Shown here piece by piece: positions 1 through 64,000 of a DNA stretch of 64,000 bases. The stretch spans positions 1,689,001 to 1,753,000 of the forward strand of contig OY288189.1 in the NCBI GenBank assembly GCA_958439205.1, in the 5' to 3' direction. The stretch is from an uncultured Allorhizobium sp. Its GTDB lineage: Bacteria > Pseudomonadota > Alphaproteobacteria > Rhizobiales > Rhizobiaceae. The notes under the pieces are model-generated. The model saw only the letters and a list, made by a program, of their open reading frames with translations. It did no database searches and was not told the DNA's origin. The position numbers and the translations under genes were made by a program. Each line of letters starts with the position of its first letter. Within the stretch, counting starts at the first letter, position 1.

Positions 1-1
1 C

Positions 2-220
2 CGCGTGACGCGTATCCCGTCGGGGCATCCGGAGGGTTACCTCGAAGCTTTCGCGACGATCTATACGGAGGCGGCCCATGCCATCAATGCGGCGAAGGCC
101 GGGACTGCGGTTGATGCGGCCGTGATCTACCCGACGGTTGATGATGGCGTGAAGGGTGTCGCCTTTGTGGAAGCCTGCATCGCGTCGTCGAAGCAGAATG
201 GTGGCTGGGTGAAGGTGTAA
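2..220 (+). CDS. Gfo/Idh/MocA-family oxidoreductase, C-terminal fragment
   Basis: Only the last 72 codons lie in the window; the reading frame is open to the left edge, so the gene starts upstream. The tail contains RIPSGHPEGYLEAF followed by a helix and a short C-terminal segment. I recognise this as the usual ending of NAD(P)-dependent sugar or inositol dehydrogenase-like proteins of the Gfo/Idh/MocA family, where the conserved His is near the substrate pocket. The substrate cannot be told because the Rossmann domain is missing. A GTG at position 5 could look like a start but lies inside the conserved block, so it is not one. The gene ends just before a run of palindromic repeats. Confidence 0.6.
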   Translation, partial: RVTRIPSGHPEGYLEAFATIYTEAAHAINAAKAGTAVDAAVIYPTVDDGVKGVAFVEACIASSKQNGGWVKV

Positions 221-500
221 GGTTCACCTTCCCCTTCAGGGGGAAGGTCGCGCGGCACGCGCGGGTGGAGGTGAACCTGTAAACTTGCCCCTCACCCTAC
301 CCTCTCCCCGCAGGCGGGGAGAGGGAGGAATGTTTGGCCAGCGGCGAGGCCTTCTCCCCGCTTGCGGGGAGAAGGTGCCCGAAGGGCGGATGAGGGGCAT
401 GGTTCATGTGCTATGCAGATGCCCCGCCGATCCCCCGCCGATCCTGCCCCCTCATCCCGCCTCCGCTTCGCTCGGCGACCCTCTCCCCGAGGGGAGAGGA
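221..500. repeat. Cluster of palindromic intergenic repeats
   Basis: Four hairpin units stand in a row in the 467-base gap before the beta-glucosidase gene. At 221-277, GGTTCACC pairs with GGTGAACC around an inner TTCCCC/GGGGAA stem. At 301-325, CCTCTCCCCGC pairs with GCGGGGAGAGG. At 350-375, CCTTCTCCCCGC pairs with GCGGGGAGAAGG. At 480-499, CCTCTCCCC pairs with GGGGAGAGG. The last three are variants of the CTCTCCCC-type palindromes scattered between genes in many rhizobial genomes. ORFs called here have no coding character. The first hairpin may also end transcription of the upstream gene. From 501 to 684 I see only the promoter region of the next gene. Confidence 0.75.
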
Positions 501-687
501 GGTGACGCCAGCGGTCATCCCACCCTGCAGCTGCCCTCCGACCCTTTGTCCTACGGGAGGGTGGATTTCCTGCAACGTTGCAGTTTTTTGTTTCCTGCGT
601 CTTCACCGCGTCGCGCGATTGCTCTAAATCGCTTGTCACTGACATCGGGCGCCCCTGTTCGCCCTGATATGACGAAGGACATGTTTG

Positions 688-2061
688 ATGATCGATCCCA
701 AGGCGCTCGCCTCGCGTTTTCCCGGTGACTTCCTGTTCGGTGTGGCCACCGCATCCTTCCAGATCGAAGGGGCATCGAAAGCCGATGGGCGGAAGCCGTC
801 GATCTGGGATGCCTTCTCCAACATGCCGGGCCGGGTCTTCGGGCGGCATAATGGCGACATGGCATGCGATCATTACAATCGCTGGGAAAGCGATCTCGAC
901 CTGATCAAGGACATGGGCGTGACCGGCTATCGCTTCTCGATCGCCTGGCCGCGCGTGCTGCCTGAGGGGACAGGACCGATCAACGAGAAGGGCCTCGATT
1001 TCTACGACAACCTCGTCGACGGATTGAAGGCGCGCGGCATCAAGGCCTATGCGACGCTCTACCATTGGGATCTGACGCTGGCGCTGATGGGCGAGGGCGG
1101 CTGGACGGCGCGGTCCACGGCGCAGGCCTTCCAGCGCTACACCAAGGTGGTGATGGAGCGCCTCGGCGATCGGCTTGATGCGGTGGCTACCTTCAACGAG
1201 CCGTGGTGTTCGGTCTGGCTCAGCCATCTCTACGGCGTGCATGCGCCGGGTGAGCGTAGCATGGATGCGGCCCTTCATGCGTTGCACTACACCAATCTGG
1301 CCCATGGTCTATCGGTGCAGGCGATCCGCGATGTAGCGCCGAAGGTGCCGGTCGGGCTGGTTTTGAATGCACATGAGACGCTGCCGGGCTCTGAAAGTGC
1401 TGCCGATCTCGCCGCTGCCGAGCGCGCGCATCAGTTCCACAATGGCGTCTTCTTCGATCCGGTCTTCAAGGGCGAATATCCGGCCGAATTTCTCTCGGCG
1501 CTCGGCCATCGCATGCCCAAGATCGAAGACGGTGATCTTGCCATCATCAACCAACCACTCGACTGGTGGGGTCTCAACTACTACACGCCGATGCGTGTCG
1601 CAGACGATCCGACGCCCGGTGCCGAATTCCCGGCGACCGTCAATGCGGCGCCTGTATCGGACGTGAAGACGGATATCGGCTGGGAGGTCTATGCGCCGGC
1701 GCTGAAGTCGCTCGTCGAGCGACTTTACGCCCGCTACGATCTGCCGCCCTGCTACATCACCGAGAACGGCGCCTGCTACAACATGGAGGTCGAGGGTGGC
1801 GAGGTCGAGGATCAGCCGCGGCTCGATTATTACGCCGAACATCTCGACAAGGTCGCCGACCTGATCGCCGATGGCTATCCGATGCAGGGCTATTTCGCCT
1901 GGTCGCTGATGGATAATTTCGAATGGGCGGAAGGCTACCGGATGCGCTTCGGTCTTGTTCATGTCGATTACGACACGCAGGTCCGCACCATCAAGAAGAG
2001 CGGCAAGTGGTATCGGGATCTCGCGCTCGAATTTCCAAAGGGGAACTTCAAGGCGGATTGA
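688..2061 (+). CDS. GH1 beta-glucosidase (Abg-like)
   Basis: A glycoside hydrolase family 1 enzyme of 457 residues that splits beta-glucosides, and probably other beta-glycosides, with retention. It begins in the style RFPGDFLFGVATASFQIEG. The acid/base Glu lies in TFNEPWC near residue 170 and the nucleophile Glu in YITENGAC near residue 358. Sequence and length match what I remember of Agrobacterium Abg (458 residues) almost end to end. No signal peptide is seen, so it should be cytoplasmic. ATG 688 is preferred: GAAGGA lies nine bases upstream, and the TTG at 685 is the only nearby in-frame alternative. Physiological substrates are probably short plant beta-glucosides or cello-oligosaccharides (inference). 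Confidence 0.95.
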   Translation: MIDPKALASRFPGDFLFGVATASFQIEGASKADGRKPSIWDAFSNMPGRVFGRHNGDMACDHYNRWESDLDLIKDMGVTGYRFSIAWPRVLPEGTGPINEKGLDFYDNLVDGLKARGIKAYATLYHWDLTLALMGEGGWTARSTAQAFQRYTKVVMERLGDRLDAVATFNEPWCSVWLSHLYGVHAPGERSMDAALHALHYTNLAHGLSVQAIRDVAPKVPVGLVLNAHETLPGSESAADLAAAERAHQFHNGVFFDPVFKGEYPAEFLSALGHRMPKIEDGDLAIINQPLDWWGLNYYTPMRVADDPTPGAEFPATVNAAPVSDVKTDIGWEVYAPALKSLVERLYARYDLPPCYITENGACYNMEVEGGEVEDQPRLDYYAEHLDKVADLIADGYPMQGYFAWSLMDNFEWAEGYRMRFGLVHVDYDTQVRTIKKSGKWYRDLALEFPKGNFKAD

Positions 2062-2097
2062 CCGGGTAGGGGGGCTTGCCCCAGCGCCTTGGTGCGA

Positions 2098-2493
2098 TCA
2101 GCCCAGCTTGATCAGCTTGTTGCCGGCATCGGCCTCGGTGCGGCGGTCGAATTCGGCGCGGGCCGTCTGGATGCGGTCGTGATGGGTGAAGACCCAGCCA
2201 CCCAGCGCCCGGATCGGCTCGCCGAAGGAGCGGCCGAGATCTGTCAGCGCATATTCCACCTTGGGCGGCACGGTCGGATGCACCGTGCGTTCGACAATGC
2301 CGTCCCGCTCCAGTGAACGCAGTGTCAATGTCAGCATGCGCTGCGAGATTCCGACCACGGATCGCTTCAGATCGGAAAAGCGCTGGGGGCCGTCTCCGAG
2401 CATCATGATGACCAAAACCGTCCATTTGTCGCCCAAACGGGCCAGCATTTCACTGACGGTCTGGCACTTGGTCGGGTCATAATTGTCGCACAT
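2098..2493 (-). CDS. HxlR-family winged-helix regulator
   Basis: 131 residues forming one HxlR-type winged helix. The family pattern is clear: C10 (in TKCQTVSEML), then LGDKWTVLVIMML, FSDLKRSVVGISQRMLT (recognition helix) and LERDGIVERTVHPTVPPKVEY (wing). HxlR proteins such as YodB, HypR and QorR sense quinones, aldehydes or disulfide stress through an N-terminal Cys; C2 and C10 are available here. The gene is divergent from a nitroreductase gene with about 160 bases of repeat-rich DNA between them, so it most likely controls that gene and itself. The start at MCDNYD is chosen because the upstream extension has no family similarity. Confidence 0.9.
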   Translation of the reverse strand: MCDNYDPTKCQTVSEMLARLGDKWTVLVIMMLGDGPQRFSDLKRSVVGISQRMLTLTLRSLERDGIVERTVHPTVPPKVEYALTDLGRSFGEPIRALGGWVFTHHDRIQTARAEFDRRTEADAGNKLIKLG

Positions 2494-2516
2494 GGCGGGT
2501 CCAATCGTTCCATCGG

Positions 2517-2596
2517 TGTAACCTGGTATCAAAAATGTGCCTTCTTGCACAAAATTACCGGTTACATATCTAGGCCTGGTTACGAATTGATACCAG
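2517..2596. promoter_or_regulatory. Repeat-rich divergent operator region (HxlR/nitroreductase)
   Basis: The intergenic DNA holds several symmetric elements. CTGGTATCAA at 2523-2532 is mirrored exactly by TTGATACCAG at 2587-2596. TGTAACC at 2517-2523 is mirrored by GGTTACA at 2560-2566, with another GGTTAC at 2578-2583. TGTGC at 2536-2540 pairs with GCACA at 2547-2551. Such nested symmetry between divergent genes is expected for operators of a dimeric regulator. Which element the HxlR protein binds is not known. Confidence 0.5.
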
Positions 2597-2656
2597 ACCT
2601 CGTTTGCGATGCCAACTCCCACTGGCGCGCTGCCGGGTCCAACCAGGATCGACACC

Positions 2657-3295
2657 ATGTCCGCACTTATCGAAAAGCTGAACTGGCGCTACGCCACCAA
2701 GAAAATGGACCCGGCCAAGACCGTCTCCGAAGACAAGGTCGAGCGCATTCTCGAAGCGGCTCGCCTTGCGCCTACCTCCAGCGGGCTGCAGCCCTTCGAA
2801 GTGATCGTGGTGACGAACAAGGACGTTCGCGCCAAGATCCAGGAGATCGCCTGGAACCAGGCGCAGGTCACCGAAGGCTCGCATCTGCTCGTTTTCGCCG
2901 CCTGGGACAATTACACGGTAGAGCGCATCAACCATATGTTCGACCTCACCAATGAAGAGCGCGGTTTCACGAACGAAGGCTTCGAAAACTATCGCCAGAT
3001 GTTGCTCGGCATGTATCCGGGCCGCGATGCGGAGGTGAACTTCGAGCACGCCGCCCGCCAGGCCTATATCGGCTTCGGCATGGCTGTTGCGGCTGCCGCA
3101 TTTGAGGGCGTCGATGCGACCCCGATGGAAGGTTTCGACGCTGCCAAGCTCGATGAGATCCTCGGCCTTCGCGAAAAGGGCCTGCGCTCGGTCACCATCC
3201 TGCCGATCGGCTATCGTGCGGCTGAGGGCGACTGGCTTGCTGGCCTGAAGAAGGTGCGCCGTCCGAAGGACGAATTCGTATCCGTCGTCGCCTGA
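2657..3295 (+). CDS. NAD(P)H-dependent nitroreductase family protein (NfsB-like)
   Basis: An FMN-dependent nitroreductase-fold protein of 212 residues. The N-terminal FMN-binding block NWRYATKKMDP, the segment RLAPTSSGLQPFEVIVV, the middle AARQAYIGFGMAVAAAAFEGVD and the C-terminal LPIGYRAAEGDW are in the right order for the NfsB/YfkO group. Members reduce quinones, nitroaromatics or flavins with NAD(P)H in the cytoplasm. The start MSALIEKLNW follows an AGGA at 2645 by about eight bases; an in-frame start at 2609 lies in the operator region and is rejected. Divergent from the HxlR gene, so it is probably induced by electrophiles or quinones. It ends before a strong terminator. Confidence 0.9.
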   Translation: MSALIEKLNWRYATKKMDPAKTVSEDKVERILEAARLAPTSSGLQPFEVIVVTNKDVRAKIQEIAWNQAQVTEGSHLLVFAAWDNYTVERINHMFDLTNEERGFTNEGFENYRQMLLGMYPGRDAEVNFEHAARQAYIGFGMAVAAAAFEGVDATPMEGFDAAKLDEILGLREKGLRSVTILPIGYRAAEGDWLAGLKKVRRPKDEFVSVVA

Positions 3296-3335
3296 TCGAC
3301 ACATGAGTGGCCGGTGCCTCCAGGCCGGCCTGCCA

Positions 3336-3364
3336 AGGGCTCCGGGCAACCGGAGCCCTTTTTC
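3336..3364 (+). terminator. Rho-independent terminator after nitroreductase gene
   Basis: GGGCTCCGG and CCGGAGCCC form a nine-pair stem around a GCAA tetraloop and are followed by a run of five T. Confidence 0.9.
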
Positions 3365-3473
3365 GTTGAGCGAATATTCGTTTAACCGGATCATTCGTTA
3401 TTCTGCATGCTGTTCAGTATGTTAAGTCAAATTGAACACATTCTGCCGCAAGGTGGCGCCTCAGCCTTGGGTA

Positions 3474-5714
3474 ATGTGTATGCGGCTTCAGCATTTGGAC
3501 AGACGGCTTCGGCCTCTTGCGACCCGCCGCGTGGCGGTTGCGGTGTTGCTCGTGGTGTTCGCGACCATGGCGATGATGGTCGCCTCGATTGTGATGACGG
3601 CGCTCGACCGTGTCGCAAGCTATGCCAATCATCTCGACGAAGAACGCTCCCGCGAGACGCTGGTCGGTGCGGTCCAGACCTTCGAACATCAACTCGGCGC
3701 GACACTTCTCGACTACACCGCCTGGGATGATGCCGCCGCCAATGCTTACGACCATCCCGACATGGCGTGGATGATCAGCAATTTCGGCGACATGACCTTC
3801 GACAGCGACCTGTTCGATGTGGCAATCGTGCTCGATGCCGAAGGGCGTCCGCAGATGGCTTATTCCGATGGCCAGCCCCTCGAAGGACGCGTGACAGGAT
3901 ATCTGACGCCGGCGTTGATGGGGCTGTTCGAGACGGTCCAGAGTGGCAAGAGCGGCCTCGTCCCGCAGGCGCTCGGCTTCATCCGGACGCAAAAGGGGAT
4001 CGGCTCGGCAGGGGTGGCGCTGATCCGCCCGAAATCCGGGGAGATCGGACAGCCGCGCGAAAACTACGTTTACCTCGCCTTTATCCGGCATCTGTCTTCA
4101 TCGACGGTCGAACGGCTGTCGGAGGCCTATGTGTTGCCGGGCCTCGCTCTCGTGCCGCCATCGACGAACCAGACCTCCGTCACCATTTCCGCGCCCTCCG
4201 GAGAGGCGATCGCGTCGCTTGCCTGGACACCGCGCGCGCCGGGCGACCAGAGCCGCGAACAGGTGAAGCCGCTGATCAAGGCCGCTCTGGTGATTGTCAC
4301 GATCTATGCCCTCCTGCTCGTGGTCATCGGCAATGCCGAGATGCGCCGCGTCCGGAGAGATGAGGCGAATGCGGTCAAGCTTGCGCAGACCGATCGGCTG
4401 AGCGGCCTTCTCAATCGTGCGGGATTGAACCAGCTGCTCGAGGATACGGTTCGCCATGGGCGCGATGTGGGCGAGGACGTGGTCCTGCTTTATCTCGATC
4501 TGGATGGGTTCAAGGAGATCAATGACGCCTATGGCCATGCCACCGGTGACCGGCTGATCCGAGCCGTGGCCGCTGGTCTTGCGGTTCTGGTGGGTGAGGG
4601 GGCGGGTCTTGCCCGTATTGGCGGAGACGAATTCGGCATCGTGCTGACGGGCCAGGATGCGCAGGCACGCGCCTATACGCTTGCCTCCTCGATCATCGCC
4701 TTCTTCGACGAGCCCGTGCTTCTTGGCGAACGCACCGTCGTCGTCGGCTGCAGCATTGGCATCTGTGTTTCCGAAGGCGGCGAGGTGGAAGGCGGCGAGC
4801 TGACGCGTCGTGCCGACATGGCCATGTATTCGTCCAAGGACGGTGGGCGGGGGCGGTGGACGATCTATGACCCGCGCATGGACGAAGAGCGCGAAACCCG
4901 CAACCAGATGGAAGTCGATCTCCGGAGCGCGATCGCCCGCGGCGAGATCACCGTCGTCTACCAGCCGGTCGTTGATGCGAAGACCTTCTCGCTTGTGAGT
5001 GTCGAGGCGCTGGCGCGCTGGACCCGCAAGGGGCATGGACCTGTTTCGCCCGATGTCTTCATTCCGATCGCCGAAGCGAGCGGGCTGATCGACCAGCTTG
5101 GGCTTTGCGTGCTGAGCCAGGCATTGGCGCAGCTGTCGCACTGGCCCGAACTGAAGCTGTCAGTGAATGTTTCTCCCGGACAGTTCCGCGATCCCGCCTT
5201 CGTCGATCGCGTGGCCGATCTCTTCGAGGAGGCGAATATCGAGCCGGGCCGGGTCGTTTTGGAAATGACCGAGACCTATTTCATCCAAAGCCCGGACCGA
5301 GCACGTCTTGCACTCGAACGACTGAAGGCGCTTGGGCTCCGCATTGCGCTCGATGATTTCGGTGCCGGGTTCTCGAGTGTTGGTTACCTCAGGCAGTTCG
5401 GCTTCGACCGCATGAAGATCGATCGCTCACTGGTCCAGTCGCTTGACCGGGGGCATCGCGCCGTCGAGATGCTGCAGGCGACGGTGGCGCTTGCGCGGTC
5501 GCTCGGCATCCCCGTGACCGCTGAGGGTGTGGAGACCGAACAGCAGGCCGTCATCCTGCGACTGGCCGGCTGCGACCAGTTGCAGGGCTACCTCTTTGGC
5601 CGGCCGCAAACACCGCGCGAGATTGGCGAATTAATGATGCGGCCGATGGAGCTGCGCGCCAAGGCAGCCGAACTTGCCTTCGCGGCCAGCCGCGATGGTG
5701 GGGTGCTGGTGTGA
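3474..5714 (+). CDS. CHASE4-GGDEF-EAL cyclic-di-GMP protein
   Basis: A membrane-bound sensor of about 746 residues. A first membrane segment (about 19-44) leads to a periplasmic CHASE4 domain with the typical LDYTAWDDA near residue 80. A second membrane segment lies near 267-286. A diguanylate cyclase domain follows with an intact GGDEF at about 383-387, then an EAL phosphodiesterase domain with EAL at about 511-513, LEMTETYF, and DDFGAGFSSVGYLRQF. Both sites look intact, so it could make or break c-di-GMP; the direction cannot be read from sequence. ATG 3474 or 3480 are the likely starts; a TTG at 3432 would add 14 residues. There is no clear ribosome binding site. Confidence 0.92.
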   Translation: MCMRLQHLDRRLRPLATRRVAVAVLLVVFATMAMMVASIVMTALDRVASYANHLDEERSRETLVGAVQTFEHQLGATLLDYTAWDDAAANAYDHPDMAWMISNFGDMTFDSDLFDVAIVLDAEGRPQMAYSDGQPLEGRVTGYLTPALMGLFETVQSGKSGLVPQALGFIRTQKGIGSAGVALIRPKSGEIGQPRENYVYLAFIRHLSSSTVERLSEAYVLPGLALVPPSTNQTSVTISAPSGEAIASLAWTPRAPGDQSREQVKPLIKAALVIVTIYALLLVVIGNAEMRRVRRDEANAVKLAQTDRLSGLLNRAGLNQLLEDTVRHGRDVGEDVVLLYLDLDGFKEINDAYGHATGDRLIRAVAAGLAVLVGEGAGLARIGGDEFGIVLTGQDAQARAYTLASSIIAFFDEPVLLGERTVVVGCSIGICVSEGGEVEGGELTRRADMAMYSSKDGGRGRWTIYDPRMDEERETRNQMEVDLRSAIARGEITVVYQPVVDAKTFSLVSVEALARWTRKGHGPVSPDVFIPIAEASGLIDQLGLCVLSQALAQLSHWPELKLSVNVSPGQFRDPAFVDRVADLFEEANIEPGRVVLEMTETYFIQSPDRARLALERLKALGLRIALDDFGAGFSSVGYLRQFGFDRMKIDRSLVQSLDRGHRAVEMLQATVALARSLGIPVTAEGVETEQQAVILRLAGCDQLQGYLFGRPQTPREIGELMMRPMELRAKAAELAFAASRDGGVLV

Positions 5715-5748
5715 GGTCCTGAGGGAAGCCGGCAGCAATGCCCGGTGC

Positions 5749-6693
5749 TCAGCTGCCGATGTGCCTTTCGCCGCGCTTCCTGGCGAGCGCGATCTGTAGC
5801 TGGCGCTGGCGGTAACGATCACGGTCGGCTTCGGTGCGGCTCTCGTAGCAATGGCTGCAGGAGACACCTTCCTCGTAATGGGGATGGGTCAGCTCTTCTG
5901 CGGTGATCGGGTTGCGGCAGGCGTGGCAGAGCTTGTGATCGCCCTCTTTCAGGCCATGGGTGACGGATACGCGCTCGTCGAAGACGAAGCAGGCGCCATC
6001 CCAGAGGCTCTGTTCTTCCGGCACTTCCTCCAGATATTTCAGGATGCCGCCCTTGAGGTGGTAGACCTCGTCAAAGCCTTGGCTCTTCATGAAGGCTGTC
6101 GCCTTCTCGCAGCGGATGCCGCCGGTGCAATACATGGCGATCTTCGGCTTGTTGTGCAGGCCGGGATTGTTCTTCACCCAGTCGGGAAACTCGCGAAATG
6201 TCTTGGTGTTCGGGTCGACGGCGCCGCGGAAGATGCCGATCGCCGTTTCATAGTCGTTGCGGGTGTCGATGACGATGGTCTCGGGATCGGAAATCAGTTC
6301 ATTCCAGTCCTTCGGGTCGACATAGGTGCCGACGATCTCGTTGGGGTCGATATCCTCGACGCCCATGGTGACGATCTCCTTCTTCAGCCTGACCTTCATG
6401 CGCAGGAAGGGCATCTTCGATGCCCGGCTTTCCTTGTGCTCCAGGCTCACGAATTCCGGCTGGCTGCGGAGGAAGGCCAGAACCTTTGCAATCGCGGCAT
6501 CGGTGCCGGCGATCGTGCCGTTGATGCCCTCATGGGCAATGAGCAGCGTGCCCTTGACGCCTTCCGCCTTGCAGAGAGTCTCCAGCGGTTCCTGGAAGCT
6601 CTCGAAACGCGGAAACTTGGCAAAGTGATAGAGGGCGGCGACGCAAAAGGCGCCGCTTGTCTCGGGGCGGGGGGCTGTCGAATGTTCTGTCAT
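5749..6693 (-). CDS. trhO: tRNA uridine(34) hydroxylase TrhO (rhodanese domain)
   Basis: 314 residues of the YceA/TrhO family. An N-terminal acylphosphatase-like region ([18 protein letters not shown]) precedes a rhodanese domain with VIDTRNDYE and the catalytic-loop Cys in [10 protein letters not shown]. The C-terminal Cys pairs CHACRNP and CSHCYE are also typical. TrhO makes 5-hydroxyuridine at the wobble base of certain tRNAs using oxygen. The start MTEHST is chosen because family similarity starts a few residues later (VAALYHFA); a much longer reading frame upstream runs through the promoter of the next gene. It stands alone and converges with the GGDEF-EAL gene. Confidence 0.93.
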
Positions 6694-6834
6694 GGCCTGC
6701 GAAATACCGCCTCGGCCCCTGCCGTGCAACGGATTTCCGCTTTCCGGGCCAAGTTTGAAAATCGTCAAGTGAGGTGAGGGTTGTGGGCGAGTGCGTTGCA
6801 GCACTGGACAGCGCGGATCGGTTTGGCTAGACGG

Positions 6835-6851
6835 ATGTAACTTTATAACAT
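6835..6851. promoter_or_regulatory. Zur/Nur-like inverted repeat before ABC importer
   Basis: ATGTAACTTTATAACAT is an imperfect palindrome (ATGT/ACAT ends, ATAAC half perfect, the other half GTAAC). It lies 15-31 bases before the start codon, directly before the ribosome binding site. It resembles the AT-rich GTTATA/TATAAC sites of alphaproteobacterial Zur, but this is judged from memory and could be another Fur-family or unrelated site. Confidence 0.35.
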
Positions 6852-6865
6852 TAAAGGTGCTCCTA

Positions 6866-8383
6866 ATGTCTCGCAATCTCATTGCTGCCTCGCTCGTGAC
6901 CCTGCTGGCCGGTTCGGCGCCCGCAATGGCGACCGACGGTGTCGTCGATATCGTCGCGCCCTTCGAAATCACCGGTCTCGATCCCGCCAAGTCCGGCGAC
7001 ATCTTCCTGCGCATGGGGATCGTCGAAACGCTTGTCGAAGCAGATATGGACGGCAATCCGGTTCCAGCGCTTGCGAAGAGCTGGACGGTGAGCGAAGACG
7101 GCCTCACCTGGCGTTTTGAGTTGCAGACCGGCGTGAAATTCCAGGATGGCACGGGGCTGACGGCCGAGGCGGCTGCCTCCGCACTCAACATCGCCAGGGC
7201 CAAGGCCGGACTTCTCAGCAAGGCGCCGATCGCGGATATCAAGACTGACGGGGAAGGGGCAGTTGTCGTCTCGCTATCGAAGCCTTTCGTTCCTCTGCTT
7301 GCCTTCCTTGCCGAAAACCGCGCCCAGATCCTGGCGCCGGCTGCCTATGAAGGTGCGGACGTCAAGGCGATCATCGGGACGGGTCCCTTCAAGCTCACCA
7401 AGCTCGAGGCGCCGCAGAGCCTCGTCGTTGAACGTTTCACCGATTATTGGGGCCAGAAGCCGCAGATCGAAAAGGCGACCTATCTCTCGGTGAGCCGCGC
7501 CGAGACCCGCGCGCTGATGGCCGAGAGCGGCGATGCCGACTATGTCTTCAACCTCGATCCCGCGAGCCGCACGCGTCTGGCCAAGAGCGACAAGGTCGTG
7601 CTGCAGTCGGTGTCAATCCCGCGCAGCGTGCTGCTCAAGGTCAATGCCGGCCATGCCTTCCTCGCCGACGTCAAGGCACGCGAAGCGCTGAGCCTTGCCA
7701 TCGACCGGGAAGGTCTTGCCGTTGCTATCCTGCGTTACCCGGCGGCCGCCACGCAGCTCTTCCCGCCGATCCTGAAGATCTGGCACGATGCCGATCTGGC
7801 ACCACTCGGCTATGATCCTGAGAAGGCCAAGGCGCTTCTGGCCGAACTCGGCTGGACGCCGGGCGCCGACGGCATCCTGGAGAAGGACGGCAAGCCCTTC
7901 GCGCTGACTCTGACCACCTATCCCGATCGCCCCGAACTGCCGCTGATCGCCGCTGTGTTGCAGGACCAGCTCAAGGAAATCGGCGTGGCGCTGACAATCA
8001 ACTCGACGAATTCCTCGGAAATTCCGGCCAAGCATCAGGACGGTTCGCTGGAGCTTGCGCTGATGGCGCGCAACTTCGCGCTGGTTCCCGATCCGATTGG
8101 CACCATGCTCTCCGACTACGGCCCAGGGGGCGGTGACTGGGGTGCGATGAACTGGACGAATGCCGGCTTCGAAAAGGCGCTGGATGATCTCACGCGCGTC
8201 ACGGATCCCGCTGAGGGCGAGACGCTTCGCCATCAGGCCGTGGCGGCCATCCAAGCCGATCTGCCGGTCATTCCGATTGCCTGGTACCAGCAGACGGTGG
8301 CCTTCTCACCAAAACTGGAAGGCGCCACGATCGACCCGTTCGAGCGTTCCTTCGGTCTGGAAACCATGCGGTGGGCGAAATGA
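6866..8383 (+). CDS. ABC importer, family-5 solute-binding protein (NikA/DppA type)
   Basis: A periplasmic binding protein of 505 residues with a clear signal peptide ([22 protein letters not shown]). The family-5 pattern is seen: [56 protein letters not shown], and [12 protein letters not shown] near the end. The overall order is closer to nickel-binding NikA than to long oligopeptide binders ([10 protein letters not shown], the SRAETRALM segment). Substrate may be nickel, a metal-chelate or short peptides; sequence alone does not decide. AAAGGTG at 6853 sets the ATG at 6866. It heads a four-gene operon whose members overlap by ATGA, and a Zur-like repeat sits just upstream. Confidence 0.88.
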
Positions 8384-9315
8384 GCAAGGCCATCCTGAAC
8401 CGCCTCATTCAGGCGGCTCTGGTCGCGTTCATGGTGGGGCTCATCTGCTTCGTGATGACGAGGTCGCTTCCGGGTGACCTCGCCTACCGTATCGCTGCCG
8501 GCCGCTATGGCTTTGACGTCGTTGATAGTGCGGCGGCGGCCAAGGTGGCTGCCGAACTCGACCTCGGCAAGCCGGCCATCGTCGCTCTCTTCGACTGGAT
8601 GACCGACCTCCTGCGCTTCGATCTCGGAACGTCGCTGGTCACCGGCAAGCCTGTGATCGAGGAGATCGGCATGCAGCTCGGCCATACGATCGAGCTGTCG
8701 CTTGCCGCGATCGTGCTCTCGCTGTTCATCGGTCCGCCGCTCGGCATTCTGGCGGGGCTGAGGCCCGGCGGCGTGCTCGACCGGACGCTGATGCTGGTGT
8801 CGACGGGGCTGCGGGCGCTGCCGCAGTTCGTGGTGGGCCTTATCCTGATCATTGTCTTCGGCATCACGCTCAATGTGCTGCCGGCGGCGGGGCACACCCA
8901 TGGGGCGCACTTGGTGCTGCCGGCATTAACGCTGGCGCTCGGACTGGCGGCGGTCTTCAACCGCGTGGCACGCGATGCGATGGTCGCCGTATCGCGGTCA
9001 CCTTACTACGCCTTCGGCCGCACCAAGGGCCTCTCCGAATGGCAGGTCTTTTTGCGACATGGATTGCGCAATGTCGCGGTGCCGATCGTCACCTATCTCG
9101 GTGTGCAGTTCGTCTATCTCGTGGAAGGCGTTGTTGTCGTCGAAACGCTGTTTGCCTGGCCGGGCATCGGGCATGCGCTGGTGCATGCGATCTTCGGGCG
9201 GGACGTGCCGATGATCCAGGGGACGGCGCTCGTCATGGGGCTGATGTTCGTGGCGCTCAACGCGCTGGTCGATCTCTTCTGCCATGGCGTGGATCCGAGG
9301 AGGCGCAGCGCATGA
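8380..9315 (+). CDS. ABC importer permease 1 (NikB/DppB type)
   Basis: An inner-membrane permease of 311 residues. The N-terminal RLIQAALVAFMVGLICFVMTR membrane anchor with SLPGDLA is typical of DppB/NikB. The EAA-type loop that contacts the ATPase is seen in the region of SPYYAFGRTKGLSEWQVF, and VEGVVVVETLFAWPGIG follows in the last third. The start codon overlaps the stop of the binding-protein gene (ATGA), which argues for translational coupling. It should pair with the next permease to form the channel. Confidence 0.9.
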   Translation: MSKAILNRLIQAALVAFMVGLICFVMTRSLPGDLAYRIAAGRYGFDVVDSAAAAKVAAELDLGKPAIVALFDWMTDLLRFDLGTSLVTGKPVIEEIGMQLGHTIELSLAAIVLSLFIGPPLGILAGLRPGGVLDRTLMLVSTGLRALPQFVVGLILIIVFGITLNVLPAAGHTHGAHLVLPALTLALGLAAVFNRVARDAMVAVSRSPYYAFGRTKGLSEWQVFLRHGLRNVAVPIVTYLGVQFVYLVEGVVVVETLFAWPGIGHALVHAIFGRDVPMIQGTALVMGLMFVALNALVDLFCHGVDPRRRSA

Positions 9316-10130
9316 GTACGTTCGATTATGTAGCACCGCGCGCCGCGCGCTGGCCGCTTCGCCGGCTTGTTGGTGTGGCGATCCTCGGCGGTTTGCTCGC
9401 CTTTGCCTTTCTGCCACTGGTGATCGGTGGAACCGATCCGCTGAAGCAGACGCTGCGCCTGACGCTGCAGGGGCCGAGCCTTGCCGACTGGTTCGGTTAC
9501 GACCATCTCGGTCGCTCGATGCAGGCGCGGCTCGCGGCAGCGCTTCGCCTCTCGCTCGGGCTGGCACTGCTCTCCGTTTTCACCGCAATGATCCCCGGCG
9601 TGCTGCTCGGGGTTCTCGCTGCCTGGCGCGGTGGGTTTGCCGACCGTGCCGTCGGCGCGGTGTCGGAGGCGTTCCTCGCGCTGCCGGGGCTGCTGCTGGT
9701 GTTGATGCTGACGGCAATCGTGCCTGACAATCCGGCCATGCTTTACATCGGCATTTCGCTGGTGTTGTGGGTCGAGTATTTCCGCCTGACGCGGGCCATG
9801 GCGCGGCCTCTGCTGCTGTCGCCGGCGGTGGAAGCCTCGCGGCTGCTCGGTTTCGGTCCCGCCTATATCCTGCGCCGGCATCTCTGGCCGGAACTGGCGC
9901 CGATGCTGCTGACGGTTGCCGCCTATGGGGCCGCCTCCGCGATCATGGCGATTGCGGCCCTCGGCTTCGTCAGCGTCGGGGTTCGTCCGCCGACGCCGGA
10001 ACTCGGCTCTATGATGATCGAGCTTTTGCCCTACTACCAGGAAGCGCCGCATGCGCTGTTGCAGCCGATTGCCGTGATCTTCCTAATGGTGCTCGCGCTG
10101 CAGCTGATCGGCGGAAAGGACAAGCCATGA
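9312..10130 (+). CDS. ABC importer permease 2 (NikC/DppC type)
   Basis: A 272-residue inner-membrane permease. It has the DppC/NikC arrangement: one N-terminal membrane span, a periplasmic stretch ending in WFGYDHLGRSMQARL (the family's D-LGRD-type motif), then the core spans. The EAA-type loop is at VEASRLLGFGPAYILRRHL, and GFVSVGVRPPTPELGSM is near the end. It overlaps both neighbours by four bases (ATGA). It is the partner of the preceding permease. Confidence 0.9.
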   Translation: MSTFDYVAPRAARWPLRRLVGVAILGGLLAFAFLPLVIGGTDPLKQTLRLTLQGPSLADWFGYDHLGRSMQARLAAALRLSLGLALLSVFTAMIPGVLLGVLAAWRGGFADRAVGAVSEAFLALPGLLLVLMLTAIVPDNPAMLYIGISLVLWVEYFRLTRAMARPLLLSPAVEASRLLGFGPAYILRRHLWPELAPMLLTVAAYGAASAIMAIAALGFVSVGVRPPTPELGSMMIELLPYYQEAPHALLQPIAVIFLMVLALQLIGGKDKP

Positions 10131-11530
10131 CCACTCTTCTTTCCGTTGAAGCGGCCTCTGTCTCTGCCGTGACCGGCGAGATCGTTGCCCCGGTCTCGTT
10201 TTCCCTGAAAGCCGGGCGGCCCTTCACTATCCTCGGCGAAACCGGCTCGGGAAAGAGCCTGCTCGCCCAGGCGATCATCGGCATTCTCCCGGAGGGGCTG
10301 ACCGCGACGGGATCTGTGACGATCGAGGGGCAGACGCTCTCGCTTGCCGAGCCGAAGCTGTTTCGACCGCTCTGGGGCCGCAAGGTCGGGGTTCTGCCAC
10401 AGGAGCCATGGCTGGCGCTCGATCCGACCATGGTGGCGCTCGAGCAGGTTGCCGAGGGGCATCGCTATCTCGGACGTCTGGGAGAAGACGAGTCGATCTC
10501 CGCCGCTCGTACCGATCTCGAAGCGCTGGGCGTGCTCGATGCGGAGGCCAAGCTTCCCGGACAGCTCTCCGGCGGCATGGCGCAGCGCGTCGCCTTTGCC
10601 GCTGCGCGTGCCGGCGGTGCCCGGATCATCATCGCCGACGAGCCGACCAAGGGGCTTGATGTCAGCAGGCGCGACGAGGTGATCGCGCTTCTGATGCAAG
10701 AGGTCGCGGCCGGCGGCACTGTACTTGTCATCACCCATGATCTGGCGCTCGCACGGCAGATGGGCGGCGATCTGGCTGTTATGCTGGAGGGCAAGATCAT
10801 CGAGGCGGGCGAGGCAGCGGACGTGCTTGGCGCTCCGTCGCACGACTATACCCGTCGACTGATCGCGGCGGAGCCGGAAAACTGGGCTGCCAGGAGTTCC
10901 GCAGCACCTGAGGATACCGACCCGATCCTGATCGCCTCAGGCCTCGCCAAGACGCGGGGCGGCAAGCTGCTCTTTTCGGAACAAGACCTGTCGCTTCGTC
11001 CCGGCGAGATCGTCGGTATCACCGGCCCGAGCGGATCGGGCAAAAGTTCGCTCGGTGACGTTCTGCTGGGGCTGTTGAAGGCCGATGCCGGGCAGGTGAC
11101 ACGCTTGCCGCAGGCAAAGCCGGTTCGCTATCAGAAGCTCTATCAGGATCCGCCCTCGGCCTTCCCGCAGAAGATCACGCTCGGCGAGGCGATTACAGAT
11201 CTCGTGCGCCTGCATCGGCTCGACGCATCCCGTGTCCATCCGCTGATGGAGCGTCTCAGGCTTTCGCCGGTACTCTTGACCCGGCTGCCGACGGAAGTTT
11301 CCGGTGGCGAGTTGCAGCGGTTCGCACTCTTGCGTGTGCTGTTGCTCGATCCGGTCTTCCTGTTCGCCGACGAGCCGACCTCGCGTCTCGATCTGATCAC
11401 GCAGCAGGAGACGATCGATCTGCTGACGGAACTAGCACGGGAGCGCAACTGCGCGATGCTGCTGGTCAGCCATGATGCTGCAATGATCGAGAAAACCTGC
11501 GATCGGCAGGTGCAGATTGGCGGCCTCTAG
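10127..11530 (+). CDS. ABC importer ATPase, two fused nucleotide-binding domains
   Basis: 467 residues carrying both ATPase units in one chain. Domain 1 has Walker A GETGSGKSLL, signature LSGGMAQR and Walker B IIIADEPTKGLD. Domain 2 has Walker A GPSGSGKSSL, signature VSGGELQR and Walker B FLFADEPTSRLD. In many nickel and peptide importers these are two genes (nikD/nikE, dppD/dppF); here they are fused and compact, without the long C-terminal extensions of Dpp ATPases. The start MTTLLSV overlaps the upstream stop; a reading frame running further upstream is an overlap with the permease gene. It is the last gene of the operon and converges with the CHAD gene, overlapping it by four bases. Confidence 0.92.
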   Translation: MTTLLSVEAASVSAVTGEIVAPVSFSLKAGRPFTILGETGSGKSLLAQAIIGILPEGLTATGSVTIEGQTLSLAEPKLFRPLWGRKVGVLPQEPWLALDPTMVALEQVAEGHRYLGRLGEDESISAARTDLEALGVLDAEAKLPGQLSGGMAQRVAFAAARAGGARIIIADEPTKGLDVSRRDEVIALLMQEVAAGGTVLVITHDLALARQMGGDLAVMLEGKIIEAGEAADVLGAPSHDYTRRLIAAEPENWAARSSAAPEDTDPILIASGLAKTRGGKLLFSEQDLSLRPGEIVGITGPSGSGKSSLGDVLLGLLKADAGQVTRLPQAKPVRYQKLYQDPPSAFPQKITLGEAITDLVRLHRLDASRVHPLMERLRLSPVLLTRLPTEVSGGELQRFALLRVLLLDPVFLFADEPTSRLDLITQQETIDLLTELARERNCAMLLVSHDAAMIEKTCDRQVQIGGL

Positions 11531-12435
11531 GTCGCCGCTCGCATCCACAATGCCTCGATGATGCCGGCCTCGCTCTTCGCGGGGTCGGCGAAAACCTGGT
11601 CGGCCAGATCAAGTGCCTCTCGGCGCAGGTCCTGCTGGCGGCGGATGATGATGGCGAGGAGGAAGGACAGACCCTCGCCATCGCCGAAGGTCTCGGGTTC
11701 ATGATCGATCAGCGTCGTCAGCACGGTCAAATCGTGCTCGTGGCCGAGAAGGTCGACGAGTTGTTTGGCGTCCTGTCGTTTGGCATCGAAGGCGCTTGGC
11801 CAGAGGTCGCGCAGGAGGGAAAGGTTCATCCAGTAGGCCTGCGCTGCCTTTCGCAGGTCGTGAAAGGCCTCGCCATGGCTTTCGCCTTTGCAGATTTCGA
11901 GTGATTTGCGGGCCTCGTCGAGCCCCTTGCGCCAGCCTTTGGCCATGAGCCGGGCAGCGTGACCCGTCTTGGAGGGGAGAGACAGGCCCTCAAGAGCCTC
12001 GATCCCCGACCTGCATTCGGCGACCGCGGCGGCCACCTTGGCCTCTAGATCGCTTTCCGTCTCGGCGATTTCGTCACGGCGTAGAGCCAGCACTTCGCGG
12101 GCGGCCGACAGCGTTTCGGCCTCATCCTCGGTCAGCGTATGATTGGTCAGGTGCTGGACGGTTTCGATCAGGGCCGTGGCGTCGCGCATGCGTGACAGGC
12201 TGCGGGCTGCATCGCGCAGCCTCGCGTTCTCCGCCTTCTGAAACGGCTTGTCGCCGCTCGCGATCAGACGGTAGAGATTGCGCAGGCGTTTGAATTTCTT
12301 ACGGGCGGCGTGGATGGCCTCGTGCAGACCGTCCGGTCTCGCCTCCAGCGTTTCGATCGCCTTGTCCAGCTCCTGGCGGGCAACAAGCCGAACTTCGGCA
12401 AGAAGAGGCCGGTCCGGCCTAATGCGATATGGCAT
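11527..12435 (-). CDS. CHAD-domain protein
   Basis: A helical, charged protein of 302 residues with the CHAD pattern: basic and His-rich helices such as HEAIHAARKKFKRLRNLYRL, LRDAARSLSRMRDATALIE, FHDLRKAAQAYWM and LVDLLGHEHDLTVL. CHAD domains bind polyphosphate and are usually found with CYTH triphosphatases. Here the CYTH gene lies directly upstream and overlaps by 17 bases, so the two are made together. In many bacteria they are one fused protein. The start MPYRIRPDRPLL is preferred; an upstream alternative would extend it deeper into the CYTH gene. Confidence 0.88.
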   Translation of the reverse strand: MPYRIRPDRPLLAEVRLVARQELDKAIETLEARPDGLHEAIHAARKKFKRLRNLYRLIASGDKPFQKAENARLRDAARSLSRMRDATALIETVQHLTNHTLTEDEAETLSAAREVLALRRDEIAETESDLEAKVAAAVAECRSGIEALEGLSLPSKTGHAARLMAKGWRKGLDEARKSLEICKGESHGEAFHDLRKAAQAYWMNLSLLRDLWPSAFDAKRQDAKQLVDLLGHEHDLTVLTTLIDHEPETFGDGEGLSFLLAIIIRRQQDLRREALDLADQVFADPAKSEAGIIEALWMRAAT

Positions 12436-12907
12436 GCACCAGCTCCGGCCGCATGCGCTCGGTGGCAAGGGCCTGGTTGGAATAGCGCTTGTCGCCTGTC
12501 ACCTCCCGGCCGAGCCAGGTCGGGAGTGCCGGGGCGTCGTCTTCGGATGCCATCTCGACCTCGGCGGTTATGAGCCCGCGATAGACACCTTCGAAGACAT
12601 CGATCTCCCAGGTGAAGCCTTCGAAGTCGACCGTGTAGCGGGTCTTCTCGATGACGTTACCAATCGAGAAGGCCAGCATTTCCAGCGCATCGTCATGGGC
12701 TATCGGATATTCGAATTCGTCGCGGATGAGATGGCCTTTGCCGAACTTTATGGTCAGCTGGGCGGTCTGGTCGTTGCGTGTACGAACGCGGACCGAACGA
12801 TCCGGTTCGGCTGCAATATAGGCCTGCCGGATTCTCGTCTCGGAAGTGACGGCGTTTTTCCAGCCATCGGTCCGGACGAGAAACTTGCGTTCGATTTCTT
12901 TCGCCAT
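12419..12907 (-). CDS. CYTH-domain triphosphatase
   Basis: 162 residues with the hallmark ExExK motif in MAKEIERKFLV at the N-terminus, then RIRQAYIAAEPDRSVRVR, LTIKFGKG, EFEYPI, KTRYTVDF, WEIDVFEG and EVEMASEDD. These alternating charged strands build the tunnel fold that binds triphosphates with divalent metal. Bacterial CYTH proteins of this size usually hydrolyse inorganic triphosphate. The start is set at MAKEIE because the ExExK motif must be near the N-terminus. It is the first gene of a two-gene unit with the CHAD gene. Confidence 0.92.
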   Translation of the reverse strand: MAKEIERKFLVRTDGWKNAVTSETRIRQAYIAAEPDRSVRVRTRNDQTAQLTIKFGKGHLIRDEFEYPIAHDDALEMLAFSIGNVIEKTRYTVDFEGFTWEIDVFEGVYRGLITAEVEMASEDDAPALPTWLGREVTGDKRYSNQALATERMRPELVHAISH

Positions 12908-13060
12908 ACACACGCGCTCCGAGAAATTCCGCAATACACCATAGCGGAGCTCCTTCTGTTAGGAAACTGTAAAGATTCGGTGCATTCTGTCGGCTCGACA
13001 TCCCGGAGCGTCCGCGCTAGGTAGTGTCCCGATCTAATCGTTTTAAAAGAGGGTCCTGCC

Positions 13061-13699
13061 ATGGGCGACAAAACCGAAAAGCTCCTCTCCACCCTGAAGC
13101 TGCAGCCGGTCGTGCCGGTCCTGATCATCGAAGATGCCAAGACCGCCGTGCCCCTGGCGCGCGCGCTTGTCGCTGGCGGTTTGAAGGCAATCGAGATCAC
13201 GCTGCGCACCGAAGCAGCCCTCGAAGCGGTGCGCCTTGTGGCTCAGGAAGTCGAAGGTGCCGTGGTCGGCGCCGGCACCATCCTCAACGCCGCTCATTAT
13301 GCCGCAGCCGTCGATGCCGGCTCGCAGTTCATCGTCAGCCCCGGCACGACGCAGGAACTGCTCGACGTTGCGCGTCAGTCCGACATTCCGCTTCTGCCGG
13401 GTGCGGCGACCGCGTCCGAGGTCATGGCGCTGCGCGAAGAGGGCTACAAGGTTCTGAAGTTCTTCCCTGCCGAACAGGCCGGTGGCGCCGCTTATCTCAA
13501 GGCCCTCTCTTCGCCGCTCGCCGGCACACTGTTCTGCCCGACTGGCGGTATCTCCTTGAAGAACGCCATGGATTATCTGTCGCTGCCGAACGTCGTCTGC
13601 GTCGGCGGCTCCTGGGTTGCCCCGAAGGAGCTGGTGTCTGCCGGTGACTGGGCGGGTATTACCAAGCTTGCCAGCGAAGCTGCAGCCCTCAAGGGCTGA
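13061..13699 (+). CDS. eda: 2-dehydro-3-deoxy-phosphogluconate aldolase
   Basis: KDPG aldolase of 212 residues, which splits 2-keto-3-deoxy-6-phosphogluconate into pyruvate and glyceraldehyde 3-phosphate in the Entner-Doudoroff pathway, the main glucose route in rhizobia. Visible motifs are VVPVLIIED, GLKAIEITLRT with the active-site Glu, GAGTILN, FIVSPGT, VLKFFPAE with the Schiff-base Lys, and FCPTGGIS. The length is normal. It is not linked here to edd or zwf. The gap before it (12908-13060) holds its promoter region; nothing else is evident there. Confidence 0.95.
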   Translation: MGDKTEKLLSTLKLQPVVPVLIIEDAKTAVPLARALVAGGLKAIEITLRTEAALEAVRLVAQEVEGAVVGAGTILNAAHYAAAVDAGSQFIVSPGTTQELLDVARQSDIPLLPGAATASEVMALREEGYKVLKFFPAEQAGGAAYLKALSSPLAGTLFCPTGGISLKNAMDYLSLPNVVCVGGSWVAPKELVSAGDWAGITKLASEAAALKG

Positions 13700-13786
13700 C
13701 ATTTACGCCAGCTTCATCGCCATCCTCTTTGTAATGTCGAAGTCGCTTCCTATCTAGGGAGCGACAGAGACAACAAGGAGACCGCG

Positions 13787-14485
13787 ATGTTCGACGCCAA
13801 GAAGCTGCTGGATCAATTTCTGGGATCGCAGATGCCGGGAGCATCAGGCTCGCTCGGCCAGAAGGGGAACGATCTCCTGGGTATGGCCAAGGCCAATCCC
13901 TGGAAGAGCGGTGCGCTTGCGGCCGTGCTGCTCGGCACGAAGACCGGACGCTCGCTCGGCGGCAATGCCTTGAAGCTCGGTGGCCTCGCCGTTATCGCCG
14001 GTCTCGGCTATCAGGCCTACAAGAACTACCAGGCCGGTCAGAAGCCCGAACCGACCCAGGCATTGCCTGAACTCCTGCCGCCGCCGAAGGATTCGCCCTT
14101 CAGCACCGAGCCGCAGGCAGTCTCCGATGATTTTGCCCTGTCGCTGGTGCGCGCGATGATCGCCGCCGCCAAGGCCGACGGCCATATCGATGCGAGCGAA
14201 CGGGCGCGGATCATGGACAAGGTCCATCTGTCGGGCCTCGGCGCCGAGGCGGAAGCCTTCATCGAGGCCGAGCTTGCCAAGCCGATCGATCTGGACACGC
14301 TGGTGGCTTCGGCGAAGACCGAAGAGCAGCGCGTCGAGATCTACACTGCCTCGCGCCTGACCATCGAGCCGGATACCCGCACGGAGCGCGGCTATCTCGA
14401 CATGCTCGCCGGCCGCCTTGGGCTTCCGGATGCGCTGGTCGACCACATCGAGGCGACGGTCGCCTCTGCCAAGATCAGCCTTTGA
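13787..14485 (+). CDS. DUF533 (YebE-like) / TerB-like membrane-associated protein
   Basis: 232 residues. The N-terminal part (FDAKKLLDQFLG) leads to a Gly-rich hydrophobic segment around GSALAAVLLGTKTGRS-type sequence and LGGLAVIAGLGYQAYKNYQ, probably one membrane span. A Pro-rich linker (residues about 85-110) connects to an all-helical TerB-like domain with MIAAAKADGHIDASERARI, which carries the acidic residues typical of that fold. This matches DUF533 proteins such as E. coli YebE. The function is unknown; members are often envelope-stress related. AAGGAGA upstream supports the start. Confidence 0.8.
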   Translation: MFDAKKLLDQFLGSQMPGASGSLGQKGNDLLGMAKANPWKSGALAAVLLGTKTGRSLGGNALKLGGLAVIAGLGYQAYKNYQAGQKPEPTQALPELLPPPKDSPFSTEPQAVSDDFALSLVRAMIAAAKADGHIDASERARIMDKVHLSGLGAEAEAFIEAELAKPIDLDTLVASAKTEEQRVEIYTASRLTIEPDTRTERGYLDMLAGRLGLPDALVDHIEATVASAKISL

Positions 14486-14561
14486 TCAAAGTCGTCTGCG
14501 GCATCCGGTCCACCCGGGTGTCCGCCTCGGCGGTTGCCTTTGCCGCCTGCGTGACTTAAGC

Positions 14562-14585
14562 CTCGGGCAATTGTTTGAGCCCGAG
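14562..14585. other. Hairpin before GNAT gene
   Basis: CTCGGGC at 14562-14568 and GCCCGAG at 14579-14585 form a seven-pair stem with a ten-base loop. It ends eight bases before the next start codon and would fold over its ribosome binding region; it may instead be a weak terminator for the DUF533 gene. Confidence 0.45.
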
Positions 14586-14593
14586 ACTTTGCC

Positions 14594-15283
14594 ATGCGTG
14601 ACCTATCCAGCTTCAAGGGATGTCCGGCTCCCCAGCCCGTCAGGCTGGAGGGTCGCTTTGTTGTGGTCGAGCCTTATGAGCGTGCTGTTCATCTCGAAGC
14701 CCTCTGGGATGGCCTGGGCGGCATGGCGATCAACCCGCTGCTCACCTATTTCACGCAGCCGGACTTCAAGGGCATCGAGGATTTTGATGCCTGGCTGAGC
14801 GCGGTCCAGAAAGGCGGATGGGTCACGGAAGTGTTTCGGGACAAGGCGACCGGGAACGTCGTCGGCATGGCCAATTATATGCGGCCGGATCCGGCAAATG
14901 GCGTGGTCGAGGTCGGTGGCGTGGCGCATGGTCCCGCGATGAGCCGTTCGCCACTTGCGACAGAAGCGCATTATCTGCTCGCGCGGCATGTGTTCGATGA
15001 TCTCGGCTATCGCCGCTACGAATGGAAGTGCCACAACGAGAATGAGCCGAGCAAGGTCACGGCCAAGCGCTATGGCTTCAGCTTCGAGGGCGTCTTCCGC
15101 CAGCATATGCTGTCCAAGGGCAAAAATCGTGACACGGCCTGGTTCTCGATGATCGATGGCGAATGGCCACTCATCCGAGCCGCCTTCGAGGCCTGGCTCG
15201 ATCCTCACAATTTCGACGATGCCGGACGCCAGAAGCGTCGGCTGGAAGAGCTGCGGGCCGAGATCGCAGCCTCCGCGACCTGA
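14594..15283 (+). CDS. GNAT N-acetyltransferase (RimJ/RimL type)
   Basis: 229 residues of the RimJ/RimL-like GNAT branch. It shows RLEGRFVVVEPYE at the N-terminus, VVGMANYMRPDPANGVVEVGG (strands 4 and 5), the acetyl-CoA loop region with ATEAHYLLARHVFDDLGYRRYEWKC, and NEPSKVTAKRYGFSFEGVFRQHM, the classical end of this branch. Such enzymes acetylate protein N-termini, small amines or antibiotics; the substrate is unknown. A GTG-started small membrane protein gene follows after 14 bases, so the two may be co-transcribed. Confidence 0.85.
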   Translation: MRDLSSFKGCPAPQPVRLEGRFVVVEPYERAVHLEALWDGLGGMAINPLLTYFTQPDFKGIEDFDAWLSAVQKGGWVTEVFRDKATGNVVGMANYMRPDPANGVVEVGGVAHGPAMSRSPLATEAHYLLARHVFDDLGYRRYEWKCHNENEPSKVTAKRYGFSFEGVFRQHMLSKGKNRDTAWFSMIDGEWPLIRAAFEAWLDPHNFDDAGRQKRRLEELRAEIAASAT

Positions 15284-15297
15284 TAGGAAATGACACC

Positions 15298-15699
15298 GTG
15301 AAGCCGAACATCTTCAGCATCATCCTCAATGTCGGCACGGCTGTGGTCGTCGCCGCACTCGCATACGCGAGCTACAAGAGCGCGACCGTTGCCTGGTCAG
15401 TCGGTCTTTGCGTGGCGATCGGTCTCGTGGTCTATGCTTTCCGCTTTTTGCCGGAGCCGAAGAAGGCTGTCCGGAAAGACGGTGTTGAGCTGTCCCCGCG
15501 CTCTCAGACGAAACAGGCGGCTGTCGTTGTCGCGGTCATTTTTGGACTGATGCTCGTGGTGCCGACAGTGGTTTTATGGCTCGGCCGCTACTCGCCGGAA
15601 CTCGGCGCGCTTGTCGGTGCCGTCGCCTTGATGGCGATCTTCCTGATCCTTTGGCTCCGCTCGCGCCATCAGCGCAGCCATGAGGCTGACGAGGGCTGA
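15298..15699 (+). CDS. Small integral membrane protein, unknown function
   Basis: 133 residues starting at GTG 15298, with AGGAA about nine bases upstream; a nearby ATG at 15290 is out of frame and closes at once. Four hydrophobic stretches are visible: IFSIILNVGTAVVVAALAYA, VAWSVGLCVAIGLVVYAF, AAVVVAVIFGLMLVVPTVVL and LGALVGAVALMAIFLILWL. A charged loop (PEPKKAVRKDG) divides the pairs and the tail is basic then acidic. I do not recognise the family. It follows the GNAT gene and converges with the NicO gene, with only five bases between them. Confidence 0.7.
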   Translation: MKPNIFSIILNVGTAVVVAALAYASYKSATVAWSVGLCVAIGLVVYAFRFLPEPKKAVRKDGVELSPRSQTKQAAVVVAVIFGLMLVVPTVVLWLGRYSPELGALVGAVALMAIFLILWLRSRHQRSHEADEG

Positions 15700-15704
15700 T
15701 CGCT

Positions 15705-16823
15705 TCAGGCGGTCAGGCTTGCAGCCAGGAGCAGCGCACCAAGCAGGATCACGAGCAGGGCAGCGCCAACTTCGATCGCGCTTGCGACGATGCCGGCCCG
15801 CCGGGAGCCGGGGCCGGAGAGCCTGAGAGCGACGCTCTTGGCGCCGACGGCAAGGCTTGCCAGCACTGAGACGGTGATGGCCGTTCCGAGCGCCATGGCG
15901 AGCACGGACAGGATGCCGCCGAGCAGCAGGCCGTTCAGCAGCGAGAACGTCATGACCAGCAGCGCCCCGGAGCAGGGGCGCATGCCGACTGCAATCACCG
16001 CCGACCAGGCATCCCGAAGGCTGAATGTGCTGCCGCCGACCAAGCTCGGATCCGGCACATGGGCAATCCCGCATTCATGGCAGACGGAGCCTGGTGCCAG
16101 TGCATCATGGCCATGGGCGACTGCCATGGCGCGGAAACGCGAGCCACCCGTTTCGCGGGGCGTCGCTGTCGTCGCCGGTTCGGCAAAGAGGGAGGCTGTT
16201 ACGCTGCCGGTGGTGGGTGTTTCCGGAGTGCCGAACAGCGCACCGGTGCCTGCGGTCTGTACCGTGTTGGCGAAGGATGCCTTCAGCTTGCGGACCAGGA
16301 GCCAGATGCCAAAGGCGACGATCATCGCATAGCTTGCGATTTCGAGCGTCCGGGTCGCGTCCGTCATGCTGATCGATGTGCCGCGCAGCAGCAGATAGGT
16401 CACGCCGACGACCGTGATCGCGACCAAGGCCTGCAGGAAGGCCGAGACGAAGGAGACGAGGATGCCGCGGCGGAGCTCGATCTCATTGGCAAGCAGGTAA
16501 GACGAGATTACCGCCTTGCCATGGCCGGGGCCTGCGGCATGGAAAACACCATAGGCAAAGGAGAGGCCGACGAGGGTCACAAGGCTCCAGGGATCCTCGC
16601 GCATTGCCTTGAGGGCATTCGTCAAGGATCGGTAGAAGGCCTGTTGATGGGTGTTGATCCAGACCAGCAGCTCGGCGAAGGGACCGCCTGTCGGCTGGTA
16701 GGTCGGTTCGGCCGTGCCGATGCCGAGCGGGGAGGCTGCATGCGCGAAGCCGGCGAGGAGCAAGCAAAGAAGGGCGGCGACGGCGAAGCGTGCGAGGGAC
16801 GGATGCCCGGCAATCTTCAGCAT
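15705..16823 (-). CDS. NicO-family nickel/cobalt transporter (RcnA-like)
   Basis: A membrane protein of 372 residues with a signal-like N-terminus. The two family signatures are present: HAAGPGHGKAVISSYL after the first third and GMRPCSGALLVMTFSLL in the last third. A long soluble insert between them contains a His/Cys cluster (AHGHDALAP, SVCHECGIAH) that could bind metal. NicO proteins move Ni2+ or Co2+, often as efflux systems. The gene overlaps the preceding DUF1007 gene by seven bases; this pairing is widespread in rhizobia and suggests one functional unit. Confidence 0.9.
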   Translation of the reverse strand: MLKIAGHPSLARFAVAALLCLLLAGFAHAASPLGIGTAEPTYQPTGGPFAELLVWINTHQQAFYRSLTNALKAMREDPWSLVTLVGLSFAYGVFHAAGPGHGKAVISSYLLANEIELRRGILVSFVSAFLQALVAITVVGVTYLLLRGTSISMTDATRTLEIASYAMIVAFGIWLLVRKLKASFANTVQTAGTGALFGTPETPTTGSVTASLFAEPATTATPRETGGSRFRAMAVAHGHDALAPGSVCHECGIAHVPDPSLVGGSTFSLRDAWSAVIAVGMRPCSGALLVMTFSLLNGLLLGGILSVLAMALGTAITVSVLASLAVGAKSVALRLSGPGSRRAGIVASAIEVGAALLVILLGALLLAASLTA

Positions 16824-17461
16824 GTCACCTCCAGCCGCGTGGCAAAGAGCTTGCCCATGTCGGTGCCGGCAGGATCATTGAAGAAGGCTTCCGTCAGATT
16901 GGACTGGTTCTGGGCGATCACCTGGTCGGGATCAGGGCGGACGACCTTGTGCGTGCAGGCCTCGAAAGGCTTGCCCTCGACCACCATGTCCTCGTCCTTG
17001 GCAAAGTCGATCGCTGTGTAGAGGGTGGGATCATAGACGCCGAAGGTCATGCGGCCGCCGATCTTCAGGGGTGTCTTGGGCTTGGCGACGAAAAAGACGA
17101 GAAGCTGGTTGTCCTTGAAGTCGACATTGAAGATCTCGGGCTTTGCGATCTCGCTCGATGCGCCGTCCTTCGAGATGAAGGTGAAATAGCTGTAGTCACC
17201 GAGGGAATCGCGGATCGTGTTGGCGATCTCGTTGAGCTCGCTGTGGTCGAGCTTCAGGTCGCTGTTCTTGTCGAAATCCATGAGTACGCTGGAGGAGAAG
17301 ATGTCGTCGAAGCGCCAGACATTGCGCAGCTCCTTGAGCATGCCGTCGTCTGTCGCGACGATCTCAACGCGGGCCTCGGCAAAGATGTGCGGATGGGAGA
17401 GGGCCGGCGATGCAAACGCCATGACCGCTCCGGCCGCGCAGTAACCGAGGCTCTTCCGCAT
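16817..17461 (-). CDS. DUF1007 periplasmic protein, partner of NicO transporter
   Basis: 214 residues with a signal peptide (MRKSLGYCAAGAVMAFASPALS) followed directly by HPHIFAEARVEI, the His-rich mature N-terminus typical of DUF1007. The middle part FDKNSDLKLDHSEL looks like an EF-hand-type acidic loop (D-N-D-K-D-E), so a bound divalent metal is possible. DUF1007 proteins sit next to NicO or HupE/UreJ-type transporters and are thought to deliver or buffer the metal in the periplasm. First gene of a two-gene unit; the following gene overlaps its end. Confidence 0.87.
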   Translation of the reverse strand: MRKSLGYCAAGAVMAFASPALSHPHIFAEARVEIVATDDGMLKELRNVWRFDDIFSSSVLMDFDKNSDLKLDHSELNEIANTIRDSLGDYSYFTFISKDGASSEIAKPEIFNVDFKDNQLLVFFVAKPKTPLKIGGRMTFGVYDPTLYTAIDFAKDEDMVVEGKPFEACTHKVVRPDPDQVIAQNQSNLTEAFFNDPAGTDMGKLFATRLEVTC

Positions 17462-17514
17462 GCTTTAGATACCCTTCCCGAATTCCAGCTAGTGGTCACT
17501 CCCTGTCCGATGAT

Positions 17515-17531
17515 TGGGACAAAAGTGGGAC
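17515..17531. repeat. TGGGAC direct repeat upstream of DUF1007/NicO
   Basis: TGGGAC occurs at 17515-17520 and again at 17526-17531, eleven bases apart, that is one helical turn. It lies between the DUF1007 start and the LysR stop. It could be a regulator site for the metal-transport pair or chance. Confidence 0.25.
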
Positions 17532-17550
17532 CCCGTGCCGGCTCCATGGC

Positions 17551-18444
17551 TCAGGAATAGCGCTTGAACCATGCGTGAAGGTAGTCGACGAAGGCGCGGA
17601 CCTTTGCCGGCAGATAGCGGCGATGCGGGTACACGGCATAGATACCGCGATCCTTGGCGATGAAGTCGTCGAAGAGCGAGACGAGTTCGCCGGAGGCGAG
17701 ATAGGGGCGGGCGATGAAGTCGGGGATCATCGCGATGCCCATGCCGGCGCGGGCGGCCCTGAGGGTTGCAAGCGGGCTGTTCACCTCGATCGGGCCTGTC
17801 ACGCTGACCGATATCATGTCGCCATCGGTATCGAGAAAGCGCAGGCTGTTGTGTGAGCGGGAGTTGGTGTCGATGAGGAAGGGGATGCGCGAGAGTTCGC
17901 TCGGATGTGTCAGCGGTCCATTCTCGGCGATGAAGGCGGGCGTGGCGCAGGCATAGACGCGGAAGTCGGAGAGCTTGCGGGCAATCATGCCGGAATCGTC
18001 GAGCTTGGTGATTCGAATGCCGAGGTCGAAACCCTCCTCGATCAGGTCGACGAATCGATCTTCCGCGACGATCTCAAGCGAGATCAGCGGGTTCTCCTTG
18101 GCGAAATCGATGAGCGACTGGCCGACATCGGCATCGATGAAGGTGCGGGGGACCGTCACTTTAAGCTTGCCCTTGAGGTCGGCATTATTCTCGCGCACGA
18201 GATCGGCGAGGTTGTCGATCTCCTTCAGGATGTCGGCAGCCGTCCGGAAATAGGTGTGGCCGGCCTCAGTCAGCGAGAATTGCCGTGTGGTGCGGTTGAG
18301 CAGCAAAGCGCCGAGCTCATCCTCCAACTCTCTGACATATTTGGACAAAAGTGCCTTGGAGCGACCTGTCTTGCGGGCGGCTGCGGAAAAGCCCTCGGCT
18401 TCGACCACATCGATGAAGGCACGAATACGAGTGAGCGTGTCCAT
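17551..18444 (-). CDS. LysR-family transcriptional regulator
   Basis: 297 residues. The N-terminal winged helix-turn-helix reads MDTLTRIRAFIDVVEAEGFS, AAARKTGRSKALLSKYVREL and LNRTTRQFSLTEAG, followed by the linker helix and a type-2 periplasmic-binding-like effector domain (LKVTVPRTFIDADVG, LGIRITKLDDSG). It belongs to the broad group of LysR proteins related to DsdC/PecT-like regulators; the effector is unknown. ATG 18444 places the HTH at the usual residue 1-60; a longer upstream start adds 18 unrelated residues. The target is not evident: it faces away from the decarboxylase gene. Confidence 0.92.
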   Translation of the reverse strand: MDTLTRIRAFIDVVEAEGFSAAARKTGRSKALLSKYVRELEDELGALLLNRTTRQFSLTEAGHTYFRTAADILKEIDNLADLVRENNADLKGKLKVTVPRTFIDADVGQSLIDFAKENPLISLEIVAEDRFVDLIEEGFDLGIRITKLDDSGMIARKLSDFRVYACATPAFIAENGPLTHPSELSRIPFLIDTNSRSHNSLRFLDTDGDMISVSVTGPIEVNSPLATLRAARAGMGIAMIPDFIARPYLASGELVSLFDDFIAKDRGIYAVYPHRRYLPAKVRAFVDYLHAWFKRYS

Positions 18445-18639
18445 CCCAATCCCCCAAAATTTACCGCTATTTGTGAACGTATGGAGGAAATTGTTCAAAG
18501 AAAAGTGTCCAAGTCGGCAAAATTAACCAGGGGCGAAAAAACCTCTTGATTATGACCGACACATTTCTTATCTCGTGTTCAGCCCAAAGTCGCACGTGCC
18601 CGTGTGTGTCCGCCGACCCTCGAATGGGGATTAATCCCT

Positions 18640-19000
18640 AAGGTGAGGTCATCGGTAAGGTACCTGGAACTAACCCCTCCAGTCGCTATTCCGGCCAACC
18701 GGAAAATGCGAGGACATACGAAGCAACGACGGTGCGGGCCTTTCTAGTCTCTTCCGGCTTTCCATCAGCTGGAGTTACTTCAGAGGCACACCATCATTGC
18801 CGGAAGTGCGGTAGGGTCTCCCTCCAATCCATGGCAGACAAAGCGGATTATTGTACTCGTTTCCAGAGTGCGTTGATCCATCGTTTCGCGCGTCGAGCGT
18901 TCGTACGGTACCGGTGTCTCCACCGACTGGTTTCGAGCGATGTCTCGCCGTCCTTTGTCCATCCGAAGCTTGGCAGCTTCGGGTATCGCTGGAATTTGGA
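18640..19000 (+). promoter_or_regulatory. speF-type structured RNA leader of the decarboxylase gene
   Basis: The 567-base gap between LysR and the decarboxylase contains no plausible gene but many helices: CTGGA/TCCAG (18664-18682), TTCCGG-CCAA-CCGGAA (18689-18704), and a long-range CTTCCGGC (18751-18758) with GCCGGAAG (18799-18806). A conserved long leader called the speF element is known upstream of exactly this gene in alphaproteobacteria and is thought to respond to polyamine status. The boundaries given are approximate, and the match was not tested against a covariance model. A 29-codon reading frame at 18552-18641 just before it is noted but not supported. Confidence 0.55.
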
Positions 19001-19011
19001 AGGTTACATCG

Positions 19012-20145
19012 ATGACCACTGCTCGCATCCTCGACTTCATCAACACCCGACGTCCTGAAGGTCCCTGCCTCGTGGTCGACCTCGACGTCGTGCGCGACAA
19101 TTTCGGTGCCTTCCGTCATGCCCTGCCGGACAGCGCCATCTACTACGCAGTCAAGGCGAACCCGGCGCCGGAGATCCTCCAGCTCCTGGCCTCGCTGGGC
19201 TCGAACTTCGACTGCGCTTCCGTTGCCGAGATCCAGATGGCGCTCGATGCCGGTGCAGATGCTTCGCGCATCTCTTTCGGCAACACCATCAAGAAGGAGC
19301 GCGACATCGCGCGTGCCTTCGCACTCGGCGTCAACCTCTATGCCGTCGACAGCCATGAGGAAGTCGAGAAGATCGCGCGTGCCGCCCCCGGCGCCCGTGT
19401 ATTCTGCCGCGTCCTGACGGACGGCGAAGGCGCCGAATGGCCGCTTTCCCGCAAGTTCGGCTGCGTGCCGCAGATGGCCGTCGACGTTCTGGTCTACGCA
19501 CACCAGCTCGGTCTCGAATCCTTCGGCGTCTCGTTCCATGTCGGTTCGCAGATGACCAAGGTCGATGCCTGGGACGGCGCTCTTGCCGATGCCAAGCGCG
19601 TGTTCAACTCGCTGGCCAAGCAGGGCATCGTGCTCCAGATGGTCAACATGGGTGGTGGTTTCCCGACCAAGTACCTGCGCGACATCCCGTCGGCAGAGGC
19701 CTATGGTAAGGCAATCAAGGCGTCGCTGAAGAAGCACTTCGGCAACAACATCCCGCAGACCATCATCGAGCCGGGCCGCGGCATGGTCGGCAATGCCGGC
19801 GTGATCAAGGCCGAGGTCGTGCTGATCTCGAAGAAGTCTGACAATGACGAGCACCGTTGGGTGTTCCTCGACATCGGCAAGTTCGGCGGTCTCGCCGAAA
19901 CCATGGACGAAGCGATCCGTTACCCGATCCGCACCGCCCATGACGCCGACGCGATGGAGCCCTGCGTTCTAGCCGGTCCGACCTGCGATTCGGCCGACGT
20001 GATGTACGAGAAGAACATGTATCCGCTGCCGATCTCGCTTTCGATCGGCGACGAGGTTCTGATCGAGGGCACCGGCGCCTACACCACCACCTATTCGGCG
20101 GTGGCGTTCAACGGCTTCGATCCGCTGAAGTCCTACGTCATCTGA
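19012..20145 (+). CDS. odc: Ornithine/lysine decarboxylase, fold type III PLP enzyme
   Basis: 377 residues, the usual length of the rhizobial ornithine decarboxylase that makes putrescine (and often cadaverine). The PLP lysine is in YAVKANPAP near residue 47; GVSFHVGSQ, NMGGGFPTKY, EPGRGMVGNAG and the C-terminal CDSADVMYEKNMYPLP carry the other active-site residues, with the Cys supplied across the dimer. This is the eukaryote-like alanine-racemase-fold ODC, not the large aspartate-aminotransferase-fold SpeC/SpeF. ATG 19012 matches the known N-terminus style MTTARI. It is probably controlled by the long structured leader in front of it. Confidence 0.94.
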   Translation: MTTARILDFINTRRPEGPCLVVDLDVVRDNFGAFRHALPDSAIYYAVKANPAPEILQLLASLGSNFDCASVAEIQMALDAGADASRISFGNTIKKERDIARAFALGVNLYAVDSHEEVEKIARAAPGARVFCRVLTDGEGAEWPLSRKFGCVPQMAVDVLVYAHQLGLESFGVSFHVGSQMTKVDAWDGALADAKRVFNSLAKQGIVLQMVNMGGGFPTKYLRDIPSAEAYGKAIKASLKKHFGNNIPQTIIEPGRGMVGNAGVIKAEVVLISKKSDNDEHRWVFLDIGKFGGLAETMDEAIRYPIRTAHDADAMEPCVLAGPTCDSADVMYEKNMYPLPISLSIGDEVLIEGTGAYTTTYSAVAFNGFDPLKSYVI

Positions 20146-20151
20146 CGTCTC

Positions 20152-20173
20152 CCGTGCCGGCCAACCGGCACGG
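20152..20173 (+). terminator. Hairpin between decarboxylase and GNAT genes
   Basis: CCGTGCCGG and CCGGCACGG form a perfect nine-pair stem around a CCAA loop seven bases after the stop codon. There is no T run, so it may shape the mRNA 3' end or allow partial read-through into the GNAT gene. Confidence 0.55.
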
Positions 20174-20214
20174 ACCTTCACAATCATCGTCATCGCTTGG
20201 GATAGGAGGCCAGA

Positions 20215-20811
20215 ATGGCCGCTGTTCTGACCAGCATGCGCGCGCTTTTCGCGCCGGCGCCTGCATTCGTCATTGATCATGAAACGCCGGCCGACGTCGT
20301 GGCACGCGAGGCTTTGCTCGACCGCGCCATGGGTACGGATCGCCGGAAGAAGTCGTCGGAGAAGATCCGCAGCGGCAGGATTCCGGCCGAGGGCCTTGCG
20401 CTGGTGGCCCGCGACGCTGCCGGCCATGTCATCGGTACCGTGCGGCTGTGGAACGTCGAATCCGGCATCAGCCGTGAGGGCAGGGCGATCGACGCCCTTC
20501 TGCTCGGCCCGCTTGCGGTCGACGAGGCGCATGCGGGCAAGGGCATCGGTGGCGCCTTGATGCGGGCAGCGCTTCTCGAAGCCCGCAAGCGCGGACATGG
20601 CGCCGTGCTTCTCGTTGGTGACGCCGCTTACTACGAGCGCTTCGGCTTCTTTGCCGACAAGACGCAGCATCTGGTGATGCCGGGTCCGTTTGCGCGCGAC
20701 CGCTTCCTGGCGCTGGAACTCGTGCATGGCTGGCTCGAAGGAGCCGCCGGCATGGTTGTCGCGTCCGGTCGCAAGCTGTCGCAGCCGACGGTCCTGCGCC
20801 GCGCAGCCTGA
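20215..20811 (+). CDS. GNAT N-acetyltransferase (YhbS-like)
   Basis: 198 residues. The GNAT core is clear: IPAEGLALVARDAAGHVIGTVRLW, then LLGPLAVDEAHAGKGIGGALM, the acetyl-CoA loop, and VLLVGDAAYYERFGFF. This is the YhbS branch, whose substrates are mostly unknown. A strong AGGAGG lies five bases before the ATG. It follows the decarboxylase gene by 69 bases in the same direction and ends in a strong terminator; a role in acetylating polyamines is possible from context but not shown. Confidence 0.85.
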   Translation: MAAVLTSMRALFAPAPAFVIDHETPADVVAREALLDRAMGTDRRKKSSEKIRSGRIPAEGLALVARDAAGHVIGTVRLWNVESGISREGRAIDALLLGPLAVDEAHAGKGIGGALMRAALLEARKRGHGAVLLVGDAAYYERFGFFADKTQHLVMPGPFARDRFLALELVHGWLEGAAGMVVASGRKLSQPTVLRRAA

Positions 20812-20834
20812 ACAAGGCTCCCGGATGCTCGCTG

Positions 20835-20872
20835 AAGGGCCCGGCAGCGATTCGTCGCTCCGGGCCCTTTCC
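20835..20872 (+). terminator. Strong Rho-independent terminator after GNAT gene
   Basis: AAGGGCCCGG pairs with CCGGGCCCTT and the stem continues inward with AGCGA/TCGCT around a TTCG tetraloop; a short T run follows. Confidence 0.9.
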
Positions 20873-20990
20873 TTTGCGCTCTGTTTTGCACAGCGCTTCT
20901 GCGGTGTTTTTCAATCGTCAACTCTGGCTGTGTCGCGCCGGTCACAGTGACACGGGCGATGGTTTTTTTATATAATTAAGCTCTAACCTA

Positions 20991-21004
20991 TTGATCTGGC
21001 TCAA
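20991..21004 (+). promoter_or_regulatory. FNR/FixK-type box upstream of ompW
   Basis: TTGATCTGGCTCAA matches the FNR/FixK consensus TTGAT-N4-ATCAA except for one base. A possible -10 TGCTAG at 21025-21030 would start transcription near 21037 and put the box centre near -40, the usual place for an activating site. Confidence 0.6.
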
Positions 21005-21070
21005 GATGCTCGTCTTTCCCGGGCTGCTAGCTGGCGTTGGCTCAACGCCAGAAGTTGTTTCAAGGAGAGA

Positions 21071-21772
21071 ATGATGACCACCGTCCGGACTGCCTCGACC
21101 CGCGCTCTTGCCGCGACCGCCACACTGTTTCTGCTCGCTGCGGCTGCCTTTGCCGCGGACATGGCGCCGCTCATGGAACCGACACCAGAGGCGGCGACCG
21201 AGACGGTGGCTTCGTCCAGCCCCTGGCAGATCCGCGTTCGCGGCCTCGGCGTCGTCACGCATGATTCGGGCTTTGTCGACGGTGCTGCCGGCTCGGGCCT
21301 GTCCTATAGCGACAGCGTGATCCCCGAGCTGGATATCAGCTACTACCTCACCGACAATATCGCGGCCGAACTGATCCTCGGCACGACCTCTGCCAATATC
21401 TATGGTGAAGGCAGTCTGGCCAGCCTCGGCAAGGTGGGCAAGACCTGGGTGCTGCCGCCGACGCTGACGGTGCAATACCACTTCACCAATTTTGGCGCCT
21501 TCAAGCCCTATGTGGGCGCGGGCGTGAACTACACCATGTTCTACAGCCAGAAGGGCGATGCGGCGAGCAGCCTCGACGTCAAGAACACATTCGGTACTGC
21601 GCTGCAGATCGGTGCCGACTACATGGTCAACGAGCATTGGGGCGTGAACTTCGACGTCAAGAAACTCTTCCTGAAGGCCGACTTCGATGCCACCGTCAAC
21701 GGTTCTGCCGTCTCGGGCAAGGCGAAGCTTGATCCGTGGCTTATCGGTGCGGGTATTACCTACCGGTTCTAA
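21071..21772 (+). CDS. ompW: OmpW-family outer membrane protein
   Basis: 233 residues: a signal peptide ending in AAAAFAAD, then an eight-strand beta-barrel of OmpW type with WQIRVRGLGVVTHD, VIPELDISYYLTDNIAAELILG, LPPTLTVQYHF, YVGAGVNYT, GVNFDVKKLFL and the C-terminal WLIGAGITYRF. The terminal Phe is the outer-membrane assembly signal. OmpW proteins pass small hydrophobic molecules and are often oxygen- or stress-controlled. Two ATGs adjoin (21071 and 21074); AAGGAGAG at 21062 fits the second slightly better. An FNR-type box lies upstream. Confidence 0.9.
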   Translation: MMTTVRTASTRALAATATLFLLAAAAFAADMAPLMEPTPEAATETVASSSPWQIRVRGLGVVTHDSGFVDGAAGSGLSYSDSVIPELDISYYLTDNIAAELILGTTSANIYGEGSLASLGKVGKTWVLPPTLTVQYHFTNFGAFKPYVGAGVNYTMFYSQKGDAASSLDVKNTFGTALQIGADYMVNEHWGVNFDVKKLFLKADFDATVNGSAVSGKAKLDPWLIGAGITYRF

Positions 21773-22162
21773 TTGCCTTCTGGACCAAGTTTTCTTTGAG
21801 GGGCGGTTGCCGATGGCGGCCGCCCCTTGCCGTTTGCTCCAGCGGGAAGCCTTTAACCGAAATCTGCTGCAACGCCAGACACTTGGCCATCTGATATTCG
21901 GTTCTCAGCTTCCGTGTCTCAACGGCTAGTGTTGCAGATCTCACGCACTCCTCACGCCTTCCTGAAACAGTGGATCTTTTTTCCGCCATACCAAGGAACC
22001 ATTTTCCTGCTTGGAGCTTCTTGCTGCGGGGTCCGGCGCGAGAATTTCGCACGGGCGGGAACAAAAGCGTCGGTTGGGTTTTGATGGTTATGTTGTATAA
22101 TCATCACATACTTTAACCAGAGATGGCGTTATAAGTGGCCTTGTAACACAGGAGTTAAAAAC
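21773..22162. other. Intergenic region ompW to Omp25/31-like gene
   Basis: 390 bases. It holds the ompW terminator (21799-21830) and the promoter area of the next gene; close to that gene there is an AT-rich stretch TTGTATAATCATCACATAC around 22090. I see no protein gene in the rest; a small RNA cannot be excluded. Confidence 0.6.
21799..21830 (+). terminator. Terminator after ompW
   Basis: AGGGGCGG at 21799-21806 pairs with CCGCCCCT at 21820-21827 around a 13-base loop. The T run after it is weak. Confidence 0.6.
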
Positions 22163-22795
22163 ATGATGAAGAGCATCCTTCTCGGATCTGCCGCCGCTCT
22201 GGCGATTTCGACCTCGGCTTTTGCGGCTGACGCAATCTACGAAGCTCCGGCAGAACCGCCGGTAGCAGTCGAAACCGTGCCGCAGTTTTCCTGGGCAGGT
22301 GGCTATGCAGGTATCCTGACCGGCTACGGTTGGGGTGACGGCGAACTGGTCGGCTTCGGCAGCGATAGCTTCGATGGCGCGCGCCTCGGTGGCTTCGCAG
22401 GCTATAACTGGGATCTCGGCAACCAGCTGGTTGTCGGTGTCGAGGGCGATCTGAACTATGACTGGAACGACGAGAACATCGCCGGTCTGGCTGACGTCGA
22501 GAGCGGTTTGAATTGGTCTGCCCGCGCTCGTATGGGCTACGCTATGGATCGTGCACTTCTCTTTGTTGCTGGTGGCTACACCGGCACCAACATTGAAGCC
22601 AACACCGCTGCTGGTAGCTTCGACGACACGCTGCACGGCTGGACCATCGGTGGTGGCGTCGATTACGCCGTGACCGATCGCATGTTCACCCGCATCGAAT
22701 ATCGTTACAACGATTTCGGCAGCGGCGATCTCGGTGGTAACGACGTCGACTTCGACCAGCACACGGTTAACGTCGGCCTCGCGGTCAAGTTCTGA
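22163..22795 (+). CDS. Omp25/Omp31-like outer membrane beta-barrel protein
   Basis: 210 residues with a signal peptide (MMKSILLGSAAALAISTSAFA) and mature start ADAIYEAPAEPP, the hallmark of the Brucella Omp25/31 and rhizobial RopB family. Strands include FSWAGGYAGILTGYGWG, GGFAGYNWDLGNQLVVGVEGD, ARARMGYAMDRALLFVAGGY and the C-terminal YRYNDFGSGD and NVGLAVKF with terminal Phe. It is a major surface barrel of eight strands. AGGAG lies eight bases before the ATG, and a strong terminator follows. It is the second outer-membrane gene in a row but has its own promoter region. Confidence 0.93.
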   Translation: MMKSILLGSAAALAISTSAFAADAIYEAPAEPPVAVETVPQFSWAGGYAGILTGYGWGDGELVGFGSDSFDGARLGGFAGYNWDLGNQLVVGVEGDLNYDWNDENIAGLADVESGLNWSARARMGYAMDRALLFVAGGYTGTNIEANTAAGSFDDTLHGWTIGGGVDYAVTDRMFTRIEYRYNDFGSGDLGGNDVDFDQHTVNVGLAVKF

Positions 22796-22814
22796 TCCGA
22801 TCGATATGACATAG

Positions 22815-22849
22815 AAAAGCCCGGCTTCCGCAAGGAGGCCGGGCTTTTT
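22815..22849. terminator. Bidirectional terminator between Omp and chemoreceptor genes
   Basis: AAAAGCCCGGC-TTCC and GGAGGCCGGGCTTTTT fold into a long stem with a GCAA-type loop; the A run on the left gives a T run on the other strand, so it can serve both convergent genes. Confidence 0.9.
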
Positions 22850-22865
22850 CGTTTTTGGACAGTGG

Positions 22866-24701
22866 TCAGGCTGCGCGGTGGTCGATCTGGCGGGTGCCTT
22901 CTGCCCTGATGTCGTTGCGCCGGTTCAGCTGGAAACGGTTGACCAGCGAGGTCAACTGCACCGCTCCCTCCGCCAGAGTGTGGCTGATCGCCGTCGTTTC
23001 CTCGACCATGGCGGCATTCTGCTGCGTCATCTGATCGATGCTGTTGATGGCAGTGCTGATTTCCTGCAGGCCAACCGCCTGTTCGCGGGCAGCGGTTGCG
23101 ATCGCGTCGACATTGGTGTCGATCCGGCTGACGAACTCGCCGATCTGGTCGAGCGCGCTCCCCGTCTCGCCGACGAGTTGCACGCCGGACGAGACTTCGA
23201 TGCTGGACTTCTGGATCAGCCCCTTGATGTCCCGTGCAGCGGTGGCCGAGCGCTGGGCGAGCTCCCGTACTTCCTGGGCAACGACCGCAAAGCCCTTACC
23301 GGCTTCCCCGGCACGAGCCGCTTCGACGCCGGCGTTGAGTGCCAGAAGGTTCGTCTGAAAGGCGATTTCGTCGATGACGCCGATGATCTGGCCGATCTCG
23401 GAGGAGGCCGTTTCGATCCGCTCCATGGCCGACACGGCCGATCGCACGACGCCGCCTGAGGCGACGGCACAGTTCTTGGCCTCGCGCACCAGTTCGCGTG
23501 TATCGCTGGTGCGCTGCGCAGAAGCACGCACCGTTGCCGTCACCTGTTCGAGTGCGGCAGACGTCTGCTCGAGTGCAGCGGCCTGCTGTTCGGTGCGGTT
23601 TGCCAAATTGCTGGAGGCCTCGCGCATCTCCTGGCTGTTTTCCAGCAGGCGGCGGGTTTCCTCCATGACCTTTTCCAGCGTCGCCTGGAAGGTGGCGATC
23701 GAATGGTTGAAGTCCTGCCGCAAGGGTTCGAAGCGGGCATCGAAGGCATCGTCCAGGGTCATACGGATATTGCATTCCGCAAGACGGTGGAGGCCGGCAC
23801 CGAGCGCCTCGATGACGAAGCGAAGCGCTTCGGCCTCGATCAAGCGGTCCTGGTCACGCAGGTTGCGTTCCCGGTCGACTTCTGCGCGGGCCGACTCCGT
23901 TTCGGCCTGCAGACGCTGATTTTCGAGGCCTGACTGACGAAAGACCTCGACGGCTGCAGCGATGTGGCCGATTTCGTCACGGCGGTTGGCGTGCGGGACG
24001 GTGGCGGTAAAGTCGCCCGAGGCCATGTTGGTCATGAAGTCGGTGATTTCCCCGAGCGGTTTCAACGCGCGTCGGTGGATGAAGAAGACACTGCCGAGTG
24101 CTGTCGCAATCAGGAGCAGGCCGAGGGTCAGGACAAGAGCCTCGCGGCTTGCGGATTCGGCTGCCGCAAACCCTTCCCGATCAACCAGATACTCGCTCGC
24201 CATCGTGACGAGCTCGTTCACCGAGGTCTCGTGGTCATGGAATTCGAGCTTGAGCTTAGAGAGGATGGGTGTGATAGCGCTGGCATCACCGGCAACAAGT
24301 GCGGGCTTGAGGTCGTTCTGCAACGTGGCCCAATAGAGATCACCCTTGGCGATGACCTCGTTATAGAGCTTGGCGCGCAGATTTTCGGGCAGCGTCGAGT
24401 TTTTCCAGTATTCCCGGCGCTCATCATAGAGCTTGTTGAGCAGATCGAAGCGGGGCAGGTTTACACCTGCCGTATCCGGATGGACGAAGACCTCATTGGC
24501 CAGCGCATAGGATTCGATCAGGTAGAGCGGCGGCGGGAGGATGTCCGCGATCAGATCCTTGCCGTCCACGATCTGCTTATAGATCGGGCCGTTGACCTTG
24601 AGCGTCTGCAGCGTCTGGGCACCAACACCCGCGACGGCGACTATCCCGGCTGCAAGGCAAAGACCCGCTGCCGTCACCACAATTTTCAGGTTGAGATTCA
24701 T
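22866..24701 (-). CDS. Methyl-accepting chemotaxis protein
   Basis: About 611 residues. A membrane segment at about 7-28, a periplasmic helical sensor domain (residues about 30-187, with PPPLYLIESYALANEVF), a second membrane segment at about 188-208, a HAMP domain (ALKPLGEITDFMTNMASGDF), a second linker and the methyl-accepting signalling domain with the invariant tip EIAFQTNLLALNAGVEAARA. The sensor domain is of the class that starts with a PPP-Y motif, whose ligand I cannot name. There is no CheR-binding pentapeptide at the C-terminus (it ends in QIDHRAA). ATG at MNLNLKIV is preferred; a longer start adds 52 unrelated residues. Confidence 0.92.
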   Translation of the reverse strand: MNLNLKIVVTAAGLCLAAGIVAVAGVGAQTLQTLKVNGPIYKQIVDGKDLIADILPPPLYLIESYALANEVFVHPDTAGVNLPRFDLLNKLYDERREYWKNSTLPENLRAKLYNEVIAKGDLYWATLQNDLKPALVAGDASAITPILSKLKLEFHDHETSVNELVTMASEYLVDREGFAAAESASREALVLTLGLLLIATALGSVFFIHRRALKPLGEITDFMTNMASGDFTATVPHANRRDEIGHIAAAVEVFRQSGLENQRLQAETESARAEVDRERNLRDQDRLIEAEALRFVIEALGAGLHRLAECNIRMTLDDAFDARFEPLRQDFNHSIATFQATLEKVMEETRRLLENSQEMREASSNLANRTEQQAAALEQTSAALEQVTATVRASAQRTSDTRELVREAKNCAVASGGVVRSAVSAMERIETASSEIGQIIGVIDEIAFQTNLLALNAGVEAARAGEAGKGFAVVAQEVRELAQRSATAARDIKGLIQKSSIEVSSGVQLVGETGSALDQIGEFVSRIDTNVDAIATAAREQAVGLQEISTAINSIDQMTQQNAAMVEETTAISHTLAEGAVQLTSLVNRFQLNRRNDIRAEGTRQIDHRAA

Positions 24702-25000
24702 GTTGCGTCCGTTCGCAGTCCGCCCGTCGGCGCGGCGCATGGAGAAGCGCCCGCGGCCAGGCAGCCGTGGTTGAAGAAGAATTGAATAGGCTATGTTGGA
24801 ATGATTCCCAGTCCCGACGAGACGCGGCTGTTTTGTCTCTCGCTCGTCCTCCCTCAAATTAGGGAGGTAATTACTACCACATGGTTAAGGTGAGTAATTG
24901 ATGAACGAGACAGGGCAAATTTTTATACTATTTGACCTTAGGCGCGATTTTTCGCGCCTTTACACGCAACTAAAACGCTTTGAGGCGTGATTTTCAGCAA
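24702..25000. other. Intergenic region between chemoreceptor and WD40 genes
   Basis: About 300 bases. It carries the promoter of the minus-strand chemoreceptor gene near 24702-24900 (AT-rich around 24850-24930) and hairpins that end the minus-strand WD40 gene near 24940-24990. No gene is seen. Confidence 0.6.
24940..24959. terminator. Hairpin terminator region downstream of WD40 gene
   Basis: AGGCGCGA pairs with TCGCGCCT around a short T loop. A second, minus-strand hairpin, CACGC with GCG followed by TTTT, lies at 24968-24989 and is closer to the WD40 stop codon. Confidence 0.6.
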
Positions 25001-25987
25001 TCAGCCGGTGATGTCGACCACGCCGCAGTCGCCCGCTTCGGAGGCGAAGGCGAGCAGTTTGCCGGTGCTGCTCCAGGCAAGCGAGGTGATCGCACCCTTG
25101 CCCGGGCGGCGCAGAAGCGCCTCCTTGTTGTCGGCGATGCGGACTGCGAGGATCATGCCGTCGATGAAACCGATCGCCAGGACCTCTTCCATCGGATGGA
25201 AGGCGACGTGGGTGACAAGGATGTTGGCGCGGGTGCCGAGCTCCAACGGAGCCTTACCCATCGGGCCGTCCTTGCCGGAAAATGGCCAGACGATTGCGGC
25301 CGGTGCGCCCGAAGAGGCGAGCCACTTGCCCTTGGGCGACCAGGACAGGGATTTTACCTTGGCAGGGTAGCCGGTCATGCGCATGTGGCGGGTGTCGGCG
25401 GCCTTGCCGTCGAGTTTCCAGCCGTGCAGCGCCGATTCCTGCATCATGGTGACGACGAAGCGGCCATCGGGCGAGAAGGTCACGCCGGTATGGGCGCCCT
25501 TCCAGTCGAGATCGACGGGAGCACCTGCCGTTCCGACCCAGTGGAGCGTGACGCCATTGTAGCGGGCGACGGCGATGCGCAGGCCCTTGGGCGCGAAATC
25601 GACGGCTTCGACCGTGCGCTCCTCGGTGAATTCCTTCGTCGTGCCATCGGCGAGGCGGACGAAGGTCGACTTACCATGGGCATACGCCACGGCCCCTTGC
25701 GGGCCTGGCGCCACAACAGAGATCCACTTGCGCGGCACATGGGCAAGTTCGGTGACGGTGCCGTCATGGGCGATGCGCAGCACGCGGCCGTCTTCGCCGC
25801 CGGTCAGCAGCGTCTGGCTCGCGGCATCCTTGACGCAGGTGAGGAGGCCGGCATTGGCCTCCGTCACTTTCTCGCCGCCGTCCAGCCGATGGATGGCGCC
25901 CGTCGCGGCGGCAAAGACCGGGATGTCTCCCAGGAAATGGGTCGAGACAACATGACCTTCGATATCGAGAGGGGCGACTGTCGGCAT
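25001..25987 (-). CDS. WD40-repeat protein co-transcribed with CobW gene
   Basis: 328 residues built from about seven WD40/beta-propeller repeats: GEDGRVLRIAHDG, VTFSPDGRFVVTMMQESALHGWKLDG, LSWSPKGKWLASSGAPAAIVWPF, VAFHPMEEVLAIGFIDGMILAVRI and LAWSSTGKLLAFASEAGDCGVVDI. No signal peptide is seen, so it is cytoplasmic. It lies 67 bases downstream of the His-rich CobW GTPase gene on the same strand. This CobW-WD40 pair recurs in rhizobia; a scaffold role in metal delivery is an inference. Its function is not known. Confidence 0.85.
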   Translation of the reverse strand: MPTVAPLDIEGHVVSTHFLGDIPVFAAATGAIHRLDGGEKVTEANAGLLTCVKDAASQTLLTGGEDGRVLRIAHDGTVTELAHVPRKWISVVAPGPQGAVAYAHGKSTFVRLADGTTKEFTEERTVEAVDFAPKGLRIAVARYNGVTLHWVGTAGAPVDLDWKGAHTGVTFSPDGRFVVTMMQESALHGWKLDGKAADTRHMRMTGYPAKVKSLSWSPKGKWLASSGAPAAIVWPFSGKDGPMGKAPLELGTRANILVTHVAFHPMEEVLAIGFIDGMILAVRIADNKEALLRRPGKGAITSLAWSSTGKLLAFASEAGDCGVVDITG

Positions 25988-26054
25988 ATTACAAGGCTTT
26001 CTTTCAGGCAGAGGTCAGGCGGAGAAGGGCGCTGGCGCGCCCCGCTCGTTCGGT

Positions 26055-27161
26055 TCAGGAAGAGGCTTCGCAGGCCTTGAAGCTTGCTTCCAGCTTCTCG
26101 CGGTCGAGCTCGCGGCCGATGAAGACGAGGCGGCTTTCGCGCTTCTCGCCATCCTTCCATGGGCGCTGGTGATCGCCCTCGACGATCATGTGCACGCCCT
26201 GGACGACATAGCGCTCCTCATCGCCCTTGAAGGCGATGATGCCCTTCAGGCGCAGGATGTTCGGGCCTTGCGTCTGGGTCACCTTCTGGATCCAGGGGAA
26301 GAAGCGGTCCGGGTTCATCTCGCCGCCGCGCAGCGAGACCGAGGTCACCGTCACGTCGTGGATGGCAGACGGGGCGTGGTCATGGTGGTGGTGGTGGTGG
26401 CCATGGTCATGGTGATCATGCCCGTGATCATGGTCATGATGGTCATGGCCGTGGTGGTGATGATCGTGATCGCAGTCGGGGCCGCAGACATGCTCTGGGT
26501 CGTCGTGATCGAGGAAATGCGGATCGTTTTCCAGTGCGCGCTCCAGGTTGAAGGCGCCCTGGTCGAGGACCTTCGACAGATCGACGCCCGAGCGGGTCGT
26601 CGAATAGATGCGGGCCGAAGGATTGATCGCGCGCACGATGTGCTCGATCTGGTGCAGTTCGTCGTGACTGACGAGGTCGGCCTTGTTGATGACGACAACG
26701 TCGGCAAACGCGATCTGATCTTCGGCTTCGCGGCTGTCCCTGAGGCGCAACGGCAGGTGCTTTGCGTCGACCAGAGCGACGACGGCATCGAGCTCGGTCT
26801 TGGAGCGAACGTCGTCGTCCATGAAGAAGGTCTGGGCGACGGGAACCGGGTCCGCGAGGCCCGTGGTCTCGACGATGATGCCGTCAAAGCGGCCGGGGCG
26901 GCGCATCAGGCCTTCCACGACGCGGATGAGGTCACCGCGCACCGTGCAGCAGACGCAGCCGTTGTTCATCTCGTAGATTTCTTCGTCCGACTCGACGATC
27001 AGGTCGTTGTCGATGCCGATCTCGCCGAACTCATTGACGATGACAGCGTATTTCTTGCCGTGGTTCTCGGAGAGAATGCGGTTCAACAGCGTCGTCTTGC
27101 CGGCGCCGAGGTAGCCGGTGAGCACGGTGACGGGTGTCGGTTTCGCGGATGCTTCGGTCAT
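26055..27161 (-). CDS. CobW/ZNG1-type metallochaperone GTPase with His-rich insert
   Basis: 368 residues of the COG0523 G3E GTPase family. Walker A GAGKTT is at 19-24, the CxCC metal motif in GCVCCTV at 69-72, the ETTGLADP switch follows, and NKADL binds guanine. Between the GTPase and C-terminal domains, at about 225-265, lies a tract made almost only of His and Asp, a metal sponge. The C-terminal CobW_C domain runs from [12 protein letters not shown] on. Members hand Zn2+ (or Co2+) to client enzymes, often under zinc limitation. First gene of a unit with the WD40 gene. A symmetric GTAA/TTAC element lies 40-52 bases before the start. Confidence 0.92.
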
Positions 27162-27200
27162 GAAAGCCTCTGATGTCAGGGGGCGCCGGGCGGTGCGGCT

Positions 27201-27213
27201 GTAATGGTGTTAC
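27201..27213. promoter_or_regulatory. Symmetric GTAA-N5-TTAC element before CobW gene
   Basis: GTAATGGTGTTAC is an inverted repeat with GTAA/TTAC ends, 40-52 bases before the CobW start codon. Its ends resemble the GTAAC half of the site before the ABC importer at 6835. A Zur-type operator is possible for a CobW metallochaperone, but the match is weak and the claim is inference. Confidence 0.3.
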
Positions 27214-27259
27214 CCCCATATAGGCGTTCCGCTTTGCCAGTTCAAAGGCTTTCGTGTGG

Positions 27260-27655
27260 TCAGGCGGTGGACAGTGCCGAGCGGATATCGGTGCGGGCGA
27301 AATCGTCGCCGACATAGAGGAGAGGGCAGTCGAACTCTTTGGCGGTGGCGTGGGAAAAGCAGTCGCCGAAATTGAGGGCTGCGGGGTGACAGCCCTTGCC
27401 GAACCGCTGGTAGGCTGCGGCAGCGAGTTCCGCGCGTGATGACGTGACGTCGATGATCTTGAAGTCGAGCGAAGTTATAAGGCGAAACAATCCATCGGAG
27501 CACTTCTTTTGGAGCGCTACGATTTTCAACTCAAGTAAGGTGCCAGCCGATAACAGCAGAGGCCTGTTTGGAATCTCCAAAACCGCAGCACATCTAGCCG
27601 CGGTCGGTTCGTTCTTAACAATCGCGATCAAGGCGGATGTATCGACTGCGATCAC
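27260..27655 (-). CDS. PIN-domain toxin (VapC-like)
   Basis: 131 residues with the four acidic positions of PIN RNases: MIAVDTSALIAIV (first Asp), TLLELKIV (Glu), LNFGDCFSHATAKE (Asp) and LLYVGDDFARTDI (Asp). It belongs to the VapC group that cleaves tRNA or rRNA when free of its antitoxin. The start codon overlaps the stop of the antitoxin gene by four bases, typical of toxin-antitoxin operons. Cytoplasmic. Confidence 0.9.
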   Translation of the reverse strand: MIAVDTSALIAIVKNEPTAARCAAVLEIPNRPLLLSAGTLLELKIVALQKKCSDGLFRLITSLDFKIIDVTSSRAELAAAAYQRFGKGCHPAALNFGDCFSHATAKEFDCPLLYVGDDFARTDIRSALSTA

Positions 27656-27930
27656 GCCGGAAGGCCGTTCTCGTCATACAGAAAATCATGACTTCTATCA
27701 GCCAGTGGCTCGCCAGGGACCCGGGGAGGGGCCCTCGCCATTATGTCTTGGATAATGGCCCGCCGCTCCTCAAGCGAAAGTGCTGGAGGATGTCCGGAGT
27801 TCTGTGCCTCAACCGGTTGCAGCACGACAGCATCCTGCCCGTCGCGGGTGATGATGACGGGCTCTCCGCGTTCGGCTCGTTCTACGAGTTCTTCGACCCT
27901 TGCGGCTGCTTGCTCCATGGAAACACGCAT
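27652..27930 (-). CDS. Phd/YefM-type antitoxin of the VapC-like toxin
   Basis: 92 residues. The N-terminal MRVSMEQAAARVEELVERAERGEPVIITRDGQ-like pattern (shown here in part: AAARVEELVERAERGEPV, ITRDGQDAVVLQPV) is the Phd/YefM fold that binds the operator as a dimer. The C-terminal half, with SHDFLYDENGLPA, is the kind of flexible tail that wraps the PIN toxin. It is the first gene of the pair and presumably represses its own promoter. Confidence 0.88.
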   Translation of the reverse strand: MRVSMEQAAARVEELVERAERGEPVIITRDGQDAVVLQPVEAQNSGHPPALSLEERRAIIQDIMARAPPRVPGEPLADRSHDFLYDENGLPA

Positions 27931-27988
27931 GCGTCTTCCTCACGATCTATCCGGAGCAATATGCGCCTTACCTCTTAAGCCTGCAAGC

Positions 27989-28780
27989 TCACGTCAATGT
28001 TGCCGCATCAAACTGATGCACGTCATCCAGCAGTTCCAAAATGCCCCTTACGGCATGCGCAATCAGTTGCTCCCCCCGTTCCGCGGTTGCCGCCGCCGCG
28101 TTGCCGGCGACGCCGTCGGGGTTGAGGTCCGACATCTTCCAGCCGAAGGCGTGGGGGCCATAGGCGCGTAAATGTTTGTAGCGGGAGACAAACTCGGATT
28201 GGCGCGAGGGAAAGGATTCGGCCTTGCTCATGTCGACCTTCTCAGGCGTCAGCGCCAGCATGACCGATGTCTCTATGTGGCCGCCATGGATGTCGATAGC
28301 CTTGTCTTCCGGGCTAATCCAGCCCTCTGGCTGGCCGAAGCGGGTCCAGCTGGTGGCGACGACCAGCATGTCGAAACGAACGCGGGCTTCCGTCGCGACA
28401 ATGGTCAGGAGAGGGGAATTGCCGCCATGGGCATTTAGCAGGACGAGCTTGCGGATCCCCTCGCGATGGAGCTCCTCGGCGATCCCGAGCCAGCGATTGA
28501 TGGCTTCGTCAAAGGCGAGGCTGCGCGTGCCCTCAACGTCCATATGTTCGATGGAATAGCCGACAGGTTCGACCGGTAGCATGGTGACCGGCAGGTGTTC
28601 GGGAAGTGCTGCGACGACACGCTCAGTGATGCCGGCGGCAATGATCGTGTCGGTCTCGAACGGCAGGTGGGGACCGTGCTGCTCGTGGGCGCCGAGCGGC
28701 AGGACGGCGATCCAGTCGTGCCGATCTGCGGCAGTCAATTCCGGATCGTTATCCTTGAACCACGGGGCTGGTTTCGCCAT
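27989..28780 (-). CDS. Creatininase-family amidohydrolase
   Basis: 263 residues of the creatinine amidohydrolase family. Metal ligands are visible in LPLGAHEQHGPHLPFETDT (Glu, His, Asp) and in the later IDIHGGHIETSVML. NAHGGNSPLL is the other family block. Members open cyclic amides such as creatinine or work in riboflavin/F420-like pathways, so the substrate is uncertain. The start MAKPAPWF is chosen because the upstream frame runs into the divergent MarR promoter. It is divergent from a MarR gene with 90 bases between, suggesting control by it. Confidence 0.88.
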   Translation of the reverse strand: MAKPAPWFKDNDPELTAADRHDWIAVLPLGAHEQHGPHLPFETDTIIAAGITERVVAALPEHLPVTMLPVEPVGYSIEHMDVEGTRSLAFDEAINRWLGIAEELHREGIRKLVLLNAHGGNSPLLTIVATEARVRFDMLVVATSWTRFGQPEGWISPEDKAIDIHGGHIETSVMLALTPEKVDMSKAESFPSRQSEFVSRYKHLRAYGPHAFGWKMSDLNPDGVAGNAAAATAERGEQLIAHAVRGILELLDDVHQFDAATLT

Positions 28781-28812
28781 CTGGTCTAAGCTCCTGATCT
28801 TCGTTATGCATT

Positions 28813-28826
28813 GCAGCCATCGCTGC
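28813..28826. promoter_or_regulatory. Inverted repeat between creatininase and MarR genes
   Basis: GCAGC-CATC-GCTGC is a short perfect inverted repeat midway in the 90-base divergent promoter region. It is a candidate MarR operator, but five-base arms can also arise by chance. Confidence 0.3.
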
Positions 28827-28870
28827 GTGTATGAAGTGGCGACCGCAGCGTGTGTCGTTCGGGGAGAGTC

Positions 28871-29398
28871 ATGGCGAAAAAGGACAAGGCCGACAAGGAC
28901 CGCGGCGAAAAGAAGAAGGGCAAGAAGAAGGAGCCGCCAGGCTCCGGCGTTCTGTGTGCCAGCGTTACCCAGGTTGCGCGCGCCATGCGCACTCATCTTT
29001 CCCATGGTCTTGCCGAAAGCGGCCTCTATCCCGGGCAGGACGGCGTCGTGCAATTGCTCGCCCAGGAAGACGGGCAGACGCCTGGCGCACTCGCTCATCA
29101 GCTTGGCGTGAAGGCACCGACCATGACCCGCACGATCGGGCGCATGGAGGCACAGGGTTTTGTTTTGCGTCGCACCGATGATCGCGACGGCCGGCTCACC
29201 AAGGTTTATCTGACCGATGAAGGCCGGGGCAGCGTTGCCCGTATCGCAGGCGCCATGGAAGCCTGTGAGACGCAGGCGGTTCAGGGTTTGTCGGGCAAGG
29301 AGCTGAAGACGCTGGTGAAGCTCTTGTCTCTTATCGAGGGCAATCTCTCCGGCAACGTGGTCATACGACCTTCGAACGAGGCCGAGGAAGACGATTGA
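28871..29398 (+). CDS. MarR-family regulator with Lys-rich N-terminal tail
   Basis: 175 residues. The first 28 are almost only Lys, Asp, Glu and Gly (for example GEKKKGKKKE), a basic tail not usual in MarR proteins. The winged-helix core follows: VVQLLAQEDGQTPGALAHQL, VKAPTMTRTIGRMEAQGFV (recognition helix) and RRTDDRDGRLTKVYLTDEG (wing). A C-terminal helix for dimerisation completes the fold. It is divergent from the creatininase gene, which is its likely target; the ligand is unknown. The start codon is the first ATG of this frame that gives the tail; a GAGAG sits just upstream. Confidence 0.88.
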   Translation: MAKKDKADKDRGEKKKGKKKEPPGSGVLCASVTQVARAMRTHLSHGLAESGLYPGQDGVVQLLAQEDGQTPGALAHQLGVKAPTMTRTIGRMEAQGFVLRRTDDRDGRLTKVYLTDEGRGSVARIAGAMEACETQAVQGLSGKELKTLVKLLSLIEGNLSGNVVIRPSNEAEEDD

Positions 29399-29474
29399 AA
29401 CGCCTCCTTAAATTGTTTAATTAAAACTTTTAAGGGCGATGAAACGCCCGCCGTTCTGCTGCGAGGGAGGAAAC

Positions 29475-30491
29475 GTGGCACAAAAGGTAAAGCTTTCGAC
29501 CATTGCGGAGTCGCTCGGTCTTTCGACTGCCACCATCTCGCTTGCGCTTCGTGACAGCCCGCTTGTCGCCGCCGATACCCGCGAGAAGATCAAGGAACAA
29601 GCGCGCGCCCTCGGCTATATCTACAACCGTCGTGCCGCCAGCCTGCGCACCTCGCGCTCCGGGATCATCGGCGTCGTGGTGCATGACATCATGAACCCGT
29701 TCTACGGTGAAATCCTGAAGGCCATTGAGACCGAACTCGACCGCAGCCGCCACACCTTTATTCTTTCCAACCATTACGACAGCGTCGACAAGCAGCGGAT
29801 GTTCGTCGAGACTTTGCTGCAGCTCGGCGGGGATGGCGTCATCATGTCGCCGGCGATCGGCACGCCGCCCGAGGACGTGCTGCTGGCGGAAAACAACGGA
29901 ATGCCGGCGATCTTTATCGCGCGTTCGATGGAGGGTCTCGACGTTCCGATCTATCGCGGTGACGATACCTACGGCATTTCTCTCGCCACCAACCATCTGA
30001 TCGGCCTCGGCCATCGCTCGATTGCCATGATCGGCGGTACGGACCAGACTTCTACCGGGCGCGACCGCTATCAGGGCTATGTCAACGCGCTGCGCAAGGC
30101 CGGCATCGAGGTCGATCCTGGCTTGCGCATTCCAGGTCCACGCACCAAGCAGGGCGGCTTCGAGGCAGCGGTGAATTTCCTTTCGCTCCCCCAGAAGCCG
30201 ACGGCGGCTGTCTGCTGGAACGATCTGGTCGCCATCGGGTTGATGAACGGCATTGCGCGTGCGGGGCTCATTCCCGGCCAGGACATTTCCGTCACCGGTT
30301 ATGACGACCTCGAGGAAGCCTCGATCGCCACACCGTCGCTGACCACGGTCTGGAACGGTCAGGCGGAAGTCGGGCGGCTTGCGGCCCGCGCGCTTCTCGA
30401 CAAGCTTGCCGGCAGCCATGAGCCTGACGGCATTCACCTGATCAAGCCAGAGATGCGCATCCGCCAGTCGACGGGTCCGATCCGCCGCTGA
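29475..30491 (+). CDS. LacI-family transcriptional regulator
   Basis: 338 residues starting at GTG 29475, with GGGAGGAAAC directly upstream. The LacI HTH is clear: VKLSTIAESLGLSTATISLALRD and TREKIKEQARALGYIYNRRAASL with the hinge helix, then a ribose-binding-like effector domain (IIGVVVHDIMNPFYGEILKAIE, GHRSIAMIGG, AAVCWNDLVAIGLM, ISVTGYDDLEEA). The effector is probably a sugar or sugar acid. The next gene, 57 bases downstream in the same direction, codes for a 2-hydroxyacid dehydrogenase and may be its target. An in-frame start at 29439 is rejected because it adds a non-family leader. Confidence 0.93.
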   Translation: MAQKVKLSTIAESLGLSTATISLALRDSPLVAADTREKIKEQARALGYIYNRRAASLRTSRSGIIGVVVHDIMNPFYGEILKAIETELDRSRHTFILSNHYDSVDKQRMFVETLLQLGGDGVIMSPAIGTPPEDVLLAENNGMPAIFIARSMEGLDVPIYRGDDTYGISLATNHLIGLGHRSIAMIGGTDQTSTGRDRYQGYVNALRKAGIEVDPGLRIPGPRTKQGGFEAAVNFLSLPQKPTAAVCWNDLVAIGLMNGIARAGLIPGQDISVTGYDDLEEASIATPSLTTVWNGQAEVGRLAARALLDKLAGSHEPDGIHLIKPEMRIRQSTGPIRR

Positions 30492-30548
30492 GCTTCGGCC
30501 GGTTGTTCACTCCGGCCGCTCTCCATCCTTGCCTGCCAGGAGACAGTC

Positions 30549-31511
30549 ATGTCCGATCGCCCCCTCGTCTTGATCCCCGGTCGCATTCATTCGCGGGTGC
30601 GTTCCCGCCTTGCCGAAACGTTTGAACTGCTGGAGGTCGCTGACGCGTCGGCGACAGAGGCGACGCCGGAGCAATTGTCGCGCGTGCGCGGGGCCGCGGT
30701 ATCGGGTCGTTTCCCGGCCTCGCTCATCGAACGCCTGCCGAAACTCGAAGTAATCGGCAGCTTTGGTGTCGGCTATGACGGCGTCGATGTGAAGGCTGCG
30801 GCTGGACACGGTGTCGTGGTCAGCAACACGCCTGACGTCCTGAACGATGAAGTGGCGGATACGACAATCGCGTTGCTCCTCAATACCCTGCGCCAGTTCT
30901 TCTTCGCAGAGCGCTACCTGCGTGACGGGCGTTGGGAGAAGGAGGGCGCATTTCCGTTGTCGCCCCTGTCGCTCAAGGGGCGGAAGGTCGGGATTCATGG
31001 TCTCGGTCGGATCGGCATGGAGATCGCCTCGCGGCTTGCGCCATTCAAAGTCGAGATCGCCTACCACACGCGACGACCGCGCACGGATGTGCCCTATACC
31101 TATCACGACAGCCTCGTCGGACTGGCTGCAGCCGTTGATATCTTGATTTCGATCGTGCCCTCGACCCCTCAGACCAATGGCGCTGTTAATGCCGAGGTGC
31201 TGGAAGCGCTTGGATCGAAGGGCGTGCTCATCAATGTCGGACGTGGCTCGACGGTGGACGAGCCAGCTTTGATCGCGGCGCTCCAGAAGGGGACGATTGC
31301 TGCAGCCGGCCTCGATGTCTTTGCGGATGAGCCTCGCGTGCCTCAGGCGCTGATCGACTTGCCCAATGTATCCCTGCTGCCGCATGTCGCCTCGGCTTCC
31401 GTGCCGACGCGCGATGCGATGGCGGACCTCGTTGTCGACAATCTCATTGCCTGGTTTCAGACCGGCAAACCGTTGACCCCGGTGCCGGAGACGCCACACA
31501 AGCCTGACTGA
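30549..31511 (+). CDS. D-isomer-specific 2-hydroxyacid dehydrogenase
   Basis: 320 residues of the D-2-hydroxyacid dehydrogenase family, close to glyoxylate/hydroxypyruvate or 2-ketogluconate reductases. The NAD(P) fold shows VGIHGLGRIGMEIASRLAPF; catalytic residues lie in INVGRGSTVDEPALI (Arg), DVFADEPRVP (Glu) and LLPHVASASV (His). The residues after strand 2 (HTRRPR) are basic, which favours NADPH. The reaction is probably reduction of a 2-keto acid in the cytoplasm. It follows a LacI regulator, so sugar-acid use is likely. Confidence 0.92.
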   Translation: MSDRPLVLIPGRIHSRVRSRLAETFELLEVADASATEATPEQLSRVRGAAVSGRFPASLIERLPKLEVIGSFGVGYDGVDVKAAAGHGVVVSNTPDVLNDEVADTTIALLLNTLRQFFFAERYLRDGRWEKEGAFPLSPLSLKGRKVGIHGLGRIGMEIASRLAPFKVEIAYHTRRPRTDVPYTYHDSLVGLAAAVDILISIVPSTPQTNGAVNAEVLEALGSKGVLINVGRGSTVDEPALIAALQKGTIAAAGLDVFADEPRVPQALIDLPNVSLLPHVASASVPTRDAMADLVVDNLIAWFQTGKPLTPVPETPHKPD

Positions 31512-31587
31512 TTCGGCAGTTCAGCCTTCCGCAAGCTTGAGGGAGCATCCTGTTCGGACATGGGGTTTCGAGCGGAAGGATGCTCCG

Positions 31588-32067
31588 ATGAACGCCTCTC
31601 TCGTCATCGTGACGACGGCACTGGTGTGTGCAGGTGTTTCGGCTGCCGGGCTCGGTTTCTGGGCCATGCCGCAGCCCTCCGAGTCCTTCGTGGCAGATCC
31701 GATCGTGCTTGGGACGATCCCGACGCCGGGCGCTTCGCCGTCTGGACTGTCCGCCTCGCTGCAGGCGGGTACCGTTTCCCCGCCGGCCATCTTTTCGGTC
31801 TCCAACTTTACCCGCCGGACGGTCTGTCTCGTCGAACGCGGAGCGGCCTTGACCAGCCGGAGCCGGGATTTCTTTGCGCCACCCGATTGCGAGCAAGTCT
31901 GGCCCGGCCTCACGCGTGCGAGCAACTGGACGCAGAACGAAGACGGCAGCGTGACGATCAGCGATGCCGCCGGGGCGACCGTGTTGACGCTCGTGCGCGG
32001 GCAGCACTTTTCCTATGAGGCAACAGACGCGCCGGATGCTGATCTGGCGCTCCTCATGCTGCCCTGA
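31588..32067 (+). CDS. Secreted or periplasmic protein, possibly Inh-like protease inhibitor
   Basis: 159 residues. The N-terminus (MNASLVIVTTALVCAGVSAAGLGFWA) is a membrane anchor or signal peptide. The mature part has two Cys (in TVCLVERG and PPDCEQVW) and the pattern SNWTQNEDGSVTISDAAGATVLTL. This Cys-Cys-W-(D/E)GS-D-G order resembles the AprI/Inh/Omp19 inhibitors of metalloproteases, small periplasmic barrels. I am only half sure of the family. GGAAGGA lies seven bases before the ATG. There is no protease gene nearby. Confidence 0.6.
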   Translation: MNASLVIVTTALVCAGVSAAGLGFWAMPQPSESFVADPIVLGTIPTPGASPSGLSASLQAGTVSPPAIFSVSNFTRRTVCLVERGAALTSRSRDFFAPPDCEQVWPGLTRASNWTQNEDGSVTISDAAGATVLTLVRGQHFSYEATDAPDADLALLMLP

Positions 32068-32320
32068 GCGTGCCCGTCACCGGTCGAAACTGTCCTTGTA
32101 GAGATTGCTCGCAGATCGCGCTGGTTGCAGGTCTCCGTGAAGTAAGTGCGTGTTCGCGCTAACATCGCGGTTGATGAAAATTGGCACGCGCAAGTGAAAG
32201 CTCTCATCCAAAAGAATAGCTCCCAAGCGCTTGAAAGGCTTTGGACAAAATGGTTAGCTCGCGCATCGCTGCCGGGAGGGGCCGACGATGCCCGCCGGTG
32301 GGGCAACAACTGGGAGGTAG

Positions 32321-33430
<1,110 letters not shown>

Positions 33431-33456
33431 TCAACAATTGCATCTCGACAGTCAGT

Positions 33457-33485
33457 AGCCCCGGTCCTTGCGACCGGGGCTTTTT
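33457..33485 (+). terminator. Terminator of TRAP binding-protein gene
   Basis: AGCCCCGGTC and GACCGGGGCT form a ten-pair stem with a five-base loop, followed by five T. Confidence 0.92.
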
Positions 33486-33500
33486 CGTGCGCCTTCGGGC

Positions 33501-33530
33501 AAAACAAAACCCCGGCGCGAGGCCGGGGTT
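33501..33530 (-). terminator. Terminator of dctM
   Basis: AACCCCGGC and GCCGGGGTT form the stem with loop GCGAG. On the minus strand a TTTTGTTTT tract follows, so it serves the dctQ-dctM operon. Confidence 0.9.
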
Positions 33531-33569
33531 CTGCGGATCTATCGTCGTTCTGTGGGGCTCAAGCCCCCG

Positions 33570-35399
33570 CTACTGAATAACGGGCGGCTGGCTCAGGTCC
33601 ATCGAAGGCGCCGGGGCAGGGGCGGCGGGTGCCGCGCCTGCTGGCGGCTGGATGGCCGGCGGCTGGCCGAGATCGAGGGGTGGCAGACCGAGTGCCGGCT
33701 GCTGGCCAGCACCGCCAGCCGGTACCTCGCTGCCGAGCGGTGGCAGGCCGAAGGACGGCATGGTGATGCCGCCACCGTCGGTCGGCTGCGGGATTGTGAT
33801 CTGGATCGTACTCGGATCCTGGACCACCGCGTCGCCCTTGTAGTGCATCACCAGACCCGGGAAGGCGATGACCGTGATGATCGCCAGGAACTGGATGATG
33901 ATGAAGGGCAGGACACCCTTGTAGATGTCCAGCGTCTTGATGCCGTCCTGCATTTGGCCGGTGACCTTGTCCCTCCATCTCCCCTCCGGCGCGACCGAGC
34001 GCAGGTAGAAGAGCGAGAAGCCGAAGGGTGGCGTGAGGAAGGAGGTCTGCAGGTTGATGCCGAGGATGATGCCGAACCAGACGAGGTCGATCCCCAGGCT
34101 CTGTGCGACCGGGACCAGGAGCGGCACCATGATGAAGGCGATCTCGAAGAAGTCGAGGAAGCAGCCGAGGATGAAAACGATGATCGTGACAACGATCAGG
34201 AAGCCGTATTCGCCCCCCGGCAGAGCAAGCATCAGATCTTCGACCCAGACATTGCCGTTGATGCCGTAGAAGGTCAGACCGAAGACGCGGGCGCCGATCA
34301 GGATCATCATGACGAAGGCCGAGAGACGCGTGGTGGCGTCGAGGGCATTCTTCAGGATGGCGAGGTTCAGACGCCCCTTGGCGGCGGCGATGATCAGTGC
34401 GCCTGTCGCGCCCATGGCGCCGCCTTCTGTCGGCGTTGCAATGCCGAGGAAGATCGTGCCGAGCACCAGGAAGATCAGCGCCAGCGGCGGCACCATGACG
34501 ATGATGACTTCCTGGGCGAGACGCGAGATCACGTTCAACTGCATACCGCGATTGACGAGCGCGAAGACGTAGACGGAGATGACGCCGAAGGCGAGTGCTG
34601 CCACCAACTGCCACTCGGCGCTTGCGATGCCGGTGAACAGGATGTGATAGCCGAGGAAGTAAAGGCCCGTGCCGATGGCGATCATCACCAGAAGCGAGGT
34701 TACGCCATCACCGAGAGTGCGGGCTTCCTTGGGAAGGGCAGGTGCCCATTCCGGCTTGATGATCGTGACCGCGAAGATGTAGGCGCAGTAAGCTGCAATG
34801 ATCATCAGGGCCGGGTAGAGCGCTCCGACATACATGTCGCCGACGGAGCGGCCGAGCTGGTCGGCCATGACGATCAGAACGAGCGAAGGCGGAACGATCT
34901 GGGCAAGCGTACCGGAGGCCGCGATCGTGCCCGAGACCAGCGGGCCATTATACTTGTAGCGCAGCATGATCGGCAGCGAGATCAGGCCCATGGCCATAAC
35001 CGAGGCTGCAACGACACCGGTGGTGGCGCCAAGCAGCGCGCCGACGAGGATGACGGCATAGGCGAGGCCGCCACGGATCGGGCCGAACAGCTGGCCGATC
35101 GTGTCGAGCAGGTCTTCTGCCATGCGCGATCGTTCCAGAATGATGCCCATGAGCGTGAAGAACGGGATCGACAGCAGCGTGTCGTTATACATGATCCCGT
35201 AGATGCGCTCCGGATGCGACTGGAGCAGCGGCCAGAAGAGGCGGATCTCGGACGAGAAGATCGACAGTTCGACGCCGAGCACGAAGTAGATCAAACCACC
35301 GGCTGCAAGTGTGAAGGCGACTGGATAGCCAAGCAGCAGCATGGCCATGACGGTCGTGAACATGATCGGCGCGAGATTGTGGGCGATAAGGTCGATCAT
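33570..35399 (-). CDS. TRAP transporter large permease (DctM type)
   Basis: 609 residues, longer than the usual 430 of DctM and of the size seen in 2-oxoacid/mannitol-type TRAP systems. Hydrophobic helices alternate throughout (for example TLLSIPFFTLMGIILERS, GGLAYAVILVGALLGATTGV, LVWFGIILGINLQTSFLTPP). The last 75 residues are an extension rich in Pro, Ala, Gln and Gly (APAAPAPAPSMDLSQPPVIQ), probably disordered. It is preceded by dctQ with one base between stop and start, and convergent with the binding protein. Confidence 0.93.
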   Translation of the reverse strand: MIDLIAHNLAPIMFTTVMAMLLLGYPVAFTLAAGGLIYFVLGVELSIFSSEIRLFWPLLQSHPERIYGIMYNDTLLSIPFFTLMGIILERSRMAEDLLDTIGQLFGPIRGGLAYAVILVGALLGATTGVVAASVMAMGLISLPIMLRYKYNGPLVSGTIAASGTLAQIVPPSLVLIVMADQLGRSVGDMYVGALYPALMIIAAYCAYIFAVTIIKPEWAPALPKEARTLGDGVTSLLVMIAIGTGLYFLGYHILFTGIASAEWQLVAALAFGVISVYVFALVNRGMQLNVISRLAQEVIIVMVPPLALIFLVLGTIFLGIATPTEGGAMGATGALIIAAAKGRLNLAILKNALDATTRLSAFVMMILIGARVFGLTFYGINGNVWVEDLMLALPGGEYGFLIVVTIIVFILGCFLDFFEIAFIMVPLLVPVAQSLGIDLVWFGIILGINLQTSFLTPPFGFSLFYLRSVAPEGRWRDKVTGQMQDGIKTLDIYKGVLPFIIIQFLAIITVIAFPGLVMHYKGDAVVQDPSTIQITIPQPTDGGGITMPSFGLPPLGSEVPAGGAGQQPALGLPPLDLGQPPAIQPPAGAAPAAPAPAPSMDLSQPPVIQ

Positions 35400-35400
35400 C

Positions 35401-35964
35401 TCAGGCCTCCCTGCCTTCGGTCTCAGTTTCTGGCTCAGGCGTGACTGCGTTCGGCTCCTCGATCCGGCCCATCAGCACGGCGGCGCGCTTGATGATTTCG
35501 GAGAAGGCCTGCGCCGTCAGCATCATGAAGCCAAGCAGGACCATTGCCTTGGCGGGCCAGATGATCAGGCCACCGGCGCTCGACGACATCTCTCCCGAAC
35601 GGAAGGACAGCCAGAACCACGGCCAGGCGAGATAGGCCATCAGAGCCGCGAAGGGCACGAGGAAGATGGTGTGGAGGATCAGGTCGATCCAGTCGCGCGT
35701 CCTCTTCTTCCAGCCGCTCGACAGGATGTCGATGCGGATGTGTTCGTTGCGGAGCAGAGCGTAAGCGGCGGCGAGCATGAACACGGTGCCGAAAAGGTAC
35801 CATTGCAGCTCGAGCCAGGCATTGGATGAAATGTCGAAGACTTTGCGGATGACGGCATTGCCGGCGCTGATCAGAACGGCGGCCAGGAGCAGCCAGGAAA
35901 CCCAGCGCCCGATGGCCCCGTTGATCGCGTCGATCACCCGGGAAACAGCCAACAGGATTGTCAT
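35401..35964 (-). CDS. TRAP transporter small permease (DctQ type)
   Basis: 187 residues with four membrane helices (WVSWLLLAAVLISAGNAVIRK, LQWYLFGTVFMLAAAYALL, IDLILHTIFLVPFAALMAYL, AKAMVLLGFMMLTAQAFSE). SSNAWLELQWYLFG and LRNEHIRIDIL are typical DctQ blocks. The C-terminal tail is acidic. It is the first gene of the operon with dctM and should form the membrane complex used by the binding protein at 32324-33430. Confidence 0.92.
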   Translation of the reverse strand: MTILLAVSRVIDAINGAIGRWVSWLLLAAVLISAGNAVIRKVFDISSNAWLELQWYLFGTVFMLAAAYALLRNEHIRIDILSSGWKKRTRDWIDLILHTIFLVPFAALMAYLAWPWFWLSFRSGEMSSSAGGLIIWPAKAMVLLGFMMLTAQAFSEIIKRAAVLMGRIEEPNAVTPEPETETEGREA

Positions 35965-36343
35965 TGTGTTTATTCTCCCCTTGTCTTTTTGTGCTTAGAG
36001 CAATGGTAAACCGCGCGCAACTGGACAGCACCTGTCCTCCCGTGAGGCATACCAAAGTCGAAGGTTTGCGGTTCGGTGCGGTCTGTCTCGGAAGAACTCG
36101 TCATGCTTTGCCGTTTCGCCTTTTGGTCGCATTTTACCGGTTTCCCTATGCCGGCCTTAACAGGTTCTCACTTACTTGTTTGCGTCCCGCTTCGAAGCAG
36201 TGCATTTTAGCATTTGCTTCGCATTGCGCATTACTGTGACGTTTTAGAACATGCATTTTGCCCCCGGAAACGGGACCAAGGATTGGAAGAGACATCATTT
36301 GACACCTGAGGTTTCGAGTCCAACCTCGCCGGGAGGGCAGATT
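35965..36343. other. Divergent promoter region dctQ / EAL protein
   Basis: 379 bases without a plausible gene. It must carry promoters for dctQM (minus) and for the EAL protein (plus). The symmetric piece ACCAAAGTCGAAGGT around 36052 may be a regulator site. The stretch 36190-36260 is rich in GCATTT/GCATTG-like near-repeats. No known box was recognised. Confidence 0.5.
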
Positions 36344-38653
36344 ATGAGGGCCGCCAAGGGGCATGACCATAATGTGCCCACGGATGTATATCTGTCGTTC
36401 GTGAGCTCTCTGTTTGACAACCGCTTCACGCTGTTCACCGGCATGGTTGTCCACATCCTGACCTTCGTCACCGTCTATGTGCAGACGGGTGCCTCCTTCT
36501 ACCTTCTGCTCTGCGCCTGCTTCGTGCTGGTCTTCTCATTCCGGCTGCACTCCTTCTTCCTGTTCGACCGCGAGGACAAGGCGAAGCTGACGCGCGAGCA
36601 GATTGCGGCCTGGGAACGGCGCTATGTTCTGGGCGGCGCATTGACCACGGCCATTCTGGGCATTGGCAGCGGCTATGCGATGCTGGCCTTCCAGGACACG
36701 TTTGCCGAACTCGCCTGCATTTCGGTCGCCATGGCCACCATGGTTTCGATCGTCGGGCGGAATTACGGCTCGCGTCTGGCCGTGGATCTGCAGACGCTCG
36801 CCTGTTGCGCGCCCATGGTGATCGGCAGTCTTCTGGCGCAGGACATCTTCAAGTCGTTGCTGTCGCTGATGCTGATCCCGTTCTGGCTGACGACCCGCGC
36901 GATGGCCAATGGTGTGCGCGACTTCCTCTACGAAAATGTCATCGCCTCGCGCGAGATGGCCAAGATTGCCGACAGCTTCGATACCGCGCTCAGCAACATG
37001 ACCCATGGTCTCCTGATGCTCGATCCGAACAACCGGATCGAGGTGGTCAACCGCAAGGCCTGCGAACTCTTGAGCCTCGGCGACAGACGGCGCCTGACGG
37101 GCTGTGATCTGGACGTGGTGCTGCGCTATGGCGTGCGCCATACCTTCATCGATGGCTCCATGCCCAGCCTGTTGCAGAAGCAGCTCGCGCAGCTGACGCA
37201 GGGACTTTCCAATCGTGCCGTCATGCATTTCTCCGAGGATCTGGTGCTGGAATTCTCCGCCAAGCGGCGGGATGAGGGCGGCGTGGTTCTGATCTTCGAA
37301 GACGTGACCGCGCGTGTGCGTGCCGACCGCAAGATCCTTCACATGGCGCGGTACGACAGCCTGACGGGTCTGCCGCAGCGTGGCTATTTCACCGAACTGG
37401 TACGCGAGCGTCTGGAGCGGCCCGGTGAGTTTGGACCCGTGGTCGGCCTGATGATCCTTGATGTGACCGACTTCAAGCATGTCAACGACCTCAAGGGTCA
37501 TCTGACGGGGGACAAGCTGCTGGTGGCAATCGCTGCCCGGCTGACCGAGCTTGCGGCCGGCAAGGCCGTCGTCGGCCGCCAGGTCGGGGATCACTTCATC
37601 TGCTTCTTCCCCAATGTCGAGGGGCGGGAGGATCTGGATGAGGAGATGCGCAGCCTTCACGCGGCCGCCTGCAGCAACTTCGAGGTCGACGGGGCCATCA
37701 TTACCGTCAGTTTCTCGGCCGGCGCGGTGCTGCTTGAGAGCGCAGACGTCAAGATGGACGAGTGGCCCGTCAAGCTCGACATTGCGCTGTTTGAATCGAA
37801 GGCGCGCAGCCGTGGACAGTTCACGCTCTTCGCCAAGGAAATGGATGCCCGCTATCTGGAGCGCCAGCGGCTGAAGGCAGACCTCAGAGCGACTGTGGAC
37901 GACCACGGCATCACCGTCGTCTATCAGCCCATGTTCACACCCGATGGCCGCGTGCTCGCCTGTTGCGAGGCGCTTGCCCGGTGGCATCATCCGGAGAAGG
38001 GGCCGATTGCACCCAATATCTTCATCCAGATTGCCGAAGAGATGGGGATCGTTACTGACATCACGCATCAGGTGTTGCGAAAGGCCTGTGCCGATTGCCG
38101 GGCCTGGCCGGAGCCGATCGGTGTCTCCGTCAATCTCTCCGTTCACGACCTCCGTCACGGGGACCTTGCCGCAACGGTCGCAGGGATCCTCAATGAGACC
38201 GGACTTTCGGCCAAACGGCTGCACCTTGAAGTGACGGAAAGCAGCCTGATCGAGGAGCTTTCTGCCGCGCGTGCCGTGCTCGACCGCCTCAGAGCCCTCG
38301 GCATTACCATCTCGATCGATGACTTCGGCACCGGCTTTTCCAGCCTGAGCTACCTCGATACGCTTCCGGTCGATATCGTGAAGATCGACCGCTCCTTCGT
38401 GCGCAATATCGGGGAGGATACCCGTCGTCTGAAGCTGCTTCGAGGCATCGTCAGCCTCACGCGCGGTCTAGACATCGGCATCGTCGTCGAGGGCGTGGAA
38501 ACGCGCGAGCAGCTGTCACTCATCAAGAAGCACAACTGCGCAGACCTGATCCAGGGCTATGTCTTCTCGATGCCGATCGCTGCGCATGCGATCGAAGCGC
38601 TTGCGGAAGAAGCGGCGGCGACCGGACTTGCCGAGCGTGTCGGCGTTGCCTGA
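36344..38653 (+). CDS. Membrane PAS-GGDEF(degenerate)-EAL protein, likely c-di-GMP phosphodiesterase
   Basis: 769 residues. About four membrane helices fill the first 190 residues (for example FTLFTGMVVHILTFVTVYV), then a PAS-like domain (ALSNMTHGLLMLDPNNRIEVVN), a GGDEF domain (MARYDSLTGLPQRGYF) and an EAL domain. At the cyclase site GGDEF is replaced by VGDHF (residues 414-418), so cyclase activity should be lost. The EAL site is intact (CCEALARW at 540-547, LEVTESSL, IDDFGTGFSSLSYL), so it should degrade c-di-GMP, with the dead GGDEF domain perhaps sensing GTP. The start at 36344 is set by GGAGGG six bases upstream; an ORF start at 36251 is rejected. Confidence 0.92.
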   Translation: MRAAKGHDHNVPTDVYLSFVSSLFDNRFTLFTGMVVHILTFVTVYVQTGASFYLLLCACFVLVFSFRLHSFFLFDREDKAKLTREQIAAWERRYVLGGALTTAILGIGSGYAMLAFQDTFAELACISVAMATMVSIVGRNYGSRLAVDLQTLACCAPMVIGSLLAQDIFKSLLSLMLIPFWLTTRAMANGVRDFLYENVIASREMAKIADSFDTALSNMTHGLLMLDPNNRIEVVNRKACELLSLGDRRRLTGCDLDVVLRYGVRHTFIDGSMPSLLQKQLAQLTQGLSNRAVMHFSEDLVLEFSAKRRDEGGVVLIFEDVTARVRADRKILHMARYDSLTGLPQRGYFTELVRERLERPGEFGPVVGLMILDVTDFKHVNDLKGHLTGDKLLVAIAARLTELAAGKAVVGRQVGDHFICFFPNVEGREDLDEEMRSLHAAACSNFEVDGAIITVSFSAGAVLLESADVKMDEWPVKLDIALFESKARSRGQFTLFAKEMDARYLERQRLKADLRATVDDHGITVVYQPMFTPDGRVLACCEALARWHHPEKGPIAPNIFIQIAEEMGIVTDITHQVLRKACADCRAWPEPIGVSVNLSVHDLRHGDLAATVAGILNETGLSAKRLHLEVTESSLIEELSAARAVLDRLRALGITISIDDFGTGFSSLSYLDTLPVDIVKIDRSFVRNIGEDTRRLKLLRGIVSLTRGLDIGIVVEGVETREQLSLIKKHNCADLIQGYVFSMPIAAHAIEALAEEAAATGLAERVGVA

Positions 38654-38761
38654 CGCTGCGGCTTGAATTCCACCTGATCCCCTTGTCTCGAAGGTCCAGT
38701 GAGCAGCCCGTTTTGGGCCTGGTGGTATCAAACGATACTGTTAACCTTAACTTATGGAGTG

Positions 38762-38776
38762 TTAATTTGTTATTAA
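38762..38776 (+). promoter_or_regulatory. CtrA-type box TTAA-N7-TTAA
   Basis: TTAATTTGTTATTAA matches the full CtrA consensus TTAA-N7-TTAA. It lies 28 bases before the GTG and 43 before the ATG of the acyltransferase gene. CtrA is the cell-cycle response regulator of alphaproteobacteria. Another TTAACCTTAAC sequence lies about 20 bases further upstream, with different spacing. Confidence 0.6.
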
Positions 38777-38804
38777 TATTCGGGGGAGCGAGGGTGCGGA
38801 ATGC

Positions 38805-39599
38805 GTGATACCCGTTCACATGGTGTTAACCATGATGGGCGGCAAAAATATGGAATTGGAAGGCTTTTCGGAGCGATTGATGCGGCATCTCGACTTTATC
38901 GAGTACCGTCGAATTGAGACGCAGGAGGACTTCGAGGATATCGAGCAACTCCGCTACAAGACCTACAAGGCCGCCGACATGATACCGCGGTCTGCTCCGA
39001 GCATGATCGACGAGGCCGACTTCGATCCGCACGCCTATGTGTTTGGAATCTATTATTTCGAGGAGTTGGTCAGCACCATCAGGCTTCACCACGTGACGCC
39101 TGATCATCGGCTGTCGCAGTCGGCTCAGGTGTTCCCTGACATCATGCAAGCCTATCTGGATGCAGGGCTGACGATCATCGATCCTGCGCGTTTCGCTGTG
39201 GATCCAGCCTTTGCAGCCGAGGTCCCGGTTCTTCCCTATATCACGCTGCGGCCGAGCATCGTGGCGGCCGCCTATTTCAAGGCCGACAGGGTTCTCCAGC
39301 CCGTTCGTCCCGCGCATGCTGCCTTCTACAAGCGTGTCTTCTATGCCGAGACAGTGGTCGACCGCCGAATGACGGAGATCTATGGCCGGGAGCTCACCCT
39401 CATGGCGACCAATACCCACACGACCGGGACCAAGCTCCTCAAGCGCTATCCCTTCTTCGATTCGGGTGTGCACGAGCGGCGAATGATGTTTGGACGCGGA
39501 GTAGGGACGTTGCCGACAACGCCGCTGACCATTCTGCCTTCGGCGCGACTGGTGGCGGATGGCAAGATCACGGGCGCGATTGCCGGTCGGGATTATTGA
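38805..39599 (+). CDS. FeeM/AHL-synthase-like N-acyl amino acid synthase
   Basis: About 264 residues from GTG 38805; ATG 38820 or the later MELEGFSERL (38850) are equally possible starts. The fold is the GNAT-like one shared by acyl-homoserine-lactone synthases and FeeM N-acyl-amino-acid synthases: LRYKTYKAADMI, DEADFDPHAYVFGIYYFEELVSTIR, LPYITLRPSIVAAAYF, and LTLMATNTHTTGTKLLKRYPF. In this branch the acceptor is an amino acid or unknown amine and the donor an acyl carrier protein. It could make a lipid precursor or a signal. It lies 150 bases behind the EAL gene, and a CtrA-type box sits directly in front. No LuxR regulator is nearby. Confidence 0.75.
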   Translation: MIPVHMVLTMMGGKNMELEGFSERLMRHLDFIEYRRIETQEDFEDIEQLRYKTYKAADMIPRSAPSMIDEADFDPHAYVFGIYYFEELVSTIRLHHVTPDHRLSQSAQVFPDIMQAYLDAGLTIIDPARFAVDPAFAAEVPVLPYITLRPSIVAAAYFKADRVLQPVRPAHAAFYKRVFYAETVVDRRMTEIYGRELTLMATNTHTTGTKLLKRYPFFDSGVHERRMMFGRGVGTLPTTPLTILPSARLVADGKITGAIAGRDY

Positions 39600-39731
39600 C
39601 CACGAACTCCGGAGGCGATTGCACTCGGGCTGGCGTTTGTGTATGCGGGAAAAAGATGAAATTTTGCCCACGGCTGCGTCCTGCGTGATTCTGCCTTGGT
39701 GCCGCCAGTCCTACGATTTGGGAGATCGAAC

Positions 39732-39956
39732 ATGAGCGAACATCATTCCGGTCCGGTCGAAACCGGTGCTTCGATGGACTACAAGGAACACGAGAAGACC
39801 TACGACCTGTTCATCGCGGGTACCAAGTATGGCACCGCACTTCTGGTCGCCCTGATGATCGCCATGGCTGCCGGTTTCTTTGCCGGTGCAGGTCTGCTCG
39901 GTGGCTTCTTCATCTGGATCGTTCTGTCGGTTGCCGGCGTCTTCATGATGCGCTGA
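39732..39956 (+). CDS. aa3-type cytochrome c oxidase subunit IV
   Basis: 74 residues, one membrane helix (GTALLVALMIAMAAGFFAGAGLLGG-like region, here in part) behind a short cytoplasmic part with MDYKEHEKTYDLFI. This is the small subunit IV found with alphaproteobacterial aa3 oxidases, usually away from the main cta genes. Its role is stability of the complex in the inner membrane. The ORF can be extended upstream to 39696, but MSEHHSG is the family start. A good terminator follows. Confidence 0.9.
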   Translation: MSEHHSGPVETGASMDYKEHEKTYDLFIAGTKYGTALLVALMIAMAAGFFAGAGLLGGFFIWIVLSVAGVFMMR

Positions 39957-39980
39957 GCCGCGTCACAGTTTGCATGCACA

Positions 39981-40010
39981 AAAGGCGGTCCGGAAACGGG
40001 CCGCCTTTTT
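39981..40010 (+). terminator. Terminator after oxidase subunit IV gene
   Basis: AAAGGCGGTCC pairs with GGGCCGCCTTT (one G-T pair) and is followed by T residues. Confidence 0.88.
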
Positions 40011-40100
40011 CATTTGGTGCTGCCGTCAACCGGAGTGTTGATCGACCATAAAAAAACGGCGGGTTGCCCCGCCGTTCTGATCTGCTTGCCTGAGTGAATA

Positions 40101-40973
40101 TCAGGTCGTGCCGCGTGTGCGGGCAAGGCCCTGCTTGGCGGGTTCGTATTTCGGGTCGAGCCGGAGCGCATGGCTGTAGGACTTTGCCGCGCGCGCCTTG
40201 TCGCCGCGACGCTCGTAGACGAGCGCCTGGTTGGCCCAGCTCTCGGCGATGTTGCCGTTGAGCTCGATGGCGAGGTTGAAGTCGGCAAACGCGTTTTCGT
40301 CGTCATTGAGCGCGATGTAGGAGACGCCGCGACCGTTATAGGGTTCCGGTGCGCGCGAGGACAGCGAGATGGCCTTCGAGAAGTCATCGATCGCTTTCGC
40401 GTGGTCACCGCGCAGCTGATAGATCAGGCCACGGTTGTGGAAGGCGCGACCATCCGTGGTGTCGAGTTGGATGGCGCGGTTGAAATCGCCAAACGCTTCG
40501 TCGACGCGGCCGGCCTGGCGGTAGATATTGCCACGGCCGATATAGGCGACGTCGTAATTCGGGTTGATCTTCAGCGCCATATTGTAGTCAGCGGCGGCTT
40601 CGACCGGCTTGCCCATGTTGCGATAGACGAGGGCGCGGTTGGCATAGGCCTGGAAGAACTGCGGATTGAGCTGCAGCGCCGTGTTGAAATCGTCGAGCGC
40701 CTGCTTGAACTGGCCCGAGCGGCCATAGGCGGAGCCGCGCACGTTGTAACCCTCCGGGTCACGCGGATTGGCCTGTATGACGGCAGTCAGCGACGCAATG
40801 TTTTCGTCGGATCCCTGGGCGCGATCGATGCGGATGACGTCGGTCGTCTCCGTGGTCGTGGCGCATCCTGCCAGTGTCATGGCTGCGAGCAGGGCCACGG
40901 CGGATGCCAGGCGATGCTTGCGGTCGGAATGGGAGGCAGTCGTCAGCACGGAGGTTTTCGTCATGAGGCGCAT
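40101..40973 (-). CDS. TPR-repeat lipoprotein
   Basis: 290 residues. The N-terminus MRLMTKTSVLTTASHS leads to a hydrophobic stretch and lipobox TLAGC near residue 36, so it is probably a lipoprotein after a long n-region; MTKTSV (40964) is an alternative start. At least six tetratricopeptide repeats follow, for example EGYNVRGSAYGRSGQFKQAL, AYANRALVYRNMGKPVEAA and AWANQALVYERRGDKARAAKSY in the same register. Such proteins are scaffolds in envelope complexes. It ends in LARTRGTT. Convergent with the oxidase subunit gene; rpsU lies upstream on the same strand. Confidence 0.88.
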   Translation of the reverse strand: MRLMTKTSVLTTASHSDRKHRLASAVALLAAMTLAGCATTTETTDVIRIDRAQGSDENIASLTAVIQANPRDPEGYNVRGSAYGRSGQFKQALDDFNTALQLNPQFFQAYANRALVYRNMGKPVEAAADYNMALKINPNYDVAYIGRGNIYRQAGRVDEAFGDFNRAIQLDTTDGRAFHNRGLIYQLRGDHAKAIDDFSKAISLSSRAPEPYNGRGVSYIALNDDENAFADFNLAIELNGNIAESWANQALVYERRGDKARAAKSYSHALRLDPKYEPAKQGLARTRGTT

Positions 40974-41101
40974 CGTCCGGCCGCTGCCTGCGCCGCATCA
41001 GGCTTCAGACAGCGCAAGTTGGTGTTTCATATCAAAAGAGCGGCGGCGATTCGTCTCGCCCCCGCCCTCATTTCATAGGAAAACGTCTAAATCTAGGCTG
41101 A

Positions 41102-41329
41102 TCAGCGAGCGCGAGCAGGAGCCGGCAGAAGGCCTTCGCGCTGCATCTTCTTGCGTGCGAGCTTGCGGACGCGACGAACGGCTTCGGCCTTTTCGCGTGC
41201 ACGCTTCTCGGACGGCTTTTCGAAGAAGTCGCGCATCTTCATTTCACGGAAGATGCCTTCGCGCTGCATTTTCTTCTTGAGAGCGCGGAGCGCCTGGTCA
41301 ACGTTGTTGTCGCGGACTAGTACCTGCAC
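41102..41329 (-). CDS. rpsU: 30S ribosomal protein S21
   Basis: 75 residues, strongly basic, with [20 protein letters not shown] at the N-terminus and [18 protein letters not shown] in the middle: ribosomal protein S21. A GTG start at 41329 is used because S21 begins exactly at (M/V)QVLVRDN; the ORF extends further upstream without family match. GGAACGGGATAAAC precedes the GTG. The C-terminal basic tail ([17 protein letters not shown]) is longer than in E. coli, as is common in alphaproteobacteria. S21 acts at the anti-Shine-Dalgarno region of 16S rRNA. Confidence 0.94.
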
Positions 41330-41634
41330 GTTTATCCCGTTCCTTTGGTTCTTTGAGTTGGTCCTTCCGCCGATGGAGGTCACATCAACGGAAACAGCAT
41401 AAAAGTTCGCCCGGCCAAGTGAGTCCGGCGATTGGGGTGCGAATTACCAGAACAAGCGGATGAAGTCCATATGGCGCAAGGCTTCTGGCCAAGAATTTTG
41501 CGTCGATGAGTGCCCTTCTGACAGGGTGTCGAAAGACGGATGATAATGCGTCGCAAAACGGACGTCACGACGTGGGTTGATCTGCGAGGTGTATCGTCCT
41601 ACCCCAGTGCCTGAACCACAGGAGTTTAAGGCGA
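41330..41634. other. Divergent promoter region rpsU / soxB
   Basis: About 305 bases. It holds the rpsU promoter (minus strand) and the sox promoter (plus strand). ORFs called here have no coding character. No known box was found. ACAGGAG precedes the soxB ATG. Confidence 0.55.
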
Positions 41635-42888
41635 ATGCGCAAATATTCGGTCTTTGCCGTTGTCCGTGAGGCCATGCGTGCCCACAAGGGATGGGAGGCT
41701 CAGTGGGTCTCTCCCGAGCCGCGGCAGTCCTATGACGTCATTATCATCGGTGCCGGTGGCCACGGCCTGGGCGCGGCCTATTATCTGGCCAAAGAACACG
41801 GCATCACCAATGTCGCAGTGATTGAAAAAGGCTGGCTCGGCGGTGGCAATACCGGCCGAAACACGACGATCATCCGGTCCAACTATCTCTATGAAGAGAG
41901 CATGGACATCTACGAGCATTCGCTGAAGCTCTGGGAGGGCCTCAGCCAGGATCTCAATTATAACGTCATGTATTCGCCGCGCGGCGTGATGATGCTGTCG
42001 CACAATGTGCATGATCAGCAGTCGTTCAAGCGCCATGTGAATGCGAACAATCTCTATGGCATTGACAATGAGTGGCTGACGCCGGAGCAGGCCAAGGCCT
42101 TCTGCCCGCCGCTCGATATCTCCAAGACCGCCCGCTACCCGATCAACGGTGCTGCTCTTCAGCGTCGCGGCGGCACGGCGCGTCACGATGCGGTTGCCTG
42201 GGGTTATGCCCGTGCGGCGTCGGATCGCGGCGTGCATATCATCCAGAACTGCGAAGTGACCGGCCTGCGTCGTGGCCCGAATGGCGAAGTGACCGGCGTC
42301 GACACGACCAAGGGCTTCATCGGCGCAAAGAAGGTTGGCGTTTCCGCGGCCGGCCATTCCTCCGTCGTCATGGGCATGGCGGGTGTTCGCCTTCCGGTGC
42401 ATTCCACACCGCTGCAGGCGCTCGTCTCCGAGCCGCTGAAGCCGATCTTCCCCTGCGTGGTCATGTCGAACACCGTGCATGCCTATATCTCGCAGTCGGA
42501 CAAGGGCGAGCTGGTCATCGGTGCCGGTACCGACCAGTACAATTCCTACAGCCAGACCGGCGGCATGCAGATTATCACGCATACGCTCGACGCGATCTGC
42601 GAGCTCTTCCCGATGTTCCGTCGTGTGAAGATGATGCGCCAGTGGGGCGGAATCACCGACAACACGGCCGACCGTTCGCCGATCCAGAGTGTCACGCCGG
42701 TTCAGAACCTGTTCGTCAATGCCGGCTGGGGTACGGGCGGTTTCAAGGCGACGCCGGGTTCAGCGAACCTGTTTGCCCATCTCATCGCCAAGGGCGAGCC
42801 GCACCGGCTGGCCCAGGGTCTGACGCTCGACCGGTTCCGCACCGGCCGCCTCATCGACGAGGCAGCCGCCGCTGCCGTGGCGCACTGA
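41635..42888 (+). CDS. soxB: Sarcosine oxidase beta subunit
   Basis: 417 residues of the DAO flavoprotein type. The FAD-binding Rossmann motif is DVIIIGAGGHGLGAAYYLAKE near residue 35, and the N-terminus MRKYSVFAVVREAMR is typical of heterotetrameric SoxB. The flavin-binding C-terminal part has NLFVNAGWGTGGFKATPGS. With SoxA it carries the active-site FAD, and FMN is bound by the His-linked beta subunit. The reaction oxidises sarcosine to glycine, with formaldehyde passed to folate. First gene of soxBDAG. Confidence 0.95.
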   Translation: MRKYSVFAVVREAMRAHKGWEAQWVSPEPRQSYDVIIIGAGGHGLGAAYYLAKEHGITNVAVIEKGWLGGGNTGRNTTIIRSNYLYEESMDIYEHSLKLWEGLSQDLNYNVMYSPRGVMMLSHNVHDQQSFKRHVNANNLYGIDNEWLTPEQAKAFCPPLDISKTARYPINGAALQRRGGTARHDAVAWGYARAASDRGVHIIQNCEVTGLRRGPNGEVTGVDTTKGFIGAKKVGVSAAGHSSVVMGMAGVRLPVHSTPLQALVSEPLKPIFPCVVMSNTVHAYISQSDKGELVIGAGTDQYNSYSQTGGMQIITHTLDAICELFPMFRRVKMMRQWGGITDNTADRSPIQSVTPVQNLFVNAGWGTGGFKATPGSANLFAHLIAKGEPHRLAQGLTLDRFRTGRLIDEAAAAAVAH

Positions 42889-42905
42889 ATTAGGGATCGT
42901 CCATC

Positions 42906-43226
42906 ATGCTGGTCATCAAATGCCCCTATTGCGAAGAAGAGCGTGCAGAGCTCGAGTTTCGCGCCGCCGGTGAAGCGCATATCGCGCGCCCGGAAAACAT
43001 CGCCTCGATCACCGACGAGGAATTCGCGGACTACTTCTTCCTGCGCGACAACCCGAAGGGTCTGATCTTCGAACGCTGGCGCCATATCCATGGCTGCGGT
43101 CGCTTCTTCAACGCGGCCCGCGACACGATCTCCGACAAGATCCTGCTGACCTACAAGGCCGGTGAACCCATGCCCGATCCCGCAACTCTGGTTGCCCCAT
43201 CTGCATCGAAGGGAGAAAAGGCATGA
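42906..43226 (+). CDS. soxD: Sarcosine oxidase delta subunit
   Basis: 106 residues. The zinc-binding set is visible: C6 and C9 in IKCPYCEEER, then H60 and C64 in RHIHGCGRFF. This is the SoxD subunit that binds Zn2+ and caps the complex. It sits 17 bases behind soxB, and its stop overlaps the soxA start by four bases (ATGA), so translation is coupled. The length is normal. Confidence 0.93.
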   Translation: MLVIKCPYCEEERAELEFRAAGEAHIARPENIASITDEEFADYFFLRDNPKGLIFERWRHIHGCGRFFNAARDTISDKILLTYKAGEPMPDPATLVAPSASKGEKA

Positions 43227-46216
43227 GTGCTGCCAACCGTATTCCCGGCAAGGGCCGCCTGACCCCGGCGCTGACTGCCCGCTTCACCATCGATGGCCGC
43301 ACGCTGACCGCTTACGAAGGCGATACCGTGGCGTCCGCCATGATCGCCAACGGCATGCATCTCGCCGGCCGCTCGTTCAAGTATCACCGTCCGCGCGGCA
43401 TCCTGACCGCTGGTCCGGAAGAGCCGAACGCGCTGCTCGACGTCTCGCGTGACGCTGCCCGTCGCCAGCCGAATGTGCGGGCGACCGTGCAGGAAGTCTT
43501 CGACGGGATGAAGATCGAGACGCAGAACCGCTGGCCGTCGCTGTCGCTCGACATCGGCGAGGTCAACAATCTGCTGTCGCCCTTCTTCGCCGCCGGCTTC
43601 TACTACAAGACCTTCATGTGGCCGAAAGCTGCCTGGCACCAGATCTACGAGCCCTTCATCCGTCGCGCCGCCGGTCTCGGCCATGCGCCGAAGGAAGCCG
43701 ATCCTGATCATTACGCCAACCGTTACGCCCATTGCGACGTGCTGGTGATCGGTGGCGGTGCCGCCGGTCTCGCCTCGGCAATGGCTGCCGCCCAGACGGG
43801 CGTGCGTGTTATGATCGTGGACGAACAGCCGGAAATGGGCGGCGCCTTCCACTTCGATACGGGCGCCACCGTCGACGGCCAGAGCGGCTGGGACTGGGCG
43901 CAAGGTGTCGTCGCCAAGCTGAAGGCCATGTCCAACGTTACGGTGCTCTCCCGCACGACGGCGTTTGGCTATCACAACCACAATTATGTGGCGCTGGTCG
44001 AACGCGTCACCGACCATATCGCCAAGCCATCCAAGGACCAGCCGCGCGAGCGGCTGTGGCAGGTCCGCGCCAAGCGCGTGATCATCGCCAGCGGTTCGAT
44101 CGAACGCCACATGGTGTTCGCCAACAACGACCGTCCGGGCATCATGCTCGCTTCGGCCGGCCGCACCTATCTCAACCATTTCGGCGTGGCCGTCGGTGCC
44201 AAGGTCGGCGTCTACACCGCGCATGACTCGGCCTATGAGGCGGCGATCGATCTGAAGAAGGCGGGTGTTTCCGTTCCTGTCATCGTCGACGCCCGCGAAA
44301 AGCCGGGTGAGGGTGTTCTCGCCCAGGCGCGTGCGCTCGGCATCGAAGTGCTGACCGGCCACGGCGTGGTCGATACGTCCGGCCGCCTGCGCGTCCGCTC
44401 GATCACCGTTCGCCGCAATGGCGGCGGCTCCACGCGCAAGATCGAGGTCGATGCGCTTCTGATGTCGGCCGGCTGGACACCGTCTGTGCACATGTTCTCG
44501 CAGTCGCGCGGCAAGCTGAAATACGATGCCGCAAACGATCGCTTCCTGCCTGACGTCTATGTGCAGGATTGCGTCTCCGTCGGCGGCTGCAACGGCACCG
44601 ACGATCTGCAGGCACTGCTTGATGAGGCAACGGCTGCCGGTCTCTCCTCGGCCAAGGCTGCGGGTGCTAGTGAAACGGCTTCCATCTCGCTATCAGGTGC
44701 CAATGCCCATGCCTGGACCGGTGGCATGATCGGCGCTGCCGAAGGGGCCGGACGCGAAGACAACGTCAAGGCCTTCGTCGACTTCCAGCACGATGTCTGC
44801 GCCAAGGATATCAGGCTCGCCGTGCGCGAAGGCATGCATTCGATCGAGCATATCAAGCGCTTCACGACGAACGGCATGGCGTCCGACCAGGGCAAGCTCT
44901 CTAACATGCATGGTCTCGCCATCGCCGCCGAAGTGCTTGGCAAGGAGATCCCGCAGGTTGGTCTCACCACCTTCCGTGCGCCCTATACGCCTGTCACCTT
45001 CGGCACGCTGATCAACCATTCGCGCGATGCGCTGTTTGATCCGACCCGCAAGACGCCGATGCATGCCTATGAAGTCAGCCAAGGCGCCGTCTATGAAGAC
45101 GTCGGCAACTGGAAGCGCGCCTGGTATTACCCGAAGGCGGGCGAGGACATGCATGCCGCCGTTAACCGCGAAGGCAAGACGGTGCGTGAGGCAGCCGGCG
45201 TGTTCAACGCTTCGACGCTCGGCAAGATCGAGGTTGTCGGCCCTGATGCTGCGCAGTTCCTGAACCTGATGTACACGAACGCCTGGGATACGCTGAAGCC
45301 CGGCAAGGCGCGCTATGGCATCATGACGCGTGAAGACGGCTTCATCTATGACGATGGCGTCGTCGGTCGTCTGGCGGAAGACCGCTTCCACGTGACCACC
45401 ACGACCGGCGGCGCGCCGCGTGTCATGCATCACATGGAAGACTATCTGCAGACGGAATTCCCGCATCTGAAGGTCTGGCTCACCTCGACCACCGAACAGT
45501 GGGCGGTCATCGCCGTCCAGGGTCCGAAGGCCCGCGACATCATCGCGCCTTTCGTCGAGGGCATCGACATCTCGAACGAGGCCTTCCCGCATATGAGCGT
45601 GGCCGAGGGCAAGTTCTGCGGCGTGCCGACACGGCTCTTCCGCGTGTCCTTCACCGGTGAGCTTGGCTTCGAAGTCAACGTGCCCGCCGATTTCGGCGCT
45701 GACGTCTTCCGCCAGATCTGGGAGCGCGCGCAATCACTTGGTGCTTGCCTCTATGGCACCGAGACCATGCACGTGCTGCGCGCCGAGAAGGGTTATATCA
45801 TCGTCGGTCAGGACACCGACGGTACGCTGACGGCTGACGATGCCGGCCTCTCCTGGGCGGTGTCGAAGAAGAAGACCGACTTTGTCGGCATTCGCGGCAT
45901 GAAGCGGCCTGACCTCGTCAAGGAAGGCCGCAAGCAGCTCGTCGGCATCTTCACCAAGGATCCGAACGAAGTGCTGGAAGAGGGCGCGCAGATCGTCGCC
46001 AATCCGAACCAGCCGAAGCCGATGACCATGCTCGGTCACGTGACCTCGTCCTACTGGTCGGAAAACCTTGGGCGCTCGATTGCGATCGCCATGGTCGCCG
46101 GTGGACGTGCCCGCATGGGCGAGACGCTTTACGTGCCGATGAAGGACAAGACCATCGCGGTCGAAGTGACCGACATGGTGTTCGTTGACAAGGAAGGAGG
46201 CCGCATCCATGGCTGA
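43223..46216 (+). CDS. soxA: Sarcosine oxidase alpha subunit
   Basis: 997 residues in three parts. First, a small N-terminal 2Fe-2S-ferredoxin-like fold without the Cys (RFTIDGRTLTAYEGDTVASA, KYHRPRGILTAGPEEPNALL). Second, a NAD-binding flavoprotein domain with VLVIGGGAAGLASAMAAAQ near residue 175 and IIASGSIERHMVFANNDRPG. Third, a GCV_T-type aminomethyltransferase domain (LMYTNAWDTLKPGKARYGIM, FRVSFTGELGFEVNVPA, YIIVGQDTDGTLTADDAG) that passes the methylene group to tetrahydrofolate. It overlaps soxG by eight bases. Normal size and order. Confidence 0.95.
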   Translation: MSAANRIPGKGRLTPALTARFTIDGRTLTAYEGDTVASAMIANGMHLAGRSFKYHRPRGILTAGPEEPNALLDVSRDAARRQPNVRATVQEVFDGMKIETQNRWPSLSLDIGEVNNLLSPFFAAGFYYKTFMWPKAAWHQIYEPFIRRAAGLGHAPKEADPDHYANRYAHCDVLVIGGGAAGLASAMAAAQTGVRVMIVDEQPEMGGAFHFDTGATVDGQSGWDWAQGVVAKLKAMSNVTVLSRTTAFGYHNHNYVALVERVTDHIAKPSKDQPRERLWQVRAKRVIIASGSIERHMVFANNDRPGIMLASAGRTYLNHFGVAVGAKVGVYTAHDSAYEAAIDLKKAGVSVPVIVDAREKPGEGVLAQARALGIEVLTGHGVVDTSGRLRVRSITVRRNGGGSTRKIEVDALLMSAGWTPSVHMFSQSRGKLKYDAANDRFLPDVYVQDCVSVGGCNGTDDLQALLDEATAAGLSSAKAAGASETASISLSGANAHAWTGGMIGAAEGAGREDNVKAFVDFQHDVCAKDIRLAVREGMHSIEHIKRFTTNGMASDQGKLSNMHGLAIAAEVLGKEIPQVGLTTFRAPYTPVTFGTLINHSRDALFDPTRKTPMHAYEVSQGAVYEDVGNWKRAWYYPKAGEDMHAAVNREGKTVREAAGVFNASTLGKIEVVGPDAAQFLNLMYTNAWDTLKPGKARYGIMTREDGFIYDDGVVGRLAEDRFHVTTTTGGAPRVMHHMEDYLQTEFPHLKVWLTSTTEQWAVIAVQGPKARDIIAPFVEGIDISNEAFPHMSVAEGKFCGVPTRLFRVSFTGELGFEVNVPADFGADVFRQIWERAQSLGACLYGTETMHVLRAEKGYIIVGQDTDGTLTADDAGLSWAVSKKKTDFVGIRGMKRPDLVKEGRKQLVGIFTKDPNEVLEEGAQIVANPNQPKPMTMLGHVTSSYWSENLGRSIAIAMVAGGRARMGETLYVPMKDKTIAVEVTDMVFVDKEGGRIHG

Positions 46217-46763
46217 TATGTCTGTTGCAGAACGCAAGACCGTTCTTGCCGGCTTCCACGGCGGCAGCGCCAAGGTGCGCCTGACCCCGGCGCTTCCGGC
46301 CACCCGGGTCTCGCTGCGCGCTGGTGCTGATGCCGTGGCCGGCCTTTCCAAGACGCTCGGTCTCAAGCTGCCGACAAAGCCTAAGACGTCCGTCTTGGCC
46401 AAGGGGCGCACGGCCTTCTGGATCGGTCCGGACGAGTGGTTCCTGATCGATGAGAAGGGTGATGCCCTGATGGCCGACTGCGCCGCCTCCGGCGTCGTTC
46501 ATTCCGCGACGGACATCTCCCACCGCAATACCGCGATCATCGTTTCGGGTCCGGCTGCTGCCGACACGCTGAATGCGGCCTGCCCGCTCGACCTCTCGCT
46601 TGCCGCCTTCCCGGTGGGCGCCGTCACGCGCACCGTCTTCGGCAAGATCGAGATCATCCTCTACCGCGTCGAGGAAGAGACCTTCCGCGTCGAATGCTGG
46701 CGGTCGTTTGCGGAGTATGCTTTCGGCATGCTCGCCGAGGGCGCGGAGGATGCCTCGCTCTGA
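46209..46763 (+). CDS. soxG: Sarcosine oxidase gamma subunit
   Basis: 184 residues. The gamma subunit fold is recognised from FHGGSAKVRLTPALPATRVSLRAG at the start (shown in part), WIGPDEWFLID, ATDISHRNTAIIVSGPAAADTLNAACPLDLS and YRVEEETFRVECWRSFAEY. It has no cofactor and stabilises the complex. The start at 46209 overlaps soxA; an ORF start at 46185 would lie inside it. Last gene of soxBDAG. Confidence 0.93.
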   Translation: MADMSVAERKTVLAGFHGGSAKVRLTPALPATRVSLRAGADAVAGLSKTLGLKLPTKPKTSVLAKGRTAFWIGPDEWFLIDEKGDALMADCAASGVVHSATDISHRNTAIIVSGPAAADTLNAACPLDLSLAAFPVGAVTRTVFGKIEIILYRVEEETFRVECWRSFAEYAFGMLAEGAEDASL

Positions 46764-46791
46764 GGGGCGGGTGTTTGCGCAGATGTTTGAG

Positions 46792-46813
46792 GAGGCCGGG
46801 GTGACCCGGCCTT
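46792..46813 (+). terminator. Possible terminator after soxG
   Basis: GGCCGGG at 46794-46800 and CCCGGCC at 46805-46811 form a stem with a GTGA loop. The T tract after it is poor. Confidence 0.55.
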
Positions 46814-47011
46814 CGTGCGTTTTGCGTTTGATTGCTGATCGGGCGCAAGTGCGGTGACGGCAGTGCTAGGTAGCACGTGACTCGGGTGGCAGATCAGATG
46901 GCGGCTTTGAGCCCTCTCTGCCGTTATTCTGCGGGCAACTAGAGGCCGCTTTTTGAAAGCAAAATTTACGCCAAGCCTACCCAGGCAGAATCGGAACCTC
47001 GTGTGAAAAAT

Positions 47012-47665
47012 CTAAACGGGCAACTGAAGGTATTCAACAAAATCTTCAGTAAATTCAAACCGGTCAACATTGTTATAAGTCGTCTCAAGGATCGCGCCGT
47101 AATTCTGCATTACCTTTAGCATCGGCTTCAAACTGTCGTGATCTTCGAAGAAATAACAGAAGATGGGATTTTCTGGATCGCTGTTGTAAGACCATTTCTT
47201 GGAAATAATGATGAATTCACGAATGAACGGCTCTCGAGCTATATCGTCCCGCATTTCCGCTACAAGCCTAGGCATCTTGTCTTCAAGCTTTTGAAAGCTC
47301 CGGGACACAACAATTGCAAATCCGCGAATGCCTAGATACGCGCGCATCTCAGCTAGGGTTTTCCACTCCCTAAGCTTATCAATCGAATGGCTGGAGACAT
47401 CCACGTCTACCAGCCTGCTACATGTCTGACAGAGCCAAATACCATTTTCGGCAGCGGCTCGTTCCTCGGTAGTCAAAGTAGGGTCATACCTAGGCCCACC
47501 TTCAGCGGCGGCCGTAATGTGCGCGGCAACACCAATGCTGGCGCTTTCGTCTGCGCCGTCCGGTCCAATGGTCGGACGCAAACAGGTCTGATTTGAACAA
47601 CGGTAACCTGCACGTTGCGCAATTATCCTGATTACAGAAGCTCTAAAGTCATCACGGTTGGCCAT
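47012..47665 (-). CDS. HNH-nuclease-like protein with unknown C-terminal domain
   Basis: 217 residues. The N-terminal part is a zinc-type HNH module: C23 and C28 (YRCSNQTCLRPT), H49 in VAAHITAAAEGGPRYDP, N74 in ENGIWLC, and C79/C82 in LCQTC; the last family His is replaced by Asp in RLVD. This style of HNH domain (AHI-AEGGPRYDP-TEER-NGIWLCQ-C) recurs in many uncharacterised proteins and in predicted antiphage effectors. The C-terminal half (REFIIISKKWSYNSDPE, FFEDHDSLKPMLKVMQNYGA, TYNNVDRFEF) is a compact unknown domain. The gene is visibly richer in A+T than its neighbours and stands alone, suggesting transfer. Start at MANRDDF; the longer frame adds a tail without similarity. Confidence 0.75.
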   Translation of the reverse strand: MANRDDFRASVIRIIAQRAGYRCSNQTCLRPTIGPDGADESASIGVAAHITAAAEGGPRYDPTLTTEERAAAENGIWLCQTCSRLVDVDVSSHSIDKLREWKTLAEMRAYLGIRGFAIVVSRSFQKLEDKMPRLVAEMRDDIAREPFIREFIIISKKWSYNSDPENPIFCYFFEDHDSLKPMLKVMQNYGAILETTYNNVDRFEFTEDFVEYLQLPV

Positions 47666-47976
47666 GTATAATGTATATGACGTCAACTGAGTTGAGAAAA
47701 GTGGTCGCTGAGCGCCTCGGTGGAAAGGTCCACTTCGTCCCGCATAGCTGTCGCTAGTTGACACCGCGGCGAAGGTGTACTTCCAGCCTATTGGTTAACT
47801 CGCATCACTCTGAATCGACGGCAGCTTTTGGAAAACCGTTCATAGTGAATGACGCAAATGAAGGCGCGAAGCTGCCCTTATTCCTTCGGCCCGTGATGGC
47901 CGCTACCTGCCTTCAGGATTTCGAACCTGGATGTCCGCTTCGGGCCGAATGCGGACATAAGACCGCCCTTGTTCAA
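47666..47976. other. Gene-free stretch with a symmetric hairpin
   Basis: 311 bases between the HNH and DUF2332 genes. A near-perfect inverted repeat lies at 47931-47958: ATGTCCGC-TTCGG with CCGAA-GCGGACAT. It may end the minus-strand DUF2332 gene or be a mobile palindrome. An ORF at 47758-47988 spans it and is rejected. Confidence 0.55.
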
Positions 47977-49044
47977 CTAGGCAGTTGAACCTTCCCACCC
48001 AACCCATTTCACCCATCGCCCGTGAAAATCCGCACGTCCAATCTCGCGCGTCTCCCCTGTCGGCCAAAGCGTGAGCAAGATCGCCGCCCCTTCGGGCTTG
48101 CCATCGGCTTCAAGCTGCAGGCGGGCCAGCGGTTCGGCTTCTGTCGCGCGGGCGCCCGCTTCGGCGATCAGCGCTTCACCTTCGGCCTTCAGCGCCGGTG
48201 GCAGATATTGCCAGGCGATGGTGTGGTAGATCACATGGGTCATGCCCGGGCGTGGCGTCGCAAGCCGGTGCCGCAGCCAGTCGATGGCGTCGGCCTTCTC
48301 CACCTTCAGCCTGCTTTCGGTTGCCATTTCAAGTGCTGCTGCCGTGCGGTCGAGGCGGTCCTGCTGGTCGGCCCAGATGTAGGAGAAGAGCCGCAGGCGG
48401 TCGTCTTGCGAGGCAGGGTCGAGCGGGTTCAGGTCGCAGCCGGCGCGCTCTGCGATCTCGATTGCAGCTTGGGGTGGCGGCGGGCCTTCCCAGCGCGGGG
48501 CGAGTTCGACAGCCGAGGCCTTGCCACAGTGGAAGTCTCCCAGTTGGTAGCTGTAGCGATCCCATTGCAGGTTCAGGCCGGCGCTGGCCCCAACTTCCGA
48601 CAGGATGAGCGGCTTTCCGGTCAGCGCAGCGATCGTCAGGAAACCTGGGAGCAGAGCGGAGGAGCGGCGCACCTCGTTGGTCTGCGGGGCGGATTTCAGG
48701 CGTTCCAGGATGAAGGCCTCGTCTCGACGCAGGGCGGCCTCGATGGTGGCCCAGAGTGTGTCGTCATCGGCAGCGTGTGGCGGATAGACCGTGGCCAGGG
48801 CGCGGTCCTGGCCGGATCGCACAAGGGCATGCAGCGTGCCTGCCAGCCGCAGGGCGAGCGCATCGCCGGTACCGTCGGGATTTCCCAGCCAGCCGAGGAT
48901 CACCGCGCCGACCCTCGTCTCATCCGTCAGCCGTTCTGCCGCGAGCGTGCATAGACGGGCGGTGAACGGCGAGCCGAGATCGGCGCAGGCCTTCGCCTGA
49001 CGGAGGAAACTCTGGCGGATGAGCTCGCTGCGGTCGTCACTCAT
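47977..49044 (-). CDS. DUF2332-family protein
   Basis: 355 residues of a family of unknown function. Recognisable blocks are RQSFLRQAKACADLGSPFTARL at the start, SEVGASAGLNLQWDRYSY in the middle, RLRLFSYIWADQQDRLDR and HVIYHTIAWQYLPPALKAEG. The VGASAGLNL segment looks like a nucleotide- or SAM-binding Gly loop, so a methyltransferase-like fold is possible. No signal peptide or membrane helix is seen. A MaoC gene lies just upstream on the same strand; the two may be co-transcribed. Confidence 0.85.
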   Translation of the reverse strand: MSDDRSELIRQSFLRQAKACADLGSPFTARLCTLAAERLTDETRVGAVILGWLGNPDGTGDALALRLAGTLHALVRSGQDRALATVYPPHAADDDTLWATIEAALRRDEAFILERLKSAPQTNEVRRSSALLPGFLTIAALTGKPLILSEVGASAGLNLQWDRYSYQLGDFHCGKASAVELAPRWEGPPPPQAAIEIAERAGCDLNPLDPASQDDRLRLFSYIWADQQDRLDRTAAALEMATESRLKVEKADAIDWLRHRLATPRPGMTHVIYHTIAWQYLPPALKAEGEALIAEAGARATEAEPLARLQLEADGKPEGAAILLTLWPTGETREIGRADFHGRWVKWVGWEGSTA

Positions 49045-49063
49045 CGTCGCAGTGCCTCTCGTG

Positions 49064-49552
49064 TCAAACGTCTTCCGGACGGTCCTTGGGGTCGAACTGG
49101 GAAATGGTGATCCAGTTGGCAGTGAGCGCCGGCTTACGCTCGTCCTCGATTTCGACCGTCACTTCATAGGTGTTCATCAGCATGCCGGCGCCGCGGAAGC
49201 GGGCTTCCGCGAGCTTGAACGAGCCTCGGATCCGCTTGCCAGTCTTCACCGGCGACATGAAGCGCAGCTTGTCGAAGCCGTAGTTGATGCCGAGCGTCTG
49301 TTCACGGATCTTGGGCAGACAATTGTAGTTCATTGCGGAGAGCAGCGAGACGGTGAGGAACCCGTGGGCAATGGTGCCGCCGAAGGGCGTCTCGGCGGCA
49401 GCCCGCACGGGGTCGGTGTGGATGAACTGGTGGTCCATGGTGGCGCCGGCGAAGGCGTCGATCATCGGCTGGTCGACCGTAATCCAGTCGGATACGCCGA
49501 CGATGGTTCCAACGAGGCCCGGCACGTCCTTGAGCGAAATCTCTTGCGGCAT
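49064..49552 (-). CDS. MaoC-family dehydratase (NodN-like)
   Basis: 162 residues with the hot-dog fold of MaoC hydratases. The hydratase-2 motif is DAFAGATMDHQFIHTDPVRA, with catalytic Asp and His, then PFGGTIAHGFLTVSLLSAM. It is of the NodN/MaoC type found in rhizobia, which act on enoyl-CoA or enoyl-ACP. The start is placed at MPQEISLKDVPG; the long upstream extension (LMTSSGCSLREL and beyond) lacks family similarity. It lies upstream of DUF2332 and downstream of glgX on the same strand. Confidence 0.9.
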   Translation of the reverse strand: MPQEISLKDVPGLVGTIVGVSDWITVDQPMIDAFAGATMDHQFIHTDPVRAAAETPFGGTIAHGFLTVSLLSAMNYNCLPKIREQTLGINYGFDKLRFMSPVKTGKRIRGSFKLAEARFRGAGMLMNTYEVTVEIEDERKPALTANWITISQFDPKDRPEDV

Positions 49553-49640
49553 GAAAAGAACCTGATCCTTCAATAATTCCCGCAGGCTACAGCCGCTTGA
49601 GGTCATGAGGAAGAGGCTAAAGTCACTGGTGGGGAAAAAC

Positions 49641-51599
49641 TCAAGTTTCGATCCAGAAATCGACACTGCGCGCTTTCACCGCCAGCTTGGCGGCGCTCCG
49701 GCTCGTCTCGAGGCGGCGCCATTTGCGCTTGTCGTGTGCGGGGAGCGCGAAGTCCCTCGGCTCAGGTGATCGATTGAATAGCACGGCAACGCGGCACTCC
49801 TTGCCCGTTTCGCGGTCGATGCCGGCGAGCACCATGGCAAAGGCGCCGAGATCGGGCGTTTCCCAATCGGCGACCGTCATGGGCAGACCGTCAGTGTTCA
49901 GCCAGCTGACGTCGCCGTCGCCGGTCAGGACACTGGTGTCCATGAAGCAGGAGAAGCGCTGGCGCATGGCGGCCAGACGGGCGGTCGTTGCGATCAGCTC
50001 TTCATCCGCCTTCGACCAGTCGAGCCAGGTGAGCGCATTGTCCTGGCAATAGGCATTGTTGTTGCCGCCTTGGCTGCGACCGAATTCGTCGCCTGCCGTC
50101 AGCATCACGGCACCCCGGCTGGCGAAGAGGGTCGAAAGCAGCGCTTCGACATCCTGCCTTCGCTTCTTGAGGATCGCCTTGTCAGAAGTTTCGCCCTCGA
50201 CGCCATTGTTCCAGGAATGGTTCTCGTTGTGGCCGTCGCGGTTTTCCTCGCCATTCGCCTCGTTGTGTTTGTGCGCGTAGGACACGAGGTCGTAGAGCGA
50301 GAAGCCGTCATGGGCGGCGATGAAGTTGACGCCGCGGGTCTGGCCGTGGCCGTCATGGGCGAAAAGATCGGCGGAGCCGGCGAGCGCCGTTGCAAGGTCG
50401 CCTGTCGTTCCGCCATCGCCACGCCAGTGGCGGCGGAAGGTGTCGCGGGCGCGGTCATTCCATTCAAGGAAGGCGGGTGGGAAGCGGCCGAGCTGGTATC
50501 CGCCCAGCCCGATATCCCAGGGTTCGGCAATCAGGATGCGATCTTCCAGCACCTCGTCTTCAAGGATCGCGTTCAGCGTCGGGGCATCCTGATGGAAGCC
50601 ATCCCAGTGACGGCCCATGATCGGCGCGAGGTCGAAACGGAAGCCGTCGATACCGGCCGAGAGAACGAAGTGGCGCAGCGTATCGACGATCAGCTGCCGC
50701 ACGAAGGGATGGTCGCAGGCCAGCGTGTTGCCGCAGCCGGTGTCATTGACCAGCGTGCCGGGATCATCAGCGACATGTCGGAAGAGCGAGCGGTTATCGA
50801 TGCCGCGCAGCGAAAGCGCCGTGCCGTGCACATCGCTTTCGCCGGTGTGGTTGAAGACAAGGTCGAGGATGACGCCGATGCCCTCCGCATGCAGGGCGGC
50901 GACCGTCTCGCGGAGTTCCTTGACGCCACCGGGCACGAGGCGCGGATCGAGCGCCATCATGGCCACGGGATTGTAACCCCAGCTGTTGGTGAGGCCGAGC
51001 GGCGGCAGATGCCGTTCATCGATCCAGGCGGTGATCGGCATCAGTTCGACCATGTCGACGCCGATGCGGCGCAGATGCGCGAGAATGGCGGGATGGGCGA
51101 GGGCGGAGAGCGTGCCGCGCTGTGTCTCCGGCACCTCTGGATGCAGCATGGTCAGCGCCTTGACGTTGACCTCGTAGATGAAGCCGGCGCGGTCGCCGAG
51201 CGGCATCATCGGCTTCAGCGCCTTGTGCGCCTTGAGGATCGTCTTCGGCATGAGATCCGCAGTGTCGACGCCGAACTGGCCGAGCCTGACATCGTAGACG
51301 AAGGGGCGATCGAGCTCGGTTGCATAGGGGTCGACCAGCAGCTTCGCCGGATCGTACCAGTGCCCTTGCCCAGGATCATAGGAGCCGTGGATGCGGAAGC
51401 CGTAGCGGGCGCCTTCCTTGATGCCCTCGACGAAGACATGGTGCACATCGCCTTCGCCGCGGCTCATGGAGATGCGGGCGAGTTCGGTCTCGCCCCGCTC
51501 ATCGAAGAGGCAGAGCTCCACGCGTTCGGCATGATGCGACCACAGACGGAAATCGGCACCGGTCTTGCCGATGATAGCTCCGAGCATCGCATCCGTCAT
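49641..51599 (-). CDS. glgX: Glycogen debranching enzyme (isoamylase type)
   Basis: 652 residues. An N-terminal CBM48 domain (GADFRLWSHHAERVELCLFD) precedes the GH13 barrel. Catalytic residues: Asp in GFRFDLAPIMG, Glu in LIAEPWDIG and Asp in FIAAHDGFSLYDL. The family-typical VMLTAGDEFGRSQGGNNNAY follows. GlgX removes alpha-1,6 branches left by GlgP, so it works with the glycogen genes upstream. Those are separated from it by the arsenic cassette. A hairpin at 51624-51656 lies directly before the gene. Confidence 0.95.
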   Translation of the reverse strand: MTDAMLGAIIGKTGADFRLWSHHAERVELCLFDERGETELARISMSRGEGDVHHVFVEGIKEGARYGFRIHGSYDPGQGHWYDPAKLLVDPYATELDRPFVYDVRLGQFGVDTADLMPKTILKAHKALKPMMPLGDRAGFIYEVNVKALTMLHPEVPETQRGTLSALAHPAILAHLRRIGVDMVELMPITAWIDERHLPPLGLTNSWGYNPVAMMALDPRLVPGGVKELRETVAALHAEGIGVILDLVFNHTGESDVHGTALSLRGIDNRSLFRHVADDPGTLVNDTGCGNTLACDHPFVRQLIVDTLRHFVLSAGIDGFRFDLAPIMGRHWDGFHQDAPTLNAILEDEVLEDRILIAEPWDIGLGGYQLGRFPPAFLEWNDRARDTFRRHWRGDGGTTGDLATALAGSADLFAHDGHGQTRGVNFIAAHDGFSLYDLVSYAHKHNEANGEENRDGHNENHSWNNGVEGETSDKAILKKRRQDVEALLSTLFASRGAVMLTAGDEFGRSQGGNNNAYCQDNALTWLDWSKADEELIATTARLAAMRQRFSCFMDTSVLTGDGDVSWLNTDGLPMTVADWETPDLGAFAMVLAGIDRETGKECRVAVLFNRSPEPRDFALPAHDKRKWRRLETSRSAAKLAVKARSVDFWIET

Positions 51600-51623
51600 G
51601 TCTCGCCTCGTGGTCGGGTTGAT

Positions 51624-51656
51624 TCGCTCGCCTGATGGAACAATAGCAGGCGAGCG
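51624..51656 (-). other. Perfect hairpin between arsH and glgX
   Basis: TCGCTCGCCTG at 51624-51634 mirrors CAGGCGAGCGA at 51646-51656, an eleven-pair stem with an 11-base loop. Without a T run on the minus strand it is more likely an mRNA-end or attenuating structure than a simple terminator. Confidence 0.6.
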
Positions 51657-51679
51657 ATCTTCGGCCAGAGCGGTTGCGC

Positions 51680-52390
51680 TTACATGGCCTTGAGGTTCAC
51701 CGCTTTCACCGCCTCTTCCTTGCGCTCGCTGTAGCGATCGGTGAGGTAGTCCGAGACGTCGCGGGTAAGAAGCGTGAACTTCACCAGTTCTTCGCAGACA
51801 TCGACGACGCGCTCGTAATAGGAGGATGGCTTCATCCGGCCTTCGCCGTCGAATTCCTGGTATGCCTTGGCCACGGACGACTGGTTGGGGATGGTGATCA
51901 TCCGCATCCAGCGGCCGAGCAGGCGCATGGCGTTGACGGCGTTGAACGACTGCGACCCGCCGGAGACCTGCATGACGGCGAGCGTCTTTCCCTGGGTCGG
52001 GCGCACCGCGCCGACGGACAAGGGGATCCAGTCGATCTGCGCCTTCATGATGCCGGTCAGCGTGCCGTGGCGCTCAGGGCTCACCCAGACCTGGCCCTCG
52101 GACCATTGGGACAGGTCGCGCAGTTCCTGCACCTTGGGATGGCTCACCGGTGCATCGTCGGGCAGCGGCAGGCCTGAAGGGTCGAAAACCCTAACCTCGG
52201 CGCCGAAATGCTCGAGCAGGCGTTTGGTTTCCATTGCCAGAAGGCGGCTGAAGGACACCTGACGCAGCGAGCCATAGAGGATCAGGATGCGCGGCTTGTG
52301 GGTCGAGAAGGGGCGGCGAAGCGCCTGCAGATCCGGCATGCGCAGGTGGTCGAGATCGGCGGCGGGCAGGTCTATTTTCACATCAGACAA
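51680..52390 (-). CDS. arsH: ArsH NADPH-dependent FMN reductase
   Basis: About 236 residues. The flavodoxin-like fold has [21 protein letters not shown] (FMN phosphate loop), [20 protein letters not shown] and [25 protein letters not shown], all diagnostic for ArsH. ArsH oxidises trivalent organoarsenicals, giving resistance. A TTG at 52390 is chosen because GGAGG lies nine bases upstream; GTG 52381 is the alternative. The TTG start overlaps the arsC stop by eight bases. Last gene of the ars operon. Confidence 0.9.
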
Positions 52391-52814
52391 TGCGCTTGCC
52401 CTCCGCATCGAGCACGGCTTCGCCGTCTTCCTTGACGAAGGCGGAGGTGAAGGCGTCGGCGGGGAGGATGTCGAGCACCACTTCGGACGGGCGGCAGAGG
52501 CGCGTGCCCATCTCGGTGACAACAAGTGGACGGTTGATCAGGATGGGGTGGGTGATCATGGCATCCAGCAGCAAAGTGTCGGTCAGGGCAGGGTCGGCCA
52601 GGCCGAGTTCCTCATAGGGCGTGCCCTTTTCGCGGATCGCCTCGCGTACCGAGAGGCCGGAGTCGGCGATCATCTTGGCAAGCTGCCCCTTGCTCGGCGG
52701 GGTCTTCAGATATTCGATGACCGTGGGCTCGATGCCGGCATGGCGGATGAGGTCGAGCGTGTTGCGCGAGGTGCCGCAGGCCGGGTTGTGGTAGATGGTG
52801 ACGGTCATGGTCAT
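52383..52814 (-). CDS. arsC: Arsenate reductase, glutaredoxin-dependent type
   Basis: 143 residues. The catalytic Cys lies in [13 protein letters not shown] near residue 13, and the family blocks [30 protein letters not shown] (shown in part) and [10 protein letters not shown] follow. This is the thioredoxin-fold ArsC that uses glutathione/glutaredoxin to reduce arsenate to arsenite. Its start overlaps the aqpS stop by one base. A second, unrelated arsenate reductase lies upstream in the same operon. Confidence 0.95.
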
Positions 52815-53506
52815 CAGGCTCCTTGAGAATTTGTCTTTTGGGTCGCGCGGCGCTCATCGGCAAACAGCCAGGCGGCGAGCATGGACGCCAGCACTGCGCC
52901 GACGATCTGCGCGATGATGAAGCCCGGCAGGTCGAGGGGACGAATGCCGGCAAACGTGTTGGTCAGGCTGCGGGCAATCGCCACGGCTGGATTGGCGAAG
53001 GAGGTCGAGGCGGTGAACCAGTAGGCGGCCGTAATGTAGAGGCCGACCAGCATCGGGATTGCGTCCGCCTTGAAGCGCAGGCCGCCGAGAATGGTCAGGA
53101 GCAGGCCGAAGGTTGCTACCGCTTCGGCCGTCCACTGGGCCGAGCCTGATCGAACGGTCTCCGAGACCTGGAAGATCGGTAGCTCGAACATCGCATGGGC
53201 AATCAGCGTCCCGGCGATGCCGCCAAGGATCTGGGCAAGCACGTATGGCAGGATGGCGGAGGCCTCCAACTCCTTGCGGAGAGCGAAGACCATCGTCACG
53301 ACCGGGTTGAAATTGGCACCGGAGATCGGCCCCAGGATGGTGATCAGCACGAAGAGGATGGCGCCTGTCGGGATGGTGTTGCCGAGCAGAGAGACGGCGA
53401 CATCGTCGGAAAGGCGGTCCGCCATGATGCCGGAACCGACAACGGTTGCGACCAGCATGGCGGTGCCAAGCGCCTCGGCTGCGAGGCGGCGAGAAAGATC
53501 GACCAT
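52814..53506 (-). CDS. aqpS: Aquaglyceroporin for arsenite (AqpS type)
   Basis: 230 residues of the MIP family. The two pore motifs are NPV in GANFNPVVTMVF and NPA in FANPAVAIARS, with six membrane helices. The first motif has Val instead of Ala, as in MIP channels of ars operons. In Sinorhizobium AqpS lets arsenite leave the cell down its gradient after ArsC makes it. There is no ArsB or Acr3 pump here, so this channel is the only visible exit. It starts five bases after the LMW reductase gene stop. Confidence 0.93.
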   Translation of the reverse strand: MVDLSRRLAAEALGTAMLVATVVGSGIMADRLSDDVAVSLLGNTIPTGAILFVLITILGPISGANFNPVVTMVFALRKELEASAILPYVLAQILGGIAGTLIAHAMFELPIFQVSETVRSGSAQWTAEAVATFGLLLTILGGLRFKADAIPMLVGLYITAAYWFTASTSFANPAVAIARSLTNTFAGIRPLDLPGFIIAQIVGAVLASMLAAWLFADERRATQKTNSQGA

Positions 53507-53511
53507 GGTCT

Positions 53512-54021
53512 TCAGCCGACCGTCTGTGTGCTGCTGCCGATTTCGTTCAGCCGCTTCTGCAGCGAGAGCTTGTCGAGGCTCGCCATCGGCAGGCTGACGA
53601 AGATCGAGATGCGGTGATTGAGCATTCGATAAGCCTCAGCGAATGCGAAATGCTTCTCGCTATCCGTACCCTCTGCAGCGGCCGGATCCGGCACGCCCCA
53701 ATGGGCGGTCATCGGCTGGCCCGGCCAGACCGGGCAGGCCTCGGCGGCGGCGTTGTCGCAGACGGTGAAGACGAAATCGAGCTCGGGCGCGCCGGGGACA
53801 GCGAACTCGTCCCAGTTCTTCGAGCGGGCGAAGCTCGTGTCGTAGTTCACGCCCTTCAGGAGCTGCAGCGTGTAGGGGTGGACTTCGCCCTTCGGCTGAG
53901 AGCCTGCGGAATAGGCCTTGAACTTGCCCTGGCCGAGACGGTTCAGGAGCGCTTCCGCGATGATCGAGCGGGCGGAATTGCCGGTGCAGAGGAAGAGCAC
54001 GTTGTAGATCTTGTCGGACAT
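53512..54021 (-). CDS. Low-molecular-weight phosphatase-type arsenate reductase
   Basis: 169 residues. The phosphatase loop LFLCTGNSARSIIAEALLN has the CX5R core and the Asn-Ser typical of ArsC rather than of tyrosine phosphatases. The end extends past the usual 135-140 residues by about 25 (SLDKLSLQKRLNEIG). The fold is unrelated to the glutaredoxin-type ArsC downstream, so the operon has two kinds of arsenate reductase. It begins ten bases after the arsR stop. Confidence 0.88.
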   Translation of the reverse strand: MSDKIYNVLFLCTGNSARSIIAEALLNRLGQGKFKAYSAGSQPKGEVHPYTLQLLKGVNYDTSFARSKNWDEFAVPGAPELDFVFTVCDNAAAEACPVWPGQPMTAHWGVPDPAAAEGTDSEKHFAFAEAYRMLNHRISIFVSLPMASLDKLSLQKRLNEIGSSTQTVG

Positions 54022-54031
54022 GGCCGGTCTC

Positions 54032-54391
54032 TCAGTTGGGGCGGGTGACTTCGAGGGTGGGGGAACAGCAGGCGAGATCGTCGATCAGCGGCTGGCAGAG
54101 GCTGGCATTGCCGCCGCAGCAATCTTTGAGCAGGTACAGGGCAACGGCGCGGAAGCGATCGAGATCGGCGCGGTAGATGATCGAGCGGCTCTGGCGTTCG
54201 CCGGTGACCAGGCCGGCCTGCGAGAGCGTCGACAGATGCGCCGACATGGTGTTCTGCGGCACGCCGATCAGGCGGGCGAGCTCGCCGGCGGGAACGCCAT
54301 CGGGTTCATGCGCCACAAGCAGGCGAAATGTCTGCAGGCGGGTCGGTTGGGCCAGAGCGGCAAGCGCCGCGATCGTCGATTTTTCATCCAT
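54032..54391 (-). CDS. arsR: ArsR-family repressor
   Basis: 119 residues of winged-helix type. The HTH is GELARLIGVPQNTMSAHLSTLSQ with wing GERQSRSIIYR. Cys residues 91, 92 and 99 (KDCCGGNASLC) plus 108 and 109 lie at the C-terminus, an arrangement like the arsenite site of the Acidithiobacillus-type ArsR rather than the CVC site of the plasmid repressor. First gene of the operon. The promoter (see next entry) leaves no room for a 5' leader. Confidence 0.93.
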   Translation of the reverse strand: MDEKSTIAALAALAQPTRLQTFRLLVAHEPDGVPAGELARLIGVPQNTMSAHLSTLSQAGLVTGERQSRSIIYRADLDRFRAVALYLLKDCCGGNASLCQPLIDDLACCSPTLEVTRPN

Positions 54392-54393
54392 AA

Positions 54394-54425
54394 ATCCAGA
54401 ATAGTGGATATAATGGCGGAGTCAA
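54394..54425 (-). promoter_or_regulatory. ars promoter with overlapping palindromic operator
   Basis: On the minus strand, TTGACT (-35, at 54425-54420), a 16-base spacer and TATTCT (-10, at 54403-54398) point to a start at about 54391, which is the A of the arsR ATG. The palindrome ATCCA-GAATAG-TGGAT at 54394-54409 covers the -10, as expected for a repressor site. Confidence 0.6.
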
Positions 54426-54446
54426 TCGGGGTCATGCCGCTGGCAA

Positions 54447-54478
54447 AGAAAAACCCCGGTGTCGAAGACGCCGGGGTT
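54447..54478 (-). terminator. Terminator of the glycogen operon
   Basis: AACCCCGGTGTC and GACGCCGGGGTT form a long stem with a GAA loop. On the minus strand it is followed by TTTTTCTTT, so it ends transcription after pgm, before the ars promoter. Confidence 0.9.
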
Positions 54479-54506
54479 CGATGCGCGAGGGAAGGTCTCG
54501 ATCGGA

Positions 54507-56138
<1,632 letters not shown>

Positions 56139-57578
56139 TTACTGGCCTTTCGAGACGAGGCGTTGATAAAGATCGGCATAGGTCGCGCCACTCCTATCCC
56201 AGGAGACGTCGGACTTCATGCCCTGCTTCTGCAGTTGCGACCAGAGACGCTGGTCACTGTAGAGGCGAAGCGTGCGGCGGATGGCGCGACGCAGGGCTTC
56301 TGATGTCACCGGGGCAAACTGGATACCGGTCGCGACACCCGCGGCAAGAGCCGCTTCATTGGCGTCGATGATGGTATCGGCAAGGCCGCCGGTGCGGGCG
56401 ACGAGTGGCACGCAGCCATAGCGCAGGGCGTAGAGCTGGGTCAGACCACAGGGCTCGAAGCGCGAGGGGACGAGAATGATGTCCGACCCGGCCTGCATCA
56501 GGTGCGAGAGTTTCTCGTCATATCCGAGCACCATGCCGATCCGGCCACGGTTGTGGGCTGCCGCCCCCTGCAACGTCGCTTCGATGCCGCTTTCGCCCGA
56601 CCCGAGGATCGCCAGTCTGCCGCCTGCTTCGAGAATTTCGTCGATCACCTCGGGCAGGAGGTCGAGGCCCTTCTGCCAGGTGAGGCGGGAGATCACGCAG
56701 AAGATCGGACCGTCATCACCATCGAGGCCAAAGCGTTCGACGAGGGCTGCGCGGTTGCCGGCACGCTTCTTGAGCGTCGTGGCCGAATAGCCCGATGGCA
56801 GGAGCGGATCGCTGGCCGGATTCCAGACATCGGCATCGATGCCGTTGACGATGCCATAGAGGTCGGAGGCGCGGCTGGCGATGACGCCATCGAGGCCCAT
56901 GCCGAATTCGGGTGTCAGGATTTCCTCTGCATAGGAGGGGCTGACCGTTGACAGGGCATGGGATGTCAGGAGCCCGCTCTTCAGGTAGCTGATGGTGCCG
57001 TAATATTCGAGCGCCTCGTGCCAGGCGTGCGTGGGCAGGCCGAGATAGGGAAAGAGCGTTGCGCCGAACTGGCCCTGGAAAGCGATGTTGTGGATGGTGA
57101 TGAGGCTCGGGACCTCCGGCGCCTCGGAATACCGCATGTAGACGGGCACCAGAGCTGCCTGCCAGTCATGCACATGGACGAGATCCGGCTTGAAACCTGC
57201 AACAGCCCCAGCCGCGATCTCTGCTCCCACCTTGGACAGCACCGCGAACCGTTTCCAGTTGTCCGGATAGTCGCGGCCCTGGGTATCGAGATAGGGACCG
57301 CCCGAGCGTTCGTAGAGCGGCGGGCAGTCGAGGATCAGGAGGTCGAGGCCTTCGTGTTTCACCTCAAGAAGTGTCGCCCGCTCGTCGAGGATATCCTCGA
57401 ATTCGTGGACCTTTTTCGCCTTCTTGATCGCCTTCATCACGGCGGGATAGCCGGGAATGAGCGTCTTCGTCTCGACGCCATGGGCGGCGAGCGCGATCGG
57501 CAGCGCGCCCGCGACATCGGCGAGGCCTCCGGTCTTGATCAGCGGATAAAGTTCGGAGGCGACCGAAAGGACCTTCAT
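56139..57578 (-). CDS. glgA: Glycogen synthase
   Basis: 479 residues of GT5. The N-terminal [20 protein letters not shown] with the ADP-glucose-binding [28 protein letters not shown], and the C-terminal [17 protein letters not shown] are the signatures. It adds glucose from ADP-glucose to alpha-1,4 chains. The glgC stop lies eight bases upstream. Normal length. Confidence 0.96.
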
Positions 57579-57586
57579 CGAATTGG

Positions 57587-58846
57587 CTAACCCAGTTTGT
57601 CGATCATCGCCTGTGTAATGAGGCAGATCCCGTTTTCGCTGCGGCGGAAGCGCTTGGCATCCATTTCCGGATCCTCCCCGACGATCAGTCCTTCGGGGAT
57701 CACCACGCCATGGTCTATCACGACATTCGTGAGACGCGCATGACGGCCAACCTGTACCTTCGGCAGGACCACTGCGCCCTCGAGGCGGGAATAGGAATTG
57801 GCGCGCACGCCAGTAAACAGCAGGCTCTTGTAAAGCGACGATCCGGAGATGATGCAGTCGCCCGAGACGAGCGAGGAGATGGCCGAGCCACGGCGCCCTT
57901 CGTCGTCATGGACGAACTTGGCGGGCGGGGTGATCTCCGAATAGGTCCAGATCGGCCAGGTCTTATCGTAGAGGTCGAGTTCCGGAACGATGTCAGTCAG
58001 GTCGATATTGGCCTGCCAGTAGGCGTCGATCGTGCCGACGTCGCGCCAGTAGGGTTCGCGCTCGAAGTCTGAGCGGACGCAAGACTGGGCGAAGCGGTGA
58101 GCGACGGCCTTGCCGCTCTTCACCACGTAAGGGATGATGTCCTTGCCGAAGTCGCGGCTGGATTCCGGATCTGCGGCGTCTCGGCGCAGAAGTTCCATCA
58201 GGAACTTGGTGTGGAAGACGTAAATGCCCATGGAGGCGAGCGCGAGGTCCGGATTGCCCGGAATGCCCGGTGGGTCGGCCGGCTTTTCGACGAAGTCGAT
58301 GATGCGGTCTGTCGCGTCGACATGCATGACGCCGAAGCCCGTGGCTTCCATTCGCGGCACTTCCAGGCAGCCGATGGTTACGTCTGCACCCGAGGTGACG
58401 TGCTGCTGCAGCATCAGCTCGTAGTCCATCTTGTAGATGTGGTCGCCCGCGAGGATGACCATGTATTCCGGCGCGTAGGATTCAATGATGTCAGCGTTCT
58501 GGTAGACGGCATCTGCCGTGCCCTCGTACCACTGGGTCTCGGACACGCGCTGAGAGGCGGGGAGGATGTCAAAGCTCTCATTGCGCTCCGGCCGGAAGAA
58601 GTTCCAGCCGAGCTGCAGGTGGCGGATCAGCGAGTGTGCCTTGTACTGGGTGGCAACGCCGATACGGCGAATGCCGGAATTGAGCGCGTTGGAGAGGGCG
58701 AAGTCGATAATGCGTGCCTTGCCACCGAAATAGACGGCGGGCTTTGCCCGGCGGTCCGTCAATTCCTTCAGGCGGCTGCCGCGCCCGCCGGCCAAAACAT
58801 AGGCCATGGCATCGCGCGACAGGCTTCTTGCCGTTTTTTCGGTCAT
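57587..58846 (-). CDS. glgC: Glucose-1-phosphate adenylyltransferase
   Basis: 419 residues. The nucleotidyltransferase core has [20 protein letters not shown] with the pyrophosphorylase motif, [32 protein letters not shown] and [15 protein letters not shown]. The C-terminal left-handed beta-helix carries allosteric residues. It makes ADP-glucose from ATP and glucose 1-phosphate; the Agrobacterium enzyme is controlled by fructose 6-phosphate and pyruvate. It lies 13 bases after glgB. Confidence 0.96.
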
Positions 58847-58859
58847 GTAATTCCTCCCC

Positions 58860-61072
<2,213 letters not shown>

Positions 61073-61076
<4 letters not shown>

Positions 61077-63535
61077 GCTCTCCAGATGTCCGCGTTGTAC
61101 TGCCGGATGGTGCGGTCCGACGAGAACCAGCCCATGCGGGCCGTGTTGCGGATGGTCTTAGAATACCAGGCCGAGGTATCGGTCCAGATGTCGTCGACCT
61201 GACGCTGCGCCTTGGCATAGGCGTCGAAATCGGCGGCGACCATGAACCAGTCATGCTGGTAGATGCCCTGCATCAGATCGGCATAGCGGTCACGGTCATC
61301 TGGCGAGAACACGCCAGATGCGATCGACGACAGGGCCTGCTGCAGTTCGCGCGAGGCATCGATCGCGGCGCGGGGATTATGTCCATCCGCTCGCACGCGT
61401 CCGACCTCGTCTGCGGTCATTCCAAAAATCACAATGTTCTCCTCGCCCACATGATCGCGCATTTCGACATTGGCGCCATCAAGCGTTCCAATGGTCAGTG
61501 CACCGTTCAACGCGAACTTCATGTTTCCGGTTCCGGAGGCTTCCATGCCTGCGGTCGAAATCTGTTCGGAGAGGTCGGCCGCCGGCACCATGACTTCGGC
61601 CAGCGAGACATTGTAGTTCGGGATGAAGACGACCTTGAGCAGGCCACGGACAGAGGGATCCGTATTGATGACGCGGGCAACGTCATTTGCCAGTTTGATG
61701 ATCAGCTTGGCGTTGTGATAGCTCGGCGCTGCCTTGCCGGCGAAAAGCTTCACGCGCGGTACCCAGTCGCGTTCCGGATGCGAGCGGATCTGGTCGAAGA
61801 GGGCGACCGTTTCGATGATGTTCAGAAGCTGGCGCTTGTATTCATGGATGCGCTTGATCTGGATGTCGAACATCGCATGCGGATCGAGCTTGATGCCCAT
61901 TCGGCTGGCGACGAGGCTGGCGAGCTTCTGCTTGTTGCCGAACTTCACCGCCGCGAACTTCTGCTGGAAAGCTGCGTCGTCTGCAAATGCGTCCAGGTTC
62001 TTGAGCTTGGTGGCGTCGTCTAGGAATTCCGGGCCGATCGCTTCCTTGATCAGGTTGGTGAGATCCGGATTGCACTGCATCAGCCAACGGCGCGGGGTGA
62101 TGCCGTTGGTCTTGTTGTTGATGCGCGTCGGGTAGAGCTTGTGGAGATCGGAGAAGACCGTCTCCTTCATCAGCTCGGTGTGGAGTGCAGAGACGCCGTT
62201 GATCGAGTGCGAGCCCATGAAGGCAAGGTTACCCATGCGCACGCGCCGATCGCCGCTTTCGTCGATCAGCGAGATCTGGCGGATTTCATGATCGTTGAAG
62301 CCGCGTTTCTTGCGGGCATCGAGCAGCACCTTGGCATTGATTGCGTAGACGAGCTGCATGTGGCGCGGCAGGAGGCGTTCGAAGAGCGGAACCGGCCAGC
62401 TTTCCAGCGCTTCGGGAAGCAGGGTGTGGTTGGTGTAGGAGAAGGTCTTGGAAGAGATCTCCCATGCCTCGTCGAAGGCGACGCCGTGCACGTCGACCAG
62501 CAGGCGCATGAGCTCGACGACGGAGACAGCCGGGTGGGTGTCGTTGAGCTGGATCGCGACCTTTTCCGGCATTTGTGCGAGCGTGTTGCCCTGCTGCAGG
62601 TGGCGGCGGACGATGTCCTGCAGGGATGCCGAACAGAAGAAGAATTCCTGGCGCAGGCGCAGTTCCTGGCCGGCAGGCGTCGCATCGGCCGGATAAAGGA
62701 CACGAGTCAGGGATTCGGCCTTGTTGCTCTCGCGGAGCGCGCCGATGTGGTCGCCGGCATTGAAGGCATCGAGCAGAATCGGGTCGATCGGCTGGGCCGA
62801 CCAAAGGCGCAGTGTGTTGACGCGCTCGCCGCGCCAGCCGACAGCCGGCGTGTCGTAGGCGGTGGCGATGACGCGCTCGCCCTGTTTCCAGACATAGCGT
62901 GGTTCGCCATCTGGGCCGTCGACGGTTTCAACGGTGCCGCCATAGCCGACTTCATAGGAGCTTTCCCGGCGTTCGAATTCCCAAGGGTTGCCGTGGGCAA
63001 GCCAGCTTTCCGGCAATTCGACCTGCCAGCCGTCGGCCATCTGCTGGCGGAAGAGGCCGTGCACATAGCGGATGCCGTAGCCATAGGCCGGGATGTTGAC
63101 GGTTGCCATACTCTCCATGAAGCAGGCGGCGAGACGGCCAAGGCCACCATTGCCCAGCGCTGCGTCCGGCTCCAGGCCAGCGATCACGTCGAATTCGACT
63201 GACAGAGAGGACAGCGCCTCGCGGATATCGTCGATCAGGCCGAGGTTGGACATGGCGTCGCGCAGCAGGCGGCCGATCAGGAATTCGAGCGATAGGTAAT
63301 AAACCCGCTTGCCGTTGTTCATGTAGGTGTTGCGGGTGGATTCCATCCACGTGTCGATGATGCGGTCGCGGACCACGAGGATGGTTGCCGTCAACCAGTC
63401 ATGCGGGGTCGCGACCTTGGCATCCTTGCCGATGCTGTAGGTCAGCTTATCCATGATCTCGGCGGCCAAGGCGTCCGGATCGGAAACACCGCGCTTGGGA
63501 AGGGGAAGGTCGACTTTGTGGGGAGTCTTGATCAT
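61073..63535 (-). CDS. glgP: Glycogen phosphorylase
   Basis: 820 residues, full length for the family. It has YYLSLEFLIGRLL, DAALGNGGLGRLAACFMES, QLNDTHPAVSVVELMR, IQIKRIHEYKRQLLN and the PLP-lysine block EASGTGNMKFALNG. It releases glucose 1-phosphate from glycogen. The start is MIKTPHKVDL at 63535; a longer frame would run through the promoter. It is the first gene of the operon glgPBCA-pgm. The gap behind it (63536-63793) holds its promoter and a hairpin. Confidence 0.96.
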
Positions 63536-63733
63536 CGGTCCGCCTGGCGTTGTTCGTGTCTCCGGGCGGCGCCGATGCGATGACGGTGCCGCTTCCGTGA
63601 ATGCCAGTTTACGCATCGAAATGAGACAGTTGCAACAGGCGGGACGCGGCGTGCGGAAAATTGTTCCCAATCCAGGAGGCGCAAATAAGTGTCTGTTCTG
63701 ACTGTCTTATCTTGACATGAGCAGAAACGATAA

Positions 63734-63758
63734 GACCGCAGCCATAGAGGCTGCGGTC
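63734..63758. terminator. Hairpin between glgP and the vWA gene
   Basis: GACCGCAGCC pairs with GGCTGCGGTC around an ATAGA loop. It lies 36 bases after the stop of the minus-strand vWA gene and most likely terminates it; the T-rich tail is weak. Confidence 0.65.
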
Positions 63759-63793
63759 GAATTGCGTGGAAAATCCAAAACGTTTTGGATGTT

Positions 63794-64000
63794 TCAGTTG
63801 GTGAGGCGTGTCGAGGCCATTGCCGCAGCCTTGCCGATCTCACCGAAAGCATCGACTAGATCGCTCATCTTCTGCGGCTCATAGTAGTGGTCGTCGGATG
63901 TCGCGCAAGCGGACAAGAGCGCCTTGCCTCTCGCAGGGGCCATAAAGGCGACTGTGAACACCTGGATACCGTCGTTCTTGGCAAGGGTGCAGTAATCAAG
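63794..64000 (-). CDS. vWA-domain pilus-assembly-type protein (TadG-like), C-terminal part
   Basis: The last 68 residues are in the window and the frame is open to the right edge, with no start codon. It reads DYCTLAKNDGIQVFTVAFMA, then LLSACATSDDHYYEP, and ends FGEIGKAAAMASTRLTN. This is the ending of the vWA domain of TadG-like proteins of the Tad pilus system in rhizobia (Cys in CTLAK and CA, HYY, then IG and RLT). The rest of the protein lies outside the window. Confidence 0.7.
   Translation of the reverse strand, partial: LDYCTLAKNDGIQVFTVAFMAPARGKALLSACATSDDHYYEPQKMSDLVDAFGEIGKAAAMASTRLTN

What the first reader, a model, noticed from the sequence alone, without database searches (positions are those of the whole stretch)
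51680..54425. Complete arsenic cassette placed between pgm and glgX
In many rhizobia glgX follows glgPBCA-pgm in the same direction. Here pgm ends at 54507 with its own terminator (54447-54478), then five ars genes with their own promoter follow in the same direction, and glgX comes after arsH with an 80-base gap. The sequence shows the order; that it is an insertion into a former operon is inference. One effect would be that glgX is read from the ars promoter unless it has its own.
Basis: partly seen in the sequence, partly recalled or inferred. Interest (0 to 1): 0.7.

Follow-up and report, generated by a model that had tools for sequence, protein, structure and literature searches.

The report
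Arsenic operon inside the glycogen locus
In 23 of 63 genomes of one group of rhizobium-like bacteria an arsenic-resistance operon sits directly before the glycogen gene glgX, where the other 40 have none, and its predicted arsenite-exit gene is a channel in 18 and an unrelated pump in 5, so the site was likely filled once and the exit gene likely exchanged later.

Summary
On the minus strand, pgm is followed by a strong intrinsic terminator, then arsR, an LMW-phosphatase-type arsC, aqpS, a glutaredoxin-type arsC, arsH, an 80-nt gap and glgX. Comparison with 63 same-genus genomes (the window's included) supports insertion. In 22 the ars operon lies between pgm and glgX on one contig, and these form one clade on the glgX tree. 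A 23rd, on split contigs, shows arsH-glgX. In the other 40, glgX follows pgm with no ars gene between. The cassette is of a known kind (about 75% identical to cassettes on Sinorhizobium megaplasmids), and its ArsH lineage differs from that of the sister species, so it was likely acquired once. First, glgX has a predicted promoter of its own (CTGG[CT]C-17-TATTGT in 18 of 22, TGCTA in 22 of 22), so dependence on the ars promoter is unlikely, though no terminator was found to block read-through. Second, the exit gene is interchangeable at this site: aqpS in 18, acr3 in 5, never both, with no second copy of either found in those genomes. Nothing was tested at the bench. Verdict: a well-supported insertion of a known kind of operon; the exchangeable exit gene is the interesting part.

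The parts
54507..56135 (-). pgm, phosphoglucomutase; upstream neighbour
   Evidence: NF005737, 981 bits
54447..54478 (-). intrinsic terminator after pgm
   Evidence: fold -19.7 kcal/mol, z -5.3; hairpin and T-run by eye in 19 of 19 aligned genomes
54398..54425 (-). predicted ars promoter TTGACT-16-TATTCT; predicted start site is the A of the arsR ATG (leaderless mRNA, predicted)
   Evidence: scan; TTGACT-16-TATTCT in 21 of 22 site genomes, and TATTCTGGAT[AT]TATGG in 7 of 28 cassette loci outside the genus
54392..54411 (.). predicted ArsR operator, palindrome ATATCCA-N6-TGGATAT (one mismatch here) lying over the -10 box
   Evidence: only match in 64 kb with up to 2 mismatches, 0.08 expected, 8 of 100 shuffles have one; exact in 15 of 22 site genomes
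54032..54391 (-). arsR, predicted repressor; C-terminal CC-x6-C cysteines
   Evidence: NF033788 over cut-off; cysteines in 22 of 22
53512..54021 (-). arsC, LMW-phosphatase-type, predicted arsenate reductase
   Evidence: PF01451; PDB 1jl3 'arsenate reductase' E 8e-18, while the best PDB hit 8p5n is named only LMW phosphatase family; under NCBIfam cut-offs
52814..53506 (-). aqpS, MIP channel, predicted arsenite exit
   Evidence: PF00230; only homologue at E 1e-20 in the genome; S. meliloti record names the matching gene aqpS
52383..52814 (-). arsC, glutaredoxin-type arsenate reductase
   Evidence: TIGR00014 over cut-off
51680..52390 (-). arsH
   Evidence: TIGR02690 over cut-off; PDB 2q62 'arsH' E 5e-124
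51640..51668 (-). predicted glgX promoter: CTGGCC-17-TATTGT with TGC before the -10
   Evidence: CTGG[CT]C-17-TATTGT in 18 of 22, absent in G416, G404, G419, G396; TGCTA 48-51 nt before the glgX ATG in 22 of 22, 10-column identity 0.95 against 0.66 at glgX third codon positions in 171 same-length pairs
49641..51599 (-). glgX, glycogen debranching enzyme; downstream neighbour
   Evidence: TIGR02100, 805 bits

Best explanation
A five-gene arsenic operon lies between pgm and glgX in this genome and its counterparts in one clade of its genus, where it likely arrived once as a ready-made cassette with its own predicted ArsR-controlled promoter, and its predicted arsenite-exit gene has since likely been exchanged in place between a channel (aqpS) and a pump (acr3). 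Predicted working: the terminator ends the glg-pgm transcript; ArsR sits on a palindrome over the -10 box of its own leaderless promoter and would leave it when trivalent arsenic binds its cysteines; the two ArsC enzymes would reduce arsenate to arsenite; AqpS would let arsenite out down its gradient; ArsH would oxidise trivalent organoarsenicals. glgX would be transcribed mainly from its own conserved promoter, with possible read-through from ars when arsenic is present. Shown by sequence: gene order, clade-wide presence, absence in relatives, the hairpin, the conserved elements, and that no genome was found with both aqpS and acr3 at the site. Inferred: single acquisition, exchange by homologous recombination through shared neighbouring genes, and all functions and regulation.
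For: Presence: 23 of 63 same-genus genomes have arsH directly before glgX, 22 of them with pgm-ars-glgX on one contig; the other 40 have pgm then glgX without ars. Clade: glgB+C+A protein tree, 22 ars rows (G429 in, G431 missing) one clade (SH-aLRT 100), sister G427/G436/G439 (99); glgX tree, the 22 one-contig genomes one clade (99). One cassette lineage: all 23 site ArsH proteins form one clade (100/98), with aqpS-type cassettes as neighbours, while G427, G439 and G415 have ArsH of another lineage in an acr3 cassette elsewhere (G427's contig has the length of Rhizobium sp. SL42 plasmid NZ_CP063398). The cassette's promoter layout occurs elsewhere: TATTCTGGAT[AT]TATGG in 7 of 28 cassette loci outside the genus. 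Exchange: aqpS in 18 and acr3 in 5 of 23; no second AqpS homologue (E 1e-20), no second Acr3 over the cut-off and no ArsB match (E 1e-20) in the 23; fewest 4 changes of exit gene on the glgBCA DNA tree of 21 ars rows; the switch lies between the 3' end of the LMW arsC and the start of the second arsC. Cassette distances follow glgBCA distances weakly (r 0.17 arsC, 0.27 arsH, 0.29 arsR, 0.40 LMW arsC, 0.40 acr3 on 10 pairs, 0.42 aqpS) against 0.52 maoC and 0.57 pgm and glgX. glgX promoter.
Against: No expression or resistance data. Single-gene trees of the ars genes are short and weakly supported, and most trees here are quick searches. Of five glgBCA groups tested on arsC+arsH, AU rejected one (G435, G437, G410, p 0.001); the others were not rejected (p 0.107, 0.143, 0.397, 0.068). 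The five acr3 rows as a clade were rejected at p 0.027, not corrected for six tests. The direction of the aqpS/acr3 change is not rooted inside the clade. The nearest ars-free relative differs by gene: G427 group on glgBCA, G401 on pgm and glgX. Eight of the 18 aqpS genomes have a weak match to the Acr3 profile far under the cut-off (28-40 bits against 283), and three of the 23 genomes are under 90% complete, so a missed second copy is possible. Other arsenic exporters were not searched. No mobile element, tRNA or clear flanking direct repeat marks the insertion.
Confidence: 0.76

Rival explanations
1. glgX has become part of the arsenic regulon: it is read mainly from the ars promoter and the pairing is selected, for example because arsenate enters glycogen phosphorolysis (arsenolysis, recalled chemistry) and glycogen turnover must change under arsenic.
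For: Same direction, 79-82 nt arsH-glgX gap in 20 of 22 genomes, no terminator-like site between them in the window, order kept in the 22 genomes read through.
Against: Conserved promoter-like element just before glgX; in the G427 group glgX lies behind antisense frames and would have to be read independently; the junction holds other DNA of more than 500 nt in 11 of 72 other loci, with unrelated families where examined.
Confidence: 0.15
2. The operon at this site is ancestral to the genus and was lost many times.
For: Losses are easy, and ars-related DNA is common in the family (345 of 394 genomes match part of the cassette at E 0.001).
Against: 40 of 63 genus genomes and 72 of 72 other loci lack it, the two sets overlapping in at least five genomes; the ars rows form one inner clade; ArsH of the nearest ars-free relatives belongs to other lineages.
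Confidence: 0.06
3. The aqpS and acr3 versions are two old alleles that were sorted among the species, or whole cassettes were replaced, rather than the exit gene alone being exchanged.
For: The acr3 copies differ by 6-14% in DNA, about as much as the rest of the cassette, while their proteins are nearly identical and of one lineage; three of the five acr3 genomes (G395, G419, G411) share changes in the arsR promoter region.
Against: arsC+arsH do not group the acr3 rows (3 changes; AU p 0.027); the sequence switch sits at gene borders.
Confidence: 0.3

Closest known systems
Sinorhizobium meliloti ars operon with aquaglyceroporin AqpS (Yang et al. 2005, known here only through passages of PMC6205960, and a record annotation)
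   Same: arsR, aqpS in the place of an efflux pump, arsC, arsH
   Different: Here an extra LMW-phosphatase-type arsC, and a place between pgm and glgX
Cassettes on Sinorhizobium megaplasmids (S. fredii, Sinorhizobium sp. RAC02, S. sojae)
   Same: 75-76% identical over 93% of the query in one piece; the S. sojae stretch shows arsR-arsC-aqpS-arsC-arsH and the same leaderless promoter layout (L090)
   Different: Plasmid-borne; no glg gene in the stretch held for S. sojae (L090)
   Same: Same frame with Acr3 in the exit slot
   Different: Separate ArsH and Acr3 lineages, another location
Mosaic operons / gene displacement in situ (concept recalled; papers seen in search listing only)
   Same: One gene of an operon replaced by an unrelated gene of like role while the neighbours stay
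   Different: Here apparently repeated at one chromosomal site inside one clade

Membership tests
S. meliloti-type (AqpS) ars operon | MIP channel inside an ars operon, no second transporter in it | tested here: met
   PF00230 protein between two arsC genes; no Acr3 over the cut-off and no ArsB match at E 1e-20 in the genome; literature: all 18 operon-borne MIPs of one survey stand alone (passage of PMC4435449)
S. meliloti-type (AqpS) ars operon | arsR, arsC and arsH present with it | tested here: met
S. meliloti-type (AqpS) ars operon | ArsR-controlled promoter | tested here: inconclusive
   conserved promoter and palindrome; binding not testable here
S. meliloti-type (AqpS) ars operon | channel passes arsenite; raises resistance to arsenate | not testable with these tools
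   needs transport or growth assays
Transposon- or island-borne ars cassette | transposase, integrase, tRNA end or flanking direct repeats | tested here: not met
   no such gene among the genes between pgm and glgX, no tRNA in the window, no clear direct repeat shared by the two borders; one 14-nt near-repeat at 51660 and 54347 is of the short two-copy kind that the tool calls often chance
Gene displacement in situ | shared neighbours, one slot occupied by unrelated genes | tested here: met
   aqpS or acr3 between LMW arsC and arsC, fewest 4 changes on the glgBCA tree
Gene displacement in situ | exchange by recombination through the flanks | tested here: inconclusive
   weak distance correlation and partial AU rejection

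The most novel reading that the evidence does not exclude
The pgm-glgX junction is an exchange socket for arsenite-exit genes: species of this clade trade a passive channel for a driven pump at one chromosomal address by recombination through the shared arsC genes, switching in one step between tolerance of arsenate only and tolerance of outside arsenite as well.
Probability: 0.35. Interest if true: 0.6.

Novelty: new member of a known kind. Interest (0 to 1): 0.42.

Why it matters
In S. meliloti an AqpS-type operon is reported to give resistance to arsenite made inside from arsenate but sensitivity to outside arsenite (passage of PMC6205960), whereas a pump is expected to protect against both. 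A clade in which close relatives carry one or the other at the same address, with no other AqpS, Acr3 or ArsB found in their genomes, would make that difference directly testable in matched strains. It also shows a metal-resistance operon kept through a clade inside a central carbon-storage locus.

Tried and rejected
Considered and rejected: (1) pgm and ars arriving together. pgm of this clade is closer to the Neorhizobium/Agrobacterium type than to Ciceribacter while glgA is the other way round, but G401 shares that pgm and lacks ars at the site, so the odd pgm is more likely older than the cassette. (2) Base composition as a sign of foreign origin: the cassette is 61-65% GC like its flanks. 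(3) An inverted repeat around the glgX -10 in the window is not kept across the clade (by eye). (4) Mobile-element borders: none found. Literature: five searches for a glg-ars link or for aqpS beside acr3 found 213, 409, 23, 17 and 26 papers, of which 15, 15, 15, 12 and 10 were listed. None of the listed titles or abstract starts is about either. I did not see the unlisted ones, and most subscription papers are not in that library.

Full report
WHAT IS THERE. On the minus strand the window reads glgP, glgB, glgC, glgA, pgm (54507-56135), terminator (54447-54478), arsR, an LMW-phosphatase-type arsC, aqpS, a glutaredoxin-type arsC, arsH, an 80-nt gap, glgX (49641-51599), then a MaoC-like gene. 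The genes from pgm to the MaoC-like gene were assigned with Pfam and NCBIfam; glgP, glgB, glgC and glgA are named from the finding and their place and were not scanned. The terminator folds at -19.7 kcal/mol, z -5.3.

WHERE RELATIVES STAND. A named scan gave 80 pgm loci, the best of 588 relatives found. The first three (Rhizobium sp. RU33A, Rhizobium sp. TH135, a metagenome-assembled Rhizobium) have the same five-gene insert. Of the other 77, 72 show glgX after pgm within the stretch held, and 0 of 72 have ars genes between; 11 of the 72 have more than 500 nt of other DNA there. In the window's genus, 63 of 63 genomes searched have pgm and glgX. I fetched the junction for 55 other genomes (56 regions); for the remaining seven (G398, G440, G444, G445, G446, G447, G449) the coordinates leave 28-30 nt. 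In 22 of 63 (the window included) ars genes lie between pgm and glgX on one contig. In G429 the contigs break, but aqpS-arsC-arsH-glgX is contiguous, giving 23 of 63. The other 40 have no ars gene at the junction: 30 have a gap of about 10-44 nt, four of 59-171 nt (G289, G403, G401, G434), and six of 1.36-2.44 kb (G427, G436, G439, G415, G428, G330). Five of those six hold antisense frames that cluster with a TetR or an AHSA1-type protein (Pfam run on G428 and G330 only); G436's gap of the same length was not assigned.

HISTORY. On glgB+C+A proteins 22 ars genomes (G431 missing, G429 in) form one clade with the G427 group as sister and G401 outside (65 rows, quick method). On glgX the 22 one-contig genomes form one clade with G401 as sister (66 rows, quick). 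pgm tells another story: the clade and G401 sit with Neorhizobium/Agrobacterium-type genes, away from the G427 group and Ciceribacter, so pgm was probably replaced before ars came. The 23 ArsH proteins of the site form one clade (100/98); its nearest neighbours are ArsH proteins of cassettes that carry aqpS, at moderate support (91/88), whereas G427, G439 and G415 have ArsH of another lineage in an acr3 cassette elsewhere, and G401 and G436 yet another (64 rows in the tree). The full ArsH of each of the 23 ars genomes is the one beside glgX; other listed hits in these genomes are 23-31% identical. The closest cassettes outside the genus are about 75-77% identical, on Sinorhizobium megaplasmids among others.

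CONTROL ELEMENTS. In the 19 genomes with a 112-117 nt pgm-arsR gap, a terminator hairpin is kept; three of 22 (G402, G404, G432), with 1.2-1.4 kb there, were left out of that alignment. TTGACT-16-TATTCT stands before arsR in 21 of 22 (not G432), and the exact palindrome ATATCCA-N6-TGGATAT over the -10 box in 15 of 22; the window has one mismatch, and G395, G419, G411, G402, G404 and G432 differ. The A of the arsR ATG is 7 nt after the -10 in the window, so a leaderless mRNA is predicted. Leaderless mRNAs starting with AUG are known in S. meliloti: 171 mapped (passage of PMC3616915; arsR is not named in that text). The palindrome with up to 2 mismatches matches once in 64 kb, 0.08 expected, 8 of 100 shuffles having one. 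TATTCTGGAT[AT]TATGG occurs in 7 of 28 cassette loci outside the genus; others have different ArsR upstream regions. Before glgX, TGCTA is found 48-51 nt upstream of the ATG in 22 of 22, and CTGG[CT]C-17-TATTGT in 18 of 22, missing in G416, G404, G419 and G396. The spacer is the least conserved part of the gap (0.52 identity, against 0.95 at the -10, and 0.66 at glgX third positions). I read this as a promoter of glgX itself; it is a prediction. GAATCA between it and the start codon is also kept in 22 of 22 and is unexplained. No terminator-like site was found between arsH and glgX in the window.

THE EXIT GENE. In 18 of the 23 the gene before the second arsC is aqpS; in 5 (G395, G419, G411, G396, G404) it is acr3. 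No ars genome has a second AqpS homologue (E 1e-20) or a second Acr3 over the cut-off, and none has an ArsB match at E 1e-20; eight of the 18 have a weak Acr3-profile match of 28-40 bits, far under the cut-off of 283. On the glgBCA DNA tree of 21 ars rows the fewest changes of exit gene are 4. The five Acr3 proteins are one nearly identical lineage; of eleven other genus Acr3 proteins compared, nine are 69-73% identical and two about 31%. The switch lies between the last codons of the LMW arsC and the start of the second arsC (five acr3 and six aqpS genomes compared). Three genomes lack the LMW arsC (G402, G417, G416). Cassette distances follow the glgBCA distances poorly. Formal tests are mixed: one of five glgBCA groups is rejected on arsC+arsH, and the acr3 rows as one clade are rejected at p 0.027. 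Exchange inside the clade is therefore likely but not proven, and its direction is not settled; aqpS as the first state is favoured because the nearest cassettes elsewhere have aqpS.

JUDGEMENT. The glgX consequence is less likely than suggested. The cassette is of a known kind. Its exact place and the exchange of the exit gene at a fixed address were not met in the listed papers of five searches, whose lists were capped.

Noticed in passing
47012-47764: Low-GC gene (46-54% in its 500-nt windows) resembling PADLOC candidate PDC-M68A (E 3e-23) and HNH-type effectors, without a Pfam match; no relative in the stretches held for the 80 named pgm loci.
   Followed up: partly
54507-56135: pgm of this clade and G401 groups with Neorhizobium/Agrobacterium-type pgm, against the glgBCA and glgX trees: a likely older gene replacement.
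   Followed up: partly
L193 and L201 (after pgm), L210: A two-gene module of unknown family (198 and 178 aa) sits after pgm in G404, with relatives of both genes in G439 and of the second alone in G432; no Pfam match.
   Followed up: partly
51600-51640: GAATCA between the predicted glgX promoter and the glgX start is kept in 22 of 22 site genomes; unexplained.
   Followed up: no
G000:C1:1207354-1209276: A second GlgX-like protein (42% identical) is encoded elsewhere in the genome and in many same-genus genomes; it could buffer changes in glgX.
   Followed up: no
18582-18911: ar45 sRNA directly followed by a speF leader.
   Followed up: no
G428:C3:182803-183489: AqpS homologue read with one internal TAG.
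   Followed up: no
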